Source: Nitrospira sp.
GTDB taxonomy: Bacteria; Nitrospirota; Nitrospiria; Nitrospirales; Nitrospiraceae
NCBI GenBank assembly: GCA_005116835.1
Contig: SWDM01000014.1
Coordinates: forward strand, 62,001 to 126,000
Direction: 5' to 3'
DNA length: 64,000 bases
Part shown: positions 1 to 64,000 of the stretch, one piece after another
Position numbering within the stretch: position 1 is the first letter of the stretch
Layout of the letters: each line of letters starts with the position of its first letter
Notes under the pieces: generated by a model
Database searches by the model: none
Seen by the model: only the letters and a program-made list of their open reading frames with translations
Told to the model about the DNA's origin: nothing
Translations under genes and position numbers: made by a program

Positions 1-1
1 C

Positions 2-1360
2 AAGATTGTGGCGCGGATCAAGGGCGGCATGATGGTGGATATCGGCGTGAAGGCCTTTTTGCCAGGTTCGCAAATCGACCTTCATCCGGTGCGGGATCTT
101 GACGGGTTGGTGGGCCGCACATTCCCTCTGAAGATTATCAAGATCAATCATCGGCGCGGCAATGTCGTCGTGTCCAGGCGCGTGCTTCTGGAAGAGACGA
201 GGGATTCGAAACGGAAGACGACCCTCTCCACTCTGAAGGAAGGGCAATTGATTCAAGGTGTGGTGAAGAACATCACGGACTACGGAGCGTTCATCGACCT
301 GGGCGGCATCGACGGGTTGCTCCACATTACGGACATGTCCTGGGGGCGAGTCGGTCATCCGTCTGAAATGTTCAACATCGGCGACAAGGTGGAAGTGAGC
401 GTGCTCAAATATGATCGGGAGACCGGGCGTATTTCGCTCGGGTTGAAACAGAAGAGCGCCGATCCTTGGAGCGGCGTTGCCACGAAGTACGCGATCGGCA
501 CCCGTGTTCGAGGTCGTGTCGTGAGCCTGACAGACTATGGCGCCTTCATCGAGCTCGAGCCGGGCGTCGAGGGTTTGGTGCATGTTTCTGTGATGTCCTG
601 GACACACGAGGTGCGCCATCCGTCACGCGTTGTGTCCATCGGGGATCAGGTTGAAGCGGCGGTACTGAATGTGGACCCGGCCAGCAGAAAGATCTCGCTC
701 GGCATGAAGCAAACTGCGCCGAATCCCTGGGACATGGTGGAAGGGAAGTATGCGATCGGCACGAAAATCGAAGGGAAGGTGAAGAGCCTCACCGACTTTG
801 GCGCGTTCGTCGGACTTGAAGAGGGCATCGACGGATTAATCCATATTTCCGATATGTCCTGGACAAAACACATCAAGCATCCATCCGAGCTCTTCAAGAA
901 GGGACAAAAGGTCGAGGCTGTCGTCTTGCGGATCGACAAAGAAAAAGAGCGGTTGTCGCTTGGGTATAAACAGCTGAAGAGCGATCCATGGGACGATGAA
1001 ATTCCGAGCCGGTATGGGGTCGGGGATGTGGCCGTTGGAAAGGTCAGCAAGGTTGCCGACTTCGGTATTTTCGTCGAACTGGACGGGGGAGTCGAAGGAT
1101 TGATTCATATCAGCGAGGCTGGGCTCGATGCCCAGGCCAAGCTTGAAGAAAAGTTCAAACTGCAGGATGAAGTGACAGCCAAGATCATCAAGGTTGATCG
1201 TGAAGAACGGAAGATCGCGCTCAGCCTGCGCGACCATCAAATGGATTCCGATCGCCGCACGGTCGATGAGTTTCATGCCACGCAAGGCGCATTGGACCAA
1301 AGCTTGGGCCGTGCGGTGAAACAGAATCGGAAGCGAGGCCAAGACGAGGACGAGAAATAG
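2..1360 (+). CDS. rpsA: 30S ribosomal protein S1 (5' end outside window)
   Basis: Binds mRNA on the small ribosomal subunit and helps start translation. The open frame enters from the left edge, so the N-terminus is missing. The first visible part matches the end of the second S1 domain of E. coli S1 (AFLPGSQID, then NVVVSRR). Four complete S1 repeats follow, each with a G-K/R-V core, a (Y/F)GAF or FGIF turn and an (D/E)GL(I/L/V)H(I/V)S strand, and then a basic tail rich in K, R, D and E. This corresponds to domains 2 to 6 of a six-domain S1. sppA and an HU/IHF gene follow, which resembles the common rpsA-ihfB order. Confidence 0.96.
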   Translation, partial: KIVARIKGGMMVDIGVKAFLPGSQIDLHPVRDLDGLVGRTFPLKIIKINHRRGNVVVSRRVLLEETRDSKRKTTLSTLKEGQLIQGVVKNITDYGAFIDLGGIDGLLHITDMSWGRVGHPSEMFNIGDKVEVSVLKYDRETGRISLGLKQKSADPWSGVATKYAIGTRVRGRVVSLTDYGAFIELEPGVEGLVHVSVMSWTHEVRHPSRVVSIGDQVEAAVLNVDPASRKISLGMKQTAPNPWDMVEGKYAIGTKIEGKVKSLTDFGAFVGLEEGIDGLIHISDMSWTKHIKHPSELFKKGQKVEAVVLRIDKEKERLSLGYKQLKSDPWDDEIPSRYGVGDVAVGKVSKVADFGIFVELDGGVEGLIHISEAGLDAQAKLEEKFKLQDEVTAKIIKVDREERKIALSLRDHQMDSDRRTVDEFHATQGALDQSLGRAVKQNRKRGQDEDEK

Positions 1361-1385
1361 GTCCGAGTACCGGATCTCGAGGTAA

Positions 1386-1408
1386 GCCGGGGGCCTAGTG
1401 CCCTCGGC
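1386..1408 (+). terminator. Hairpin after rpsA
   Basis: GCCGGGGGC at 1386-1394 and GCCCTCGGC at 1400-1408 form a 9-bp stem with one G-T pair around a 5-nt loop. It lies 25 nt past the rpsA stop and is followed by only a short T run, so it may attenuate rather than end transcription into sppA. Confidence 0.45.
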
Positions 1409-1427
1409 GCTTTGAGTGAACTGAACG

Positions 1428-2324
1428 ATGTTGGATGAAAAGACACAAAGGCCGCCGAAGCGAGGGATCGTGCGCAGGGCACTCTGGGCGCTTGGGATCG
1501 GGCTTGGCTTGCTCTTTCTGGTGAGCCTATTTTTCCCAGACCTCGATTTTTCGATGGAGGATCGGGTCGGGTTGATCCGTATTGAAGGAGTCATTGTGGA
1601 TGCGCAATCCACGATCAGCGAACTGAAGCGTTTTGCCGACAACCCTTCCGTGAAGGCGATTGTCTTACGGATCGACAGCCCCGGCGGCGGAGTCGTGCCG
1701 TCTCAAGAAATTCACGATGCGGTCCAGCGCGTGCGCAGCAAGAGCAACAAGACCGTGATCACTTCGATGGGAACGGTGGCGGCGTCAGGCGGTTACTATA
1801 TTGCGGTGGCGACCGATCGGATCATGGCCAATTCCGGGACGTTGACCGGAAGTATCGGTGTCATCATGGAAATGGCGAACGTTGAGGGTCTGCTCAAGAA
1901 GATCGGGGTTGAAGGTGTCGTGATTAAAAGTGGGAAATTCAAAGATGTGGGATCGCCGCTGCGGAAGATGAGCGATGAAGAACAGGCGTTGCTTCAGTCC
2001 GTCATGGACGATGTCCATCAGCAGTTTATCGAGGCGGTGGCGGAGGGGCGTGGACTCGACGTGGCGGTGGTGCAGGCGTTGGCGGATGGTCGAATTTTCA
2101 CGGGCCGCCAGGCCAAAGCATCGAAGCTTGTGGATGAACTCGGTGATCTCGAAGCTGCCATTCAGCTTGCGGCGGATGTAGCAGGGATCGAGGGCGAGCC
2201 GAAAGTCCTCGAACCTCGCCGGCGGTTTTCATTTAGAGAATTGATCGAGTCGCGAATATCTGGGCTCTTTCCCAAGTTGGACTTTAATTCCGGGGTTGGA
2301 CTCAAGTATCTCATGGCGTTCTAG
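1428..2324 (+). CDS. sppA: Signal peptide peptidase SppA, short (36 kDa) type
   Basis: Membrane serine protease of family S49 that degrades cleaved signal peptides. The 298-aa length and single protease domain fit the short form, not the 67-kDa tandem E. coli form. A membrane anchor lies at about residues 17-36. The S49 core follows: LRIDSPGGG, the catalytic serine in TVAASGGYY, LTGSIGVI, and the likely catalytic lysine in KSGKFKDVGSP. The ATG start has only a weak upstream ribosome site. It lies between rpsA and the HU gene, all on one strand. Confidence 0.93.
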   Translation: MLDEKTQRPPKRGIVRRALWALGIGLGLLFLVSLFFPDLDFSMEDRVGLIRIEGVIVDAQSTISELKRFADNPSVKAIVLRIDSPGGGVVPSQEIHDAVQRVRSKSNKTVITSMGTVAASGGYYIAVATDRIMANSGTLTGSIGVIMEMANVEGLLKKIGVEGVVIKSGKFKDVGSPLRKMSDEEQALLQSVMDDVHQQFIEAVAEGRGLDVAVVQALADGRIFTGRQAKASKLVDELGDLEAAIQLAADVAGIEGEPKVLEPRRRFSFRELIESRISGLFPKLDFNSGVGLKYLMAF

Positions 2325-2377
2325 CAGAGCTGGATTGGTGCGCCGGCCGATTCATCATCACGAAAGGGGAGATCCAT

Positions 2378-2659
2378 ATGACGAAGGCCCAAATCATCGA
2401 GCGCGTATCCGAGCAGGTCACAACCTTGACGAAGCGGCAGGCGGAAGTGGTTGTCAATACGATTTTTGATTGTGTGCGCGACTCATTGAAGAACGGCGAT
2501 AAGACGGAGATCCGAGGGTTCGGCAGTTTTCGCCTGCGGGCGCGTCGGATGAAAGAAGGGCGGAATCCCAAGACCGGTGCGACGGTGGCAGTCCCTGCCA
2601 AAAAGGTTCCATTTTTCAAGGCGGGCAAGGAATTGAAGGAACTCCTAAACCAGTCGTAA
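2378..2659 (+). CDS. HU/IHF family DNA-binding protein
   Basis: A 93-aa nucleoid protein that bends DNA as a dimer. It begins MTKAQIIERVSE, has the conserved FGSF turn, and carries the DNA-binding arm RMKEGRNPKTG with the intercalating proline region, followed by VPAKKVPFFKAGKEL. Arm and length fit IHF-beta as well as HU, and its place after rpsA favours an IHF-beta-like role; I leave the symbol open. A purine-rich AAAGGGGAG lies upstream of the ATG. The PCP_red gene begins 13 nt after the stop, so the two are probably co-transcribed. Confidence 0.92.
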   Translation: MTKAQIIERVSEQVTTLTKRQAEVVVNTIFDCVRDSLKNGDKTEIRGFGSFRLRARRMKEGRNPKTGATVAVPAKKVPFFKAGKELKELLNQS

Positions 2660-2672
2660 TAGGATGCTCATC

Positions 2673-3674
2673 ATGAATGCACCGGATTCCCATAATGCGG
2701 TCGGGATCGATCTTCGCTGGACGGACGAAGCCACCAAACGTCTAGAGCGGGCTCCGCTATTCTTGCGCGGTATGGTTCGTCGTTTGGCTGAAAAGAAGGC
2801 GCGGGAACTTGGCTATGCGGAGATTACGGGTGAGCTGCTCGAACAGTTCAAGAATCAAATGATGGGTGGGATGGGGGGCGAATCCGGCATGGCCGAAGCG
2901 GCAGAGCAGATGGCCCAGGGACGCCTTCCCTGGACTGCCTCCGCCAAGGAACGGCTGAATACCGTCCCGGAATTCATGCGCCATATGATCAAGCAGATTG
3001 CCGAAGAGATTGCCCGGGAGCGTGGTCATCTTGAGGTGAACATCGAACTCTTCGAAAAGGTGGAAGCGTTGGGGGACTTCCGCGAGGCATCGGGCCCTCC
3101 GATGGAGTGGAGCGAGGGGGCCTTGGCTATCATTCAGGAAAAGTTGAAACAGTCTCCGCCGATTGCCGTTGAGTTTGTCACCGATATGCTTAAGCGGGAC
3201 ACCGAAGATTTCGCGAGAGAAAATGGCGTGACGCGGATCGACGAGTCGACGTTGCTACAGTTGTGGGACTCGCCTCAGGAGCGAGTGGTCTGGACGGATG
3301 AGGCATGGAAGCGGCTGCAGACGTCGCCGGATTTTGTGCGTAGCGGAATCCGGAAGGCTGCTGAGCGCAGGGCGCGGAAGCTCGGGCTCCCGGAGATCGA
3401 TTCGGAGCATCTGACGACCTTTCGGAATCAAGCCATGATGAAGGCGGTCAAACGGATTCGGTCATTCGGGTACAAGGAACTGACATTCGAAGCGTTTGAT
3501 ACGGCGCTGGAGAAGACCAAACGGTTGCAAGGAAATGAGCAGGCAGGAAAACGTCTACAGGAAATTCGCGGACACTTTGCCGACCCTGACACTAAGAAGC
3601 CGGATGGTGGGACGTTGGGCGCCGACTTGATGGACCGCTTCCGCCAGTATCTGAAGGGGGAAGGAACCCTCTAG
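2673..3674 (+). CDS. Protein with four PCP_red-like repeats
   Basis: A 333-aa soluble protein made of repeats resembling the PCP_red domain known from the C-terminus of the ChlB/BchB subunit of dark protochlorophyllide reductase. Each repeat starts with W-(T/S)-x-x-A, then P-x-F-x-R and a helix with ARE-x-G and a closing I/V-(T/D/N). Repeats begin near residues 16, 87, 146 and 210; the third (EWSEGALAI) is degenerate. No chlorophyll genes are visible nearby, so a role in pigment synthesis is unlikely and the true function is unknown. I prefer the second ATG (2673), which has TAGGA 8-9 nt upstream, over the one at 2664. The stop codon lies at the edge of a palindromic repeat. Confidence 0.85.
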   Translation: MNAPDSHNAVGIDLRWTDEATKRLERAPLFLRGMVRRLAEKKARELGYAEITGELLEQFKNQMMGGMGGESGMAEAAEQMAQGRLPWTASAKERLNTVPEFMRHMIKQIAEEIARERGHLEVNIELFEKVEALGDFREASGPPMEWSEGALAIIQEKLKQSPPIAVEFVTDMLKRDTEDFARENGVTRIDESTLLQLWDSPQERVVWTDEAWKRLQTSPDFVRSGIRKAAERRARKLGLPEIDSEHLTTFRNQAMMKAVKRIRSFGYKELTFEAFDTALEKTKRLQGNEQAGKRLQEIRGHFADPDTKKPDGGTLGADLMDRFRQYLKGEGTL

Positions 3675-3793
3675 CGGCAGGATGCTGCCAGTTTCGTTCT
3701 CGCTTCGTTCAGACCTTTAACATACCCAACTGATAACACCTCTAGCGTTCACTCGCTGCAGCCTTGCCGGACAGACTTTTGAGCCTCCTGCAA
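3671..3793 (+). repeat. Palindromic TIR-bounded element, copy A
   Basis: The ends are GCAGGATGCTG at 3678-3688 and, inverted, GCAGGAGGCTC at 3791-3781. Forty-two bases read inward from the right end match the left end of copy B (17606 onward) at 33 positions. The left arm also matches the right arm of copy B in opposite orientation, apart from a gap of about 10 bases after GCAGGATGCTG. TCTAG flanks the element in both copies, and here its TAG is the stop codon of the PCP_red gene. It has no coding capacity and looks like a small non-autonomous (MITE-like) element. Confidence 0.8.
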
Positions 3794-3900
3794 TGGGCAG
3801 TTTCTGTTCACGCCATGTCGCATCAACACGTTATCGGTTTTTCGCTTGGTTCTCGGCCCTGTCTTGGACAGGTAGGCTGGGCGAATCGCGATGAGGTAGG

Positions 3901-3929
3901 AGCAGGGGCCGTTGACAACGGCCCCTGCT
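3901..3929 (-). terminator. Perfect 13-bp hairpin ending the 107-aa gene
   Basis: AGCAGGGGCCGTT at 3901-3913 and AACGGCCCCTGCT at 3917-3929 pair without mismatch around the 3-nt loop GAC. It starts 6 nt past the end of the minus-strand gene. No U tract follows on either strand, so it may be a factor-dependent terminator or a 3'-end stabiliser. Confidence 0.55.
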
Positions 3930-3934
3930 GTGTC

Positions 3935-4258
3935 TCAGTGGGTCGCTGCCGTCTCTTGCGGCCAAAACTTATGTCTGATTTGTGGAAGAGGTTCGCTGTC
4001 GAAGTTGGGGATATCGTAAAGACAACGATCGATCGTTGAGACCTCGTCTTCGGTGAAATCCAAGACCACCCTCTTCTTCCAGAACTGATCAAGAGTGAAG
4101 TAATCACCTGACTGTGGCTTTTCAGCCAAGAGCACCTTCATCTTTTCGAAGCCTGCGGTGTCCACTCCCGGGACGCGTCCCTTATTGCGGTCGAGACACC
4201 AGTGCAATACCTCGGCGATTCCGTACATCGACAATTCAAATTTCATCACCTTGCTCAT
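3935..4258 (-). CDS. Hypothetical protein, 107 aa
   Basis: I do not recognise this family. The start MSKVMKFE is chosen because AAGAGGAGGG lies just upstream of the ATG; a longer frame upstream lacks such a site. The protein is soluble and acidic to neutral, without signal or membrane segment. It has one Cys-rich patch near the N-terminus (HWCLDRNKGR), an ending rich in aromatic residues and P/D (IPNFDSEPLPQ, HKFWPQE), and a DQFWKK segment. It is transcribed against its neighbours and ends in a strong hairpin, so it is probably a single-gene unit. Confidence 0.75.
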   Translation of the reverse strand: MSKVMKFELSMYGIAEVLHWCLDRNKGRVPGVDTAGFEKMKVLLAEKPQSGDYFTLDQFWKKRVVLDFTEDEVSTIDRCLYDIPNFDSEPLPQIRHKFWPQETAATH

Positions 4259-4505
4259 GGAACCCTCCTCTTTCAAGGTGGGTATTCTACCTGAAACAGG
4301 CCGCCATTTCAAAGCTGCTGTTTAGCTGGCTTGGGGTGAGGAAACCCATCTCGGCAGGGATCGTCTGGCGAATGGGTCGATTGCCAAGCGAAAGCGCTGG
4401 TCTGTATACTGCCCGCATTCGGTTAGGACTGTGGGCCCATTACAGGAGCGCGCGCTCTGATGAACGCATCACCACGTCGCTGGTTTCTTACTCGAGGAGC
4501 GGTGT

Positions 4506-5702
4506 GTGATCAGGAACCGTGATGTCGGCGATCGGCATAGAGCTCGGAACTGTGCGGCTGTGGCAACCACCATTTTTCTGCTCATGGCAAGCGGCTGTAC
4601 GAAGCAAGACCCTTACGCCCCACCGGATCTCTTCTACTATTTTGCCAGTTACAAGGTCGGCAAAAACCCGACGACCGTCACTCCCGCCGATGTCAATCAG
4701 GATGGATTTACCGATCTGGTGACAACCAACATCGGCAGCAATACCCTTTCAATTCTCATAGGGAACGGAGACGGCACCTTTCGCGATCAAGTTCAACTGA
4801 ATGTATGCAAAGAGCCGCGCTCGCTTGTGCTAGGGATGTTCAACCACGACTCTTATCCCGATGTGGCGTTGGCCTGTTCCGGGGGCGACGAAGTCTCCAT
4901 ACTTTTCGGCCGGGCTGATGGGAAATTTGAAGAAGGGCCGCGCTATCCGGTCCATCGGACTCCCGTTGCCATTGCGAGCGACGATCTGAACGGGGATCTG
5001 GTTCCGGATCTGGTGGTTGCGTTACGAAACGACAAGATCAAAGTTTTTCTGGGAACCGGAACCGGCGAATTTACCCATGGGGCGCAGTACGAGTACGGCG
5101 ATACCCCTACGTCGGTAGCCTTGGCAGACTTGAATGGAGATGAGAAGATCGATCTGGCGGTAACGAACGGAGGACCGATGTCGAATGCTGTTTCCATCTG
5201 GATGGGAAATGGCGACGGCACGTTTCGCCTCCCTACAGACTATCGGACAGGAAAGCGCCCCCTTGGGGTGAGCTTCACCGATTTCAACCGTGATCAGATT
5301 CGCGATCTCCTTGTCATCAACGGGGTGCAGGATAGTTTCACGACATTTCTTGGAGTAGGTAATGGGACCTTCCAGCCAGGACATGATTCCGGCGCCGACG
5401 CAGGGCCAAACTTTGGGCTCGCTCGAGACTTTAACGGCGATCATCGGATCGATGTGGCCATCGTCAATCTTCAATCGAGCGATCTCTCCATTCTCTACGG
5501 TCGGGGCGATGGGACCTTTGAGTACCCGCCGAGAAATTATCGGACGAAACCAGGCCCCTTTGCCCTGGCGATGTTTCGCGTCACGACCAAGGAGGCTGAG
5601 GAGCCTGGACTTGTGACGGCGGACAACGGCAACGGAAGTGTCTCCGTCTTTCTGCATCGAGGATTGAAAGCGACCCCCGAGTCCGTCGCACCCTCACCGT
5701 GA
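4506..5702 (+). CDS. FG-GAP/VCBS-repeat lipoprotein
   Basis: A 398-aa exported lipoprotein. The GTG start has GAGGAG 7 nt upstream. A hydrophobic stretch ends in the lipobox MASGC with Cys31 as lipid anchor. The rest is a series of repeats with calcium-binding loops of the type D-x-N-x-D-x-x-x-D: DVNQDGFTD, DLNGDLVPD, DLNGDEKID, DFNRDQIRD, DFNGDHRID and the degenerate MFNHDSYPD. Each is followed by a G-N-G-D-G-T-F or similar strand, so a seven-bladed integrin-like propeller is likely. Such proteins sit on the outer membrane and bind ligands or other cells. The ligand cannot be told from the sequence. Confidence 0.88.
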   Translation: MIRNRDVGDRHRARNCAAVATTIFLLMASGCTKQDPYAPPDLFYYFASYKVGKNPTTVTPADVNQDGFTDLVTTNIGSNTLSILIGNGDGTFRDQVQLNVCKEPRSLVLGMFNHDSYPDVALACSGGDEVSILFGRADGKFEEGPRYPVHRTPVAIASDDLNGDLVPDLVVALRNDKIKVFLGTGTGEFTHGAQYEYGDTPTSVALADLNGDEKIDLAVTNGGPMSNAVSIWMGNGDGTFRLPTDYRTGKRPLGVSFTDFNRDQIRDLLVINGVQDSFTTFLGVGNGTFQPGHDSGADAGPNFGLARDFNGDHRIDVAIVNLQSSDLSILYGRGDGTFEYPPRNYRTKPGPFALAMFRVTTKEAEEPGLVTADNGNGSVSVFLHRGLKATPESVAPSP

Positions 5703-5834
5703 GACGGCACACAGATCTCACGCTGAGGGGGAGTGAATCAAAGGATCGTCTTCTTGACAGCATACCGACCCTCCGTTACAGTGGCCGAGGCGTGCCATCG
5801 CTGAGCTTTTTGGCGCTCTGTTTCGGGGACACCA

Positions 5835-6035
5835 GTGAGATCCTTTAGGTGGTGGTTTGCTATCGGCGCATTGCTCACCCTCTCCGTGCTGATGGTGCAG
5901 GGTGGGGTGCGAGAGTTGCTTGACGGAACCACCCCAGGCAGTGGGGCCAGCGCGGCCCTCTCATTCGGTACCACGATTGTCGGTGGAGGGCTATTGGCAG
6001 GCTGCGTGGCACTGGTCATGAATCGACTCCGGTAG
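5835..6035 (+). CDS. Small two-helix membrane protein, 66 aa
   Basis: No family recognised. It starts at GTG with GGGGA 5 nt upstream. Two hydrophobic segments (about residues 7-24 and 42-60) flank a short G/A/S/T-rich loop, and both ends carry arginines. A longer frame lies on the opposite strand, but its composition (runs of R and P) is less protein-like. The gene lies just ahead of the mini zinc ribbon and could share its transcript. Confidence 0.5.
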   Translation: MRSFRWWFAIGALLTLSVLMVQGGVRELLDGTTPGSGASAALSFGTTIVGGGLLAGCVALVMNRLR

Positions 6036-6062
6036 ACAAAGAGTCTCAATACGGGCGCGTCG

Positions 6063-6251
6063 ATGCTTTGCTTGAGATGTAAGGGCTGCATGATGTTCGA
6101 GCGTCACTATACGCTGGTGAATCGCCGACTCTATGCCCGTTGTTTGAATTGTGGGTTTTGGATCGACCTTGCCGACCTGCTTCGTTTTTTCCATAAAGTG
6201 ATCGACAGTGGATCTCGCGGAGGAAAGGTGAGGGAATCGTTTACACTATGA
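6063..6251 (+). CDS. Mini zinc-ribbon protein, 62 aa
   Basis: Carries CxxC pairs C3/C6 and C27/C30 with an additional C9, the pattern of a treble-clef or zinc-ribbon knuckle. The signature C-x-x-C-K-G-x-M-x-x-E-R ... A-R-C-L-N-C-G is shared with the minus-strand gene at 36529-36681, so the two are related. Its stop overlaps the start of the carboxypeptidase gene by ATGA, which indicates translational coupling and supports that it is real. Role unknown; a small regulator or metal-binding adaptor is possible. Confidence 0.72.
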   Translation: MLCLRCKGCMMFERHYTLVNRRLYARCLNCGFWIDLADLLRFFHKVIDSGSRGGKVRESFTL

Positions 6252-7192
6252 GTAGGAGCGCCGCGTACATCATGACGAGAGATTATGTGAGGATTCATCG
6301 ATTGCCGTTTCTCGCCCGCGCTGCCGGGGCGTTCATTGGACTTCTGTTGATCGGCGCCGGCGCCATGTCTCCGTCCATCGCCCTTGCGAAGAGTGTCGTG
6401 GCCAAACCTGTGCCCGTCCGAACCGCCATTGCTCAGCGCCAGTTCCCTCCCTGGAGAGTCGCTCCGGCCCACGGCATTCTTCTCAAAGAGCTCAATAGTG
6501 GTCGTGTGTTGTATGAGCACGATGCCGGGAAGCGAATGTCCCCTGCCAGTCTCACGAAAATCATGTCGGCCTTGGTCATTTTGGAGAGGGGGCAGTTGGA
6601 TGATCTCGTCACGATAAGCCCCAATGCTGCGCGAGCTCATAAGACACACTTACGCGTGAAGGCAGGGCAGATTTTCAGGCTGGAAGACTTACTGAAGGCG
6701 ATGTTGATTGTGTCCGCGAACGATGCCTGTCTTGCAGCGGTGGAGCATGTGGGAGGCGACGAAGCACAATTCGTGGGCTTCATGAATGCCAAGGCTGCCG
6801 AGCTCGGGTTGGCCGATACGCACTTCAGTAACGGCTGTGGATTCGACAATCCTGACCATTACTCGACGGCAGAAGACCTTGCCGCGCTGAGTCTTATTGC
6901 GCTGGATCAACCGATTTTCAAACAGTTGGTTCGTGAGGAACGAGCGATCATTACTCCGGTCAGCGGCCACCGCGCCTATGTGCTCCACAACACCAACAGA
7001 TTACTGGGGCGAATTCCCGGTGTCGAAGGCATCAAGACCGGATTTACCTCCAAAGCCGGGCGATGCCTCATCGCCAAAGTATCCCAGAACGGGAGCGATC
7101 TTCTCCTCGTCATTCTCAACTCCAAACGCCGCTGGAATACTGCGACGAATCTTATTGCCTACGGGCTGCAGGCAGCTGAATCTCCGCAGTGA
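6248..7192 (+). CDS. D-alanyl-D-alanine carboxypeptidase, family S11
   Basis: Penicillin-binding protein that trims the terminal D-Ala from peptidoglycan stem peptides in the periplasm. A long signal peptide covers about residues 1-47 (FIGLLLIGAGAMS...ALAKS). The active-site motifs are present in order: S-L-T-K in SPASLTKIM, S-A-N in VSANDACLA, and K-T-G in GIKTGFTS. At 314 aa it ends soon after the catalytic domain and lacks the C-terminal beta domain and amphipathic anchor of PBP5. It is coupled by a 4-nt overlap to the mini zinc ribbon. Confidence 0.92.
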   Translation: MSRSAAYIMTRDYVRIHRLPFLARAAGAFIGLLLIGAGAMSPSIALAKSVVAKPVPVRTAIAQRQFPPWRVAPAHGILLKELNSGRVLYEHDAGKRMSPASLTKIMSALVILERGQLDDLVTISPNAARAHKTHLRVKAGQIFRLEDLLKAMLIVSANDACLAAVEHVGGDEAQFVGFMNAKAAELGLADTHFSNGCGFDNPDHYSTAEDLAALSLIALDQPIFKQLVREERAIITPVSGHRAYVLHNTNRLLGRIPGVEGIKTGFTSKAGRCLIAKVSQNGSDLLLVILNSKRRWNTATNLIAYGLQAAESPQ

Positions 7193-7222
7193 ACTCCACC
7201 GCGACATGAAGATATCCCACTC

Positions 7223-7248
7223 TGCCCCTCCGGGCCCTCCAGGGGGCA
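7223..7248 (+). terminator. GC-rich hairpin after carboxypeptidase gene
   Basis: TGCCCCT and AGGGGGCA can pair with one bulge around a C-rich loop, 30 nt past the stop. No T tract follows. Weak candidate. Confidence 0.3.
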
Positions 7249-7397
7249 TTAGGATTAGGTGTGACCTGTACGCGGCGGTGTGGTGAGGATAGAGGGAGAG
7301 AAACGAAGCGAGAACAGACTCGAGTACGGAACAAGGAAAAGCATGGAGTGAATGAGGTTGGCGGACACATTTTGATGCCTGCCATTAGGCCTGCAAT

Positions 7398-7931
7398 CTA
7401 TCGAGGTGGGGAGAACTCCACATTGACGTCTTTCCCAAGATAGTTGATGACGAACCCCTGTTTATCGTAAGCCAATATGGCTCCCATCACGTTTTCATCC
7501 CCGTAGTCTTCTTGCCCCAACAGTTTTCGCACATCTTCGGGGCTTTCGCTGTTCAGCACATTACGAAATATGCCACGGGTCTTATAGGAGAATCGATTAT
7601 TGATAAATATCAAGTCGACCTTACCGTCCTGGATGCGCACACCGGCCATAGGGCCGGTTGGTTTACGTTGGTCAAGTAAGAAAATAAAAGATGCTTCTTG
7701 TTCTACTTTTACTCCCTGTATCTTTTCATTCACGAGTGAATCAAGGGCGTTGGCTTCGGAGTCTCCCAATCTGACCCCAAACAGAGAGATCTCTGAACTT
7801 TTCAAGGCCTTGGGGTCCATCACATCATTCTTGCTCAATTCATACGGTTCGCCGTATCCAGGAGTTACCCACGCGCCAACCCCGGCTGCCACGATGCAGG
7901 TTAACGTGACGACTCGCAGTAAATCCTTCAT
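7398..7931 (-). CDS. Exported hypothetical protein, 177 aa
   Basis: No family recognised. A clear signal peptide (MKDLLRVVTLTCIVAAGVGAW, cleavage probably after GYGEP or nearby) directs it to the periplasm. The mature part has an LFGVRLGDS segment and a VDLIFINNRF strand, a layout often seen in small periplasmic proteins with alternating beta strands. AAGGA lies upstream of the ATG. The coding region is noticeably richer in A and T than its neighbours, which may point to a different origin or to weak selection on codon use. Confidence 0.75.
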   Translation of the reverse strand: MKDLLRVVTLTCIVAAGVGAWVTPGYGEPYELSKNDVMDPKALKSSEISLFGVRLGDSEANALDSLVNEKIQGVKVEQEASFIFLLDQRKPTGPMAGVRIQDGKVDLIFINNRFSYKTRGIFRNVLNSESPEDVRKLLGQEDYGDENVMGAILAYDKQGFVINYLGKDVNVEFSPPR

Positions 7932-8114
7932 CGGCTTTTCCTTACCCTATATTGGAGCGATGGATGGCGCGTGAATGTCTTATTCGAATGGGTGGGACCG
8001 AAGCAGCGCAACGCATTTTATCGAAGGGCCTGAGAACTTGCAAGGAACGCCAGAGTGTCAGGAAGAAATCAATTCGGTCGCTGTATCAGTCTGGACAGTG
8101 CTGAGGCGATGAGG

Positions 8115-8408
8115 TCAGACTTTGTGATGGGTGGTGATGAGGAGGATTCCGAGCTCTCGCAAGCGTTGAAAGTATAGCCGGCAGTCTTCGTCAAGTTCGT
8201 CGGTCAAGCCGTCTAGGTCTGTAACACAATCTTCGAGGATTGTGATCCGTTGGGCATCAAGTCCCTCCGGGGTATCGAGGAAATACACCACACATCCGCT
8301 GATGACGGTATCCAACGTCATCAGCGGTCCCTCGTGTTGGTTCCCCACATGAGGCCACCGCTCCTCCTTATGGGTCTTCCAGAGGGACAGCACGGCATCC
8401 CGAGTCAT
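8115..8408 (-). CDS. Hypothetical protein, 97 aa
   Basis: No family recognised. A small acidic protein without signal or membrane segment; the second half is rich in D, E and L (TILEDCVTDLDGLTDELDEDC) and probably helical. GGAG and AGG lie upstream of the ATG. It stands alone between two gaps of about 190 nt, and nothing in the context suggests a role. Confidence 0.6.
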   Translation of the reverse strand: MTRDAVLSLWKTHKEERWPHVGNQHEGPLMTLDTVISGCVVYFLDTPEGLDAQRITILEDCVTDLDGLTDELDEDCRLYFQRLRELGILLITTHHKV

Positions 8409-8604
8409 CCTGCAGATCTCCAGCGGTCTTGTCTGTTTCAGTTAGGATCGGTCCACCCTAGCGCATTGAGCAGCAGGACCGCAAGCCTGAGCATGCAGTA
8501 GGCGATGTATTTCCGTCAGACATGCCGTCATGATCGGTCCAGGCCCTGATCGATTCAATCGGCAGTCGGCGCACCTTGTCCTCCATTCGTATGATGGTTG
8601 GAGG

Positions 8605-9861
8605 TCATGGGTAGAGTCCGCGATAGAGGTGTGCTTGAGCCACTTTATCTATCCCGCTCATGAGGGCTGCCATCCGCATGGAAGTTTTTTTAGAAACAGA
8701 AAACTCTAGTGTCCGATGGAAGGCGGTGATCATGATGTCTTGCAACCGCTCTTGAATATCAGAGGCCTTCCAGAAAAATCTTTGGCCATCCTGCACCCAC
8801 TCGAAATAGGATACGATCACGCCGCCGGAATTAGCCAAGATATCCGGGATAATAAAGACACCCTGGTCTTGCAGGATACGATCAGCCTCCAGGGTCGTCG
8901 GACCGTTCGCCCCTTCCGCGAGAATCCTGCAACGAAGTTTTGGAGCATTATGTTTGGTGATCTGTTCGGAGAGCGCGGCAGGGACCAGCACGGTGCAATC
9001 GAGCTGCAATAATTCCTCGTTGGAAAGCCAGTCTCCCAGCTTCGTGTCGCGAAGTGATTGCCCGTTGGTCTTGTAGCGAGTGAAGAGTTCAGGAATATCC
9101 AACCCGTTCGAATTGTAGAGGCCGCCTTGGACATCGCTCACCGCGATAACACGCGCGCCACATTCCTGCATGATACGGGCTGTATGAAATCCGACGTTGC
9201 CGAATCCCTGTATGGCCACCGTGGTATTTCGAATGTCGAGCTTCAAATGGCGAAGCGCTTCCATTGTGACACAGACCACTCCGCGGCCGGTAGCCTCCTC
9301 GCGCCCGAGGCTTCCCCCTATGGATAGAGGCTTGCCCGTCACGACACCTGGCACCGAATATCCCATCTGCTGACTGTATGTATCCATGATCCAGGCCATC
9401 ACTTGAGCATCCGTGCCGACATCTGGTGCAGGCACATCTTTGTCTGGACCGATCAAAGGGAATATTTCGGCTGCATAGCGCCTGGTCAGCCGTTGCAGTT
9501 CTGGCCGTGAAAACTGTTTTGGGTTGATCGCCACGCCACCTTTAGCTCCTCCATAGGGCAGATCCGCTAACGCGCATTTCCAGGTCATCCACATGGCGAG
9601 CGCCGCAACCTCTCCAAGATTTACATCAGGATGATAACGAATGCCTCCCTTTGTGGGGCCGCGGGCGGTATCGTGCTGCACACGATAGCCGGTATAGACC
9701 TCGACCCGGCCGTCATCCCTCCGAACCGGCAGAGTGACAATCAACGATCGTTGTGGAAGCTTCAGGCGTTCGCGTAAGTTGTGATCAAGCTCCATGGCCT
9801 CGGCTGCTTGATCAAATTGGGCAACTGCCAGCCGGAAAGTCGGGGTGTCGAGTTCATGCAT
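8605..9861 (-). CDS. gdhA: Glutamate dehydrogenase (Glu/Leu/Phe/Val family)
   Basis: Catalyses reversible reductive amination of 2-oxoglutarate with ammonia. The 418-aa length fits the hexameric class. The substrate region has GPTKGGIRYHP and the catalytic-lysine motif PYGGAKGGV; the Rossmann domain carries GFGNVG. AAGGGA lies upstream of the ATG. It lies 15 nt downstream of lipB on the same strand and is likely co-transcribed. NAD or NADP preference cannot be read with confidence. Confidence 0.94.
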   Translation of the reverse strand: MHELDTPTFRLAVAQFDQAAEAMELDHNLRERLKLPQRSLIVTLPVRRDDGRVEVYTGYRVQHDTARGPTKGGIRYHPDVNLGEVAALAMWMTWKCALADLPYGGAKGGVAINPKQFSRPELQRLTRRYAAEIFPLIGPDKDVPAPDVGTDAQVMAWIMDTYSQQMGYSVPGVVTGKPLSIGGSLGREEATGRGVVCVTMEALRHLKLDIRNTTVAIQGFGNVGFHTARIMQECGARVIAVSDVQGGLYNSNGLDIPELFTRYKTNGQSLRDTKLGDWLSNEELLQLDCTVLVPAALSEQITKHNAPKLRCRILAEGANGPTTLEADRILQDQGVFIIPDILANSGGVIVSYFEWVQDGQRFFWKASDIQERLQDIMITAFHRTLEFSVSKKTSMRMAALMSGIDKVAQAHLYRGLYP

Positions 9862-9876
9862 GGTGCGTTCCCTTGC

Positions 9877-10695
9877 TCAGGTGTGGAGTCTGGAAACCGA
9901 TGCGAGGCGGTGATCATGAGGTGTTTGCTTCTGCCCCATGGTGTCGGGCGAAAGATTCGTCCATCGGATATTGAAGACGTGCGCAAATTCCTCCGCTACC
10001 TGTTGTGAGACGATGGAGGACGATACGCCGGACTGCCGGACTTCGGCTAGGGATGTGATACGGCTTTGAGCTAAGCCACAGGGCGTGATATGGGAAAAAG
10101 GGGATAGATCTAGATCAGCGTTGAGCGCAAATCCGTGAATTGTGACTCCACGGTCTATTCGAACTCCAATCGCGCCAATCTTGGCGTCAACACCATCGCG
10201 GCGCACCCAGACACCAGGTTTTTTCTCGAGGCGATAGGCTTCTATCCCCCACCTCAAGACGATATGGATCAAGACATCCTCTAGCTTCCGTACGTACTGT
10301 TTCGGCCCTGAACAATAACCAGACAGCTTGAGAATGGGGTAGCCGATGACCTGTCCAGGCCCGTGGTAGGTGATTGAGCCGCCACGATCTACGAAATGAA
10401 GATCGGCGCCTGTTTGGCGGAGGGCTTCTTCCCCGCAGTCCCAATGTGATCGCTGGGTGGTACGGCCCAGTGTATAGACCGGCGAGTGCTCCAGGAGCAA
10501 TAAGACATCGCCTCGTCTCTCCGCAATTCGCTCTTCCTGTAGTTGTTTTTGCAATGCCCAAGCCTCGGCATAGGGAACCGGTTCTGAAAAGTTGACGAGC
10601 GTCCCCCTGTGTGAGGACGGGATCGAGAGAGCCTCACTCTTCTGTCCCAATTCTTGGAAACCCTGTTCCCTCTGTGACTCACCGGCAAGACTCAT
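9877..10695 (-). CDS. lipB: Octanoyltransferase LipB
   Basis: Moves the octanoyl group from acyl carrier protein to lipoyl domains of 2-oxoacid dehydrogenases and GcvH, the first step of lipoate attachment. Signature RGGSITYHGPGQ-x-x-GYP is present, then the catalytic lysine in AKIGAIGVR and the catalytic cysteine in ITPCGL. At 272 aa it is longer than E. coli LipB (213 aa), with about 28 extra residues at each end; the ribosome site upstream of the chosen ATG is weak, so the true start may be further in. gdhA follows on the same strand. Confidence 0.93.
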   Translation of the reverse strand: MSLAGESQREQGFQELGQKSEALSIPSSHRGTLVNFSEPVPYAEAWALQKQLQEERIAERRGDVLLLLEHSPVYTLGRTTQRSHWDCGEEALRQTGADLHFVDRGGSITYHGPGQVIGYPILKLSGYCSGPKQYVRKLEDVLIHIVLRWGIEAYRLEKKPGVWVRRDGVDAKIGAIGVRIDRGVTIHGFALNADLDLSPFSHITPCGLAQSRITSLAEVRQSGVSSSIVSQQVAEEFAHVFNIRWTNLSPDTMGQKQTPHDHRLASVSRLHT

Positions 10696-11167
10696 GCAAA
10701 AATCTCTGATAGCGAGGGACTTTGTGGGTGAGGCCTGGAGTAAGTGTTCTTTTCACAAGTGGCTGTTCGCAGGGTCGGCTGAGATCCGGAACGTTGTGGG
10801 AAACGCCAAAGGGTTGTGAAGTTGCGAACCTGATATTGGTTGAGAGAGTGAGAAGTCACGAGGCGCCTCCGATGCCGGCCCAAGGATTTTGTGGGGTTTT
10901 CGCAGGGATTACTGGCATGCGGCAGGTGCGAGTCGCGACTGTTGCGAAAGCCGCCAACATGTCCAGTGCCAAGATGATGATGAGAAGGAATGGGATAGTG
11001 AACAAGCGGAAGCCGAGTGGGTCTCCGCTCCGTTATGCACATACTCGCCATGGGGCCTCATCTATCCGACTCGCCCCATTGTCGCACAAGTGCTCTCAGG
11101 GTGAAAGGCATGGAATCGAAAAGGGGACAAGCGAGCCCCCCCCTTTTCTGAGACCTAAGTCTTGGGC
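10696..11167. other. Intergenic region between lipB and sigma-factor gene
   Basis: A 472-nt gap. Frames on the plus strand look like chance. On the minus strand a 49-codon frame (10856-11005) encodes a hydrophobic peptide and is listed separately. An 8-C homopolymer lies at 11136-11143. No convincing terminator for the sigma gene was found. Confidence 0.5.
10856..11005 (-). CDS. Possible single-helix membrane peptide, 49 aa
   Basis: From a TTG start the frame gives a strongly hydrophobic segment (FLLIIILALDMLAAFATVA), then a basic turn (TRTCR) and a P-rich tail, which is what a single-pass membrane peptide looks like. Against it: no good ribosome site, a rare start codon and no homologue recognised. 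A stop codon lies 10 codons upstream of the TTG. Confidence 0.3.
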   Translation of the reverse strand: MFTIPFLLIIILALDMLAAFATVATRTCRMPVIPAKTPQNPWAGIGGAS

Positions 11168-12424
11168 TTATTGTATGGCCGAAAACATTTCTTTTATTTG
11201 GGGCGTTTTCAGCTTTTTGAGCGCTTTTGCTTCAATCTGGCGAATCCGTTCCCTCGTGACCGAGAGGCTTTGTCCCACCTGCTCCAGCGTACAGGCTTGA
11301 TCGTGGCCAATACCGAATCGTAGTCGGATAACGGTTTGCTCTCGGGGAGTGAGTGTTTCGAGAATTCGCTCAAGCTGGTGCGACATTTCCGTCTGATGCA
11401 CATGGGCGTCGGGAGGGACTGCTTGTAAGTCGGGAAGCAGTTCCCCGAGTTCCGTGCTTCCGTCGCCTACCGGCTTTTCCAGCGCGACCGGCTCTTGAAA
11501 AGCCTGCATGGTTTCATGCAGTCGATCAGGCCTCATCCGCAGCGCCTGAGCCACCTCTTCGATGCGAGCCGGACGCCCCAGCTGCTGTCCGAGTCGTCTG
11601 GTCACGCGGAGGATGCGGTGCGAGGCCTCAGTCTGGTGAACCGGAATACGAATGGTCCGCGACTGATCTGCCAGCGCGCGAGTGATGCCTTGACGGATCC
11701 ACCAGGTTGCGTAGGTGCTGAACTTGAACCCTTTACGGTATTGATAGCGTTCGGCGGCTTTCATCAACCCGATATTGCCTTCTTGCACGAGATCCAGCAA
11801 AGTCAGGCCACGGCCCGTATAGTGCTTTGCCACATCCACAACAAGCCGCAGGTTGCATCGCACCAATTCGTCCTTTGCCCGTTCAAGCATGGCCCGAGCT
11901 GACTGGATGGTGGCCAACTCCTCCTTGAGCTGTTTGACGATAGTGATTGGAATCTTCTGCTGCCCTGTTCCATGTTGGACCATCTCAGTAAGACTGTGCT
12001 CTGCTTTGTCGATTGCAGTGGCTGAGAGGCCACTCAGCCCTTTGACCATGTGGAGTGTCCGTTGCGCCTCGATCACAGCGTCTGTCTGTTTGAGCCGAGG
12101 GAAGACGCGGATAGCTTGGCGTAAGGCCTTCCGAATGTTGCTCGTTCCAGCGTCAATCTTCTTTGCCAGCTCGACCTCCTCCTCTCTGGTCAGTAGGGCT
12201 CGTTCACCGAAGGAGCGAAAATAGAGCGACTCCAACATGAAGGGGCTACCATTCACTGCGGTACGAATCAACGCCTTAGTTGGTTCCTCCGGTTGTCCTT
12301 CCTCGGATGTATCTCGGCCAATCACATCCAAGAGGTCGCTTGCCTCAGGGTCATCGGCGTCGACATCTTTTACGATAGTGACAGGTTCTTCTGGCTCAGG
12401 GGATGGGAATACATTCTCTTTCAT
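11168..12424 (-). CDS. Sigma-70 family RNA polymerase sigma factor (RpoD-like)
   Basis: Directs RNA polymerase to promoters. The start is fixed by AAAGGAGGGG upstream of ATG (MKENVF). Residues 1-50 are acidic and P/E-rich. Region 1.2 follows (LYFRSFGERALLTREEEVELAKKI), then region 2 with DLVQEGNIGLMKA and FSTYATWWIRQ (-10 recognition and melting), region 3, and region 4 with the helix-turn-helix TLEQVGQSLSVTRERIRQIEAKALKKL. At 418 aa and lacking a long region 1.1 it could be an alternative group 2 factor (RpoS-like) or the primary factor; I cannot decide from one window. It stands alone on the minus strand with a 600-nt gap upstream. Confidence 0.93.
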   Translation of the reverse strand: MKENVFPSPEPEEPVTIVKDVDADDPEASDLLDVIGRDTSEEGQPEEPTKALIRTAVNGSPFMLESLYFRSFGERALLTREEEVELAKKIDAGTSNIRKALRQAIRVFPRLKQTDAVIEAQRTLHMVKGLSGLSATAIDKAEHSLTEMVQHGTGQQKIPITIVKQLKEELATIQSARAMLERAKDELVRCNLRLVVDVAKHYTGRGLTLLDLVQEGNIGLMKAAERYQYRKGFKFSTYATWWIRQGITRALADQSRTIRIPVHQTEASHRILRVTRRLGQQLGRPARIEEVAQALRMRPDRLHETMQAFQEPVALEKPVGDGSTELGELLPDLQAVPPDAHVHQTEMSHQLERILETLTPREQTVIRLRFGIGHDQACTLEQVGQSLSVTRERIRQIEAKALKKLKTPQIKEMFSAIQ

Positions 12425-13027
12425 GTCGTTACCCCTCCTTTGAACTTCTGACACCTTACTGCTGACGGTCCTAACCTCGACAGATTCTGACTCTTCCGTT
12501 CTACCTTAGTAAGAGACAGCGATTCGTCAAACGATTCATTCTGGTCTTTTCTTTGTTTCGTTTCTCTTGTTCCTCTACGGAGCAAATCCTGTGCTGGATT
12601 GTCGATGAGAAGGGTAAATCCCAATCGCGAGGAAAAAACAGCACTATTAGAGTCCCCTAATGAGGAAATCTGAGATGTGGTGAGGCAACCTTGCTACAGG
12701 TGTGTAGGCAGCTATAGGGCAGCAGGCCTAACTGCCACATCTATTTCTGGGGCAGCGCTACCGTGCAAGCAGGTGTATCGATGGAACTGCAAACATTATC
12801 GTGCATATCCCTTCGTTGCGATTGCAACGAGCATGTGAAGATAGCGGAGCTTGAGAAACCAGTTGATGTGGAGTGTTCGTCCTGAATGGGCCTGGCTCAG
12901 GGAAGCATAGTTATGTTGAAAGAAAGTTGCTCGTCTCCGCAAGAAAATGATGGTAGAGGTCAAGAAGTCGAGTATCTTCCTCGTTGTCGTATTGAAAACA
13001 GGGCGTGGCGCTTCTAGAATGGACGCT
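12425..13027. other. Divergent intergenic region between sigma and methyltransferase genes
   Basis: A 600-nt gap between divergent genes that must hold promoters for both. I see no strong -35/-10 pair. Two tiny plus-strand frames abut exactly (12781-12885, 34 aa with three clustered Cys; 12886-13017, 43 aa), with GCAGGTG 8 nt ahead of the first. Their codon use is not convincing and I do not call them as genes. Confidence 0.5.
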
Positions 13028-13897
13028 ATGTCACATTTTCAATCAGGGGAACGCATTCATCTGGTCGACAAGAAAGGGCGCCAGTATGCCCTGACCTTGA
13101 AGGCCGGGGATCTTTATCAACTGAGTGGCCACAAAATTGCCCACGACGACCTTATCGGAAAGCCTGACGGTTCTTTAGCGACGCTGTCCGGCAACAAAAC
13201 CATGTTAGCGCTTAGGCCTACGTTTGGCGATTATGTGCTGAAGATGCCGCGTGGGGCGCAGGTGTTGTATCCGAAGGATCTCGCGCTCATTCCCATGTGG
13301 GCGGATGTTTATCCCGGTGCGCGTGTGTTTGAAGCGGGAACCGGCTCCGGGGCTTTGACCATGGCCCTCTTGCGTGCTGTGGGCCCGCGAGGCTTGGTCG
13401 TAACCTACGAAGCGCGCGAAGATTTTTCACGAACAGCCATGACGAATATTGAACGATACATGGGTTCGATGCCGAACCTTATCCCGCTCCGTCGGAATGT
13501 GAACGAGGGGATCGATTTACCCGACGATGGACTACCATTTGATCGCCTTGTTCTCGACCTTCCTGAGCCATGGCAGGTGGTGCCGCATGCCGCACAGGCC
13601 CTTCGTTCCGGCGGTATCTATTTGAGTTTTGTTCCCACCGTCCCTCAAGTCGTGCAGACGGTGGAAGCGCTTCAGCGAGCAGCGGTTTTTGGCATGATCG
13701 AAACCTTTGAAACATTGTTGAGAACCTGGTCGATTCAGGGGCGCAGCGTACGTCCAGACCACCGAATGGTCGCCCACTCAGGCTTCATCACAGTGGCCCG
13801 AAAGATCGAATCTGGCTTGTGGCCGGTGGGCCAACCTGTTGGGTCTGTCGGTGGGGATGTCGATACTCACGAAGAGAGAGAGGATCACACTCGATGA
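13028..13897 (+). CDS. trmI: tRNA (adenine-58-N1)-methyltransferase, TrmI/Trm61 type
   Basis: Uses SAM to make m1A58 in the T-loop of tRNA. The N-terminal beta part has GDxVLKMPRGAQVLYPKDL, the family hallmark, and the SAM-binding motif is FEAGTGSGALT followed by an acidic strand end (VVTYEAREDF). The catalytic region reads LDLPEPW. Two nearby ATGs (13019, 13028) are possible and neither has a strong ribosome site; I use the second. It overlaps the next gene by ATGA. Confidence 0.88.
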   Translation: MSHFQSGERIHLVDKKGRQYALTLKAGDLYQLSGHKIAHDDLIGKPDGSLATLSGNKTMLALRPTFGDYVLKMPRGAQVLYPKDLALIPMWADVYPGARVFEAGTGSGALTMALLRAVGPRGLVVTYEAREDFSRTAMTNIERYMGSMPNLIPLRRNVNEGIDLPDDGLPFDRLVLDLPEPWQVVPHAAQALRSGGIYLSFVPTVPQVVQTVEALQRAAVFGMIETFETLLRTWSIQGRSVRPDHRMVAHSGFITVARKIESGLWPVGQPVGSVGGDVDTHEEREDHTR

Positions 13898-14649
13898 AAC
13901 GATTGCAGGGAAAGGTTGCGGTCATTACAGGAGGCAATGCTGGGATCGGCGAAGCGATTGCGAAAGCTTTTGCGCGAGAAGGGGCATTGGTTGTGATCAC
14001 GGGGAGACGCCAGGTAGAGCTGGATCGAGTCGTGAGCGACATTGTGAAGGAGGAGGGCAAGGCTTTTTCCGTTGCAGGATCGGTCACAGATGAACTCCGC
14101 GTTCAGGAAACGGTGCGTCAAACTGTGCAGCGGTTCGGACGGCTCGATATCCTTGTCAACAATGCGGGACTAGGGGATTTTGGGAAACGATTGCATGAAA
14201 TCGATGATCCAACATGGATGGAAGTACTCGATGTCAACTTGACCGGGGTATTCCGCATGACGCGAGCTGTTTTGCCACAGATGTTGAAGCAGCAAAGAGG
14301 ATCGATCGTCAACATCTCCTCCATCGCGAGCCTGGTCGGGATACCTACCTTATCCGCCTACGCGGCCTCCAAGGGCGCGCTGGACTCCTTGACCAGATCT
14401 CTCGCAATCGATTATGCCAAGGAAGGTATTCGCTGCAATGTGGTGAATCCCGGACTCATCGATACACCGATGGCTGCTCCACTGATGAGCAACCCCGAGC
14501 AGCTGGACCCCATACTCGCTCACTACCCTATTCGGCGGGCCGGCAAACCAGAAGAGGTGGCAAATATGGTTCTCTATCTGGCTTCAGACGAGGCTGCCTG
14601 GGTTACCGGTGGAACGTTTCCTATCGATGGGGGAATGTCCATCTCGTAG
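13894..14649 (+). CDS. Short-chain dehydrogenase/reductase (FabG-like)
   Basis: NAD(P)-dependent oxidoreductase of the classical SDR family, 251 aa. Cofactor motif TGGNAGIG lies at the N-terminus, NNAG follows, and the catalytic triad shows as S in NISSIAS and Y-x-x-x-K in YAASK. The C-terminal GGTFPIDGGMS is typical. The arginines after beta-2 (TGRRQ) suggest NADP. The substrate cannot be predicted; it need not be fatty acid synthesis. It is coupled to the methyltransferase by a 4-nt overlap and is followed by aroE after 86 nt. Confidence 0.9.
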   Translation: MKRLQGKVAVITGGNAGIGEAIAKAFAREGALVVITGRRQVELDRVVSDIVKEEGKAFSVAGSVTDELRVQETVRQTVQRFGRLDILVNNAGLGDFGKRLHEIDDPTWMEVLDVNLTGVFRMTRAVLPQMLKQQRGSIVNISSIASLVGIPTLSAYAASKGALDSLTRSLAIDYAKEGIRCNVVNPGLIDTPMAAPLMSNPEQLDPILAHYPIRRAGKPEEVANMVLYLASDEAAWVTGGTFPIDGGMSIS

Positions 14650-14735
14650 CAGACACTTCAAGGCAAATGGGCAACGTCATTAGCTGTCCGTCGGTCGGTT
14701 CGAGGAAGAAACGGGAGCTGTGACAACGTGAATCT

Positions 14736-15590
14736 ATGGACATCAATACCCACACCCAATTCTGCGGCGTGATCGGCAATCCCGTCGAGCACTCTCTTTC
14801 ACCAGCCATTCACAACGCTGCATTTCAGAAGCTTGGGCTGAATTTCGTCTACCTGGCATTTCCCGTGGCAGCAATCGGTGATGCGATCAAGGGGCTTCGC
14901 GCCCTGGGAAACTTTCGTGGCGCCAGCGTCACCATTCCCCACAAAGTGGCAGCAGTTTCGTTTCTTGACGCGGTTGAGCCGACAGCGCGTCATATCGGGG
15001 CGATTAATACCATTGTGGCTGATGATGGAATTCTTACGGGCCATAACACAGATGCGACCGGCGCCTTGCGCGCGCTTCGTGAGGGCGGCGTAGATTTGAA
15101 AGGCCGACATGTAATCGTGCTGGGGTCCGGAGGCGCCGCTCGCGCAATCGCCTTCGCCCTTGGGACAGAAGCCAAGATCGATCGCTTGACCATATTAGGA
15201 ATCGATGAGCAGGAGCGTGCGGCCTTGGCCGGAGATCTTCGGGTAAAGACTGGGATGGCGGTTCAGGAATCACTACTTGATGAAGTTACTTTACGGAAGG
15301 CGCTACCGGAAGCTCATGTGCTGATTCATTGCACACCAATGGGTATGTCGCCAAAAGTCCATGTGACTTCTGTGCCTGCGATGTTGCTTCATGCAGGATT
15401 GACGGTCATGGACATTGTCTACAACCCTCGGGACACCCAATTATTGAAGGATGCTAAGGCGGCAGGTTGTCGAACGATTCCAGGGCTCGAAATGTTTCTT
15501 CATCAAGCCGCAGCTCAGTTCGAGCTTTGGACTCACCAAGCTGCTCCGGCCGACGTCATGCGTTCCGTTCTGGAAAGTCGTTTTTTATGA
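14736..15590 (+). CDS. aroE: Shikimate dehydrogenase
   Basis: Reduces 3-dehydroshikimate to shikimate with NADPH. Signature GNPVEHSLSPAIHN binds the substrate. The catalytic lysine is in TIPHK, the matching Asn/Asp region is GAINTI...GHNTDA, and the nucleotide site is GSGGAARA. The 284-aa length is normal. The C-terminal coding end overlaps the aroK start by ATGA, so the two successive shikimate-pathway enzymes are translationally coupled. Confidence 0.95.
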   Translation: MDINTHTQFCGVIGNPVEHSLSPAIHNAAFQKLGLNFVYLAFPVAAIGDAIKGLRALGNFRGASVTIPHKVAAVSFLDAVEPTARHIGAINTIVADDGILTGHNTDATGALRALREGGVDLKGRHVIVLGSGGAARAIAFALGTEAKIDRLTILGIDEQERAALAGDLRVKTGMAVQESLLDEVTLRKALPEAHVLIHCTPMGMSPKVHVTSVPAMLLHAGLTVMDIVYNPRDTQLLKDAKAAGCRTIPGLEMFLHQAAAQFELWTHQAAPADVMRSVLESRFL

Positions 15591-16087
15591 ATATCGTGCT
15601 GATAGGCTATCGAGGGACCGGCAAGAGTACGTTAGGCAGACTCCTTGCTCGGAGGTTAGGACGTGAGTTTGTGTCAACCGATGAGGAAATTGTCAAACGC
15701 GCGAGACGTACGATTCCGGAGATCGTCGCCCAGCAAGGGTGGGATTACTTTCGCGATCTCGAATCCGATATCTGCAGGGAGCTTGGTAGCCGCGACCAGC
15801 TTATAATCGATACAGGCGGTGGAGCCATACTTCGCGCGCAGAATGTCGAGGTGTTGAAAAAGAACGGCACTCTGATCTGGCTGACGGCCTCGGTGGAGAC
15901 GATTACGAAACGTATTGGCGGTGATGATCAGCGGCCCTCATTGACGGGGACTAAATCATTCGTTGATGAAATTGAAGATGTGTTACGAGAGCGGACGCCG
16001 AAATATCAAGCAGCAGCTCAGCACACCGTAGTGACCGACGGTCTAACGGCTCATCAGCTGGCTGAGACGCTGCTCTCACTGACCTGA
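15587..16087 (+). CDS. aroK: Shikimate kinase
   Basis: Phosphorylates shikimate at O3 with ATP. The P-loop is GYRGTGKST, the substrate-binding region has STDEEI, the second shikimate motif is DTGGGAI, and the lid holds the R of QRPSL. The ATG at 15587 overlaps the aroE stop by 4 nt, which fixes the start; the 166-aa length is usual for the family. Confidence 0.95.
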   Translation: MNIVLIGYRGTGKSTLGRLLARRLGREFVSTDEEIVKRARRTIPEIVAQQGWDYFRDLESDICRELGSRDQLIIDTGGGAILRAQNVEVLKKNGTLIWLTASVETITKRIGGDDQRPSLTGTKSFVDEIEDVLRERTPKYQAAAQHTVVTDGLTAHQLAETLLSLT

Positions 16088-16182
16088 GCCTACCGATCTT
16101 TGTCACGGTTAGGTCAAGATGCGGCTATGCCGCTTCCCTTGTCCTTGACAAGGCCTTCTTCGAAGTGATTGAAATAGCGTAT

Positions 16183-16259
16183 GCGCCCGTAGCTCAATTG
16201 GATAGAGCATCGGACTTCGGATCCGGGGGTTGGGGGTTCAATTCCCTCCGGGCGCACCA
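16183..16259 (+). tRNA. tRNA-Arg (anticodon TCG)
   Basis: A full cloverleaf can be drawn: acceptor GCGCCCG/CGGGCGC, D-stem GCTC/GAGC, anticodon stem TCGGA/TCCGG with the loop CTTCGGA (anticodon TCG, reading CGA), variable loop GGGTT, T-stem GGGGG/CCCTC with the loop TTCAATT, discriminator A and encoded CCA. Length 77 nt. Two short hairpins precede it (near 16118-16131 and 16138-16154). Confidence 0.95.
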
Positions 16260-16571
16260 TTTCATCGACGGTATTGCTTCGAGATAGAATCCTCAATGTA
16301 TCAGTAGCTTGTAGCCCAGTAGCTTCCTCCTTCGAGAGATCCTTCCTCCACGGGAACTGCACGGAATCGCCTTAGCGCTAGCAACATTCTTGCATTGATC
16401 AGCCTTAACCATGGGGTCTCGGAAGGGTGCTATGCTATATGCAGGCCCGCGTGAGACTTCTGAATAGAGAGGTTTCTAGGCCGAGGAGATGGGAGTATAG
16501 GTCCGGACAAGATGCTGCTCCTGCGGATGGGGAGCAGCTAATAGTACAGTCACCAAAAGGAGGGGCGCATC
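16260..16571. other. Intergenic region with leader of the 46-aa gene
   Basis: A 312-nt gap after tRNA-Arg. The first half shows nothing clear. The second half is the upstream region of the small membrane-protein gene and holds the hairpin at 16514-16538 and an AAAGGAGG ribosome site. Confidence 0.5.
16514..16538 (+). promoter_or_regulatory. Leader hairpin upstream of 46-aa membrane protein
   Basis: GCTGCTCC (16514-16521) and GGAGCAGC (16531-16538) form a perfect 8-bp stem 33 nt ahead of the start codon. It has no T tract, so a role in mRNA stability or control of translation is more likely than termination. Confidence 0.4.
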
Positions 16572-16712
16572 ATGAATCATGCAGTCCTCCATGATGTTCG
16601 GGCTGGGTTTTTTCTGATGGTGTGCCTGGCCATGTTGGCCTTCATTTGTGCTGTAGCTGCCTTAAGTACGGTGATGCGCCCGGCTCGATGGGCTGATCGC
16701 AAGCCAGCTTAG
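16572..16712 (+). CDS. Small single-pass membrane protein, 46 aa
   Basis: Begins MNHAVLHDVRAG, followed by one strong hydrophobic helix (FFLMVCLAMLAFICAVAALS, residues 13-32) and a short basic tail (RPARWADRKPA). By the positive-inside rule the tail would face the cytoplasm. AAAGGAGG with 8-nt spacing is the best ribosome site in this region, which supports a real, well-translated gene. No family recognised; it stands alone between tRNA-Arg and pal. Confidence 0.65.
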   Translation: MNHAVLHDVRAGFFLMVCLAMLAFICAVAALSTVMRPARWADRKPA

Positions 16713-16911
16713 TACTAAGCTCTCCTCTTTGTCATCCGCTCATTCTCACTGGCTGAAAGAGGGGAGACACGTTCCCTCACCTGCCGCGCCACCCTCAAAA
16801 GCCTGACAATTCAAGCAAAATGGCAATGGGCCCTAGAAAGACCCATCTTTTCATTCTGGTGCTATATTTCATATGCCCAGCGATATTTTATTTAATAATG
16901 GGAGAATAACC

Positions 16912-17508
16912 ATGATCGGACGTCCAATGAAAACAAGTGTTGTGGCAGCGATGGGGCTTATTCTATTGATTGGGCAGGGTTGTAGCATGAAATGGCTCCA
17001 GTCCGATGGAGAGACGGAGTCAGCGTCTGGGCAAAAGCTTACCGGTTTCTCAAAGAATCCCACGGAAGAGCGCTTAGGGAAGGGTGGCGATATCGTATCA
17101 CTTACTCCCTCTGCGATGAGCGCCCGTCAACGTGCGGAAATAACCAAAGAGGAAAAAGCGGCTATCGAAGCCGGCCTTCAAGACGTATTCTTTGGATATA
17201 ATGAGTGGGCGCTTTCAAATGCAGGAATGGAAGCATTGAACGTCGATGCTCAGTGGCTGAAGGACCATCCTGGGGCGGTGATGAAGGTCGAGGGACATTG
17301 TGACGAGCGGGGAACAGCCGATTACAATATTGTGTTAGGCGATAAGCGAGCGAAGACCGCACGCAGCTATCTCATTGAGTCTGGCGTCTCCCCCAAGCAA
17401 GTGGCGATTGTGTCCTATGGCAAGGCGCGCCCGTTCTGCTCAGACCCAGCTGAATCTTGTTACCAGCAGAACCGCCGTGGGCATGTACTGTTGAATGTGA
17501 AGAAGTAA
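16912..17508 (+). CDS. pal: Peptidoglycan-associated lipoprotein Pal
   Basis: Outer-membrane lipoprotein that binds peptidoglycan as part of the Tol-Pal system. A hydrophobic leader ends at GQGC, a poor match to the lipobox, with the Cys as the likely lipid anchor. The C-terminal OmpA-like domain has the family signature VEGHCDERGTADYN, the LGDKRA helix and SYGKARP. The start at MIGRP is chosen for GGAGAATAACC upstream. A further pair of cysteines lies near the end (FCSDPAESC). No tol genes are visible nearby. Confidence 0.92.
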   Translation: MIGRPMKTSVVAAMGLILLIGQGCSMKWLQSDGETESASGQKLTGFSKNPTEERLGKGGDIVSLTPSAMSARQRAEITKEEKAAIEAGLQDVFFGYNEWALSNAGMEALNVDAQWLKDHPGAVMKVEGHCDERGTADYNIVLGDKRAKTARSYLIESGVSPKQVAIVSYGKARPFCSDPAESCYQQNRRGHVLLNVKK

Positions 17509-17603
17509 CAAAGGGATTCACAGTCTCGAGCAGGTTGCGGGGAAACTCGATTGACACATAAAACGCTAATGACGCCTTACCAGTGGAGCTATTGTCGAAA
17601 TAG

Positions 17604-17822
17604 TTGCAGGATGCTCAAAGGGCCGTCCAGCAAGGCCGCCGCGAGCAAATAGGCAAGGAGATACAGGCCTCACTTAATGTGGGCCGTTCGTCGATCTGAT
17701 GAGTCTTGGCGAACGGAACCCCGACCTACGGTGCTCCTGACCTCCGGGAATCTCATCCCGTACGTTGAGCCTCTCAACGGTAAGAGAACGATGCTGGCGG
17801 ACCTTTTCAGCATCCTGCTAGA
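17604..17822 (-). repeat. Palindromic TIR-bounded element, copy B
   Basis: About 215 bp bounded by GCAGGATGCTC (17606 on) and, inverted, GCAGGATGCTG (17818 back). The arms stay similar for about 30 bases. It is the same family as the element at 3671-3793 and lies in the opposite orientation. TCTAG borders it again, outside the right end. It fills much of the 374-nt gap between pal and the PilZ gene and has no credible reading frame. The 60 nt between it and the PilZ start hold another possible stem (ACCCCG with CGGGGT). Confidence 0.8.
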
Positions 17823-17882
17823 GACCCCGGAGCCTCTTCATGGAACTCGGGGTTCGTCGTTGTTGATGGGGGTGAAATACTG

Positions 17883-18278
17883 ATGGCTCTCGCAAGGAAA
17901 CAACAAGAATCAGATAAGGGGCATCTTCAACCTCGCATGACCAAAGAGGCGCCTCGTTTAGAGAAGCGTCAGCAGCCACGGTTTACATCACAGTTCAGAA
18001 GCACCATTTCTGGCGGGCAAGGAGAGGGCCAAGGTCGCACGCTCGACCTCTCTGTCGGCGGCTGCATGATCGAGACAGATTTGCCTGTCGTGGTGGGGGC
18101 CTCCTTTGAGTGCCGCATCTATGTCCCAGGGCTTGATTGGCCGCTGAGGATTAACGAAGCACAAGTGCGGTGGGTCAAGAGCAATACATTTGGAATTCAG
18201 TTCACAAAGATCCAGCCTGATGAGGAGGCAAAGCTGAAACAAGTCATTGCTAGACTCAACGAAGAATTTAAAACCTAG
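17883..18278 (+). CDS. PilZ domain protein, 131 aa
   Basis: PilZ domains bind cyclic di-GMP. The binding motifs are visible: R-x-x-x-R in KRQQPRF and D-x-S-x-x-G in DLSVGGC. A charged, Q/K-rich N-terminal stretch of about 25 residues precedes the single domain, and an amphipathic helix ([16 protein letters not shown]) ends it. Single-domain PilZ proteins usually act as adaptors. Its partner is not evident here; a second PilZ protein lies at 46421-46930. Confidence 0.88.
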
Positions 18279-18474
18279 TCCTGCTCTTGCTGCTTTCCTT
18301 CATTGGCCTCAACACTTTACATGCGCTGACCGCGATCGGCCTGAGCGGATACTCCTGCGTACAGGGAGCTGTTCGCAGCCTGGCTGCTCCCTGTGTTATA
18401 AAGCAGCACGAATATTTAACAAATCAGGATCCTCCTCGACTGATTCTCAAGCTGCGCTACCGGAGATTTGCAAG

Positions 18475-19038
18475 ATGGAACAGACCGCATCCTCCTCACA
18501 GATCGGGTTGAGCATTGCCACGTTAGCAGGCGGCTGCTTTTGGTGTCTTGAGGCAGTGTATGACCAGATGCAGGGTGTGGTCGCGGTCGAGTCTGGTTAT
18601 ATTGGTGGACAGGTTGATCATCCGACCTATGACGCTGTGTGTAGCGGCAGGACTGGTCATGCGGAAGCAGTACGGATCTCGTTCGATCCGACCCTTGTTA
18701 GCTATCGTGAGTTACTCGAGGTGTTTTTTGTTATCCATGACCCCACGACACTGAATCGGCAAGGGCATGATGTTGGCACACAGTACCGTTCGGCCATTTT
18801 CTATCACGGGCTCGAACAGAAACAGATTGCGGAGGAGGTTATAGCGGCGATTACGAAAGAAGGGATTCATCCAGGACCAATTGTGACCCAAGTCGAGCAA
18901 GCTGGAACATGGTATGAAGCCGAGTCCTACCATCAAGAGTACTATTCGCGAAATCCATTTCAGGGATATTGTACCGCTGTCGTTGGGCCAAAGGTCGCCA
19001 AGTTCCGTAAACTCTTCACGGTAAAACTCAAGAAGTAA
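18475..19038 (+). CDS. msrA: Peptide methionine-S-sulfoxide reductase MsrA
   Basis: Repairs oxidised methionine (S form) using a thioredoxin-linked cysteine. The active-site motif GGCFWC is followed by LEAVYDQ and YIGG, and the downstream core includes [24 protein letters not shown] and a C-terminal Cys-containing FQGYC. The start MEQTASS is chosen because CGGAG lies 9 nt upstream; the longer frame upstream is Cys- and Ser-rich and unlike the family. Length 187 aa, normal for MsrA without an MsrB domain. Confidence 0.93.
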
Positions 19039-19226
19039 TGCTTCTCTCAGACGTCACATTGCCCAGGGTGCGAACAGGCTATTGCGATAGGGCCATCGCT
19101 GGGTAGAGCGATCAGCGTAGTGAGCTCGGATTGTGTGGGCCTGCAACTGCATGAGGGAACTCAAGCCACAGGGGGCTTTGTCGCAGGGATTCGATTGTTG
19201 CAGGGTGATTGAGTCGAGAGTTGTAG

Positions 19227-20093
19227 TTAGGTATGGCTTTCGTGGTCAAGCCAAGCATCTTCGTGCCCCCCTGGTTGCGCAGATGCGTTCAGCCCCTCAA
19301 AGTCGAACAATCGTCGGTCTAGGAGTAGCGGAGGGGCTACGTTCGACAGGGCGGCGAACATGCTGTCTGTGCAACCAGGCGATCTGTGCTCCCACTCGCG
19401 CAAGAACATTTTCACATGTTTTCGTTTGAGATCTTCTTGTGAGCCGCAGAGGTCGCAGGGAATAATTGGGAATGCCCGCAGCTCCGCATATCGAGCAAGA
19501 TCGTTTTCCCGTACGGCAGATAGAGGGCGAATCACCACATGCCGGCCGTCTTTGGAGCGTAGCTTGGGCGGCATGGTCTTGAGCTTGCCGGTGTAGAACA
19601 GGTTCAAGAGCAGAGTTTCAATGATGTCATCGCGGTGGTGACCCAGCGCGATCTTCGTCGCGCCCAATTCCGTGGCAACGCGATAGAGGATGCCCCGACG
19701 GAGTCGGGAACAGAGTGAACAGGTTGTTTGCCCTTCAGGGATGAGTCGTTTGACGATTGAGTAGGTGTCCCGTTCCTCGATATGGTATGGGACTCCGATA
19801 CGTGAGAGATAGTCGGGAAGGATGTGGGCCGGAAACCCCGGCTGCTTTTGATCCAGGTTGACCGCAACAAGGTCGAAGTGAATCGGCGCGCGCCGTTGCA
19901 AGACCAGCAATAAGTCGAGCAGCGCATAACTGTCTTTCCCCCCCGACAGGCAGACCATGACCTTGTCGCCATCTTTGATGAGGCCATATGCGCCGATGGT
20001 TTCGCCGACAAGGTGAAGCAGCTTGGTTTGTAGTTGTTCCGTAGCGTCGTCCAACTTTAGGAGCGGTTGCGAGGGTTTTGCCGAATGTGCCAT
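19227..20093 (-). CDS. ttcA: tRNA 2-thiocytidine synthetase TtcA
   Basis: Iron-sulphur enzyme that thiolates C32 of some tRNAs using ATP. The PP-loop is SGGKDSY. Two CxxC motifs, [10 protein letters not shown] and PCDLCGSQ, hold the cluster, and [10 protein letters not shown] is the conserved second ATP-site motif. The start at MAHSAK is preferred: the upstream in-frame ATG at 20150 overlaps the start of the divergent phosphatase gene on the other strand. The gene is divergent from the phosphatase with only 55 nt between, so promoters must overlap coding sequence. Confidence 0.93.
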
Positions 20094-20148
20094 AGGTTGG
20101 CATTCTACTCGGTCAGTCGCATGGCTGTCGATCTTCACCGGGGGTATC

Positions 20149-20643
20149 ATGAGGAATGATGAACACCGATTCTTCGCAAAACATCAGTCAGTCCTGTTCG
20201 TGTGCACGGGCAATATCTTTCGAAGTGTGACTGCTGAGTATGCCCTTAAGGCCCGTCTTGATGCTGCTACATCCTGCGTCGTCAGCTCGGCAGGGATCGA
20301 TGTCAAAGTCCAGTCGATGCATGATTGGGTTCGGAGCGGATTGCGCGAGAAGGGGGCCGATTCGACAGCGCATGTCCCACGGCAACTCACGAGAGAGTTA
20401 GTTGAGGCTGCTGATCTTGTTATTGCGATGGGACTAGACCATCAGACCTTTATTCGAGAGCGGTTTGGACGTGAGGTTCCCCTCTTTAATCAGGTTTGCC
20501 TTGGTCGCGATCAGCCGATTCTTGATATACATGAAGTGATGCCTGATTGGGAGACTGATCCAGGACGAGCCTGGGCCTATGTGAAATTGGTGATTGATGT
20601 CATCTGGGCCACGGCGCCAGCCCTTCGTTCTCACCTCTGCTAG
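20149..20643 (+). CDS. Low-molecular-weight protein tyrosine phosphatase-like
   Basis: The phosphate-binding loop C-x5-R appears near the N-terminus in VCTGNIFRS, and the general acid is in the MPDWETDP motif near the C-terminus, both hallmarks of the LMW-PTP fold. The fold is shared by arsenate reductases of the ArsC/thioredoxin class, but the extra cysteines those enzymes need are not arranged accordingly. Length 164 aa. Such enzymes often act with tyrosine kinases of exopolysaccharide export; no such kinase is visible here. Confidence 0.82.
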
Positions 20644-20817
20644 CCATATTTTGCGCATCAGATTGCCCTGCTAGTTCATTCTTGGACTCAATCGGACATT
20701 TTTTCTCCACATAGGTGCAGCATAGAGGGAATTATTTCCCCAATCAGAGGAATATTGAAGCGCATGCTATATTTTCTACAGCGCCTTCTGCAGGTTAACC
20801 ATATGGAATAGGTATCG

Positions 20818-21879
20818 ATGCACCGCTCACTGGCACATGAAGTAACAATGTCTAGTCATGATCCAGTCGAGCCCGTATGGGCCTCCTGGTCGAATGAACA
20901 GCTCCTGGACCTTCCCATGAGCCAACTTGGCGTTACCCTCGAAGGAGCGTTCCTGTCAGGGCAGATCCAGCAACTCTACGCGGAGCTCGAAGCGAGGAAG
21001 CTTATCTTCCGTCCGCATTTTTGGTTGTCCAACGAATGGTTTACACCCGATGGTGTATCGGGGATTGCCGTGCCGTTTTACCTGGCTCACCCCCGCCTCG
21101 CAAAACTCGAACTGGATCAGATGATCGAGGTCGAGGGAGGGACACCGGAATGGTGTATGAGAATTTTAAGACATGAGGCGGGCCATGCCCTAGAAAATGC
21201 CTTTCGGCTCCGGCGTCTCCGCAGCAGGCAACAAGTATTCGGTCGTTCGTCCGATCCCTATCCAAGATATTACAGCCCCAAGCCCTATAGTCGGAGCTTC
21301 GTGCGGCATCTCGATGTGTGGTATGCGCAAAGCCATCCGGATGAGGACTTCGCGGAGACCTTTGCGGTCTGGCTCACACCAGACTCAACCTGGGCAGACC
21401 GATACAAGGGATGGCCGGTGCTTAAGAAGCTGAAGTATGTTGATGGGTTGATGAATGAATTGGTCGATGTACGACCCAAAGTGGTCACGACCGAGGAGAT
21501 CGATCCGTTATCTGAATTGAAGAAAACCCTCCGTGAGCATTATGAGCGAAAGCGCAAGCACTATGGAATTGAACGATCGTCACTATACGATCCGGATTTG
21601 AAGCGACTCTTTTCCGATGCCCCTGTCCATGCGGACAAACTGAGCGCCGCTACCTTCTTGAACCGCTTTAGAAAAGAAGTGCGCCGCAAAGTCGCAGCCT
21701 GGACCGGCGAATATCAGTATACGATCGATCAAGTCTTGGAGGACATGATTCAGCGCTGCCGACAGCTACACCTGCGATTACCGCTCGCAGAGGAACAGGC
21801 GAAGTTGGATTTTACAATCTTGCTGACGGTCCACACGATGAACTATTTGCGGAGCGGACGGCATAAGGTGGCAGTATGA
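20818..21879 (+). CDS. Putative zinc metallopeptidase coupled to an ATP-grasp ligase
   Basis: A 353-aa soluble protein with the zinc motif HEAGH in RHEAGHALENAF (near residue 120) and a probable third ligand further on in DEDFAETFAVWLTPD, the arrangement of zincin-type (gluzincin-like) peptidases. The C-terminal third is helical and basic (LREHYERKRKHYG; FRKEVRRKVAAW). It lacks a signal peptide, so it works in the cytoplasm. Its stop overlaps the next start by ATGA, so it is made together with the ATP-grasp enzyme. The pairing suggests peptide making and trimming; the substrate is unknown. Confidence 0.78.
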   Translation: MHRSLAHEVTMSSHDPVEPVWASWSNEQLLDLPMSQLGVTLEGAFLSGQIQQLYAELEARKLIFRPHFWLSNEWFTPDGVSGIAVPFYLAHPRLAKLELDQMIEVEGGTPEWCMRILRHEAGHALENAFRLRRLRSRQQVFGRSSDPYPRYYSPKPYSRSFVRHLDVWYAQSHPDEDFAETFAVWLTPDSTWADRYKGWPVLKKLKYVDGLMNELVDVRPKVVTTEEIDPLSELKKTLREHYERKRKHYGIERSSLYDPDLKRLFSDAPVHADKLSAATFLNRFRKEVRRKVAAWTGEYQYTIDQVLEDMIQRCRQLHLRLPLAEEQAKLDFTILLTVHTMNYLRSGRHKVAV

Positions 21880-22898
21880 GGCGGCTCCGTATCCTGGTCC
21901 TGATGCATGAAGATCTGGTGCCGCCGGATCCTCTGGATGGGCAGGAAGTGAATGGAGCAGAGTGGAAAACGGAATACGACGTAGTTTCCACGCTGCGCAA
22001 GCTAGGACATGACGTCAAGCCCTTGGGGGTCAAGAGCGATCTCGGAGTTCTTCGATCTGCTATAGAAGACTGGAAGCCGCACATCGCCTTCAACTTACTC
22101 GAAGAGTTCGATGGGGTGGCGGTATACGATCAGAATGTCGTGTCGTATCTTGAACTGCTGCACGTGCCCTATACTGGCTGTAATCCGCGCGGGTTGATGC
22201 TGGCGCGCGACAAAGTCCTCTCCAAGAAGTTGTTCTCGTTCCATCGTATTCCGTTCCCGGAATTTATGGTGGTACCGCAGGGCCGGACGGTTAAGCGGCC
22301 CAAGTGGCTGTCATTTCCCTTAATTGTAAAATCTGTGACCGAAGAGGCGTCGCATGGGATCTCTCAGGCGTCCATTGTTCAGGATGACGACAAACTCAAG
22401 GAGCGAGTGGAATTCATCCACGCGAGCGTAGGGACAGGTGCCCTCATCGAGCGGTATATCGAAGGGCGTGAATTCTATGTTGGAGTGCTGGGCAATGGAC
22501 ATATCCACGTATTGCCTGTGTGGGAGTTAATCATGGATAAGCTTCCGGACGACGCCCGCCGGATTGCGACAGAACGAGTCAAGTGGAATCGTACGTATCA
22601 AGACAAATATGGGATCCGGTCATGCGAAGCCAGAAATCTTCCCGAAGGGAAAGCCGAGGAGATTCAACATCTCGCGAAACGTGTGTATCGCGCACTTGGC
22701 CTCAGCGGCTATGCACGTATAGACGTAAGAATGGACGCGGACGGGAATGTGTATGTGCTGGAAGCCAATCCGAATCCGCAAATCGCGCACGACGAAGATT
22801 TTTCAGATTCAGCGGAGAAAGAGGGCTATACCTATAAAGATTTGCTGCAAGAACTACTGAACATCGGGTTGCGCTGGCGGCCGGCCAAAGCGGCCTAG
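21876..22898 (+). CDS. ATP-grasp ligase of the D-Ala-D-Ala ligase type
   Basis: A 340-aa ATP-grasp enzyme of the carboxylate-amine ligase fold. The first third resembles the Ddl N-domain (NLLEEFDG, VVSYLELLHVPYTG). The central domain has an LIVKS strand with a possible ATP-contacting lysine, and the C-terminal metal and phosphate site is YARIDVRMDADGNVYVLEANPNPQ. It differs from true Ddl in the omega-loop and in its partner, so a link to cell wall D-Ala-D-Ala is doubtful. It is coupled by 4 nt to a metallopeptidase, which suggests a dedicated peptide-forming pathway. Confidence 0.85.
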   Translation: MRRLRILVLMHEDLVPPDPLDGQEVNGAEWKTEYDVVSTLRKLGHDVKPLGVKSDLGVLRSAIEDWKPHIAFNLLEEFDGVAVYDQNVVSYLELLHVPYTGCNPRGLMLARDKVLSKKLFSFHRIPFPEFMVVPQGRTVKRPKWLSFPLIVKSVTEEASHGISQASIVQDDDKLKERVEFIHASVGTGALIERYIEGREFYVGVLGNGHIHVLPVWELIMDKLPDDARRIATERVKWNRTYQDKYGIRSCEARNLPEGKAEEIQHLAKRVYRALGLSGYARIDVRMDADGNVYVLEANPNPQIAHDEDFSDSAEKEGYTYKDLLQELLNIGLRWRPAKAA

Positions 22899-23038
22899 CT
22901 GTCTCCTATTTGTTACCTCTCCCTCGCCCAATACTCTCCGACACACGTCAGGCCCGTCAGAGCGCTGCACCCTTGTAGGGCTCTGCCTGCGCACCTGTGC
23001 CGTGGATCATTAAGAGTTTCTGAGCGGAAAGTGGCAGG

Positions 23039-23067
23039 CGCGAACGGCGGGAGTGGTTCCGCTCGCG
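23039..23067. terminator. Bidirectional hairpin between convergent genes
   Basis: CGCGAACGG (23039-23047) and CCGCTCGCG (23059-23067) form a 9-bp stem with one mismatch. It lies between the ATP-grasp gene and the convergent outer-membrane barrel gene and could end both transcripts. No T run follows on either strand. Confidence 0.4.
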
Positions 23068-23074
23068 TGCTTAC

Positions 23075-23644
23075 CTAATGGCCGAAGCGGAAGCCAAACA
23101 GCAGTGCAACGCTTGTTTGATCGTTCTCGGGTAGCGACGGCGAAAGATTGATGTCGTGAAGATTGACGATTAGGGTCGAAGTCAAGGCGATGTTGTGGCT
23201 GGCCTGATATTCCAGTGAAGCACCGATAGGAATATACCAGCTGGTGTCGTTACGGTCAATGCGCCCGGGGCCGGTTCCGCGGTCAAGATCTGCGTGGATT
23301 AATCCGATACCTGTGAAAGGGACCAGGTTGATGCCATGATTAAGCCGAAAGTAATAGCGAGCGACACCGGCGAAGGATATCTGGAAAAGATCGCTCATCG
23401 GGCTAAGCTGCATCAGCGGTCCGACAGAGAAGTTCCGATCGAGGTAGTAGTCGCCACTGAAGGCCAGGGTGAATACCGTGTTATGGACCGTTCCAGCGGT
23501 GAGCCCCAGGCCGCTCCCGAATCCCCATCGTGGTTCGTCTGCATGGGCGAGGGGTGCCCCTATGGTTGTACCAGTGCCCAAGATCGCCAACAGCAAGGCG
23601 ACACAGATCCATTGTGAGAATGTGGCGGTAATCTGTCGAATCAT
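23075..23644 (-). CDS. Outer-membrane beta-barrel protein, 189 aa
   Basis: A signal peptide (about residues 1-36, ending APLAHADE) precedes alternating strands of hydrophobic and polar residues with many aromatic girdle residues (GDYYLDRNFSVGP, RYYFRLNHGINLVPF, SWYIPIGASLEY). The last strand SVALLFGFRFGH ends in an aromatic/H pattern usual for OMPs. An eight-stranded OmpW/OmpA-like barrel is likely. The ATG at 23644 is preferred over one six codons upstream. Role unknown. Confidence 0.78.
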   Translation of the reverse strand: MIRQITATFSQWICVALLLAILGTGTTIGAPLAHADEPRWGFGSGLGLTAGTVHNTVFTLAFSGDYYLDRNFSVGPLMQLSPMSDLFQISFAGVARYYFRLNHGINLVPFTGIGLIHADLDRGTGPGRIDRNDTSWYIPIGASLEYQASHNIALTSTLIVNLHDINLSPSLPENDQTSVALLFGFRFGH

Positions 23645-23746
23645 GATGGCGGACTCTAACACAGAGGGCCGGCTTGGACAAGAAGTTTGAGTGCGCGAGA
23701 GAAGGTGAGGTATGCTTTGCCTCCAGAGATGAAGGAGGAGCCAAGC

Positions 23747-24241
23747 ATGTCAGCCAATTCGATGACGCCGAAGGAAGCAGCAGCAGCCCTGATCAAAGCG
23801 ATGCCGATCGGTCTTTCTCTTCAGCAACTGGAGGAATATGGGATCGAGGCGACGACGGAGCAGGCTCAAGCCATCACCCAAGAAGTGCTCTCACTGAATC
23901 TGTTTTGGGTTTTTGCAGCCATCGAGGCGCATATCCCTCAGAAATATCAGTCCGCGCTGTCGGACTTCATATTGGGTGAGGTTGAAGCAGGATGGGGCAC
24001 GACCATTCTAGGCGGTTCAGTTACCTGGACCGCCTTTCTCAACGAATGGCAGGACCGTCGCCGTCACTACAGCCGCCTGGTTGAAGAAGGCAGGAGCCCG
24101 CTTGCGGTGAGTGCGGAAGCCGTGGCTCTGATGGAGGAGAACCGGTTGGTTCCCGAAGCAGCACGGCATAATCTCTTGACCCTGCTGATTGATTTCGTGC
24201 CGGTCGACACCTATGGGCAGTTGCTGGAAGACGTCGGATGA
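23747..24241 (+). CDS. Hypothetical protein, 164 aa
   Basis: No family recognised. It is a mostly helical, acidic, soluble protein with an A-rich N-terminal part (KEAAAALIKAM), a W-rich middle (WTAFLNEWQDRR) and a C-terminal HNLLTLLIDFVPVD. GGAGGAG lies 6 nt ahead of the chosen ATG, which is why the upstream in-frame start is not used. It ends 22 nt before the stop of the convergent gpmA. Confidence 0.72.
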   Translation: MSANSMTPKEAAAALIKAMPIGLSLQQLEEYGIEATTEQAQAITQEVLSLNLFWVFAAIEAHIPQKYQSALSDFILGEVEAGWGTTILGGSVTWTAFLNEWQDRRRHYSRLVEEGRSPLAVSAEAVALMEENRLVPEAARHNLLTLLIDFVPVDTYGQLLEDVG

Positions 24242-24263
24242 TCTTCTGGCCAACCGCGATCGG

Positions 24264-24869
24264 TCAAAGGTAGCGGTGATCGAGGACTCTTCCTGTTTCA
24301 TCGAGCTCATAGAGCAGCGGCGCACCGGTCGGAATGTTCAGCTCCAGCACTTGTTCTCGTGAGAGTTGCTCCAGTTCCATGATCAGAGCTCGTAAGCTGT
24401 TTCCGTGTGCCGCGACGAGGATCGTCTCTCCTTTCAAGAGAGACGGCTTGATAGCCCTTTCATAGTAAGGCAACACACGTTCCGCTGTGTCTTTCAAGCT
24501 TTCTCCCCCAGGTGGACGCACGTCGTAACTCCGCCGCCAAATCTTGACTTGTTCATCGCCGTACTTCTTGGCCGTCTCTGCCTTGTTTAACCCTTGTAAC
24601 TCGCCGTACATCCGTTCATTGAGAGCCTTGTCCTTTTCAATTGGGATGCCGGGCTGGCCGATGGTTTCGAGCGCGAGCCGCAGCGTTTCATTCGCGCGGG
24701 CCAACACCGAGGTAAAGGCGCGGTCGAACGTGAAGTTGCGCAATTTCTCTCCCGCGTCCTTTGCTTCCTGAATGCCGCGCGGGGAGAGGGGTACGTCTAC
24801 CCAGCCGGTAAAGCGGTTCTCCAAATTCCATTGTGATTCGCCGTGACGGAGCAGGAGCAATCGAGCCAT
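24264..24869 (-). CDS. gpmA: 2,3-bisphosphoglycerate-dependent phosphoglycerate mutase
   Basis: Interconverts 3- and 2-phosphoglycerate in glycolysis and gluconeogenesis. The phosphohistidine motif RHGESQWN opens the protein, [13 protein letters not shown] follows, and the second catalytic region has ERMYGELQG and [11 protein letters not shown]. The 201-aa length is shorter than E. coli GpmA (250 aa), mainly through a trimmed C-terminal tail, as in many bacterial forms. AGAGG lies 8 nt before the ATG. Confidence 0.93.
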
Positions 24870-25083
24870 TGTATATTCCTCTCACGCTTGAAAGGGAATG
24901 ATGGGAGGTCAAAGCATACTGGAACAGGCGCCTAAGTCAAGCAGCCATTTTCTCCGAATAGCGCAACATCCTATCCACCAACTCATTCCCGCAAGTATTC
25001 AACTCGGGCGGCGGACTTCACGAACAGGACTTCATGCGGTATTGGGAGTGGGTCTCTTGGCAGCGAGCAACATGATTTCTGGT

Positions 25084-25716
25084 TTACACGCTGCTGGGCG
25101 CGGTGGTCTTCTCTGGTTTTCCTGGTATTCGCTCGCCGTCGAGTGGTCCGTCCTGGACCATTTTGAACATGGTTATTGCGAACAGTATGTATAGTACGAC
25201 TCCGATCCAGATCACGTAGGATTGGACGCCTCCAGCCGCCTTTAAAGCCTCGTCCTGTCTTGCAGGATCGATCGAGGTGTTTTTTTTAATTTCACCGATC
25301 TGCTCGCGACAGTGCCAGTAGTAGACATAGTTCGCTGTCGCTCCGGCCATGATGCTCCAGATGAGGCCCACGGTCATGTCGCCGGTCAGGTAGGTCGAAA
25401 TCATCGGGCCCACAGCATAGACCAGGGCATAGACGTACATTTTCCGATAGAGAAACCAGAGGAAGGACACGTACAGAAAGGCCGGCCAGTTCCATGTCAG
25501 GGCGAATTTTGGTGATTCTCCCAGTCCGAATTTCTTAAAATATTTCAGGTAGCGATCGGCGTGGGGTCCGATGAATTGTCGCCAAAGATGTTCATCGGGG
25601 TCGATGAAGGGAGCGGCGATCGGCGGTTCCGGTTCGACGGCAAGGGTGTTTCCGCATTGGTAGCAAAACTTCGAATCGTCCTCGTTCTGCTGCCGGCACT
25701 GCGCACAGGATTTCAT
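25084..25716 (-). CDS. Zinc-ribbon plus DUF2628-like membrane protein
   Basis: N-terminal zinc ribbon with C4/C7 and C18/C21, then a soluble linker with a WRQFIGPHADRYLKYF helix, then three to four hydrophobic segments (about residues 75-190) including FLWFLYRKMYVYAL, which is typical of DUF2628 proteins. The tail is P/E-rich. This family has no known function. The gene is divergent from argD with about 110 nt between starts. Confidence 0.8.
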   Translation of the reverse strand: MKSCAQCRQQNEDDSKFCYQCGNTLAVEPEPPIAAPFIDPDEHLWRQFIGPHADRYLKYFKKFGLGESPKFALTWNWPAFLYVSFLWFLYRKMYVYALVYAVGPMISTYLTGDMTVGLIWSIMAGATANYVYYWHCREQIGEIKKNTSIDPARQDEALKAAGGVQSYVIWIGVVLYILFAITMFKMVQDGPLDGERIPGKPEKTTAPSSV

Positions 25717-25825
25717 TCATCAGAGAGTATCACAATGAAGTGTCGCATGGGTAAAGAAGCCGCAAGTTGCTTCCATTGACTGGCCTATGCTACCTTCCCT
25801 TACTTTACAAGGGGATACGTCTGTC

Positions 25826-27022
25826 ATGACGACAGAAGAACTGAAGCAAGACGCTGCACGTTACTTGATGCAGACCTATACGCGTCAACCGCTCTCGATC
25901 GGTCGAGGGAGCGGGACAAGGGTATACGATCTTGAGGGCCGAGAATACCTCGATTTTGTCGGTGGGATTGCGGTAAATGTTCTCGGTCATGGTCACCCGG
26001 ATTTGGTTCAGGCAATTCAGCGGCAAGCCGCAGAACTGATCCATACCTCCAACCTCTATTACACTGAACCGCAAGTGAAGCTAGCCCAGACGCTGGTAGA
26101 TCACTCGTTTGCCGACAAGGTGTTCTTTTGCAACAGCGGGGCGGAGGCGAATGAAGCGGCGATCAAGCTGGCCCGCCGGTATTCCCATGACAAGTATGGA
26201 GCCGGGCGGTTCGAGATCGTGACGATGAAGAATTCGTTCCATGGTCGGACCTTCGCTACATTGACGGCCACGGGCCAGGATAAAGTTCAAAAAGATTACG
26301 AGCCGTTACTCCCGGGCTTTTGCTATGTGGCCTTCAATAATCTGGAAGAACTGGAACGGTCCGTGACCGACAAGACCGCGGCGATTCTGCTTGAGCCGAT
26401 TCAGGGCGAGGGGGGAGTTCACGTCGCGGATCGCGCATACCTACGGCAGGTCAGAGATCTGTGTTCGAAAAGAGATGTGCTGTTGATGTTCGACGAAATA
26501 CAAACGGGGATGGGGCGCACTGGGACGCTGTTTGCTTACGAGCAATTAGGGGTGCAGCCGGACATCATGACCTTGGCGAAAGGGCTGGGTGGTGGCGTGC
26601 CGATCGGCGCCTGTCTTGCGACGGATTCTGTCGCGAAGGCATTCTCGCCCGGCAGTCATGCCTCGACATTCGGTGGCAATCCGCTGGCCTGTGCGGCCGG
26701 ATTGGCGGTCTGTCATGCCTTGCTGGATGGCCACGTGCTCGATCATGCGCGCCGGATGGGAGAGTACTTTTCGCAGGGATTATCCGACTGTAAAGAGCGG
26801 CATAGAGTGGTGAAAGAAGTGCGTGGTCTCGGGCTCTTGCAGGGGATGGAAGTCGCGATGGATGCGAAAACCGTCGTGAGCGAATGTTTAGCCAGAGGTA
26901 TTCTGATCAATGGAGCCGGCGAACATGTGTTGCGGTTCGTGCCGCCTCTCATCATCACCCAGCTGGACATCGATCGCTTGCTCGACACGCTTGCTCAAAT
27001 ATTCAGCAAGCAAACGGCCTAA
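25826..27022 (+). CDS. argD: Acetylornithine aminotransferase
   Basis: PLP enzyme that converts N-acetylglutamate semialdehyde to N-acetylornithine. The class III pattern is clear: FCNSGAEANEAAIKLAR, the cofactor-binding LMFDEIQTGMGRTG, and the Schiff-base lysine in TLAKGLGGGVPIGA. The start MTTEEL is favoured by AAGGGG upstream over the ATG 13 codons earlier. It opens a run of arginine genes, with argF, argG and argH following in tight spacing. The enzyme may also use succinyl-diaminopimelate intermediates in some bacteria, but dapL in this window makes that unneeded. Confidence 0.94.
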   Translation: MTTEELKQDAARYLMQTYTRQPLSIGRGSGTRVYDLEGREYLDFVGGIAVNVLGHGHPDLVQAIQRQAAELIHTSNLYYTEPQVKLAQTLVDHSFADKVFFCNSGAEANEAAIKLARRYSHDKYGAGRFEIVTMKNSFHGRTFATLTATGQDKVQKDYEPLLPGFCYVAFNNLEELERSVTDKTAAILLEPIQGEGGVHVADRAYLRQVRDLCSKRDVLLMFDEIQTGMGRTGTLFAYEQLGVQPDIMTLAKGLGGGVPIGACLATDSVAKAFSPGSHASTFGGNPLACAAGLAVCHALLDGHVLDHARRMGEYFSQGLSDCKERHRVVKEVRGLGLLQGMEVAMDAKTVVSECLARGILINGAGEHVLRFVPPLIITQLDIDRLLDTLAQIFSKQTA

Positions 27023-27053
27023 CCGTATTTACGCCTGATTGGACAGAGCGCGG

Positions 27054-28025
27054 ATGACCACACGAGCGATAGAAAAGCGGGCTGACAAAAAAGACTTTCT
27101 GGATGTCGCGGCCATCAGCAAGTCAGAGGTGGAAAGCTTGCTGGCGTCCGCCGCCCTGCTAAAAGACAAACAGCGGCGAGGGATTCTTCACCCCCTGCTT
27201 CCGGGCAAGACGCTGGGGCTGTTGTTCCAAAAACCATCGACCCGCACGAGAGTGTCGTTCGAAGCGGGGATGAACCAGTTGGGCGGCCACGCTCTCGTGT
27301 TGCCCATGGCAGACATCCAGCTCTCGCGCGGGGAAAGTATCGCCGATACGGCGCGTGTGTTGTCACGCTATCTTGATGCGATTGTCGTCCGCACCTACGA
27401 CCATTCGATTGTGGAGGAGTGGGCGAGGGAAGCGACGATGCCGGTGATCAACGGGCTGACCGACCTGAGCCATCCCTGTCAGGCGCTTTCGGACCTCTTG
27501 ACCATTCGTGAAAAGAAGGGCCGGCTGAAGGGAGTCAAAATCGCTTATATCGGCGATGGCAACAATGTGGCGAATTCATTGATTGAGGCAGCGGCCAAGA
27601 TGGGCATGATCATCGCCCTCGGGTGTCCGGTAGGATATCAACCTGAGCAGCATGTGGTGGATAGGGCTCGAGTTGAGGCAGCAAAAACCGGCGCGGTGAT
27701 CGAGGTCGGGCACGATCCTCTTATCGCGGCGAAGGAAGCGGATGTCATTTATACTGACGTGTGGATCAGCATGGGACGTGAGCGGGAACATGCGAGGCGA
27801 TTGAAAGTTCTGGCTCCCTATCAAGTAAACAGCCGACTGCTGAATCGGGCCAGGCCGGACGCGATCGTCATGCATTGTTTGCCTGCCCATCGGGGTGAAG
27901 AAATCAGCGCCGAGGTACTGGATGGCCCACAGTCGGTCATCATTGACCAGGCGGAAAATCGGCTGCATATGCAGAAGGCTATCTTAACGAACCTATTAGG
28001 CAAGAGGAGTCGAACGAGACGATGA
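27054..28025 (+). CDS. argF: Ornithine carbamoyltransferase
   Basis: Joins carbamoyl phosphate and ornithine to citrulline. Motifs are the carbamoyl phosphate site STRTRVSFE, then HPCQALSDL and the catalytic [10 protein letters not shown]; the ornithine region has DVWISMG. The start is the ATG at 27054; an in-frame TTG lies five codons upstream. Length 323 aa. The argG start overlaps its stop by ATGA. Confidence 0.95.
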
Positions 28026-29233
28026 AGCGCGCTATCAAGAAAGTCGTATTGGCTTATTCAGGCGGGCTCGACACCTCCGTAATCTTGAAGTGGCTGCAAG
28101 AAACCTATGGCTGCGAGGTCATCGCATTCTGCGCCGATCTGGGGCAGGGCGAAGATCTGCAAGCGATCAAGGCCAAGGCGAAAAATCTTGGCGTGAAAAA
28201 GGTCTACGTCGAGGATCTGCGCGAGACCTTCGTGAAAGACTATGTCTTTCCCATGTTGCGGGGCAACGCCATATACGAAGGCTGTTATCTCCTCGGAACC
28301 TCGATCGCGCGCCCTCTCATTGCACGGCGTCAGGCCGAGATTGCGCTCAAAGAGGGAGCCGAGGCCGTGTCGCATGGGGCCACCGGAAAGGGAAACGACC
28401 AAGTGCGGTTCGAGCTGACTTATACAGCGCTGGCGCCGAATCTCAAGATCATCGCGCCCTGGCGTGAATGGACGATGAAGTCGCGGCGTGAATTGATCGA
28501 GTATGCCGATCGGCACGGCATTCCCATCACGGCGACAAAAGCCAAGCCCTACAGCATGGACCTCAATTTGTTTCATGTGAGTTATGAGGGCGGCATCTTG
28601 GAAGATCCTTGGAAGGCGCCGCCGGATGAAATCTTTCAAATGACCCTGTCGCCGGAGCAGGCTCCGAACAAGCCGCTCGAAGTCGAGATCGGCTACGAAG
28701 AGGGCAATCCTGTGTCCGTCGACGGCAAGAAGATGAGCCCGGCGACGTTGTTGGCGCATCTCAATAAATTGGGAGGCGCGCATGGGATTGGACGTGTCGA
28801 TCTGGTGGAGAATCGCTACGTCGGGATGAAGTCTCGCGGAGTTTATGAAACCCCCGGCGGGACGATCCTGCATGTGGCGCATCGCGGGCTTGAATCCTTG
28901 ACGATGGATCGCGAGGTTTTGCATTTCAGAGACAGTTTGATCCCGCGTTTCGCCGATCTGATTTACAACGGCTATTGGTTCAGCCCGGAACGAGAGATGA
29001 TCCAGGCTTCGATTGATGCGGCGCAGAAGGACGTGAGTGGCACCGCGAGGGTGAAATTGTATAAGGGAAGCTGCACATTGGCCGGACGCAAGTCGAAGAA
29101 CTCGCTCTATCGGCTCGATATCGCCACGTTTGAAGAGGACGAAGTGTACAATCAGAAAGATGCCGAGGGTTTCATTCGGTTGAACGCGTTACGGTTGAAG
29201 ATCAGAGCCCAGCGTAAGAAGGCTTCTTCCTAA
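28022..29233 (+). CDS. argG: Argininosuccinate synthase
   Basis: Condenses citrulline and aspartate with ATP. The P-loop-like motif [11 protein letters not shown] is at the N-terminus; other blocks are [10 protein letters not shown], the [11 protein letters not shown] region and [18 protein letters not shown]. The 403-aa length is standard. Coupled to argF (4-nt overlap) and to argH, whose ATG uses the last base of the argG stop. Confidence 0.96.
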
Positions 29234-30645
29234 TGGCGCGAGCAAGAGGCGGCAGTCCTGTCGCGCCGGAAGGCGGAAAGGCGTGGGCGGGTCGGTTCAA
29301 AGAAAAAACGAACCGGTTGGTGGAGTCCTTCACCGTTTCGGTGTCGGTCGATCGCCGGCTCTACGCGCATGACATTCAGGGCAGCATCGCCCATTGCAAA
29401 ACATTGAGGAAGGCGCGCGTGTTGACTGCTTCAGAATCCGGAATGATCGTGCGGGGGCTGGAATCGGTGAAGATGGAACTGGATCGCGGACGATTCCGTT
29501 TCACCCCTCAGGATGAAGACATTCATATGGCGATCGAGCGCCGACTGACCGAATTGATCGGCCCCCTTGGCGGGAAGCTGCACACGGGCCGGAGTCGGAA
29601 TGATCAGGTTGCGTTGGATATTCGGCTCTACCTGCGGGATGAACTCGGCAAACTCATAGCATATCTGGAAGATTTTCAGCGGGTGCTGGTGGCGAAAGGC
29701 AAGGCCAATCGAACGGTCGCCATGCCGGGCTATACCCATCTACAGCGTGCCCAGCCGGTGCTGTTCGCGCATCATCTCTTGGCTTATGTGGAAATGATCG
29801 AGCGAGACAAAGGGCGATTTCGGGATGCATCGGTGCGCGTGAATGTCATGCCGTTGGGATCCGGCGCGCTAGCAGGAACCAACTACCCGATCGATCGTCG
29901 GTTCACCGCAGGGCTATTGGACTTCCCTTCCGTGACCCAAAACAGTCTCGACGCCGTGTCCGACCGGGATTTCATGATCGAGGTAGCCTCGGCCTTGTCG
30001 ATCACGATGATGCACCTATCCAGGCTCAGTGAAGAATTGATCTTGTGGTCGTCTCAGGAGTTCCAATTCATCGAGCTTCCCGATGCTTTTTGCACCGGCA
30101 GCAGTATGATGCCGCAGAAGAAGAATCCCGATGTGCCGGAACTGGTTCGGGGCAAGACGGGACGGGTTTATGGCCACTTGATCAATCTGTTGACGACTCT
30201 TAAGGCCTTGCCATTGAGTTACAATAGAGACCTCCAGGAAGATAAGCCGGCACTCTTCGACGCTTTCGATACCGTCGTGGCCTCGGTAAAAATCTTGACG
30301 GAGCTCATGCGCCGACTCACAGTGAATCATGAGGTCCTTAGAAAGGCTGTTCAGGGTGGCGGCATGTTGGCGACGGAGGTTGCGGACTATCTTGTGACCA
30401 GAGGGGTGCCTTTCCGGCAAGCGCATGAGATTACAGGCCGTTTAGTACGGGCCGCATTGGATCAAGGTCGTGAGTTCACGGATTTTTCCATTGAGGAGCT
30501 GCGGACATTCTCCGAACGAATTGAAAAGGGACTGCTCGCTCGGTTGACGGTCACAGCTGCGATCGATCGAAAGTCTCAGATAGGCGGTACTGCCCGAACG
30601 AGCGTGGAGCGTCGTATCAAAGAACTTGAACGGATACTCTCGTGA
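29233..30645 (+). CDS. argH: Argininosuccinate lyase
   Basis: Cleaves argininosuccinate to arginine and fumarate, the last step of the pathway. The fumarase/aspartase family signature GSSMMPQKKNPD is present, as are TGRSRNDQVALD and the TYTHLQRAQPV-like block (GYTHLQRAQP). Length 470 aa. Its stop overlaps the GTG start of the next small lipoprotein gene. Confidence 0.96.
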   Translation: MARARGGSPVAPEGGKAWAGRFKEKTNRLVESFTVSVSVDRRLYAHDIQGSIAHCKTLRKARVLTASESGMIVRGLESVKMELDRGRFRFTPQDEDIHMAIERRLTELIGPLGGKLHTGRSRNDQVALDIRLYLRDELGKLIAYLEDFQRVLVAKGKANRTVAMPGYTHLQRAQPVLFAHHLLAYVEMIERDKGRFRDASVRVNVMPLGSGALAGTNYPIDRRFTAGLLDFPSVTQNSLDAVSDRDFMIEVASALSITMMHLSRLSEELILWSSQEFQFIELPDAFCTGSSMMPQKKNPDVPELVRGKTGRVYGHLINLLTTLKALPLSYNRDLQEDKPALFDAFDTVVASVKILTELMRRLTVNHEVLRKAVQGGGMLATEVADYLVTRGVPFRQAHEITGRLVRAALDQGREFTDFSIEELRTFSERIEKGLLARLTVTAAIDRKSQIGGTARTSVERRIKELERILS

Positions 30646-30908
30646 AGGCCTGGCCGCCTGGCGCATCGTCCGTCGTAGTTGCTGTAACGATGGGAGCACT
30701 GGTGGCTTGCGGGGCCGTAGGGCCACCGGTTCCTCCGGAAAGTGTCGGTGTAAATCCCACCATCGAGAGGCAAAAACAGATAGAGGCGCTTGAAGAAAAG
30801 CAGCGTGCGGCAGCTGCGGCACGCGAACCAGTTGAGTCACAACCGGACCCAATGTTACAGGGACAGGATGTCAATCTGCCTTCGTTGCAACCGGTGGGAA
30901 CCAGGTAA
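30642..30908 (+). CDS. LptM-like small lipoprotein, 88 aa
   Basis: A signal peptide of about 22 residues ends in the lipobox LVACG, and the mature part starts CGAVGPPVPPE, close to the CGxKGPL pattern of the LptM (YifL) family, which helps LPS-transport LptD mature. A coiled, K/E/A-rich stretch follows (IERQKQIEALEEKQRAAAAARE). The GTG start overlaps the argH stop. Its place a gene upstream of lysA echoes the yifL-lysA neighbourhood of other bacteria. I infer the family from this short motif only. Confidence 0.72.
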   Translation: MKAWPPGASSVVVAVTMGALVACGAVGPPVPPESVGVNPTIERQKQIEALEEKQRAAAAAREPVESQPDPMLQGQDVNLPSLQPVGTR

Positions 30909-31138
30909 GATTTCAGCTTCCTTTGCTGGATCTGCAGAGCGGGTTAACGTTATACTGCAGATTCGATAGATGCTGCGCAAGGATGGACCGATGTTCCGCG
31001 GTATCGAGGCTGAGCAGTTTAACCGTCCGGTTGCTCAGGGCAATCTAGCGTAAGAAGACAGGAATTGCTGAACACATTTCAATGGGCCTATTGATAACTC
31101 CGGCTGGACAGTCGGGTAGAGGTTAGGAGGACTACTTC

Positions 31139-33067
31139 ATGGATCTTATTCAACCGATACGGCAAAGTCAGCTTCTTGGGCAGGCGGCAACCATCAAGCA
31201 TGTGCAAGGTAAGCGCCTGTTGCTGGTCGATCCCTACCCGCGCAACAACCCCTATCGGTTGACCGCTTCGGAGCGCCGCGCAGTATGGTTTCCCAAGCTG
31301 AGTTTACCGACCATTGCGGCCTATACGCCGGAGAATTGGGAAGTCAGTCTGATCGATGAAGCGGTACACGATATCGATTTTGACTTTCCCTGCGACATGG
31401 TCGGCATCTCCATGTTTACCTGCTATGCCCCTCGGGCCTACGAGATCGCAGCAGAGTTTCGCAAGCGAGGGAAGACGATCGTCATGGGGGGCGTCCATCC
31501 CACCTACTGCCCAGACGAAGCGCTGCAACATGCTGATGCGATCGTGTGTGGAGAGGCGGAAGACCTCTGGCCGCAATTGGTCGCGGACTATGAGGCGGGA
31601 AAGATGCAGCGCATGTATAAGATGACATCGTTTCCTTCTCTGGAGAATTACAAGAGCCCCCGCGTCGAATTGCTGAGCCCCGATTCCTATATGACGAGAC
31701 AGTGCAGCTTCACGACCCGTGGGTGTCATTTCGATTGCGAATTCTGCAGCGTGTCCCCATTCAACGGAAAAACTACGCGGCGGCGGCCAGTAAAGGAAGT
31801 GATCACGGAGCTTCGGAACGTTCAACGATGGATTCGCAGCGAGCTGGTCGAGCGATTACGCGATGAGCCGATGTGGACCGCATTTCTCACCGCGCTGAAG
31901 ATTCGAGTGGGCATTGAGGACGGCAGCATTGTCGCGTTTGTCGATGACCTGCACAACAGCAACCGCGCCTATTGTCGGGAGCTCTGGGCTGCACTCAAGC
32001 CACTCAAAATTAAATGGGGTTGCCAGTCCACGATGTTTTTGGCCGATGACGAGGAGATGGTCAAGCTTGCAGCGGAAAGCGGCTGCGTGTCGGTTTTCGT
32101 CGGGATGGAATCGCTCGATGAAGACGCCTTGGATGAAACGAACAAGCCCTTTAACCGAGTCTTGAAGTTCTCCAATGAGATTAAGATGTTCCATGATTAC
32201 GGGATCATGGTAAACCCCGGGATCGTATTCGGGTTCGACAGCGACGATGTGACCGTGTTTGAACGGGCCGTCGATTTCTTGACGAAAAATCAGGTGGAGT
32301 TGGCGTACTTCAACGTGCTCACACCTCTTCCTGGGACGCAGTTGTACGACCGCTTCGAAAGGTCCGGTCGTATCTTCGATAGGGACTGGGCGAAGTATGA
32401 CGGCAAGCATGTGGTGTTCCACCCGAGCCGGATGACGGTCGAGCAGTTACAGGACGGCTTCAACTGGGCCAATCATGAATTCTATTCGATCCCGTCAATC
32501 TGGAAGAGGCTTTCTGGCACAAGCCAACGGTTCATTCCGAGATTGGAGATGAATCGGGAGTTTCGGAAGTTGGTCAAGCGAACTTGTCCTAAGGCGTCCC
32601 TGTCGCCGCTCGCAGGTGTGTTGAAGAATCTCCAAGCGAAGCTTCCGGTGTTGGACAAGGAGAAACTGGTTCCTAGCGCGTTGCATGCTCTGAAACAGGC
32701 GTTCGATCCGAATGCGCTCTCAGCGCAACAGTTGATGTTTCACATCAAGGCCAAACGGCATGACAAGTTCGCCGCGTTGTTCGTGGATCTTGACGGTACC
32801 CTCGATCGTCTGAATGCCTTGGAATTGATTAAGCGGATTAAGGAAGCGGCCAATCAGGCGCGCATGGACATTATCATCAACTTCGAACACCTCAAACTGG
32901 CGACGCCGGACGCGCTCAAAGCGTTGGTGGAGTCAGATGCGATGAAGGTTGCAATCCCAAATGTGAAGGTCCGCTATCGTAAATTCAAGGATGCGTTCGA
33001 GGCCTCATTGCAGGGGTTCCCGCTCGCAGGTATCGAGCATCTTAACGAAGACTTGCAGGATGCATAA
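31139..33067 (+). CDS. B12-binding-type radical SAM protein with STAS-like C-terminus
   Basis: The N-terminal 170 residues follow the cobalamin-binding fold of radical SAM methyltransferases and related enzymes (MVGISMFTCYAPRAYE, VMGGVHPTYC). The radical SAM cluster motif C-x3-C-x2-C is C196, C200, C203 in GCHFDCEFC. The core continues to about residue 470. The last 100 residues (from FAALFVDLDGTLDRLNA) have the alternating strand/helix pattern of a STAS domain, an odd partner for this enzyme class. GGAGG precedes the ATG. The lysA start lies inside the last codons. Substrate unknown. Confidence 0.87.
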   Translation: MDLIQPIRQSQLLGQAATIKHVQGKRLLLVDPYPRNNPYRLTASERRAVWFPKLSLPTIAAYTPENWEVSLIDEAVHDIDFDFPCDMVGISMFTCYAPRAYEIAAEFRKRGKTIVMGGVHPTYCPDEALQHADAIVCGEAEDLWPQLVADYEAGKMQRMYKMTSFPSLENYKSPRVELLSPDSYMTRQCSFTTRGCHFDCEFCSVSPFNGKTTRRRPVKEVITELRNVQRWIRSELVERLRDEPMWTAFLTALKIRVGIEDGSIVAFVDDLHNSNRAYCRELWAALKPLKIKWGCQSTMFLADDEEMVKLAAESGCVSVFVGMESLDEDALDETNKPFNRVLKFSNEIKMFHDYGIMVNPGIVFGFDSDDVTVFERAVDFLTKNQVELAYFNVLTPLPGTQLYDRFERSGRIFDRDWAKYDGKHVVFHPSRMTVEQLQDGFNWANHEFYSIPSIWKRLSGTSQRFIPRLEMNREFRKLVKRTCPKASLSPLAGVLKNLQAKLPVLDKEKLVPSALHALKQAFDPNALSAQQLMFHIKAKRHDKFAALFVDLDGTLDRLNALELIKRIKEAANQARMDIIINFEHLKLATPDALKALVESDAMKVAIPNVKVRYRKFKDAFEASLQGFPLAGIEHLNEDLQDA

Positions 33068-34322
33068 TTTCGAATATCGTCACGGCGAGCTCTATTGCGA
33101 ACAGGTGCCGGTCAGCCGGATTGCTAAAGAGGTCGGCACACCGTGCTATATCTACAGCTATGCGACCCTCGTTCGTCATTACCGGGCGTATGACGGGGCC
33201 TTCAAGAGCGTGCCTCATGTGATTGCCTTCGCCATGAAGGCTAACTCCAATATCGCGATCCTCCGCCTCATGGCCAAGGAGGGGAGCGGGGTGGATATCG
33301 TCTCAGGCGGAGAACTGTTTCGTGCGCTGAAGGCGGGTGTTCCCTCTTCGAAGATCGTATTTGCGGGAGTCGGCAAGAGCGCAGAGGAGATTCGCGAGGC
33401 ATTGAAGGCCGACGTCCTCATGTTCAACGTCGAGTCCTCGGCCGAGTTGCAGGCGCTGAATGAAGTGGCAGCCTCTGTCGGGACCAAGGCGAGAGTCGCC
33501 CTTCGTATCAATCCCGACATCGATCCCAAGACCCATCCCTACATTTCAACCGGTCTCAAGAAGAGCAAATTCGGGATTGCCGCAGATCGGGCGCTGGAAG
33601 AGTTCACGCTGGCTTCCTCGCTCGCCAACATCGATGTCGTCGGGGTTCATAAGCATATTGGGTCGCAGTTGACGGAAGTCACGCCCTTCGTCGAGGCGGT
33701 CAAGAAGGTGGTGACGTTGGTCGGAGCCTTGAAAGCTCAAGGGATCAACATCCGATACGTCAATATCGGCGGCGGTCTCGGTATTACCTACTCGGATGAA
33801 ACGCCGCCGTTACCACAAGATTTGGCGGATGCCGTGTCGCCACTGTTACGGGATTTGAATGTAACCCTCATCATGGAACCGGGCCGTGTCATCGTCGGCA
33901 ACGCAGGCATTCTCGTGACCAAGGTTTTATATCGGAAAGACGGGGAAGCGAAGCGGTTTGTGATCGTCGATGCAGCGATGAACGACCTGATCAGACCGAG
34001 CCTCTACGGGGCCTATCATGAGATTCGCCCCCTGTCGGAGGCAGTGTTGCAGCGGCCCAAGCACCATGTGGATGTAGTCGGTCCGGTTTGTGAGTCCGGT
34101 GATTTTCTGGCGAAGGACCGGTCGTTGCCGGAGGTCAATCCTGGCGACATGCTTGCGGTCATGAGTGCGGGAGCCTATGGGTTTGTGATGGCCTCCAATT
34201 ACAATTCACGGCCACGGGTGCCGGAGGTTCTGATCAAGGATGACGAGATCCACGTGATCAAGATCAGAGAGACGTACGACGACTTAGTAAGGGGCGAAAC
34301 GATTCCCGCATTCCTCAAATAA
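33060..34322 (+). CDS. lysA: Diaminopimelate decarboxylase
   Basis: PLP enzyme that makes L-lysine from meso-diaminopimelate. The PLP lysine is in AFAMKANSN, and further blocks are GSGVDIVSGGE, HKHIGSQ (with the phosphate site), NIGGGLG, MEPGRVIVGNAG and CESGDFLAKDR. The ATG at 33060 overlaps the end of the radical SAM gene; the longer in-frame extension upstream lies within that gene. Length 420 aa. dapA follows after 32 nt and dapB after that. Confidence 0.95.
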   Translation: MHNFEYRHGELYCEQVPVSRIAKEVGTPCYIYSYATLVRHYRAYDGAFKSVPHVIAFAMKANSNIAILRLMAKEGSGVDIVSGGELFRALKAGVPSSKIVFAGVGKSAEEIREALKADVLMFNVESSAELQALNEVAASVGTKARVALRINPDIDPKTHPYISTGLKKSKFGIAADRALEEFTLASSLANIDVVGVHKHIGSQLTEVTPFVEAVKKVVTLVGALKAQGINIRYVNIGGGLGITYSDETPPLPQDLADAVSPLLRDLNVTLIMEPGRVIVGNAGILVTKVLYRKDGEAKRFVIVDAAMNDLIRPSLYGAYHEIRPLSEAVLQRPKHHVDVVGPVCESGDFLAKDRSLPEVNPGDMLAVMSAGAYGFVMASNYNSRPRVPEVLIKDDEIHVIKIRETYDDLVRGETIPAFLK

Positions 34323-34354
34323 CCTCGGATCAGCTCTGTAGCGAGGGAGTGAGT

Positions 34355-35227
34355 ATGTTTACAGGTGCGTTGGTCGCCATAGTAACCCCGTTTCGGAATG
34401 GCAAGGTCGATGAGCGGGCCTTTGGTGACCTTATCGAATGGCAACTTGCCAACGGAACGAGCGGGATTGTCCCCTGCGGCACCACCGGAGAATCGGCGAC
34501 CCTCTCGCACCAGGAACATCATCGTGTAATCGAATTGGCCGTCGAGATAGTCAGTCGGCGCGTCCCAGTGATTGCCGGGACCGGTTCCAACAGTACGGAA
34601 GAAGCGGTCTCCCTCACCAAACATGCTAAGCAGGCTGGGGCCGACGGGGCCCTGATCATTACGCCCTATTACAACAAGCCGACGCAAGAGGGTCTATACC
34701 GGCACTACAAGATGATTGCCGAGTCCGTGGATCTTCCTCAAGTTCTGTATAACATTCCAGGGCGGACCGGCGTGAACATGTTGCCTTCCACGGTTGCAAG
34801 ACTGTGTGGGGTGCCAAACATTGTCGGGATCAAAGAGGGGAGCGGATCAGTCCAGCAGGCCTCCGAGATTGCGAGCATATGCGGAGACAGAATGACGGTC
34901 CTAGCCGGCGATGATGCGTTAACCTTGCCCATGATGGCAGTCGGAGGGAAAGGGGTCATCAGCGTCACATCGAACATCGCCCCATCCGAGATGGCTCAAT
35001 TGGTCAAGGCTTTCTTGGAGAGACGTATCGATGATGCGCGCCGGATTCATTTTAAATTGTCGCCGCTTTTTAGCGCCCTCTTTTACGAGACCAATCCAAT
35101 TCCGGTGAAAACCGCGCTGGGCATGATGGGAAAAATCGATCCGGAGCTGAGGTTGCCGCTCTGTGCCATGGCGACTGAAACGAAGGACCAATTGACCAGG
35201 GTCTTAAAGGATTCAGGCCTCATCTAG
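34355..35227 (+). CDS. dapA: 4-hydroxy-tetrahydrodipicolinate synthase
   Basis: Condenses pyruvate and aspartate semialdehyde, the entry step of lysine synthesis. It begins MFTGALVAIVTPF like E. coli DapA, which fixes the start at 34355 rather than the GTG two codons upstream. Motifs are GTTGESATLS, the tyrosine of PYYNKPTQEGLYRHY and the Schiff-base lysine in VGIKEGSG. GAGGGAG lies upstream. Length 290 aa. Confidence 0.95.
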   Translation: MFTGALVAIVTPFRNGKVDERAFGDLIEWQLANGTSGIVPCGTTGESATLSHQEHHRVIELAVEIVSRRVPVIAGTGSNSTEEAVSLTKHAKQAGADGALIITPYYNKPTQEGLYRHYKMIAESVDLPQVLYNIPGRTGVNMLPSTVARLCGVPNIVGIKEGSGSVQQASEIASICGDRMTVLAGDDALTLPMMAVGGKGVISVTSNIAPSEMAQLVKAFLERRIDDARRIHFKLSPLFSALFYETNPIPVKTALGMMGKIDPELRLPLCAMATETKDQLTRVLKDSGLI

Positions 35228-35247
35228 CGTGAGGTGTAAGGTTTCGC

Positions 35248-36051
35248 ATGATCAATGTCATTGTCGCAGGGGCTGCCGGCCGTATGGGCTGCCGGCTCGT
35301 TGCCTTAACCAAAGAATCGACCACCCTCACGCTTGTCGGCGCGATTGAAGGGAAGGGCCACTCTGCTGTCGGTAACGATGCCGGAGAGATGGCCGGTTGC
35401 GGCCGCATGGGCATCCTGATTACCGATGATCTCTCCTCGCTCCTCGATCGTGGCGAGGTTGTGGTCGATTTTTCCGCCCCTGAAGCAACCTTGCATCATC
35501 TACGTGCGGTTGCACAGCGCAAACGAGCCATGGTGATCGGCACGACGGGGTTATCAGATCGCCAGCTTGAAGAGCTGAAATCACTTGCCTGCCAAGTTCC
35601 CTGCGTGCTGTCGCCCAATATGAGCGTGGGCATCAATTTGATCTGCAAGGTCATCAGTGAAATGGCAAAAACGTTAGGCGACGAATACGACATCGAGGTG
35701 ATTGAAGCCCATCATCGCCTGAAAAAGGATGCGCCGAGCGGCACTGCCCTCAAGATTGCCGAAGTATTGGCGAAAGCTGTGAGCCGCGATCTTGATCAGG
35801 TCGGCGTCTATGCGAGGAAGGGCCTGATCGGAGAACGGAAGAAGGATGAGATCGGAATTCAAACCATCAGGGCCGGCGATATCGTCGGTGACCACACGAT
35901 TCTCTTTGGCGGGATAGGTGAGCGCATTGAAGTGACACATCGAGCGAGTAGCAGAGATACTTTCGCAGGGGGAGCCTTGCGAGCCGCTCGGTGGGTGGTT
36001 CAGCAGCAGCCAGGCTTGTATGACATGATGGATGTTCTGAGTCTCCGATAG
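35248..36051 (+). CDS. dapB: 4-hydroxy-tetrahydrodipicolinate reductase
   Basis: Reduces the DapA product with NAD(P)H. N-terminal GAAGRMGCRL is the nucleotide site, GTTGLS follows, and the catalytic signature E-x-H-H-x-x-K-x-D-A-P-S-G-T-A is complete (EAHHRLKKDAPSGTA). Length 267 aa, normal. It closes the lysA-dapA-dapB run; the remaining steps need dapL (at 48.6-49.8 kb) and dapF (not here). Confidence 0.95.
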   Translation: MINVIVAGAAGRMGCRLVALTKESTTLTLVGAIEGKGHSAVGNDAGEMAGCGRMGILITDDLSSLLDRGEVVVDFSAPEATLHHLRAVAQRKRAMVIGTTGLSDRQLEELKSLACQVPCVLSPNMSVGINLICKVISEMAKTLGDEYDIEVIEAHHRLKKDAPSGTALKIAEVLAKAVSRDLDQVGVYARKGLIGERKKDEIGIQTIRAGDIVGDHTILFGGIGERIEVTHRASSRDTFAGGALRAARWVVQQQPGLYDMMDVLSLR

Positions 36052-36325
36052 TACCTCTTCCCGGTGCCGACCTCTCCATCATAGCCTGGAGTGCAATCGT
36101 GGCTTCCGTGACAGAGACTCTGTTGAAGCCCTGCCGTATTCATATCGACCAAGAAGGCTGATGGATGATAAACAATGATCGCGCGATGCGAGAGAGGCGT
36201 ATGACGTTTCTGCGCCCTGTGTTATTGATGACTCGGCTTTTCTGGCGCTTACCGATCGAGTATCATCGGAAGAGTCCTGTCTGGGGAGCCTGAGTGCGTT
36301 TGCGAGCAGAGGAATGGATTGCGGA

Positions 36326-36520
36326 TTATCGACCGACTGGCTCAAGCTCACGTTTGCTCACGTGGGTGAGCGCCGTAGCTCTTCGCATGGCGATCGTCGC
36401 AGACAGACGAGCGTAAATCTCCTTGGCTGACTCCGTCCAATCTGCATTGGGCGGATAGCCACGGAAGGCAGCTTCAGCTGCCTTGTGCTCGTCGTAAGTG
36501 AGCGGCTTCGGTTCTGTCAT
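36326..36520 (-). CDS. Hypothetical protein, 64 aa
   Basis: No family recognised. It begins MTEPKPLTYDEHKAAEAAF, is helical and charged, with W and Y in the middle (NADWTESAKEIYARLS) and a basic end. It lies 8 nt downstream of the mini zinc ribbon at 36529-36681, so the two are likely co-translated from one mRNA. The ribosome site is weak; an upstream in-frame start would run through the zinc-ribbon gene in another frame. Confidence 0.6.
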   Translation of the reverse strand: MTEPKPLTYDEHKAAEAAFRGYPPNADWTESAKEIYARLSATIAMRRATALTHVSKRELEPVGR

Positions 36521-36528
36521 AGCGCCGG

Positions 36529-36681
36529 TTAATGTCTCGCGGTAATGGGCCGAGGTTCCTGGTCCGCTGATTTCCGTCGACCACAGTTCAAACATGCATA
36601 CACTGTGATCGCAAGCCCTGCGTTCAGATCCACTGCCCGTTCCGGTAACATCGCCCCGCGGCATTTATCACAAATCGTCAT
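36529..36681 (-). CDS. Mini zinc-ribbon protein, 50 aa
   Basis: Translation from ATG gives C4/C7 and C30/C33 in the pattern C-D-K-C-R-G-A-M-x-x-E-R ... A-C-L-N-C-G. This is the same signature as the 62-aa protein at 6063-6251. The gene is too short for usual cutoffs and is easily missed because another frame crosses it. The shared signature and the following gene 8 nt downstream support it. Probably a metal-binding adaptor or regulator; function unknown. Confidence 0.68.
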   Translation of the reverse strand: MTICDKCRGAMLPERAVDLNAGLAITVYACLNCGRRKSADQEPRPITARH

Positions 36682-36895
36682 GGCGGTAATCTACCATGAT
36701 AGAAACCGAAAACATACCCACCTGAAGTACTGACTCTTCATGAGTAATAGGCTCTTCTGCCCATGCCCAGCTAGGCCATTTGAGTCGAGGGTGATGACGT
36801 GAATTTGTTAGTGTATCGGCGGGAATAGCTTAGGGAGTCCTTGACAGTGGTCGTACTGTCCCATAGGATTGTGGCATCGGTACGAGCCTACCACT

Positions 36896-37147
36896 ATGTA
36901 TAGAATTATCCTTATTCTAGGGCTGCTTGGAGCGCTGTATTTTCTCATTCGGCGTGCCCTCAGGAAGCTTAAAGGCAGAGAGAAGCCTGATGGAATTCTT
37001 CCAGGCGCGAACCAAATGATCCAGGATCCCGTCTGTTTGGTATTTGTTCCCAAGGGGGCGGCAATAACGGAAGATATCGGAGGGCAGACCTATTACTTTT
37101 GCAGCAAAGCCTGTGCGCATAAATTTCAACAGAAGCTGGCAGGCTAA
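36896..37147 (+). CDS. Membrane-anchored YHS-domain protein, 83 aa
   Basis: Begins with one hydrophobic helix (MYRIILILGLLGALYFLI) and a basic stretch, then a YHS domain: MIQDPVCLVFVPKGAA, GQTYYFCSKACAHKFQ. The Cys of DPVC and those of FCSKAC are the expected metal ligands; YHS domains occur in copper- and other metal-handling proteins. No copper transporter is adjacent. The start at 36896 is preferred to the GTG nine codons upstream because the helix then begins near residue 1. Confidence 0.8.
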   Translation: MYRIILILGLLGALYFLIRRALRKLKGREKPDGILPGANQMIQDPVCLVFVPKGAAITEDIGGQTYYFCSKACAHKFQQKLAG

Positions 37148-37455
37148 CAGCCTGAGTAACTAGAGTCGGAGAGTTTTTCTTCTTTGTCGAATTTGAGCGT
37201 GATCTGGCACTGATTGGGGGAGAAGTTGAAGAGAGGCAGGCCTGACTTGCCGCCGGCAATGCGATAGTAAGTCCAAGTCTCGCCGCCAAAAAATCGTGGG
37301 GCCTTTCCGCTCGGCGCTCCCCAGTTCTTTTCAAACCAGACCTTGTCCTTGCCCTGAAGCTCGGCCGGTTTGAGCGACTGATCAAGATAGGGATTGCTGC
37401 CACCGCAGCCAGTCAAGGCCAAGCTGAACAGGAGAACCCACGCTGATCGTTGCAT
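37144..37455 (-). CDS. Small lipoprotein, 103 aa
   Basis: The lipobox LTGC ends a 16-residue signal. The mature part has no recognised family, with a conserved-looking FGGETWTYYRIAG strand and C-terminal cysteines (NQC, YSGC). AAGGAG lies 8 nt before the ATG. Its stop overlaps the convergent YHS gene's end by a few bases, an unusually tight convergent pair. Confidence 0.75.
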   Translation of the reverse strand: MQRSAWVLLFSLALTGCGGSNPYLDQSLKPAELQGKDKVWFEKNWGAPSGKAPRFFGGETWTYYRIAGGKSGLPLFNFSPNQCQITLKFDKEEKLSDSSYSGC

Positions 37456-37641
37456 CGTGCACTCTCCTTGGTCGTATAGATAGAGACGAAGACGAATCTA
37501 ACGAAGGGATTCTATCCGGTGATTTCTGGTCTGTCAAACCGGGATATGCAGGCAAGAGATTGCAGCAGGGTTGAGTTCCTCATAGAATAACCGATAGTGG
37601 ATTGACCACTATGCTTCTTATCCCGATGAAAGGACAAGCCA

Positions 37642-38289
37642 ATGAAATTCTTTCTTGATACTGCCAACGTCAAAGAAATCCAAGAGGCTGCCAGCCTCGG
37701 ACTACTCGATGGGGTCACCACGAATCCGTCGCTCGTTGCCAAAGAGGGGCGTAGTTTTAAAGAAATGCTCATCGAGATTTGCAACATCGTAGACGGCCCG
37801 ATCAGCGCTGAAGTCGTCAGTCTCGAAGCGGATGCCATGGTGAAGGAAGGAAAGGAACTCGCGAAGATCCATAAAAACATTGTGGTAAAGGTGCCCTTGA
37901 TTGCGGAAGGGTTAAAGGCAACCAAGAGACTGGCCGCCGATGGGATTAAGGTGAATGTTACATTGTGCTTTTCTCCCACCCAGGCGCTCCTTGCAGCAAA
38001 AGCCGGCGCCTGGTGCGTCTCGCCCTTCATCGGTCGTCTCGACGACATCAGTTCAAACGGAATGGAACTCATCCGCCAGATCCTGACGATCTACCGCAAT
38101 TACGACTACAAAACTCAAGTGCTGGTGGCGAGTGTGCGCCATCCTCAACATGTCGTCGAAGCTGCGTTGGCAGGCGGGCATATCTGTACGATGCCCTTCA
38201 CCATTTTTCAGCAGATGGTGAAACATCCGCTGACCGATAGCGGACTCAAGAAGTTTCTGGCGGATTGGGAAGCGCAAGCGAAGAAGTAA
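37642..38289 (+). CDS. Transaldolase / fructose-6-phosphate aldolase family protein
   Basis: A 215-aa protein of the short transaldolase (TalC/FSA) type. It begins [16 protein letters not shown], and the Schiff-base lysine is in KNIVVKVPL, followed by [13 protein letters not shown] and the SPFIGRLDD signature. Members are either transaldolases of the pentose phosphate pathway or fructose-6-phosphate aldolases, and the sequence alone does not decide. AAAGGA precedes the ATG. Confidence 0.92.
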
Positions 38290-38339
38290 CGCGAGCCAGC
38301 ACTATTCAAGAACGTTTCTGCTGCAACTGCCGATGTTTG

Positions 38340-38405
38340 GGCGAGAGGTGCGAGGCCAGAGGCTAGGGGAGACCAGAGGGAATGTCTTTCCTCTCGCCTC
38401 GCGCC
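38340..38405. repeat. Inverted word repeat (GCGAGAGG words) at the end of the UDG gene
   Basis: GCGAGAGG at 38341-38348 and CCTCTCGC at 38390-38397 are exact inverses, and GCGAGG/CCTCGC words lie beside them. The stop of the UDG gene (38363) falls inside. Same type of element as those at 46964, 48496, 49784, 60685, 63625 and 63708. Confidence 0.55.
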
Positions 38406-39103
38406 ACTTGCCCCCCGCCCGGCTCGGTCAGTCGTTGTCGAGCCGTTGCAAATATATGGTGAAACATCGGCCTGGTTAATAGTCCGGTGAAGGTATTTTG
38501 TTGGCTTGGATGGTATGAACCGATCAAGGTAATGCCCCACGGAAGGATCTGTATGGTTCCATGGGAAAATTTCGGGAGCGGGGCGGGGAGTTTTAATCCC
38601 TCATCCCTGCAGGCTTTCAAGTAGTGATCGAACGCAATCTTGCCCAGCGCCACCACCACCTGTACCTTTCCTAATAGCCGGATTTCTTCACGCAGATAGG
38701 GGCGGCAGGCAGCGAATTCTTCGGGCGCCGGCTTGTTATCGGGGGGTGCGCAGCGGACGGTGGCGCCGACGTAACAATCCGATAGTTTCAGCCCGTCATC
38801 CCGGTGGTGAGAGCTGGGTTGGTTCGCGAAACCAAATCGATGTAGGGCGTCATAGAGCCAATCGCCGCTGCGATCCCCAGTAAAGACCCGTCCTGTCCGG
38901 TTGCCGCCGTGGGCAGCCGGCGCTAGTCCGAGCACGTAGAGGCGGGCTTGGGGATCCCCGAACCCTGGGACTGGGCGGCCCCAATAGGTCCAGTGCTCGA
39001 ACTGTTTTCGTTTTTCTGCGGCGATCGATTCCCGATAGGTAACAAGCCGCGGACAGGCGACGCAGCCGGTAATGCGATCGTTGAGAAGAGTGAGCGCGCG
39101 CAT
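38363..39103 (-). CDS. Family 5 uracil-DNA glycosylase (UdgB type)
   Basis: Removes uracil and related bases from DNA. The family signature GLAPAAHGGNRTGRVFTGDRSG-like block is seen (residues 59-80), as is the second motif GSYHPSQQN. Four cysteines that can hold a 4Fe-4S cluster include CVACPRL near the N-terminus and two in the middle (RCAPP, ACRPY). The last residues (VARGERKDIPSGLP) are encoded inside an inverted word repeat and look unlike the family, so the C-terminal end may be the repeat's contribution. Length 246 aa. Confidence 0.9.
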   Translation of the reverse strand: MRALTLLNDRITGCVACPRLVTYRESIAAEKRKQFEHWTYWGRPVPGFGDPQARLYVLGLAPAAHGGNRTGRVFTGDRSGDWLYDALHRFGFANQPSSHHRDDGLKLSDCYVGATVRCAPPDNKPAPEEFAACRPYLREEIRLLGKVQVVVALGKIAFDHYLKACRDEGLKLPAPLPKFSHGTIQILPWGITLIGSYHPSQQNTFTGLLTRPMFHHIFATARQRLTEPGGGQVARGERKDIPSGLP

Positions 39104-39221
39104 AATGGGCGCAGTCTAGCACGAAATCTGAAAGTCGATCATGCTTGCCGGGTCCACACCGGCCTGTTAGCATACAAATTGGATTTCTGACCGTTCACCG
39201 CATGTAGGAGGCAGGATTGGT

Positions 39222-40289
39222 ATGACGGCATGGGTTCAACAGGTATTGATGCTCAGTGGGTTGTCGATGGTACTCGTGCTTCCACTTGCGGCAGGAGCGC
39301 AGCCGCTGCCGGAAAGTTCCGAGGCGAAGGAGAGTCTGCTTCGATCTGGTGCCAATGGAGAACAGGAGAGAGGGGCGATTTCTCCCGATACCAATGAGGA
39401 CCCCAACGAGCCGGAGGATCGTCTCGTCATCCTTCCGGAAATCAAGCGTGAAGGGGAGCGATACTTTCTGAGTTCGTTCAAGCTGCCCGATAAGCTGACC
39501 TTTGCGGGACAACCGGTCCCGCTGGACAATTGGCAAGTACGTGAACGTATCGAGTATGAGTTCTATCAATTCTTGGAAGACCAGGGAGAAAGCATCATCC
39601 TTGCCAAGCGAACCGGACGCTGTTTCCCTCCCGCCGAAAAGCAGTTGGCCGAAGCCGGATTACCGGACGACCTCAAGTATATGTTGTTGGTAGAGAGTAA
39701 GTGCGTGGCTGCCGCCTATTCAAAGGCGAAAGCGTCTGGGCCATGGCAGTTTATTCCTTCCACCGGGCGACGCTATCGTCTCAAGAGCGATGCGGTTCGT
39801 GACGATCGCCGCAATTTAGAAATGTCAACGGAGGCGGCGGTCAAGTATTTGCGCTACCTCAAAGACTTCAGGGAAAACGATTGGTTCATGGCTATGGCCT
39901 CGTACAATGCCGGTGAAGAACGGGTTCGTAAGCTGTTGAAGGATCAAAATATTACCGACTATTGGAAGATGCACGGGCCTCGGGAAACGATGCGGTATGT
40001 CCCGAGAATTATCGCCGCCAAAGAAATCTACTCGCAGCCGGAGAAGTACTTGGGGCTGAGCAAGAAAGACCTCTATTTGCCGGTGGAGACTGAAACAGTG
40101 ACAGTCAATGTGAAAGATTCTCAACGGGCCCTCACCTCGATTGCCGAGGAATTTGGAACCTACTTCTTGGAACTCAAAATGCTGAACCCTGAATTCAAGA
40201 AGGATGTGCTCCCACGCGGAACCTATCAGATGAAGGTGCCACGCATGACTTGTCCGAATCGTTGTTTTACTCAGGACAAGACTCCTTAA
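39222..40289 (+). CDS. Lytic murein transglycosylase (Slt/MltD-like)
   Basis: Cuts peptidoglycan glycan strands. A signal peptide (about 1-26, ending in AAGAQ) precedes a variable linker rich in E and P. The SLT catalytic core starts with the glutamate of LVESKCVAAAYSKAKASGPWQFIPSTG and continues with SYNAGEERVRK and YVPRIIAAKEI. The C-terminus lacks an obvious LysM, though the last strand-helix part may be a degenerate one. AGGA lies upstream of the ATG. The gene is followed by a strong terminator. Confidence 0.9.
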   Translation: MTAWVQQVLMLSGLSMVLVLPLAAGAQPLPESSEAKESLLRSGANGEQERGAISPDTNEDPNEPEDRLVILPEIKREGERYFLSSFKLPDKLTFAGQPVPLDNWQVRERIEYEFYQFLEDQGESIILAKRTGRCFPPAEKQLAEAGLPDDLKYMLLVESKCVAAAYSKAKASGPWQFIPSTGRRYRLKSDAVRDDRRNLEMSTEAAVKYLRYLKDFRENDWFMAMASYNAGEERVRKLLKDQNITDYWKMHGPRETMRYVPRIIAAKEIYSQPEKYLGLSKKDLYLPVETETVTVNVKDSQRALTSIAEEFGTYFLELKMLNPEFKKDVLPRGTYQMKVPRMTCPNRCFTQDKTP

Positions 40290-40317
40290 TCAAATAGTGA
40301 AGAAGTCACTCGTCCGA

Positions 40318-40357
40318 CTCGCCCCCAGAAGCTGTGTAGGCAGCCTCTGGGGGCGAG
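40318..40357 (+). terminator. Perfect 12-bp hairpin after lytic transglycosylase
   Basis: CTCGCCCCCAGA (40318-40329) pairs exactly with TCTGGGGGCGAG (40346-40357). The loop is 16 nt, and CCGTTTC follows, with a short T run. It lies 29 nt past the stop. Confidence 0.7.
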
Positions 40358-40472
40358 CCGTTTCGCAGGGATGTTCGCTGTCCTCGTAACCTGTTCGACA
40401 GCGCGAAGGTTATTTGGGCGGGAAGGAGCCGAAGATAGTTTTTCACCTCCCTGCTGGTCTATTGTAAGTGTG

Positions 40473-41801
40473 ATGCAGATTCCTTCCTCCTCTATCCGTC
40501 CTCTTCTGAGGAAACTTATCGTTCGAGGGCTGGCTGCGGTGGACGCTAGCATGGCGGTCGATCGCGCGATCTCCAAAAATGGGGAAAAGTTGGTCATTGG
40601 CCGGCGCCGGTACGACCTGCGTTGCTATGAACGTGTGGTTGTGCTCGGGGCTGGGAAGGCCGCGGCTTCGATGGCTCAGGCGGTAGAACAGCGGCTGGGC
40701 TCTCGACTGCAGGGCGGCTTCGTTGTGGTCAAACATGGCCATGTTGTGTCAACGAAACGCATCGTTGTGGCGGAGGCAGGTCATCCGGTCCCAGATCGCT
40801 TCGGCCAGAAGGCAGCAGCCAGACTCTGTGCTATGGCGGCAGAACTCGGCCGTCGCGATCTTTTAATCCTGCTCCTGTCAGGCGGCGCCTCCAGTTTACT
40901 GCCTGCTCCTGTCGCAGGAATTACGCTAGCAGACAAGCAGAGGACTACGCAGGAATTGTTGCGATGCGGAGCAAGCATCCGTGATATCAACACTGTTCGG
41001 AAACATCTTTCACGTATCAAAGGCGGACGCCTTGCCGAGCTGACGGAAGCTACAGTTGTGACATTGGTTCTGTCGGATGTGCTGGGTGACGACCTCAGCG
41101 CCATCGCTTCGGGGCCGACAACCCCGGATCCTACGACGTACCACGAGGCTGTCGCGATTTTGAAACGCTATCGTATCTGGCCGGCTATCCCTCAGCGGGT
41201 AAGGCAGCATCTTGACCATGGATGCCAAGGACTTCTGTCTGAAACTCCGAAGCCCGGCTCCTCGCGATTTCGTCGAATCCACCATCATATTGTCGGTAAC
41301 AACGCAGCAGCAGTTAAGGCCGTAGCCTGTGCGGCGAGAGAGGCAGGGCTGCGAATCCTTGTGCGTCCAGCCATAACCGGAGAGGCACGTGACGAGGGGC
41401 GACGGTTTGGCGCTCTGGCTAGGGAGATTGTGCGAGAGGGTAAACTGCTGCAGGGGCCTTGTTGCGTGGTGGCCGGTGGAGAAACCACCGTGACCGTCTC
41501 CGGCAAGGGCATAGGTGGGAGGGCGCAGGAGTTCGCGGCAGCCGCCGCTCTGGAAATCGCCGGCCTAGCCCAGGTATGGGTAGCGGCAATCGGCACTGAT
41601 GGCACAGACGGTCCGACTGACGCGGCCGGCGCTGTTGTAGATGGGAACACCGCGGCGCGCGCGCAGCGTCTCTCGGTGGACCTCGATGGCGCCTTGAAGC
41701 GCCACAACATCTATCCGGCATTAAAGAAGCTCGATCAGCTCATCATGACTGGTCCCACCGGCACGAATGTGAACGACCTTTACCTCATCTTGGTGCGGTA
41801 G
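40473..41801 (+). CDS. Glycerate 2-kinase (MOFRL family)
   Basis: Phosphorylates glycerate. The 442-aa protein has the DUF4147 N-domain (RRYDLRCYERVVVLGAGKAAASMAQ region), LLILLLSGGASSLLPAP, and a C-terminal MOFRL domain with GGETTVTVSGKGIGGRAQEF and GTDGTDGPTDAAGA. The start is uncertain; the ATG at 40473 gives the usual domain beginning. It is followed after 15 nt by the dikinase gene, so the two are probably one operon. Confidence 0.9.
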   Translation: MQIPSSSIRPLLRKLIVRGLAAVDASMAVDRAISKNGEKLVIGRRRYDLRCYERVVVLGAGKAAASMAQAVEQRLGSRLQGGFVVVKHGHVVSTKRIVVAEAGHPVPDRFGQKAAARLCAMAAELGRRDLLILLLSGGASSLLPAPVAGITLADKQRTTQELLRCGASIRDINTVRKHLSRIKGGRLAELTEATVVTLVLSDVLGDDLSAIASGPTTPDPTTYHEAVAILKRYRIWPAIPQRVRQHLDHGCQGLLSETPKPGSSRFRRIHHHIVGNNAAAVKAVACAAREAGLRILVRPAITGEARDEGRRFGALAREIVREGKLLQGPCCVVAGGETTVTVSGKGIGGRAQEFAAAAALEIAGLAQVWVAAIGTDGTDGPTDAAGAVVDGNTAARAQRLSVDLDGALKRHNIYPALKKLDQLIMTGPTGTNVNDLYLILVR

Positions 41802-41816
41802 GTACTATCCACTTCC

Positions 41817-44471
41817 ATGGATCGCCCCCTCATCCTCCCATTGGCCTCCTGTACCGAACCTTCCCTTGTCGGGGGGAAAGCCTTCGGTTTAGCTCGTTTG
41901 ATCGCTGGAGGATTTTCTGTTCCTCCAGGACTATGCCTGACGACGGAGGCCTATGATTGCGCGCTTCGCGCACAGGGCTTTTCTTCAGCGGAACAGTGGC
42001 ATGCAGCGCTGCGTTCCTCCGGGGCCGAACGCCAACGGATACTCTTCCACTGCCACACCATCCTTCAAAATTACGATATCCGAGGGTTGACGGCTCAGTT
42101 CATTGAGCAGGTTCGCTTGCTGGGTTTGCCGTTGTCCGGACCTTGGGCAGTGAGGTCGTCAGCAACGAATGAAGATGGAGCTCGCGCGAGCTTTGCCGGA
42201 GTCTACCGCACGCGCCTCGGCATCCCTATAGAAGATGTGGGCTTGGCAGTGAAAGATCTTTGGATGTCGATCTGGGATGAACGGGTCTTAAACTATCATG
42301 CGACGTCCGAATTAACGGGAGCGCCTCCTGCCATGGCCATCGTGCTCCAACCGCTTCTGGAGGCGAGTGCTGCCGGTGTGGCCTATTCAGTCCATCCTCT
42401 CACAGGCAGAGCAACCCAGGTGGTGGTCAATGCGGTCTCGGGACTTGCTGCAACTCTCGTCGATGGCCGTATAACGCCGGACCAGTATGTGGTCGAGATA
42501 GCCGAGGACAATCAGCCCATTCGAATCGGCGAACGAACCATCGCAGGGCAGATTCAGGCATTACGGATGACCGATCAAGGGCTTCAGCAGATGACACTTC
42601 CGGACGAGGCCCTGGGCCTTGCCACATTGTCAGACGAACAACTACTGACCTTGGCTCGGGTGGTTAAACAGGTCGAACAGACATTAGGCCATCCAGTGGA
42701 TCTTGAATGGCTTTTCGATGAGCGTGGCCTATGGCTGCTTCAAGCTCGGCCAATTTCAGGTCTTGGTGCACCCAGGCCACTGACCAATGACGATTGTGAA
42801 TGGTCTCGCGCCAACTTCAAAGAAACCATGCCGGAACTCCCGAGCCCCCTCGGCCTGTCATTTCTCGAACAGTTTATGGAACGCTATATTCTCGCGCCCT
42901 ATCGGCGCATGGGCTGCGTGATTCCTGAAGGAGTTTCGTCGGTTCGGACGTTCCAGGGGCGCCCCTACATCAATATGACGCTATTTTATTCCCTCATCGT
43001 ACAGCTCCGGGGAGATCCTTCCTTACTGGCGGAGCAGATGGGAGGAGAAAGCATTACAAGAGTGCCGGAGGTCCGCCTGCTCAGGTGGCCGACGGTCATT
43101 CGTGCGGGCCTGGTGATGTTGATGGAGATGAGAAGGGCCGTTCGTTGTGGACCTGCCTGGTTCGCGGAGATGAAGGCGATGGCGGCAGAGCAATGTCCCG
43201 ATCGAATTCGAATCCTCTCAAGCGAAGATATCGCCCCGCGCCTCGATGCCTTGGCGCAATGGCTCGATAAACGTGAACTGACGTTCGGCATCGCCGGAGG
43301 AGTTGCTCATTGTTTGCAAATGTTAGGCAGTTTGCTGCCCCGTTGGCTGGGTAAAGACTGGAGAGCTTTGCTGAACGGGGCGCTGCAGGGTCAGGCTGCG
43401 GTGATCAGCGCGCAACAGATAGTCCGATTGGCGGAAATCGTGGGCATGGTCCGGCGCGACCATTCGGTGACCGCGCTGTTCACAACAGAGCCGTGGGATC
43501 CGATGGAGGTTCGTCGCAAGCTCGATGGAAGCGACGTTCTCCGTGCCTTTAACAGCTACCTCGATGACTATGGCCACCGTGGGATCGGTGAGTCGGACCC
43601 CATGTCGTCTCGGTTTGCAGACCGCCCGGACCTGTTGCTGGCAGTATTGCGAACGCAGGTTTTGGCTCCTAACAGCACTACTCCAGCAGACATTCTTCAA
43701 CGCCAAACAATGGTACGGGAACGGGCGCTCGCAGAAATTCGGGCCAGGTTCGGATGGCGATTCCATCGGTGGATTGTCTTTTCATGGTGGTATCGAAGGC
43801 TCTGTCGGTTCTTCGCTCTGAGGGAAGCGAACCGACATCATCTGATGTATTACTCGGCAGCGACAAGGAGCCTCCTGCTTCGCCTGGGTGAATGGCTGGT
43901 TGAACAGGGAAAACTTTCATCGCAAGAGGATATTTTCTATCTCACCATCGAAGCGCGCACCGACTTGCTAACAGGAGGATCCAGCGATTGGAAACGCATG
44001 ATTCAGGCTCGCCGCGCTGAGCGAGATCGTCATGCCCCGATCAGCGTTCCGGACACGATTCAGGACTGGCAATCTGTGGTCCGGGGAACGAACGCATCAC
44101 CTATTGCGGACTCCGAGGGCGTTTTTCATGGTATTCCCATCAGTGCGGGTAAAGTTGTGGGGCCGGTTCGCTTCGTCAAATCGATGGAAGATTGGGTCAG
44201 AGTCTGCCGTGGCGACATCCTTGTGGTTGCGGTTATCGACCCAGGCATGGCGCCGTTGTTTGGAGTTGCATCGGGGCTGATCGCCGAGATGGGGGGGACT
44301 TTGTCGCACGGGGCCATCATCGCTCGCGAGTATGGATTGCCGGCCATTGCGAACGTGACTGGCATCATGGCCAGACTCAACGAAGGCGACCGAGTCAGCC
44401 TCGATGCGGAGAGAGGGGAGATTATTGCCCTAGACGAACCGGGGGCGAGCCTTTCATGCGGCCAATCATGA
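41817..44471 (+). CDS. PEP-synthase-like / rifampin-phosphotransferase-like dikinase
   Basis: An 884-aa protein with an N-terminal PPDK-type ATP-binding domain (GGKAFGLARL, AVRSSATNEDGARASFAG, WLLQARPI), a long middle domain, and a C-terminal swivelling phosphohistidine domain whose His831 lies in GGTLSHGAIIAREYGLPA. It lacks the large C-terminal PEP/pyruvate-binding barrel of true PEP synthase. This order matches rifampin phosphotransferase, which transfers phosphate from ATP to a small molecule through the histidine. Its substrate here is unknown. Neighbouring glycerate kinase suggests a link to C3 metabolism, as an inference. Confidence 0.85.
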   Translation: MDRPLILPLASCTEPSLVGGKAFGLARLIAGGFSVPPGLCLTTEAYDCALRAQGFSSAEQWHAALRSSGAERQRILFHCHTILQNYDIRGLTAQFIEQVRLLGLPLSGPWAVRSSATNEDGARASFAGVYRTRLGIPIEDVGLAVKDLWMSIWDERVLNYHATSELTGAPPAMAIVLQPLLEASAAGVAYSVHPLTGRATQVVVNAVSGLAATLVDGRITPDQYVVEIAEDNQPIRIGERTIAGQIQALRMTDQGLQQMTLPDEALGLATLSDEQLLTLARVVKQVEQTLGHPVDLEWLFDERGLWLLQARPISGLGAPRPLTNDDCEWSRANFKETMPELPSPLGLSFLEQFMERYILAPYRRMGCVIPEGVSSVRTFQGRPYINMTLFYSLIVQLRGDPSLLAEQMGGESITRVPEVRLLRWPTVIRAGLVMLMEMRRAVRCGPAWFAEMKAMAAEQCPDRIRILSSEDIAPRLDALAQWLDKRELTFGIAGGVAHCLQMLGSLLPRWLGKDWRALLNGALQGQAAVISAQQIVRLAEIVGMVRRDHSVTALFTTEPWDPMEVRRKLDGSDVLRAFNSYLDDYGHRGIGESDPMSSRFADRPDLLLAVLRTQVLAPNSTTPADILQRQTMVRERALAEIRARFGWRFHRWIVFSWWYRRLCRFFALREANRHHLMYYSAATRSLLLRLGEWLVEQGKLSSQEDIFYLTIEARTDLLTGGSSDWKRMIQARRAERDRHAPISVPDTIQDWQSVVRGTNASPIADSEGVFHGIPISAGKVVGPVRFVKSMEDWVRVCRGDILVVAVIDPGMAPLFGVASGLIAEMGGTLSHGAIIAREYGLPAIANVTGIMARLNEGDRVSLDAERGEIIALDEPGASLSCGQS

Positions 44472-44620
44472 TGTATTCTTGTAGAAGTAAAAGTCTCAGC
44501 CACGAAGCAGCCTTGATCTTTCTCCGGAGTTTTCGTACTCTGATGAATCTTTCTTCCCCTATCGCAACGCCCTACAACTCTGCGGAAACGTATTCGGCGG
44601 CATGACGTGGACGGTCACCC

Positions 44621-46012
44621 ATGATTGATGGTATTGCATTTGGTCTGGGACTCCTAGTCGGAGGCCTTCTCGGCTCGCTGATCGTCGGGGTGTGGGTTGC
44701 CTCCCGGGTACGAGCAAACGGGCAGGCAGAATTACAGGCTATCGGTGAACGGGCGCAGCGGGCAGAATCGCTGGCAGACGAATTGCGCCGGCAGGTTCTG
44801 CAACATTGCAGCGACCTCGACCGGACCAGGCAGGATCTTTCGGAGGCTTCCCAGGCCCGCGCGGTGGCGGAGACCAAGGCGGCCCAGGCAGCCCTCCATC
44901 TCAACGAACAGAAGACTCTCCTGGGCCAGGCCAGACAGGAATTGGCCGAGACCTTCCAGGCGCTCTCCGGCGAAGCCCTCAAACAGAACAACGAAGCCTT
45001 TCTCAGTCTCGCGCGCAGCTCGTTCGAAACGCTTCAATCAGAGGCCAAGGGCGATCTCGCTCAGCGGCAACAGGCGATCGACAGTCTGGTCAAGCCCCTC
45101 CACGACTCACTGCAACGATACGACGATCAGCTCCGTCAGTTGGAGCAATCGAGGCAAGCGGCTTATGGAGGGCTTGATCAGCATCTCAAGCTCCTGGCCG
45201 AATCGCAGCAGCGGCTGCAGTCTGAAACCGGTAACCTCGTGAAGGCATTGCGCGCCCCCGCCATCCGCGGTCAATGGGGAGAGATCACGCTCAAGCGCGT
45301 GGCAGAGTTGGCCGGCATGGTGGCGCATTGCGACTTCTATGAACAGGAGTCCATCACAGTCGATGGCGGAAGGCTCCGCCCCGATATGGTGGTTCAATTG
45401 CCTGGTGGGAGGCAGATCATTGTGGATGCCAAGACTGTATTGGCAGGCTACCTCGACGCGCATGAAGCGGGGACCGAGGAGCAGCGTCTTGAAGGGATGC
45501 GCCGCCATGCAGCCCAAGTGCGGTCACGCATGGATGAATTGAGTCTGAAAGCCTACTGGAATCAATTCGCGCAGGCACCGGAGTTTGTCGTGCTGTTCTT
45601 GCCGGGCGAACAGTTTCTCGGCGCAGCGCTGGAGCACGATCCGCGGCTCATCGAGGATGGTTTTCTTCGAAGTGTCGTCCTGGCCACTCCGACGACACTC
45701 ATGGCGCTCTTACGGGCCGTGGCTTATGGGTGGCGGCAGGAGCGATTGACTGAGCATGCGGAGGAGGCGGGCCGGTTAGGGAAAGACCTCTACGAACGGA
45801 TGGCTGTGCTGACAGAGCATTTGAATGATGTCGGGCAGGCGCTCGGAAAGAGTGTCCTGTCGTATAATAAGGCGGTCGGGTCGCTCGAAACGAGAATCTT
45901 GCCGGCGGCCCGTCGCTTTAAAGAGCTTGGGATCTCGTCCGAAAAAGAGATTCCTATGTTGGATCCCGTGGAACTCGTTTCTCGCAAGGCATTGCCCTAT
46001 GAGAGCGAATAA
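44621..46012 (+). CDS. rmuC: DNA recombination protein RmuC homologue
   Basis: RmuC proteins limit inversion between short inverted repeats and have a nuclease-like core. An N-terminal membrane helix (GLLVGGLLGSLIVGVWVA) leads into a long coiled coil rich in Q, A and E, then the conserved core: RGQWGEITLKRVAELAGM, the DMVVQLPGG and IVVDAK-like (IIVDAKTVL) strands, and PLEQFLGA-like (LPGEQFLGAALEHDP). Length 463 aa. It is interesting beside a window rich in short inverted repeats, though no functional link is shown. Confidence 0.92.
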   Translation: MIDGIAFGLGLLVGGLLGSLIVGVWVASRVRANGQAELQAIGERAQRAESLADELRRQVLQHCSDLDRTRQDLSEASQARAVAETKAAQAALHLNEQKTLLGQARQELAETFQALSGEALKQNNEAFLSLARSSFETLQSEAKGDLAQRQQAIDSLVKPLHDSLQRYDDQLRQLEQSRQAAYGGLDQHLKLLAESQQRLQSETGNLVKALRAPAIRGQWGEITLKRVAELAGMVAHCDFYEQESITVDGGRLRPDMVVQLPGGRQIIVDAKTVLAGYLDAHEAGTEEQRLEGMRRHAAQVRSRMDELSLKAYWNQFAQAPEFVVLFLPGEQFLGAALEHDPRLIEDGFLRSVVLATPTTLMALLRAVAYGWRQERLTEHAEEAGRLGKDLYERMAVLTEHLNDVGQALGKSVLSYNKAVGSLETRILPAARRFKELGISSEKEIPMLDPVELVSRKALPYESE

Positions 46013-46022
46013 GGAGAAGTGA

Positions 46023-46424
46023 ATGGCCGATGAGCAGGCGATGGTAGAGGATTTCCACCGGACTTTTGATATCGTCCTGAATCGGATCCCGACGGTCGTC
46101 GATGGGCGGACACGCGAGCTCCGCGTTAAACTCATTCAGGAAGAGTTCGATGAGTTGAAAGAGGCCCTCGCAGCGGAAGATCTTTCGTCCATTGCCAAGG
46201 AGATGGCCGATCTCTTGTACGTCGTGTACGGGACGGCTGTGTCCTACGGCATCGAGATGGATCCAGTCTTTCGAGAAGTACATCGGTCTAACATGAGCAA
46301 GGTCGGCGGCTATAAACGGGAAGATGGGAAATGGGTGAAGCCAGCCACCTACTCCCCGGCCCGTATCGAGCCGATTCTTTCGGAGCAGGGGCAGATCCAA
46401 AGCGAGGTCCGGTCAGGTTCATGA
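46023..46424 (+). CDS. MazG-like NTP pyrophosphohydrolase, 133 aa
   Basis: An all-alpha NTP-pyrophosphohydrolase. The metal-binding pattern EE-x-x-E ... E-x-x-D is visible in QEEFDELKEA and KEMADLLYVV. The HRSNMSKVGGYKREDGKWVKP end resembles phosphoribosyl-ATP pyrophosphohydrolase-like MazG proteins of unknown substrate. AAGGAG lies 7 nt before the ATG, just past rmuC. Its stop overlaps the start of the PilZ gene by ATGA. Confidence 0.85.
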   Translation: MADEQAMVEDFHRTFDIVLNRIPTVVDGRTRELRVKLIQEEFDELKEALAAEDLSSIAKEMADLLYVVYGTAVSYGIEMDPVFREVHRSNMSKVGGYKREDGKWVKPATYSPARIEPILSEQGQIQSEVRSGS

Positions 46425-46930
46425 AGAAATCCTACTGTCCCACTTGTGGAAGCTCGTTCGTTCGCGCGGTCTACCGGGAAGGTCTGGTCGAGCGTCTGTT
46501 GAGCTACGTCAACGTGGTTCCGTTTCGATGCCAGCTGTGCATGACTCGTTTCCGTTCCATCTCCCCCGATGCGGACCACAATAGGCAGGTGTCCGACCGG
46601 CGTCAGTACACGCGCCTGGCAGCGTCCATCGAGGCCCAGGTTCTCGACAAGCAGCAGCCTGCCGTGACCAACCGAATCACCGATATCTCTATGGATGGCT
46701 GTACCCTGCAAACGACTGGGTTCTTGAAGGGGACCCTTATCGAATTGGTCCTGAAGCCCTCGGTCGAAAGCGAAACGATCCGTATCGAAAAGGCAATGGT
46801 CTGTTCCGTTCGCCCCTCGTCGATCGGCCTCCGCTTTCTGGATGTTCAGTTGGAGTATCAACGCCGTTTGGCGCAGGTTGTTCTGGGGCTCTTAGTCGGT
46901 CAGGGCCTCGAATTCACGGTCAACGCGTAG
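46421..46930 (+). CDS. Zinc-ribbon plus PilZ domain protein, 169 aa
   Basis: An N-terminal zinc ribbon uses C6/C9 (CPTCGSS) and C37/C40 (CQLC). A PilZ domain follows with the c-di-GMP motif R-x-x-x-R in RRQYTRL and D-x-S-x-x-G in DISMDGC. The combination suggests a c-di-GMP sensor that uses its zinc ribbon to bind a partner. The start overlaps the preceding MazG-like gene by ATGA. A single-domain PilZ protein also lies at 17883-18278. Confidence 0.85.
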   Translation: MKKSYCPTCGSSFVRAVYREGLVERLLSYVNVVPFRCQLCMTRFRSISPDADHNRQVSDRRQYTRLAASIEAQVLDKQQPAVTNRITDISMDGCTLQTTGFLKGTLIELVLKPSVESETIRIEKAMVCSVRPSSIGLRFLDVQLEYQRRLAQVVLGLLVGQGLEFTVNA

Positions 46931-46963
46931 CGCGACTCTTTCCACGTCACGATTCAGGTAGAT

Positions 46964-47058
46964 AGGCTGAAGGCTTTTAGGAGTTGGGTTTCTTGTCCAA
47001 CGAGGATTCATTTTTGTTTGAACCCAAGATCGTCGAAACCACCTTCAGCCTTCAGCCT
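46964..47058. repeat. Inverted word repeat (AGGCTGAAGGCT) across the panC end
   Basis: AGGCTGAAGGCT (46964-46975) and AGCCTTCAGCCT (47047-47058) are exact inverses of 12 bases, about 70 nt apart. The panC stop (47008-47010) lies between, so the right arm encodes part of the PanC C-terminus. Confidence 0.6.
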
Positions 47059-47931
47059 GAACCCCTGATTGAGCACCTTTCTACCAGGCATCTTCACCAG
47101 CAGATTATCGATCAAACGAATCGGCCCAATCCGAATTGCGCCTAAGAGGACCGCACGAGCTGCGACGACGGATAGAGGTTCTAAACTGTCCGGATCGCAG
47201 ACTGCCAGGTACTCGATTTGAATGGCAGGGGCCTGCTCGACGGTCTGCCGCATGGTTCGTTCGATCGCCGCCACGTCGTCTGTTCCACTCCGGATCATCT
47301 GCTCGCCGGCTCGGAGCGCTGCAGAGAGCAGAGGAGCAATTCGACGTTCATCCGGGCTGAGGAAGACGTTGCGCGAACTCATGGCCAGCCCATCCTTCTC
47401 TCTGACTGTCGGGCGCACAAGAATTGCCACGCCAAGGTTGAGATCGCTCACAAGCCGGCGAATCAACGAGGCCTGCTGGTAATCTTTTTGGCCGAACAAG
47501 GCGAGATGGGGCCGCACCATTCCGAAGAGTTTCGTCACCACCGTAGCGACGCCGGCGAAGTGATGGGGCCTGGCTGCCCCTTCCCATCGGCGCGCGAGCA
47601 ACGGCACCGCCAAGGTTGTTTGAAAGCCTTCGGGATACATGGCTGCGGCAGTGGGCTCAAAACAAACATCGGCCCCCTCCTCGCGGCACAGCGCGCGGTC
47701 ATGGGCGATCGGACGGGGGTATCTGGATAGGTCTTCGGTTGGACTGAACTGTGTGGGATTGATGAAGATGCTCACGACGAGCGCATCGCATCGTAATCGC
47801 GCGGCGCGAATGAGGGAGCGGTGGCCGTCGTGCAACGCGCCCATCGTAGGCACAAACCCGATGGTCACACCCTCCCCGCGTAATCCTTCACTCCATGCAG
47901 TCATGGATCGTGTCGTGCGGATAATCTTCAT
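47008..47931 (-). CDS. panC: Pantothenate synthetase
   Basis: Joins pantoate and beta-alanine with ATP. Motifs are PTMGALHDGH (H-x-G-H-like), SIFINPTQF, FGQKDYQQ and the KMSKS-like MSSRNVFLS. At 307 aa it is longer than most PanC: after RLIDNLL there are some 28 extra residues (KMPGRKVLNQGFRLKAEGGFDDL...). Part of this tail is encoded by the right arm of an inverted repeat. The start overlaps folK by ATGA. Confidence 0.95.
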   Translation of the reverse strand: MKIIRTTRSMTAWSEGLRGEGVTIGFVPTMGALHDGHRSLIRAARLRCDALVVSIFINPTQFSPTEDLSRYPRPIAHDRALCREEGADVCFEPTAAAMYPEGFQTTLAVPLLARRWEGAARPHHFAGVATVVTKLFGMVRPHLALFGQKDYQQASLIRRLVSDLNLGVAILVRPTVREKDGLAMSSRNVFLSPDERRIAPLLSAALRAGEQMIRSGTDDVAAIERTMRQTVEQAPAIQIEYLAVCDPDSLEPLSVVAARAVLLGAIRIGPIRLIDNLLVKMPGRKVLNQGFRLKAEGGFDDLGFKQK

Positions 47932-48485
47932 AAGCCTGGGGGCGGGCTACAAGCAGGGCGAGACCCATAACGGGTCGAGGGTTGGGGAAAGAGGAGCCGG
48001 ACCTCCGGCTGTTTCCCGACCTCGGCGAGTAGTTGGCTGACTGTACGATGGAGTAGCGGATGCATGAACAGCGGATCGAGTTCACTCAATGGCATGAGGA
48101 CGAACCGTCGTTGGTGCATGCGAGGATGGGGCACCACGAGATCGGGTTCATTGATGATTCGTCGTCCGTAGAACAAGATGTCCAGATCGATGGTTCTGGG
48201 GCCTAGCCGGTTTTCCTCGTCACGGTCGAGCGAGCGCTCAATCTCCCGCAGAACTTCCAAAAGACTGTTTGGTGTGACATCCGTCTCCAGCTGCACGACT
48301 CCGTTTATAAACCAGCCGTCGCCAGGTTGGGCATGATCCTGAACCGGTTCTGTCTCATACAGCAGCGAGACTCCCGATAATTGGGAGTGTGGCAGTAGGC
48401 TCAGCAAAGTCACGGCTCGGTCGCAGAAATCCAGCCGATCGCCGATATTCGAGCCAAACCCGATGTAAACTGTCTCGCGATGCAT
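47928..48485 (-). CDS. folK: 2-amino-4-hydroxy-6-hydroxymethyldihydropteridine diphosphokinase
   Basis: Transfers diphosphate from ATP in folate synthesis. Signature motifs: IGFGSNIGDR at the N-terminus, DGWFINGVVQLET, R-x-G-P-R-x-I-D-L-D-I-L (LGPRTIDLDILFYG), and VVPHPRMHQRRFVL. The ATG at 48485 is preferred to a TTG four codons upstream. Length 185 aa. Coupled to panC by a 4-nt overlap. Confidence 0.95.
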   Translation of the reverse strand: MHRETVYIGFGSNIGDRLDFCDRAVTLLSLLPHSQLSGVSLLYETEPVQDHAQPGDGWFINGVVQLETDVTPNSLLEVLREIERSLDRDEENRLGPRTIDLDILFYGRRIINEPDLVVPHPRMHQRRFVLMPLSELDPLFMHPLLHRTVSQLLAEVGKQPEVRLLFPQPSTRYGSRPACSPPPGL

Positions 48486-48495
48486 AGTGCTCGAC

Positions 48496-48580
48496 AATGA
48501 TGAATGTTCAATGATGAATGATAAATGTCGATGCCCAGGCTCTCTTTAATTCAACATTGAACATTACACATTTAACATTC
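48496..48580. repeat. Inverted word repeat (ATGTTCAATG words)
   Basis: AATGTTCAATG and its exact inverse CATTGAACATT face each other, with further AATGATGAATG and CATTTAACATTC words beside them. It separates folK from dapL, both on the minus strand. Confidence 0.6.
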
Positions 48581-48583
48581 GCG

Positions 48584-49759
48584 CTAAAACCCAGCGCGCT
48601 TAATTCGCTCCACCGCCTCGGCCAATCTCTCTTTCGACGTACAGACTGTCATCCTGATATACCCTTCGCCCGGCGCGCCGAAACCGTTGCCGGGAGTCGT
48701 CACGATTCCGGTCTTCTCCAGCAAATGAGCCGTAAAAGACGTAGAGGTATATCCCTTCGGCACTGTGACCCAAATATAGAACGCAGCTGGAGGCGGATCG
48801 ACCTCAAGGCCAAGTTGCTTAAGGCCTGGGACGAGGGTGTCCCGCCGTTCTTGATAGATCTTGCGCAACCCGTCTGTCACAGAGTCATCCAGGCTGAGTG
48901 CCGTGATGCCGGCTTCTTGAATAGCCTGGAAACAGCCGGAGTCGAGGTTGCTCTTCACCTTGCCGAGCCCGGCCAAGACGTGCTTGTTCCCGACGGCAAA
49001 CCCGATACGCCATCCGGTCATATTATAGGTCTTCGATAGTGAGTGGAACTCGATCCCCACGTCCTTCGCGCCATCGACCTCCATGAAGCTCGCAGGGGGC
49101 TTGCCGTCATAGAATATTTCGGAATAAGCCGCGTCGTGGCAGACGATCACTTGATTTTCCTGGGCGAACTCCACGACTTGCTTAAAGTAGTCCTTGCTCA
49201 TGATGACCGACGTCGGGTTGTTCGGCGAGTTTAGGAACATGAGCTTCGCCTTTTTTGCGACGTCTTTGGGGATAGCCATCAGGTCAGGCAAGAATCCGTT
49301 CTGTTTCGTCAGCGGCATGAAGTGGGAGACGCCACCGGCGAAGCTGGTCCCGACAGGGTAGACCGGATAGCCGGGACTCGGAACGAGCACAATGTCCCCC
49401 GGATCGACAAATGCGAGCGGAATGTGCCCGATGCCTTCCTTTGAGCCGATCAGGGCGAGAACTTCTTCCGCCGGGTCGAGGGTGACGTGGAAGCGCCTTT
49501 TGTACCAGTCAGCGACGGATCTTCTAAACGATAGCATGCCCTCATAGGAGGGATACTGATGGTGCTTCGGGTCTTTGGCGGCCCTGCCGAGACTTTCAAT
49601 AATCGGCGCCGGCGTCGGAAGATCCGGGTCGCCAATTCCGAGATTGATGATATCGACGCCCTTGGCGATCGCGGCCTGCTTCATCTTGTCGATGGCGGCG
49701 AACAGATAGGGAGGCAGTGTTTTGATTCGGGTGGCAACTTCGATCGGGAAACCAGACAT
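48584..49759 (-). CDS. dapL: LL-diaminopimelate aminotransferase
   Basis: PLP enzyme that converts tetrahydrodipicolinate directly to LL-diaminopimelate, skipping the acyl intermediates. Features: INLGIGDPDLPTP, the YPSYEGMLSFR motif, FLNSPNNPT, and the Schiff-base lysine in HSLSKTYNMTGWRIGF. The 391-aa length and layout fit the DapL2 type. AAAGGAG lies upstream of the ATG. Together with dapA, dapB and lysA it gives nearly the whole lysine route in this window. Confidence 0.9.
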   Translation of the reverse strand: MSGFPIEVATRIKTLPPYLFAAIDKMKQAAIAKGVDIINLGIGDPDLPTPAPIIESLGRAAKDPKHHQYPSYEGMLSFRRSVADWYKRRFHVTLDPAEEVLALIGSKEGIGHIPLAFVDPGDIVLVPSPGYPVYPVGTSFAGGVSHFMPLTKQNGFLPDLMAIPKDVAKKAKLMFLNSPNNPTSVIMSKDYFKQVVEFAQENQVIVCHDAAYSEIFYDGKPPASFMEVDGAKDVGIEFHSLSKTYNMTGWRIGFAVGNKHVLAGLGKVKSNLDSGCFQAIQEAGITALSLDDSVTDGLRKIYQERRDTLVPGLKQLGLEVDPPPAAFYIWVTVPKGYTSTSFTAHLLEKTGIVTTPGNGFGAPGEGYIRMTVCTSKERLAEAVERIKRAGF

Positions 49760-49783
49760 GCGAACGGGCTCCTTTCGTGAATG

Positions 49784-49842
49784 AAGCTTTCAGCCGTCAG
49801 CGATCAGCTTTCAGTCAACACCTGAAGGCTGATTGCTGATAG
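49784..49842. repeat. Inverted word repeat (TTCAGC / GCTGAT words)
   Basis: TTTCAGCCGTCAGCGATCAG runs into CTTTCAG, and its near-inverse CTGAAGGCTGATTGCTGATAG follows at 49821 on. It lies just upstream of dapL on the 5' side and downstream of the amidotransferase gene. Confidence 0.55.
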
Positions 49843-49889
49843 CGCACCACAAGAAGGCCGCTTAGAGTACTTCAGAGCAGTGTCGGCAA

Positions 49890-50573
49890 TCAACGCTGAG
49901 GAGAGAGAAGGTGGCCAATAAGACGATCCGCGATTTGATGGAGTTGCGGAAGGTGAGGGACGGCTGTTGTCATTACCTGTTGTGCAGCCAGCCCCGCTTT
50001 CGAGAGGTCAGGCGCGCATTCTCGGCACAACGATTCGATGCCGGCCTCTTCCATCTCCAAATGAAACAGAAGTCCGTAGGCGCGAGATCCATAACGGAAG
50101 GCTTGTAAGGGGGCAATATCGGAGCTTGCCAAGGGCACAGAATCTTTGGGGAGGTCGAATACTTCACCGTGCCATTCGAAGACCTCGAATGACTCAGGCA
50201 GCGTGCCGAACACAGGATCTTGTTTCGCCTCAGTCGTCAGCCTGACGCTCGTCATGCCGATTTCCAGTTCCCTGCCGGAACGGATGGAGGCGCCCAAGGC
50301 TTTCGCCATGAACTGGCTGCCCAGGCACACGCCGATTACAGGCGTACCGGCATGAAGCGCTGACCGAATAAACGATGTCTCTTCCGCAATCCACCGATCG
50401 GAATCGTTGACCGACATCGGCCCACCCATCACGATCAACAGATCGCCCGCATCTTTCGGCAGCCCATCTTGGGGGACGAGGTACGGCTCCAGGCTCACAT
50501 CTCGCTTGGTCAGCGCCGTGGTGAAGGCCCCTGGTCCTTCAAAGGGAACGTGTTTCAGACAGACAGCGCGCAT
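49890..50573 (-). CDS. Class I glutamine amidotransferase
   Basis: A 227-aa protein of the GATase-1 fold. The nucleophile lies in GVCLGSQFMAKALG, the histidine in LLFHLEME with a nearby glutamate, and a GG-P-M (VMGGPMSV) strand is present. Stand-alone amidotransferases of this type supply ammonia to a partner synthetase or hydrolyse gamma-glutamyl compounds; the partner is not evident. It lies at the end of the secretion operon, about 60 nt past its last gene. Confidence 0.87.
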   Translation of the reverse strand: MRAVCLKHVPFEGPGAFTTALTKRDVSLEPYLVPQDGLPKDAGDLLIVMGGPMSVNDSDRWIAEETSFIRSALHAGTPVIGVCLGSQFMAKALGASIRSGRELEIGMTSVRLTTEAKQDPVFGTLPESFEVFEWHGEVFDLPKDSVPLASSDIAPLQAFRYGSRAYGLLFHLEMEEAGIESLCRECAPDLSKAGLAAQQVMTTAVPHLPQLHQIADRLIGHLLSPQR

Positions 50574-50631
50574 AGGGGTTAAATGTCATAGAAATAGCCC
50601 AACGTCAAGTGCGGGTGAGCGCCGGCGGGTC

Positions 50632-51390
50632 TCATCTGTCGCTTTTCTCCAGTGGCTGCGAGTCAAGCTTCTTGTCGGAGAAGATGTCTGAGCCGGTGAA
50701 TGTCTTGGCTGCAGTCCCATCTTTCTCAACTCCCTCATCTCCCTCGGGGCTGTAAATCTTCGGACAGGCTGAGATATTGCTGGCGTTGGGAAGTGAGGAA
50801 GCATTGGGCGTCGGTGTAGCGGTTCCAGGGGAACCAGTAGGCCGCCCGGTCGACATCCCCACCGAGTAGACAAACTGCCAGTCCGCATAGCGGGCTTTTT
50901 TCTCAAATGTCTGGTAGGGAGGCGAAAAATTGCCGACCTTGATCGGCGCCTTTTCCGACAGGCTGTGGACCCCGATAATCCGGCAGTCCGGCGTTGTGAT
51001 CAATCTCCATCGGGCCTTCCCGGTGATCGGGTCGGCGTAGATTTTCCGTATGTGGCGGACTGTGCCCGGGTACCGGGAGTCGCGAACCAAGTCGTCGAGG
51101 CGCTTCGGGTACTCCCTCTGTGGACCTTGGGGATTTGAGTAGTAGCGGCCAATGGCTGTTCGGAATTGGCCGCCGACAAACAGCAGCTCTCGCTCCTTCT
51201 GGCGATCTTGCTGGAAACTCCATATCACTCCGGCCAATGCCAGTTGTGTCCCGATAAGCGCGACAGCAAGCAGAACCCCGATGTAGGTAAAACCCTCCTG
51301 CGAGCGTATCGACCGGTACCTCCGGCACATGTTCAGCAGGCGCAGAGCGGGTCTGCTTCGTCTGTTACCAGTCACCGTAGGAACCTCCAC
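50632..51390 (-). CDS. Minor pseudopilin lacking Glu5
   Basis: Type II secretion or type IV pilus-like prepilin of 252 aa. The cleavage site and helix read EGFTYIGVLLAVALIG, so after cleavage Phe is residue 1 and residue 5 is Gly instead of the usual Glu. In T2SS this is a mark of the tip pseudopilin GspK. The N-terminal extension is long (about 31 residues), and the C-terminus is S/T/P-rich. It starts at GTG and overlaps the previous pseudopilin by 26 nt. Substrate or tip role not provable here. Confidence 0.8.
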   Translation of the reverse strand: MEVPTVTGNRRSRPALRLLNMCRRYRSIRSQEGFTYIGVLLAVALIGTQLALAGVIWSFQQDRQKERELLFVGGQFRTAIGRYYSNPQGPQREYPKRLDDLVRDSRYPGTVRHIRKIYADPITGKARWRLITTPDCRIIGVHSLSEKAPIKVGNFSPPYQTFEKKARYADWQFVYSVGMSTGRPTGSPGTATPTPNASSLPNASNISACPKIYSPEGDEGVEKDGTAAKTFTGSDIFSDKKLDSQPLEKSDR

Positions 51391-51754
51391 CTGTCGCTGT
51401 CCCTTCCGCGCCGCTTTTCACGTCGTAGACGCCTCCCTTCTCAGGATCGTCAGGCGGAATCACGCGCCAGGTCGTCGTGGTCTCTGTAAGCGGATCGACC
51501 GGGATGGAGCGGAGATACTTTTTGGTGGCCAAATCTTGAAGCTGGTCCGGATACCTTCCAACGTCGCTGAAATATTTATCCAGGGCGTCCCGCATGATCC
51601 AAAGGTTTTCCCTCATGACCACTTCTTTGGACTTTTGCAGACTGGAGAAATACCGGGGCACTGCCAGGGTCAGCAGCGTCGAGACGATGGCCAGGACCAC
51701 CAGCAGCTCGATGAGCGTAAAGCCCCGCGCGTCCTGTCGATAGCATGATCGCAT
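51365..51754 (-). CDS. GspG-like pseudopilin, 129 aa
   Basis: Prepilin with cleavage site and helix RGFTLIELLVVLAIVSTLL, Glu5 present. The C-terminal domain has YFSDVGRYPDQLQDL and IPVDPLT, the calcium-binding-loop region of GspG-type major pseudopilins, and ends GGGSYGDW. The start is the ATG with GAGGG upstream, just inside the end of the previous pseudopilin gene. Confidence 0.85.
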   Translation of the reverse strand: MRSCYRQDARGFTLIELLVVLAIVSTLLTLAVPRYFSSLQKSKEVVMRENLWIMRDALDKYFSDVGRYPDQLQDLATKKYLRSIPVDPLTETTTTWRVIPPDDPEKGGVYDVKSGAEGTATGGGSYGDW

Positions 51755-51765
51755 CGCATCACCCT

Positions 51766-52254
51766 CTACCATTTCGAATAGGGAATGCCGTTCAGCCCCA
51801 CGCCTTTGTCGAGGGAATAGATGTCGAAGACGTCGTTGCCGGAACGTGGTTCGTCGGGTGGACTGTCGTAGCTTCGGAGCCCCCAGGTTTCTTCCGGTTT
51901 TACCGACGGGTCATCGTGCAGAGGGTCGCGGGGCACACGGCGCAAATACACAAGGCGCTTCTTCTTGTCCGCACTCGTCTGATCGACCACTCCCTCTGTG
52001 AGAACCTTCAGGGACTTGGGATATCCGGAATCCGTCGTGCCCTTCGTAATCTTTCCTGAGTCGAAATCCTTGCGATAGCGATCGATGGCCTCGCGAACTT
52101 GCAGCAGCGAATGCCGGAGTTCCTGCTCTTTGCTCCGCTGCGAGACTAAAGTTGCAAGGGGCATGGCGGCCGAGGCCAGAACTCCGACGATCGCCACAGT
52201 GATGACCATCTCCACCAGCGTAAAGCCCCGTTCAGCTCGGATCCGCTCGTTCAT
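51766..52254 (-). CDS. GspG-like pseudopilin, 162 aa
   Basis: Prepilin with site RGFTLVEMVITVAIVGVL, Glu5 present. A globular domain follows with GYPKSLKVLTEG, RVPRDPLHDD and a DVFDIYSLDKGVGLNGIPYSKW ending, resembling GspG/PulG C-domains. It overlaps the secretin gene by 4 nt and runs to the next pseudopilin. Four pseudopilins in the operon fit a T2SS-like pseudopilus with one major and several minor subunits. Confidence 0.85.
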   Translation of the reverse strand: MNERIRAERGFTLVEMVITVAIVGVLASAAMPLATLVSQRSKEQELRHSLLQVREAIDRYRKDFDSGKITKGTTDSGYPKSLKVLTEGVVDQTSADKKKRLVYLRRVPRDPLHDDPSVKPEETWGLRSYDSPPDEPRSGNDVFDIYSLDKGVGLNGIPYSKW

Positions 52255-54380
52255 GGAACCTGTCCTGCGCTTTCCGCGCCTTCGGCCTGGGCCGGCTCAT
52301 TGTTAGCCGGAACCTCGGAGGCATCTTCGGCGGCGCTTTTTTTCGTTCTTTCCGGGTCCGGAGCGGGGGTCAGCTCATTTCGCGCCGGGCTTTCAGGAGG
52401 ATTTCCAGTAGCGGCCGGCACAGTCACTGCCTTAAGGCTGTTGGCTTTCTTCTCGCCAACCGAGGCTGTGGCAGAAGCTGGCTCATTTTGAGATGGGCCC
52501 TCGGAAAGATTTCCGACAACGGCAGCTCCCATCGTCTCATTAGCGGGCAGACCGGCGGCCCCTTTGGTATCCCTAGGGGACTTGCGTTCGTTCTCACTCA
52601 TCTTGACCGTCAAGGGAATGCCTCGCGAGCTTTCTGTGCCGTACAATATTTCTGACGACGCAATGTTAGGGCGCCTGCCGTGCCGGATGACATGGGGTGT
52701 GATCGACAGGGCAATTTCCTGTTTGCTCTTATCGATCTTCTCGGAGCTGAAGAGCCGTCCGAGGATCGGGAAACTACTGAGTCCCGGCACTTTGCTGGCT
52801 GTTTCACGATCGGCGTCGCTGATCAGCCCTGCCAGGATCTGGGTTTCGCCATCCCGCAATCGCAACACGGTCGAGGCAGACCGCGTGCCGATCTGATAGG
52901 ACAAGCTTGTCCCGGACGTGACCTCTTTCACAATGCTACTGACATCCAGGTTCAGCTTCATGGAGACTTCGTCGTCCCAATAGATTGTCGGCTCCACTTC
53001 GAATTTCAGCCCGACATCGAGATAGGTCACGCTGCCGGTCACCACCGGCGCCCCGGTCGCCAGGGGCGTCACCGCGTTTGTGAAGACCGGCACACGGTCT
53101 CCAATATGAATCTTGGCCTTTTCATAATTTCTCGCTCTGATCCGCGGGCTGGAGAGGATATTGACATTGGAGTCTTCCCTTTTAAGATTGATTGTCGCTG
53201 CCAGACTCGACATGCCTGTGTGAGCGCGATCGAATATGAGACTTTGGAGCGTCTGGACCGCCTTATCTCCTGCAGGGCCGAGGGCGGTGAGGGTGACTTG
53301 GTTAGGATACTTGATCCCGATCTCTGTCAGCTTCGAGCGCGTGATCTCCACGATTTCCACTTCCATCATGACTTCCGAATCCTCCAGATCGAGCGAGATG
53401 AGGAGCTTCTCGGCCATGCGGACCACCTCCGGCGTATCCCTCATCACAAGCAGCCTCGCATGCTCGTCGATGAACAGGGACTTGGTGTCCAGCATCACCT
53501 TCAACAGGTTCATCGCCTGCTTGGGGTCTGCGTTCGTGAGGTGGAAGGACTTGACCATCTGCTCTTCGTAGCGCCGCCGTTTATCCGGCGTGTCGGGATA
53601 AATCAAGACGATGTTGTCGGCTAAGAGTTTTCTATCCAGCGCATGCTGAGCGAGCACCATGTCCAGCGCCGACTCGATCAGCATATCCTTCACAAAAATG
53701 TTCGTTTTGGTTTCGCTCTTCACGTCTTTATCGAGCACGAAATTGATGCCGCTGGTGCGCGAGAGCGCCTCGAAGACCATGCCCAGTGGAGACTCGCGGA
53801 ACTGCAACAGGGCGATGCGATCCTCTTTCAAGCGCAGCTTCGGCTTGACCGGCTCCGGAGGCGGGTTTTGCGAGAGAATACGGTCCAGCATCTGTTTCGC
53901 TTCGATGTTGTTCGGGTCCGTGCTCAAGATATGCCCCAGTTGTGCCTGAGCTTCATTGAGTTCATTGTGGCCGATCAGATCCTTGGCCATCCGGATCTCA
54001 AGCTGGTTCGTTTCCGCATTCTTTGTCGACTCGAGACCGGCCAACGCTTGCGCATTGGCTTTGTCCAGTTCCAGCACATGCTCATAGAGCCGGCGCGCCC
54101 CCGTGAAGTCCGAAGCGGCGCGGGCCGCATCCGCTTCCTGAAGAACCCGCTGGACGACATATTGTCGCGTCATACGCAACTGGGTCTTCAAGAACGCACT
54201 GTCCGGGTCTTTTTTCACCGCGTCCTCCATCTTGGCCAGCCCGACCTCCAATCGCCCGGCATTGATGTCCGACATCCCCTCGTTGAATAGCTGGGTGGCG
54301 CTGCAGCCGGCGAGCCAACTGGCAAGCAAGGCACAGCCGAGTATGCATGTCCAGAACCTGGTTCGAATGTAGCGTGTCAT
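52251..54380 (-). CDS. Secretin lipoprotein (GspD/PilQ type)
   Basis: Forms the outer-membrane channel. Residues 1-25 are a signal with lipobox WLAGC. Several TPR-like helices follow (to about residue 150), then secretin N-domains (ILSQNPPPEP onward, with LRLKEDRIALLQF and the STN-like FVLDKDV), and the C-terminal secretin domain with SVTYLDVGLKFEVEPTI, TRSASTVLRLRDGETQILAGLI, VPGLSSFPILGRLFSS and EIALSITPHVI. The last 110 residues are a low-complexity A/E/P/S/N tail. The 709-aa length is large for GspD. Central gene of the operon. Confidence 0.92.
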   Translation of the reverse strand: MTRYIRTRFWTCILGCALLASWLAGCSATQLFNEGMSDINAGRLEVGLAKMEDAVKKDPDSAFLKTQLRMTRQYVVQRVLQEADAARAASDFTGARRLYEHVLELDKANAQALAGLESTKNAETNQLEIRMAKDLIGHNELNEAQAQLGHILSTDPNNIEAKQMLDRILSQNPPPEPVKPKLRLKEDRIALLQFRESPLGMVFEALSRTSGINFVLDKDVKSETKTNIFVKDMLIESALDMVLAQHALDRKLLADNIVLIYPDTPDKRRRYEEQMVKSFHLTNADPKQAMNLLKVMLDTKSLFIDEHARLLVMRDTPEVVRMAEKLLISLDLEDSEVMMEVEIVEITRSKLTEIGIKYPNQVTLTALGPAGDKAVQTLQSLIFDRAHTGMSSLAATINLKREDSNVNILSSPRIRARNYEKAKIHIGDRVPVFTNAVTPLATGAPVVTGSVTYLDVGLKFEVEPTIYWDDEVSMKLNLDVSSIVKEVTSGTSLSYQIGTRSASTVLRLRDGETQILAGLISDADRETASKVPGLSSFPILGRLFSSEKIDKSKQEIALSITPHVIRHGRRPNIASSEILYGTESSRGIPLTVKMSENERKSPRDTKGAAGLPANETMGAAVVGNLSEGPSQNEPASATASVGEKKANSLKAVTVPAATGNPPESPARNELTPAPDPERTKKSAAEDASEVPANNEPAQAEGAESAGQVP

Positions 54381-54961
54381 GTTGCAGACCCCATGCTAAT
54401 GGTTTGCTTGCGATCCAACGGCAGGTAGGTCACGTTCAACTGCCCCCCCTCCTCGCCGTCGATGGAATAGACAGAGTCGAGGATCTGTCCGACTTCAACG
54501 GTGTACAGTTTGTTGTCCTTGATCAAAAAGTAGATCGTCTGCCCGGATAATTGCCGCTGGACTCCCGCAAACGTGAAGGGGAAGGGCGGAGTTGGAATCA
54601 CGACAGGCGGCGGTTCTACCACAACCGGCTCGGTCGGCACCTCCTCGACAATGACCGGACTTGGGGGCGGAGGCGCGGAATGCGACCCGGCCTTTTTAGA
54701 TTTTCCCTTAGAGCGAGACCCGTCCTGTTTCGAGGAGGAGGAAGGGGTAGGGGGTAGTGGAGACGAGCTCTCCTGTCTCACGCCATCCGGAAACATATCG
54801 TACACGCTCTTCCCGGTCACCCGCTGATTCAGCTTGCCGAGATCGAGACCGAGATTCCCCTGCGGACTCACCGCCGGACTGCCTGCGGATCCGACGGCAG
54901 CCTCCAACAGGATCACCAGGAGGGCCGCGAGCATCACGTATGTCGACGTGGAGGCGGCCAT
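54377..54961 (-). CDS. GspC/PilP-like assembly protein, 194 aa
   Basis: An N-terminal membrane helix (YVMLAALLVILLEAAVG) is followed by a long S/P-rich linker with K/S basic stretch, then a small domain of about 65 residues (FPFTFAGVQRQLSGQTIYFLIKDNKLYTVEVGQIL) that resembles the HR/GspC and PilP folds. These proteins join the inner-membrane platform to the secretin. It overlaps the secretin by 4 nt, which is the expected partner. GspC or PilP cannot be settled by eye. Confidence 0.72.
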   Translation of the reverse strand: MAASTSTYVMLAALLVILLEAAVGSAGSPAVSPQGNLGLDLGKLNQRVTGKSVYDMFPDGVRQESSSPLPPTPSSSSKQDGSRSKGKSKKAGSHSAPPPPSPVIVEEVPTEPVVVEPPPVVIPTPPFPFTFAGVQRQLSGQTIYFLIKDNKLYTVEVGQILDSVYSIDGEEGGQLNVTYLPLDRKQTISMGSAT

Positions 54962-55779
54962 CAGCTATCTCTCCGTAAAAAAAGTGTGAAGCTGACCGTC
55001 GTCGTTGCCTGAGCGCCATCCATCATATTCTTCTCGACATCCACTTTTGCGAGAGCTGCACTGGGAATCTCGGCTAACACCGCTCTCAGGAACTGGCGTA
55101 CGTTTAGATAGGGACCTACCAACGGCAATGAGGCTTCATAACGGATCAGACGGCCTGAATGGTCGTCGATCACATGATAATGGCCGGCCTGTAAAACCAG
55201 GTGCTGCTTCTGAGCCAATTGATTGATCTTTCGCAAAGTCTCCGGCACTTCCTTGGCCGGGGGGAAAATGGCATAGAAGTCAGACAGTTGTTCTTTGGGG
55301 GTGCGGGGAGCCATGGCGGGAGATGCTCCCGATCTCTGGATACGCACCAGAGAAGCTTCGAGTTCTTCCAATATCTGTGCCTGCTCCCCCTCGAGGGTGA
55401 GTACCGCAGACAGGTAAAACATCACCGCAAAGGCACAGAGGCCAAGACCAACGGCGCCCGAAACACCAAGTCGCTGCACCCACAGTGTGAAGGTCCATCC
55501 CATGTGCCCCACTGACGGAAGATTTCGCTTGGTCTTGGAGAGGCCCCCCTCGACGCTTGAAGCCGCAAGCCGCTGCCCCAGGAGTCTACGGGCCCACCCC
55601 GGCCGCGCGACTGACGGCTGGTTTCGTGTGGCCTCCTTGAGAGCGGTCATTCGGCCTGCCAGGATCTCGCCCCACGGAATCGGCAAGGGGCGCAGAGCGC
55701 GTGCCTTCTGAGCCTGCGGCGCAGGGTCGGTGGCTGTCGATGCAGGCCCTGTCGATCTGAGGAATCCGCCGAAGTTCAT
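54961..55779 (-). CDS. PilO/GspM-like assembly protein, 272 aa
   Basis: About 90 residues of basic, P/A/R-rich N-terminal sequence precede a transmembrane helix (GAVGLGLCAFAVMFYLSAVL), a coiled coil (GEQAQILEELEASLVRIQ) and a ferredoxin-like periplasmic domain (FPPAKEVPETLRKINQLAQ). This layout fits PilO and GspM. The start is the ATG that overlaps the PilN-like gene's stop by ATGA. It pairs with the PilN-like protein as usual in these operons. Confidence 0.75.
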   Translation of the reverse strand: MNFGGFLRSTGPASTATDPAPQAQKARALRPLPIPWGEILAGRMTALKEATRNQPSVARPGWARRLLGQRLAASSVEGGLSKTKRNLPSVGHMGWTFTLWVQRLGVSGAVGLGLCAFAVMFYLSAVLTLEGEQAQILEELEASLVRIQRSGASPAMAPRTPKEQLSDFYAIFPPAKEVPETLRKINQLAQKQHLVLQAGHYHVIDDHSGRLIRYEASLPLVGPYLNVRQFLRAVLAEIPSAALAKVDVEKNMMDGAQATTTVSFTLFLRRDS

Positions 55780-56321
55780 GTTCGCACTCTCCACTCCGCC
55801 ACGATAGAAAACCGCACCGGCTTCGCGTGATCCTTCTCTTCCCTCTGATGACGGCTGAGGTATGCATGATCGATGATGTCGAATCCCGCCAGTTGCGTCA
55901 CGAAATCCAACAAGACATCGAAGTCGGCCGCTCGCCCATCGATCACCACGCGCTGTTCACCCACGTCCGGATGGATGGCCATGAGGGCGATTTGATTACT
56001 GTGCCGGCCCCACACCTCTTCCACCGCGATGAAAAGCGGGTCCCACGGAATGGTGAGCTGTCCCAACACAGTCTGGGATTCTTTGATGTCCGCGCGAAAG
56101 GTCTTGAGTTCCTCCGTCAACTTTTCCTTTCCCATGCGCTCCCGACCCGTCTGCTGCCTGAATGCCTCGATCTTCTCCATCACGAGAGCAGTCTCTTCCC
56201 CGAGATACCAGTAGTACGATCCGACCACCACGACTAGAAACAGACCGATGCCCAGCCAGGCAGCTCCCTGGCTGGTCCACCAAATCACCCGGTTGGTATA
56301 GTCGAGCCTTAAAGGATGCAT
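55776..56321 (-). CDS. PilN-like assembly protein, 181 aa
   Basis: Begins MHPLRLDYTNR, then one membrane helix (AAWLGIGLFLVVVVGSYYWYLG), a coiled coil with many K/E (FRQQTGRERMGKEKLTEELK) and a C-terminal ferredoxin-like domain (LALMAIHPDV...DFVTQLAGFDIIDHA region). This fits PilN or the C-terminal half of GspL. Its C-terminus overlaps the PilO-like start and its N-terminus overlaps the PilM/GspL-like gene. The short cytoplasmic start is where PilM would bind. Confidence 0.77.
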   Translation of the reverse strand: MHPLRLDYTNRVIWWTSQGAAWLGIGLFLVVVVGSYYWYLGEETALVMEKIEAFRQQTGRERMGKEKLTEELKTFRADIKESQTVLGQLTIPWDPLFIAVEEVWGRHSNQIALMAIHPDVGEQRVVIDGRAADFDVLLDFVTQLAGFDIIDHAYLSRHQREEKDHAKPVRFSIVAEWRVRT

Positions 56322-57163
56322 GTGAAATGGCTTGCCTCCTCAACCACCTGAGGGCGCACGTCAGCCGTCCTCTTCCTGGTGCTATTGCGTTCCCGTTCAC
56401 CGAGAAATCTCACTGGGAGCCCCATGGCCATCGAATCGGTCCCCGCACGGGAAGGCGCCAATAGATACAGAGCGCCGGCCGCAGCAGACTCCTCGCCGAT
56501 CAGTTGCTCCCGCGAAAGCCATAGGGATAGCTCCGAAACCCAGTCGCCCTGCGTTCGCCAACGCCGCAGCGCAACCCAACGGTTCCGGCCCAGGAGGGCT
56601 CCACACAGCATGCCGTTCTCCACCGTCACAAACCACTGAGCCTCTTCACGAAAATCCTGCTGCCAACGGTTAAACGATGCCATGAGCAGAGGTTCCACAC
56701 TCACGAGTTTCGTGTGGCTCGCTGCCGCCGCCAGGGTCAACCGGCTCATGAGAGACTCGTCCAGCGCGCTGGCGACATGAGATTCACCAGGCCTGTCGAG
56801 GCTCATCCGGATCGCCCAGTTCTTGGCGACCGGGCCATGGGTCACCGCAAAATGGCGCCGGGCGAGCACCAGATGTTCCTTCTCGTTGCTCAAGTCGTTG
56901 CTCCAGGGCACCAAGACATAGCGCACAAAATGGTTGGAGAGGATGATCCGGAGCGATGCCCCCCGCCACTGAGGATTGGCCGCTAAGTGGGCTTCCAGCG
57001 CTGCGGCAGCCGGCTCCCAGCCGGCGGAACCCTCGGACGAGCCGGACACCGGGACCGTTGTCGTCGTCATCAGTCCCGGGCGCAAGCCGCGGGGCCGATG
57101 CCCCACCAGCAACCGGTCTGGGCCCAGGAAGATGCTGATTTGGTCAGCCCACAAAGGTGACAC
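56309..57163 (-). CDS. PilM/GspL cytoplasmic-domain-like protein, 284 aa
   Basis: A soluble protein with the RNase H/actin-like layout of PilM or the N-domain of GspL: ADQISIFLGPDRLLVG, SLRIILSNHFVRYVLVPW, and WFVTVENGMLCGALLGRNRW. It starts at GTG with GGAGATCAACC 7 nt upstream, inside the end of the ATPase gene (20-nt overlap). Its last codons overlap the PilN-like gene by about 13 nt. It would link the ATPase to PilN on the inner face of the membrane. Confidence 0.75.
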   Translation of the reverse strand: MSPLWADQISIFLGPDRLLVGHRPRGLRPGLMTTTTVPVSGSSEGSAGWEPAAAALEAHLAANPQWRGASLRIILSNHFVRYVLVPWSNDLSNEKEHLVLARRHFAVTHGPVAKNWAIRMSLDRPGESHVASALDESLMSRLTLAAAASHTKLVSVEPLLMASFNRWQQDFREEAQWFVTVENGMLCGALLGRNRWVALRRWRTQGDWVSELSLWLSREQLIGEESAAAGALYLLAPSRAGTDSMAMGLPVRFLGERERNSTRKRTADVRPQVVEEASHFTCIL

Positions 57164-58841
57164 GGTTGATCTCCTCCAACGTGGTGATGCCTTGACGAAC
57201 GAGATCCATTGCAGATTCCCGGAGGAAACGAGTGCCGGTCGCCCGTGCCGTGTCTTTGATCCGGCGGATCGGTTCTTTCGCGATGATCTGTTCGCGAATC
57301 CCGTCGTCGAGCAGCAGCACTTCCGCAATGGCCTGGCGTCCCTTGTACCCGGTTTCATGACAGTGTTTGCAGCCGACACCGATTCGAAAGTTGAAATCCG
57401 TGGCTGCCTCGTCGGTCAGCCGTGACGCGGCCAGCAATTTGGAGTCCGGGCGATGGGGCTTGACGCAATGGGCGCAGAGGATCCGTACGAGACGTTGGGC
57501 GATGACCCCGTTTAAGGCCGAGACGAAATTATAGGGCTCGACGCCCATATGTATGAATCGCCCGATGATGTCGAATACGTTGTTGGCATGGACTGTCGCC
57601 AACACCAGGTGTCCGGTCAAAGCGGACTGGACGGCGATCTGGGCTGTTTCCGAATCCCGAATTTCCCCGACCATAATCTTGTCCGGATCGTGTCTCAGGA
57701 TCGAACGCAGGCCGCGGGAAAAGGTCAATCCCTTCTTTTCATTGACGGGAATCTGCAGAATCCCCGGCAGCTGATATTCCACCGGATCTTCGATCGTGAT
57801 GATTTTGTCCTTGCCCTGGTTCAGCTCATTGAGCACGGCATAGAGAGAGGTCGTTTTCCCGCTTCCGGTCGGGCCTGTGACCAACATCAAGCCGTAGGGC
57901 TCGGAGGCGAGCCCGCGGATCTGCGCCACCGTCTGCTCGTCGAAGCCGATCATATCCAGCCGGAGCCCCTGGCTCTGCTGCGATAACGACTGTTTGTCCA
58001 GAATACGAATCACCGAGTCTTCTCCATGGATACTGGGCATTACCGATACCCGGAAATCTACCGCGCGGCCAAGGACGGCCAGCTTGAAGCGTCCGTCTTG
58101 GGGAATCCGGCGCTCCGAGATGTCCAGTTCCGACATGACCTTGATGCGTGAGATCGCCTGCTCTGCCATTTCCTTGCCCTCTACCACCTTCACTTTCAGG
58201 AGCACCCCGTCGATGCGATACTTGATCGTGAGGTACGAGGTTCCCGCTTCAAGATGGATGTCGCTGGCACCGAGCTTGAACGCATCGTAGATCGTCGAAT
58301 GCACCAGCTTGACCACGGGGCTGGTCCCTTCACTGATTGACTTGATCGACAGGTCCTCGATGGCCTCGGACACCCGGCGATGCTCCGGATCGAGCGCGAG
58401 GACGTCATCCATCGCGCGGGCTCCTGCCTCGTACTTCGCGAACATTTCAAGGAGCGTGACACGATGGACCAGGACCCACAGAGCGGATTCCCGTAGCTGT
58501 TCATTCGCCCATGCCTGCCTGGCCGGATCGAACGGATCGCAAAACGCCACACAGAGAAGGCCTTGTTCGTCGTGGAACGGCAGGCATTCATGCGCCACCG
58601 TCTCGGGATAGGAAATACGGGTAAAATCCGCCTCGCAGACTTTGAGGGCCTCCTGGCTCATACATGGATAGTGGAAAGTCGCGGCCAGTTTCGCGGCAAA
58701 CTCGTCGGGGCTCAATTGACACTGATCGTCCAGCGCCTCGATCACCCGCCGTTTCGCGCGAACAGCATCGGCCTTGGCGAGCGCCAGTTCGCCAGGTGAG
58801 AAGACATCCTTGCCGACGAGAACCTGTTCGGTCTGGCTCAT
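57144..58841 (-). CDS. gspE: Type II secretion / pilus assembly ATPase (GspE/PilB)
   Basis: The motor ATPase. The N-terminal 150 residues are the MshEN-type domain. The ATPase core has Walker A GPTGSGKTTS, the Asp and His boxes (ITIEDPVEYQLPGI, LRHDPDKIMVGEIRDSETA), and ALTGHLVLATVHAN. The C-terminal zinc site has LCAHC and CKHC. Length 565 aa. It is coupled to the GspF gene (4-nt overlap) and to the PilM/GspL-like gene. Confidence 0.94.
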   Translation of the reverse strand: MSQTEQVLVGKDVFSPGELALAKADAVRAKRRVIEALDDQCQLSPDEFAAKLAATFHYPCMSQEALKVCEADFTRISYPETVAHECLPFHDEQGLLCVAFCDPFDPARQAWANEQLRESALWVLVHRVTLLEMFAKYEAGARAMDDVLALDPEHRRVSEAIEDLSIKSISEGTSPVVKLVHSTIYDAFKLGASDIHLEAGTSYLTIKYRIDGVLLKVKVVEGKEMAEQAISRIKVMSELDISERRIPQDGRFKLAVLGRAVDFRVSVMPSIHGEDSVIRILDKQSLSQQSQGLRLDMIGFDEQTVAQIRGLASEPYGLMLVTGPTGSGKTTSLYAVLNELNQGKDKIITIEDPVEYQLPGILQIPVNEKKGLTFSRGLRSILRHDPDKIMVGEIRDSETAQIAVQSALTGHLVLATVHANNVFDIIGRFIHMGVEPYNFVSALNGVIAQRLVRILCAHCVKPHRPDSKLLAASRLTDEAATDFNFRIGVGCKHCHETGYKGRQAIAEVLLLDDGIREQIIAKEPIRRIKDTARATGTRFLRESAMDLVRQGITTLEEINRVTFVG

Positions 58842-60028
58842 TGGATACTCCCTGCGAGTTCAAATATGGGGAAATACATGAGGAGCACGATCGTGCCGAT
58901 CACGAGGCCGATGGCGGCCATCAGCGCAGGCTCGATCAGTTTCGTCACCCAATCCAGCGCACGGGCGATGTCTTCGTCGTAGAAGACCGCAATCCGTTCC
59001 ATCATCTCCCCCATTTGTCCGGTCCGCTCCCCCACTCGCAACATGCGGTGGGCGACCGGAGTGGTCAATCCGTGCGATTCCATCGCCTGGGAAACCGGCT
59101 TTCCTTCGCGGAGATCATTCACCGCCGCTTGAAGCGGACCGCGTAATGACAGGGGAAGAATGCCTGAGACCATCTCGATGGCGGCCACGATCGGGATACC
59201 GCCCTTTACCAGCATGCCCAACGTGCGATAGAAGCGCGCCAGATCGAATACCTGGAGCCGGCTCCCGATAGAGGGAATCGATCGAAGCTGTGACAAGACC
59301 CGCGTTTTCACAGCGGGAAGCGTGAGGCCGTAGGCAGAGGCGATCCCCACACAGGCCAGGCAGCCCATGACCAGAAAGCCATGCTCTTCCATCACCTTTC
59401 CCCACTCCAGCAAGAGCTGCGACAACACCGGAAGATCCTTGCCCGCGTCCTCATAGATGCGGCTGAACTTGGGCACCACATACATCAACAAAAACAGCAT
59501 CACGAGCCCGCCGACGACGAGCAACACGACCGGATAGATCGAGGCGCTCACGAGCTTCTTACGAACCAGCTCCAGTTGCACCTGGTAGGCAATGTATCGA
59601 GACAGGGCCTCGCGGAGATCGCCGGTTCTCTCGCTCGCACGAATCGTCGCGACATAGAGCGCGGGAAAACTGGAGGGCAACTGTTCGACCGACGAGGAGA
59701 ATGTGAGCCCGTCCCGCAGTTTGGCCAGAATCTGTTCCAACACTTGCTTCAAGTCCGGATGGCGCTCTTTTTCCCGGAGTGTCTCGAGCGCTTCAACCAA
59801 TGACAGACCAGCCCCCAGCAGGGCGATCAGTTCCTGACTGAACAGGGTCAGAGGGAAAGTCGTCCTCCGCTTGAAATACGAAGCCAATCCATCCCGCTTC
59901 GAACGGAACGTCAACACCTCGTAGCCCAGCCGCTCGACCTGACGGCAAGCATCGTCGGCATCGACGGAGTCGACGTTCAATTCCACCACCGTATCCAGCG
60001 ACTGGATGGCCTTGATGTGGTACTGCAT
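58838..60028 (-). CDS. gspF: Inner-membrane platform protein GspF/PilC
   Basis: A 396-aa polytopic inner-membrane protein. Two repeated halves are visible: FSQELIALLGAGLSLVEALETL and FYRTLGMLVKGGIPIVAAIE, each followed by an amphipathic region and membrane helices (VVLLVVGGLVMLFLLMYVVP; LIEPALMAAIGLVIGTIVLLMYFPIF). The start is chosen at MQYHI, with GGGGG upstream and 8 nt after gspG. It contacts the ATPase and the pseudopilins. Confidence 0.93.
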   Translation of the reverse strand: MQYHIKAIQSLDTVVELNVDSVDADDACRQVERLGYEVLTFRSKRDGLASYFKRRTTFPLTLFSQELIALLGAGLSLVEALETLREKERHPDLKQVLEQILAKLRDGLTFSSSVEQLPSSFPALYVATIRASERTGDLREALSRYIAYQVQLELVRKKLVSASIYPVVLLVVGGLVMLFLLMYVVPKFSRIYEDAGKDLPVLSQLLLEWGKVMEEHGFLVMGCLACVGIASAYGLTLPAVKTRVLSQLRSIPSIGSRLQVFDLARFYRTLGMLVKGGIPIVAAIEMVSGILPLSLRGPLQAAVNDLREGKPVSQAMESHGLTTPVAHRMLRVGERTGQMGEMMERIAVFYDEDIARALDWVTKLIEPALMAAIGLVIGTIVLLMYFPIFELAGSIQ

Positions 60029-60035
60029 AGCCCCC

Positions 60036-60497
60036 TTACCAGTTCGTGATGTCTTCGTTTTCGACCGTTCCACCAGGTTGCGCATCTTTGCCGAACGACC
60101 ATAGATCGAACTCGCTGTGCTCCCCGGGGAATTTATACGAGTAGGGACGGCCCCATGGATCTGTGGGAAGGGTTTTCTTCAAGTACGGCCCCTGCCATTT
60201 TGCTTCATCCGCCGGTTTGACCATGAGAGCGGCCAGTCCCTGCTCCGTGGAGGGATAGCGGCCTACGTCCAAGCGGTATTGATCCAGCGCTTGCTCCACC
60301 GCAGTCAATTGGGCGCGGGCGGTCTTCGCCTCTGATTTCCCGATTTGCGAAAAGTATCGAGGCCCGACAAATCCGGCGAGCAGACCGATAATCACCATCA
60401 CGACGAGCAGTTCCAGAAGTGTAAATCCCCTCTCCCTCTTGCGATTGCACAGGGGACAGCTCCCGGGACAGCGTAGTTGTGGCATCGTAGATTCCAT
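60036..60497 (-). CDS. gspG: Major pseudopilin GspG
   Basis: Prepilin with cleavage site and helix RGFTLLELLVVMVIIGLLAGFVGPRYF, Glu5 present, and the GspG C-domain signature LDQYRLDVGRYPSTEQGLAAL, with WQGPYLKK, DPWGRPYSYKFPGEH and FDLWSFGKDAQPGG. Length 153 aa. The leader is unusually long (23 residues) and holds CPGSCPLC, a CxxxCxxC pattern not typical of leaders. GGAG precedes the ATG. It is the first gene of the operon, so the promoter is likely in the 246-nt gap upstream. Confidence 0.93.
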   Translation of the reverse strand: MESTMPQLRCPGSCPLCNRKRERGFTLLELLVVMVIIGLLAGFVGPRYFSQIGKSEAKTARAQLTAVEQALDQYRLDVGRYPSTEQGLAALMVKPADEAKWQGPYLKKTLPTDPWGRPYSYKFPGEHSEFDLWSFGKDAQPGGTVENEDITNW

Positions 60498-60684
60498 AGC
60501 GGCTCCTTTGCGTTGCGTGGTCCGATTTTCCTCACCGTCGTGTGTACAAAGTCCCGTGGCCTCCAGTTATCTGGTTGTGGGCTGATAAACGATAGTATGG
60601 GGGGGCGGCAAACCGCACAATACCCTCTCTGGTAGGGCATTGCCCTTCGTTGGAGGAACCGGAACGGGCCGCAAAAGTAGGGGC

Positions 60685-60775
60685 GAGGCGTGAGAAGTGA
60701 GACGTAAAACGTGGAACGTTTCAGAGGGGAGCGTTCGGAAATCCTACGTGTTACCTTTCACGTCTAGCGTTTGAC
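60685..60775. repeat. Inverted word repeat (ACGTAAAACGTG words) at the SCO gene end
   Basis: GAGACGTAAAACGTGGAACGTTTC and, after a spacer, ACGTGTTACCTTTCACGTCTAGCGTTT carry repeated ACGT words, inverse to each other in part. The SCO stop (60744-60746) lies within, so the right arm encodes the last residues of that protein. Confidence 0.5.
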
Positions 60776-61454
60776 GACTTCGGGTGATTCGGAGCACCGT
60801 CTGGGCGATTTGCCGATGGTCCATCAGGGCCGGCAACGATACCCACCGGTTTGTCCTGTCGTCGCCGACAATGACAATTCCCGCATGCTGTGTCTTGTCT
60901 GCGTCACGGGCTGGGTCAGGATCGTAAAGGCCCATCGCCCGGCGTAACTGTTCAATCTCCGATTCGTCTCCGGTTAAGAAATGCCACCCGCTGAATTGCC
61001 CGAAGCGCCCGGCATACTCCTTCAATATTTTCGGCCGGTCTACTGCAGGGTCGAGCGAGATCGAGAGGAAAATGAAGTCGCGTCCGATCCGGCTCCCCAG
61101 AATCTTGTGGACCCTCGCGAGATTCGCTGTCGTCGGACTGCAGCTTTGCTGACAGCTCGTATAGATAAAATTCACGAGGACCGTCTTGTCCTTGACCAGG
61201 TCATCGTAGAAGCGCACTGACTTGCCGTCTTGTGTTTGGAGGAGGATATTGGGGAAGGCGTCCGAGGGCTTCCCCATAGATCCGCGCTGGTTAACATCTT
61301 TCGGTTCAGAGGCGGAAGCCGGTGGGCCGTTCAATGGCTCCACTTTGCTCGTGCCGGGAGACGCCCCCACAGAGCAAGAACAGATAAAGATGATTCCCGC
61401 ACAGGCCACGAAGTCCCAGAAACCCCGTGACCGGCGTGGAGCCTTTGCAATCAC
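60744..61454 (-). CDS. SCO1/SenC family copper protein
   Basis: Copper chaperone or thiol-redox protein for copper-centre assembly. The N-terminal signal ends at FICSCSVG with a possible lipobox. The C-x3-C motif is TSCQQSCSP, and a conserved His follows in KTQHAGIVIV. A thioredoxin fold is expected. Length 236 aa. The C-terminal residues (LDVKGNT) are encoded inside a word repeat. It overlaps the multicopper oxidase gene by 4 nt, which makes a shared role in that enzyme's copper supply likely. Confidence 0.88.
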   Translation of the reverse strand: MIAKAPRRSRGFWDFVACAGIIFICSCSVGASPGTSKVEPLNGPPASASEPKDVNQRGSMGKPSDAFPNILLQTQDGKSVRFYDDLVKDKTVLVNFIYTSCQQSCSPTTANLARVHKILGSRIGRDFIFLSISLDPAVDRPKILKEYAGRFGQFSGWHFLTGDESEIEQLRRAMGLYDPDPARDADKTQHAGIVIVGDDRTNRWVSLPALMDHRQIAQTVLRITRSRQTLDVKGNT

Positions 61455-63472
61455 AATTGATTGCCTCGCTTGTTCATGTCGAAGTCGCAGTTTGGAAATC
61501 CTACCCCTCGATCTTCAAGACGATCCAGGTCTCCGGCGACGTCGAAGTAGATGCGTCCCTCTTCCTCCAGTTCGGTACAGTCGGGAACGACGCCGGATAC
61601 CTCCGGATCGATCCTGGCCTCTCCATCGAGCGGACTGGGCTGCCCGAAGGGCCTTGGGTCAAAGAACGCCATCATCCTCATGTCTTCATGGTCGACATTG
61701 TGACAGTGAAAAGAAAAAGGCCCGGTGAAGGTGCGGAACTTGATCAACACCTTGGCGACTTCTCCTCCGTGCAGGTTGACCAGATCGCTGTTGAACGAAC
61801 GCTCGAACGGAGGCGTTTTACCGTTGAGGCTCTTGATCTGAAACCCCTCAAGGTGCGTATGGAACGGGTGCCACCAGCCGCCGGAATTGTTCTCAAACGT
61901 CCATTCTTCCGTGGTCCCCAGTTCCGGCACCGCATCCGTCCGTCTCGGATTGAAAAACCGATTGTTGATCGTCCAGGCCCCCATGGCACGGTCGGACCGG
62001 AAGCTCCGCGTCGCCACGACCTCATTGTCGGAAACCGGAGTCCACTGATCTCGGATGATCGTGCCATTGTCGATGATGACGTCGTTGGCCACCGGAGCGC
62101 CGGTGACGACGAACTTCATCAGTGCGGTTGGCTTCTTGGGATCCACTCCATCCCCCTTGCGCCCGCTGGTTTGAATCATGATGTTCTCGATAAACACTTC
62201 GTTGGGCGCGTTCCTGAAGTCGATGATCACGTCATGGCGTTGGCCCATGGCTAGTTCGAAAGTCTTCACAAGACCGGCCCTGGGGAAGAGCCAAGAGTCC
62301 GCCCCGAACACGAGAAAGGGCTGGCCGTTACTGAGTCTGAGTTGATAGATTCGCGCATTGGAGGCGTTCAAGATTCTGAAACGGTATTTGCGCCGCTGCA
62401 CCTGCATAAACGGCTGCACCGTCCCGTTGACCGTAAACACATCGCCCAGGCGGCCGTCGTGGTTGAAGAAATCGAAGAAGAGCGTCCCGTCTGCGTTGAA
62501 CCGTTGATCGGTCAGGGCCAGGCCGATATCGAACCCTTGCAACGGATCCGGCAGGACCCGGTCCTCGATCAACTGTTCCTCCCTCTCGTCGAACATGAGA
62601 TAAAACCCGGCAAGTCCACGGCTCACGTTGAACCCGGTGACATCCATGGCATGGTCGTGATACCAGAGGGTGGAGGGGGTCCAGGTCGGATCAAATGCAC
62701 CTGTACAGATGCCTGCCCGTCGATCCGGTTGGGTCACGCGCGGTTCAATGTTGGGCCAGTAATAGTCTCGCGCCTCCCCGGCCAAGATATAGAAGTCCGG
62801 CGCGCCGTCCGCATGGGCCGGAACGTGGGAGCCGTGAAGATGGATCGAAGTCTCATTATCATGGCCTGTCGTGTTGATGGGGCCTCGATTTCTGGTGAGA
62901 TGATTTTGGAACCTCGCCACGACTGGCTCGCGAAAACGCGCCAGAAAGGTCGGCCCAGGCGTTCGTGCTGGATCTCCTCCAAAGATGTCTCGATAGGCGA
63001 AAATCGGCGTGTCGACTCCGGGAAAGAACGACTGAACTGTCTCTTCGATGGCCAGGCGATATTCTTTCTCATGGGTATGGCTGGAGAAACGGTTCCAGTC
63101 CGGACAGGGAAAGCCGGGAACCCGACCGTCGAACTCTGGGGCAATCCCATGGGCTACATCGTTGAAATTCCCATGGGGCACGGATGGTCTTCCGCTTGGT
63201 CCCCCCGCGCGCGGGTACTGGCCCGGCGCCGGCGAAAGGGTGCCGCGCGGTCTGGACTCGGCAATCGAGGGAATGAACAGCGGTTGGGAAAAGGGCCTGT
63301 AGCTGAATAATGTTCCGCTCTTGCTGCTGCCGGATGAAGGGCCGCTCTGGGCCGAGGCCTCCCTTGGTCCTTCCAAGAAGGGGACCGGGGTCTTCCATTG
63401 GCCAAGCGAAAAGGCCCCAAGAGCGACGAGGCCGTATTTTACGAGATTTCGTCGATCGATGGGTTGCGACAT
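61451..63472 (-). CDS. Tat-exported three-domain multicopper oxidase
   Basis: A 673-aa periplasmic oxidase. The twin-arginine motif DRRNLVK lies at residues 6-12 before a hydrophobic stretch, so the folded protein is exported by Tat. The four copper motifs are complete: HLHGSH, YHDHA, HPFHTH and FHCHNVDHEDMRM, which give the type 1, 2 and 3 sites, with Met as the likely axial ligand at type 1. Three cupredoxin domains are expected. Relatives are bilirubin oxidases/CotA and metal oxidases; the substrate is unknown. It is coupled to the SCO gene. Confidence 0.92.
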   Translation of the reverse strand: MSQPIDRRNLVKYGLVALGAFSLGQWKTPVPFLEGPREASAQSGPSSGSSKSGTLFSYRPFSQPLFIPSIAESRPRGTLSPAPGQYPRAGGPSGRPSVPHGNFNDVAHGIAPEFDGRVPGFPCPDWNRFSSHTHEKEYRLAIEETVQSFFPGVDTPIFAYRDIFGGDPARTPGPTFLARFREPVVARFQNHLTRNRGPINTTGHDNETSIHLHGSHVPAHADGAPDFYILAGEARDYYWPNIEPRVTQPDRRAGICTGAFDPTWTPSTLWYHDHAMDVTGFNVSRGLAGFYLMFDEREEQLIEDRVLPDPLQGFDIGLALTDQRFNADGTLFFDFFNHDGRLGDVFTVNGTVQPFMQVQRRKYRFRILNASNARIYQLRLSNGQPFLVFGADSWLFPRAGLVKTFELAMGQRHDVIIDFRNAPNEVFIENIMIQTSGRKGDGVDPKKPTALMKFVVTGAPVANDVIIDNGTIIRDQWTPVSDNEVVATRSFRSDRAMGAWTINNRFFNPRRTDAVPELGTTEEWTFENNSGGWWHPFHTHLEGFQIKSLNGKTPPFERSFNSDLVNLHGGEVAKVLIKFRTFTGPFSFHCHNVDHEDMRMMAFFDPRPFGQPSPLDGEARIDPEVSGVVPDCTELEEEGRIYFDVAGDLDRLEDRGVGFPNCDFDMNKRGNQL

Positions 63473-63624
63473 GTTTCAATTCCTTTTGATGTATTCTTCC
63501 GCTCAGTCTCTTTCTTTCTTCGCCGGGGCGGACTCTACGCAGTTCTACGAGTGCTTCCTATGATACAAAATGGGGGGTATCCCCTACTTCTGGGGGATTG
63601 ATTTTGAGGATGTGCTGGAATTCG

Positions 63625-63682
63625 CTGCTGAGGGCTGAGGGGGTTCAGGCTGAAGGTTGGACAGAAGGCTGAAGGGAGAGGT
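63625..63682. repeat. Word repeat (GCTGAGGGCTGA / GGCTGAAGG)
   Basis: GCTGAGGGCTGA, TTCAGGCTGAAGG and AGAAGGCTGAAGGG follow each other, with the same GGCTGAAGG word as at the panC end. Direct repetition dominates here and the inverse partner is imperfect. Confidence 0.5.
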
Positions 63683-63707
63683 GTCGTTCGTTCGGAAGGG
63701 GATGGTT

Positions 63708-63780
63708 TCTCGTTTCAAGTTTCAGGGTTCAAGTTGCCTGATTGATCGTAAATCAAGACTAGGAACTCGAAACTTCCCTG
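63708..63780. repeat. Word repeat (TTTCAAGTTTCAGG / GAAACTTC)
   Basis: TTTCAAGTTTCAGGGTTCAAG at 63713 on is partly inverse to AACTCGAAACTTC at 63762 on. Same general design as the other word repeats but a different word. Confidence 0.45.
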
Positions 63781-63791
63781 CGCATCACGCT

Positions 63792-64000
63792 TCACGGTAC
63801 CTTGGCTTCTGCATGGGCCGGAGCCGCCAACCTTGCCGTCCTCATGTCCAGATAGGCCAGGAGATCTCCCACGTCTGTTTCCGATAATCCGAGATTGGGC
63901 ATCAAGACGCCGGGAAACTTGGCGGAGAGCGCGACCGCGATCGGATCCTTTTTCGCCCGCATGAGATTCGGCGCTTGAAGAAACTGCGAGAGCCAGGCTC
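63792..64000 (-). CDS. c-type cytochrome, C-terminal fragment
   Basis: Only the last 68 or so residues are in the window; the start and the haem-binding CxxCH motif lie beyond the right edge. The visible part has the terminal half of a class I cytochrome c fold, with the axial methionine in VLMPNLGLSETDVGDLLAYL, and a short A-rich tail. It is transcribed in the same direction as, and upstream of, the multicopper oxidase and SCO genes, so it may be an electron partner of that enzyme. Confidence 0.8.
   Translation of the reverse strand, partial: AWLSQFLQAPNLMRAKKDPIAVALSAKFPGVLMPNLGLSETDVGDLLAYLDMRTARLAAPAHAEAKVP

Follow-up and report, generated by a model that had tools for sequence, protein, structure and literature searches.

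The 64,000-nucleotide window, by which we mean the whole stretch of Nitrospira DNA analysed, encodes a protein made of four PCP_red repeats (PF08369), and gene fusion and gene clustering tie this array to a radical SAM protein of the AhbD family. The partnership between the two is well supported. Tentatively, and with slightly less than even confidence, we read the array as a non-catalytic partner, a carrier or a scaffold, to an additional radical SAM system that modifies heme. Throughout, class and phylum denote Nitrospiria and Nitrospirota, as in the lineage of the window genome.

Repeat structure of the protein

The features of the locus are as follows.

2378..2659, + strand: HU/IHF-family gene directly 5' of the array gene (PF00216, 106.3 bits)
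2673..3674, + strand: four-repeat PCP_red protein, 333 aa from the ATG at 2673 (336 aa from the ATG at 2664)
2718..2852, + strand: PCP_red repeat 1 (59.4 bits)
2931..3059, + strand: PCP_red repeat 2 (52.2 bits)
3135..3260, + strand: PCP_red repeat 3, which carries an insertion (26.9 bits, under the cut-off when alone)
3291..3419, + strand: PCP_red repeat 4, the best conserved of the repeats (50.7 bits)
3426..3527, + strand: conserved C-terminal extension of repeat 4 (about residues 255-288)

A preliminary description of this DNA had proposed that the whole protein consists of PF08369 repeats. This was confirmed by profile search, in which the 336 aa frame (window:2664-3671, +) matches the family over four stretches with 165.8 bits (E 2e-49, cut-off 32.5). 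The single-repeat scores come from a whole-genome PF08369 search with coordinates converted to the window; repeats 1, 2 and 4 each exceed the cut-off and repeat 3 does not. No other domain of the array protein exceeded its cut-off in the profile search, Clp_N being below its own at E 0.034. The start is more likely ATG 2673, as first described, than ATG 2664, since ortholog L036 lacks a start codon where the latter would lie.

The domain had also been called basic and helical. The basic character holds for repeats 1 and 4 (pI 9.8 and 10.2) and fails for repeats 2 and 3 (5.3 and 4.4) and for the protein as a whole (6.1); repeat 4 together with its extension has a pI of 10.3. The array contains no cysteine, which makes the proposed electron-transfer chemistry by the array alone unlikely, and we rejected this role. 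No heme-ligand motif is evident in the array, and H122 is almost invariant among 37 aligned orthologs. When the 37 tails that follow repeat 4 were scored as a degenerate half-repeat, they gave a mean of 5.2 bits (best 9.8), against a mean of -0.4 bits for the 680 of 740 shuffled tails that scored (best 5.8). The extension may thus be a degenerate fifth half-repeat, for which these scores are suggestive only.

Fold and comparison with DPOR

Among solved structures, ChlB/BchB and asr4154, a protein made of a lone PCP_red domain, come closest in sequence. Structure prediction, which had been put forward as a check on the domain assignment, gave a full-length model of middling quality (pLDDT 69.8, pTM 0.42) and a repeat 4 model (pLDDT 88.6) that takes the PCP_red fold, though its third helix is longer and a further helix is added. 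The latter matches 2kru (Z 8.4, rmsd 1.8, 55 aligned), 2l09, which is asr4154 (Z 8.1, rmsd 3.1, 62 aligned), and 2ynm_D (Z 6.3, rmsd 1.2, 50 aligned), and the fold of 2kru and 2l09 is the top structure match of the array models. AAA+ lid and histone-type folds matched with Z up to 7.2 and 7.8, values that common arrangements also reach for helical models; these matches are middling, and kinship with either would be tentative.

The array therefore has its domain profile and fold in common with the C-terminal PCP_red of DPOR subunit ChlB/BchB (2kru, 2ynm) and with asr4154 (2l09), but differs from ChlB/BchB in having four copies, no nitrogenase-like body and a radical SAM partner. A search of the genome with the BchB profile (TIGR01278) gave 10 matches, all confined to profile positions 441-511 and none over the cut-off, so that no nitrogenase-like body was found before a PCP_red domain and we rejected the idea that the array is a relic of DPOR. 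The earlier statement that bacteriochlorophyll genes are absent accordingly stands for the BchB body; of BchB, BchL and BchN, the search covered BchB.

Conservation and spread

PF08369 matches are present in all 32 same-genus genomes, the window genome counted, and in 163 of the 295 genomes of the phylum; of the 132 phylum genomes without a match, the first 20 listed all lie outside the class. Synechococcus elongatus alone among 14 control genomes matches at E 0.001, and eight of the 14 match at E 1, one of them over the cut-off. At E 1e-15 the array protein was recovered from 189 of 196 class genomes (162 of the 165 well-completed ones), with one match per genome except in G276 and G391. The 80 named relatives among the matches listed are titled Nitrospira, Nitrospirae, Nitrospirota or Nitrospiraceae, with two titled Nitrosospira.

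Mean column identity over the 37 aligned orthologs is 65%, with a peak at repeat 4 and what follows; across the 89 columns of repeat 4 plus extension, 35 sequences give 81%. In a quick tree of these short domains, read without support values, repeats R1 to R4 group by position, which suggests that the array is probably old and led us to reject a recent internal duplication.

PCP_red proteins of the window genome

The window array is one of five proteins with PCP_red in its genome, and the domain is linked by fusions to enzymes of heme type. In this Nitrospira-like genome 12 PCP_red domains reach E 1e-4 or better, distributed as follows.

Protein 1 of 5: the window array, four repeats
Protein 2 of 5: 252 aa, two PCP_red, after an Mrp/NUBPL NTPase; N-terminal CxxC pairs
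Protein 3 of 5: Usp-Usp-PCP-rubredoxin-like-PCP-PCP
Protein 4 of 5: radical SAM-SPASM-PCP_red (rSAM-PCP)
Protein 5 of 5: 164 aa, two PCP_red, near a cytochrome bd-like gene; N-terminal CxxC pairs

The CxxC pairs of the 252 aa and 164 aa proteins resemble zinc ribbons (hence ZnR below), and Pfam named no zinc-ribbon domain there. Upstream of the Usp-PCP and rSAM-PCP genes of this genome lie mpqE, which exceeds its cut-off, and a gene for a B12-binding radical SAM protein whose nearest model is slr0320 (439.5 bits, cut-off 775; L010:2340-4872). The mpqE gene had no match among L161-L180 and one weak match, in L187, among L181-L216, and a link to methyl-plastoquinone synthesis was dropped.

Fusions to radical SAM proteins

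The models that give the radical SAM partner its highest scores are NirJ2 (TIGR04055, 326.8 bits) and AhbD (TIGR04545, 308.7 bits), and both scores fall short of the cut-off of 500 bits. Enzyme labels for the radical SAM and Cld proteins in this work are best scores under NCBIfam cut-offs, and clade-mate genomes are not independent in the fusion and cluster counts.

To survey fusions we compared 78 PCP_red reading frames from 50 phylum genomes outside the class with reference domains by BLAST.

rSAM-PCP: 26 of 78 frames
PCP-Cld: 15 of 78, in 15 genomes of one family
Usp with one to three PCP: 14 of 78
ZnR-PCP: 7 of 78
PCP alone: 6 of 78 (four <80 aa, one of 153 aa, one of 47 aa at a contig end)
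four PCP: 3 of 78
two PCP: 3 of 78
rSAM with four PCP: 3 of 78
PCP-NIR_SIR: 1 of 78

The rSAM-four-PCP fusion, found in three genomes of one family, joins array and enzyme in a single chain. The window array aligns with its C-terminal half over residues 19-332, 17-331 and 5-330 at 41-43% identity (E 7e-75, 5e-78 and 2e-71), and in a tree with two of the three fusions the first unit falls beside the PCP_red of rSAM-PCP, while the remaining units join R2, R3 and R4. Both the partner and the fusion enzyme resemble AhbD and NirJ2 in scoring best with these two models; the partner differs from them in falling below the cut-offs, in bearing PCP_red and in coexisting with a better AhbD-like gene in five genomes.

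Fusions to Cld and NIR_SIR domains

At least six of the 196 class genomes (G182, G187, G284, G322, G323 and G324, one match each) place PCP_red before a HemQ-like Cld domain (L253:345-1292; also L255-L259), the pairing being seen by Pfam in one genome and by a home-made profile in all six. All six fusions keep a DEHI stretch, in which we take the proximal His of the Cld domain to lie. The G182 protein scores 194.1 bits with Pfam Chlor_dismutase (PF06778, cut-off 25) and 135.6 bits with the best NCBIfam model, HemQ NF042928, which is below its cut-off of 235; a stand-alone Cld gene of the window genome gives 132.7 bits with the HemQ model, also below 235. The listed stand-alone Cld genes are 60-67% identical to the G182 protein over the Cld domain, and those of the window genome match the fusion only from about residue 80, without PCP_red. 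Class relatives place PCP_red before a domain of the HemQ/ChdC and Cld family (PF06778); in the window genome the array lacks a Cld domain and the Cld genes lack PCP_red.

A diverged Cld domain is fused to PCP_red in 15 of the 50 genomes outside the class (L205:5036-6058, L209 and L217-L229). The proximal His is lost in 15 of 15 of these proteins, which may therefore bind no heme. In a tree with two proteins of each set, their PCP_red units fall together with the units from the class fusions, so both sets may derive from one fusion event. One non-class genome of the 50 places PCP_red before a NIR_SIR domain with ferredoxin-like 4Fe-4S stretches (L208:2224-3051). According to the portion of PMC7242693 available to us, AhbD and HemQ perform the same catalytic step in different organisms; PCP_red is then joined to relatives of both.

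Fusions and clusters hence link the domain genetically to tetrapyrrole-type enzymes, labelled by best scores below NCBIfam cut-offs. That the HemQ label falls below its cut-off slightly lowers our confidence in the favoured carrier or scaffold reading and slightly raises that in PCP_red as a pure protein-docking domain, with the array as a scaffold for PCP_red-bearing enzymes that makes no tetrapyrrole contact. We regard such pure docking as unlikely, albeit well worth weighing. It would suit an array without a catalytic part, the presence of Usp-rubredoxin-like and CxxC-pair proteins among the partners and the AAA+ lid-like helical folds among the middling structure matches, but leaves unaddressed why the fusion partners are repeatedly of tetrapyrrole type (BchB, AhbD/NirJ2-like, Cld and NIR_SIR). 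Of the preliminary interpretation as a whole, the repeat protein, the HU neighbour and the missing BchB body have stood, electron transfer by the array alone is unlikely, nucleic-acid binding is poorly supported, and protein binding survives in this docking alternative.

Gene neighbourhoods

The HU/IHF neighbour noted earlier is borne out by the PF00216 match directly upstream. Of 140 loci, 120 have an HU gene in this position and orientation, and these 120 belong to one order (some genomes enter this count twice); HU was not found in the remaining 20: L135, which meets a contig end, and the 19 loci L142-L160, L160 with only 229 upstream bases. L142 lacks HU although it belongs to the same order as the HU-bearing loci. 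The HU-PCP_red gene arrangement is therefore conserved within one order and missing from L142-L160; we do not hold HU to be part of the module, and consider it a weak candidate for a functional partner. Joint binding of nucleic acid by the array and HU could draw on the 120 adjacent loci and on the pI of repeat 4 with its extension, yet the 19 HU-less loci (again with the short L160) and the cofactor-type genes that are the conserved neighbours outside the HU-bearing order make it very improbable. The nucleic-acid role suggested at the outset thus finds little support, the neighbours elsewhere being radical SAM, Mrp, HDO-fold and PCP_red genes.

Outside the HU-bearing order, neighbours were clustered by BLAST and labelled by Pfam on one or two members each. 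The array gene follows Usp-PCP and rSAM-PCP in L170-L175, and a DUF4149/CopD-like gene adjoins it in five of these six loci (not seen in L173). In L161, L166, L168 and L176 it stands with Mrp, ZnR-2xPCP and an HDO-fold 'Haem_oxygenas_2' gene, and in L162-L165 with a CarboxypepD_reg-type gene. A second PCP_red gene lies in the analysed stretch of 13 of 18 such class loci and was not found in L162, L164, L165, L169 and L178, some of which are short contigs; L168 and L176 carry four PCP_red genes each within about 9 kb. Across 29 rSAM-PCP frames, a Usp gene lies within 1 kb in 23 and within 500 bases in 16. A 217-243 aa protein without a Pfam match (L201:5560-6288, L210:3173-3826) occurs less than 500 bases from rSAM-PCP in nine of the 29. 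Separately, in three genomes of one family (L183:5874-7884, L184 and L185) a lone ZnR-PCP_red gene adjoins a 530 aa gene, which in L183 encodes a B12-binding radical SAM protein.

bd-like cytochromes

Relatives of the L011 bd-like gene, which we do not equate with any named bd-like oxidase of the literature, were sought at E 1e-20 in 51 genomes (the 50 non-class genomes and the window genome). They occur in 25, and in 12 of these (G000, G038, G056, G080, G085, G139, G183, G200, G202, G228, G285 and G287) a PCP_red gene lies within 12 kb on the same contig; none was found within that distance in the other 13. Uniform placement would give 0.83 against the 12 seen (P about 3e-13, from hand-entered counts and too strong, as the genomes are kin). 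A weaker bd-like match (77.8 bits) beside Usp-PCP in L202 was left out of the 12. Among annotated loci, G080 is the one case in which the array itself lies near a bd-like gene, and there it is part of the rSAM fusion.

The L197 operon combines a bd-like gene and rSAM-PCP with a type II DMSO-reductase-like molybdopterin enzyme and its chaperone. This arrangement, the Mrp/NUBPL NTPase beside the CxxC-pair PCP_red protein and the fact that SPASM radical SAM enzymes often target peptides would fit a module that matures a metalloenzyme (a molybdopterin enzyme, an Fe-S protein or the bd-like complex) by protein modification or cluster delivery instead of heme chemistry. We consider this improbable, given that the top scores of the radical SAM partner are NirJ2 and AhbD and that the Cld fusions would be left unexplained.

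The housekeeping heme step

Cld-family matches were found in 13 of 31 genomes tested, the window genome having three. Five PCP_red genomes outside the class (G113, G285, G287, G202 and G228) have an AhbD-like gene (429-449 bits) in addition to rSAM-PCP (294-336 bits), and HemN is over its cut-off in all three PCP-Cld genomes tested. Housekeeping heme b synthesis by rSAM-PCP is thus unlikely where a HemQ-like or better AhbD-like gene is present.

In a search that covered the Cld family, HemN and AhbD-like genes, G147, G037 and G043 had no Cld-family match and no HemN over the cut-off, and their AhbD-like matches scored 338.7, 324.2 and 344.3 bits. Such genomes raise the alternative that, where neither Cld family nor HemN is found, rSAM-PCP and the array are themselves the coproheme-to-heme-b enzyme. 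It is very unlikely in our view: in the five genomes above a better-scoring AhbD-like gene exists apart from rSAM-PCP, HemQ-like genes occur in the window genome, and G253 lacked a Cld-family match, HemN over the cut-off and an AhbD-like match alike.

Proposed role

In the carrier or scaffold reading that we favour, the array, itself without an enzyme domain, would partner the AhbD/NirJ2-like radical SAM-SPASM protein ending in PCP_red. The putative module would comprise the Usp-rubredoxin-like-PCP_red protein, the CxxC-pair PCP_red protein, the Mrp NTPase, the HDO-fold enzyme, rSAM-PCP and the array. In parallel with the housekeeping route to heme, it would make or modify a cofactor of heme type, perhaps one used by the bd-like and c-type cytochromes of the phylum. 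The array would most likely hold or hand over a tetrapyrrole, or clamp PCP_red-bearing enzymes around one, with repeat 4 and its extension as the best candidate working surface. It counts against this reading that the Usp, rubredoxin-like and CxxC-pair partners are not linked to tetrapyrroles.

A broader proposal, which we rate as rather unlikely, is that PCP_red is a general tetrapyrrole-holding domain and that Nitrospirota have a second, undescribed heme pathway. In it, an AhbD-like radical SAM enzyme, working with the Usp-rubredoxin-like, CxxC-pair and four-repeat proteins that bear PCP_red, would supply modified heme to bd-like complexes of the kind proposed as the Nitrospira terminal oxidase; the window protein would carry the substrate and the extra domain of ChlB would do the same job in DPOR. 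From the accessible parts of the two papers, all Nitrospira genomes analysed at the time are without a heme-copper oxidase of the canonical type and may rely on a bd-like oxidase of a novel kind (PMC6606698), and a cbb3-type oxidase is present in N. marina and Ca. N. alkalitolerans (PMC8115632).

PF08369 is among the Pfam families used to pre-screen genomes for phototrophs, in the excerpt seen of PMC12815261, and in the sections seen of PMC12153308, a paper that also names Nitrospira, 'protochlorophyllide reductase' appears in the reference list only. Our results indicate that PF08369 alone is no mark of phototrophy. They also suggest what the extra domain of ChlB may do, in a form that can be tested, and they point to a class-wide module, fused to heme-type enzymes and near bd-like operons in deeper lineages, as a place to seek unusual cofactor chemistry.
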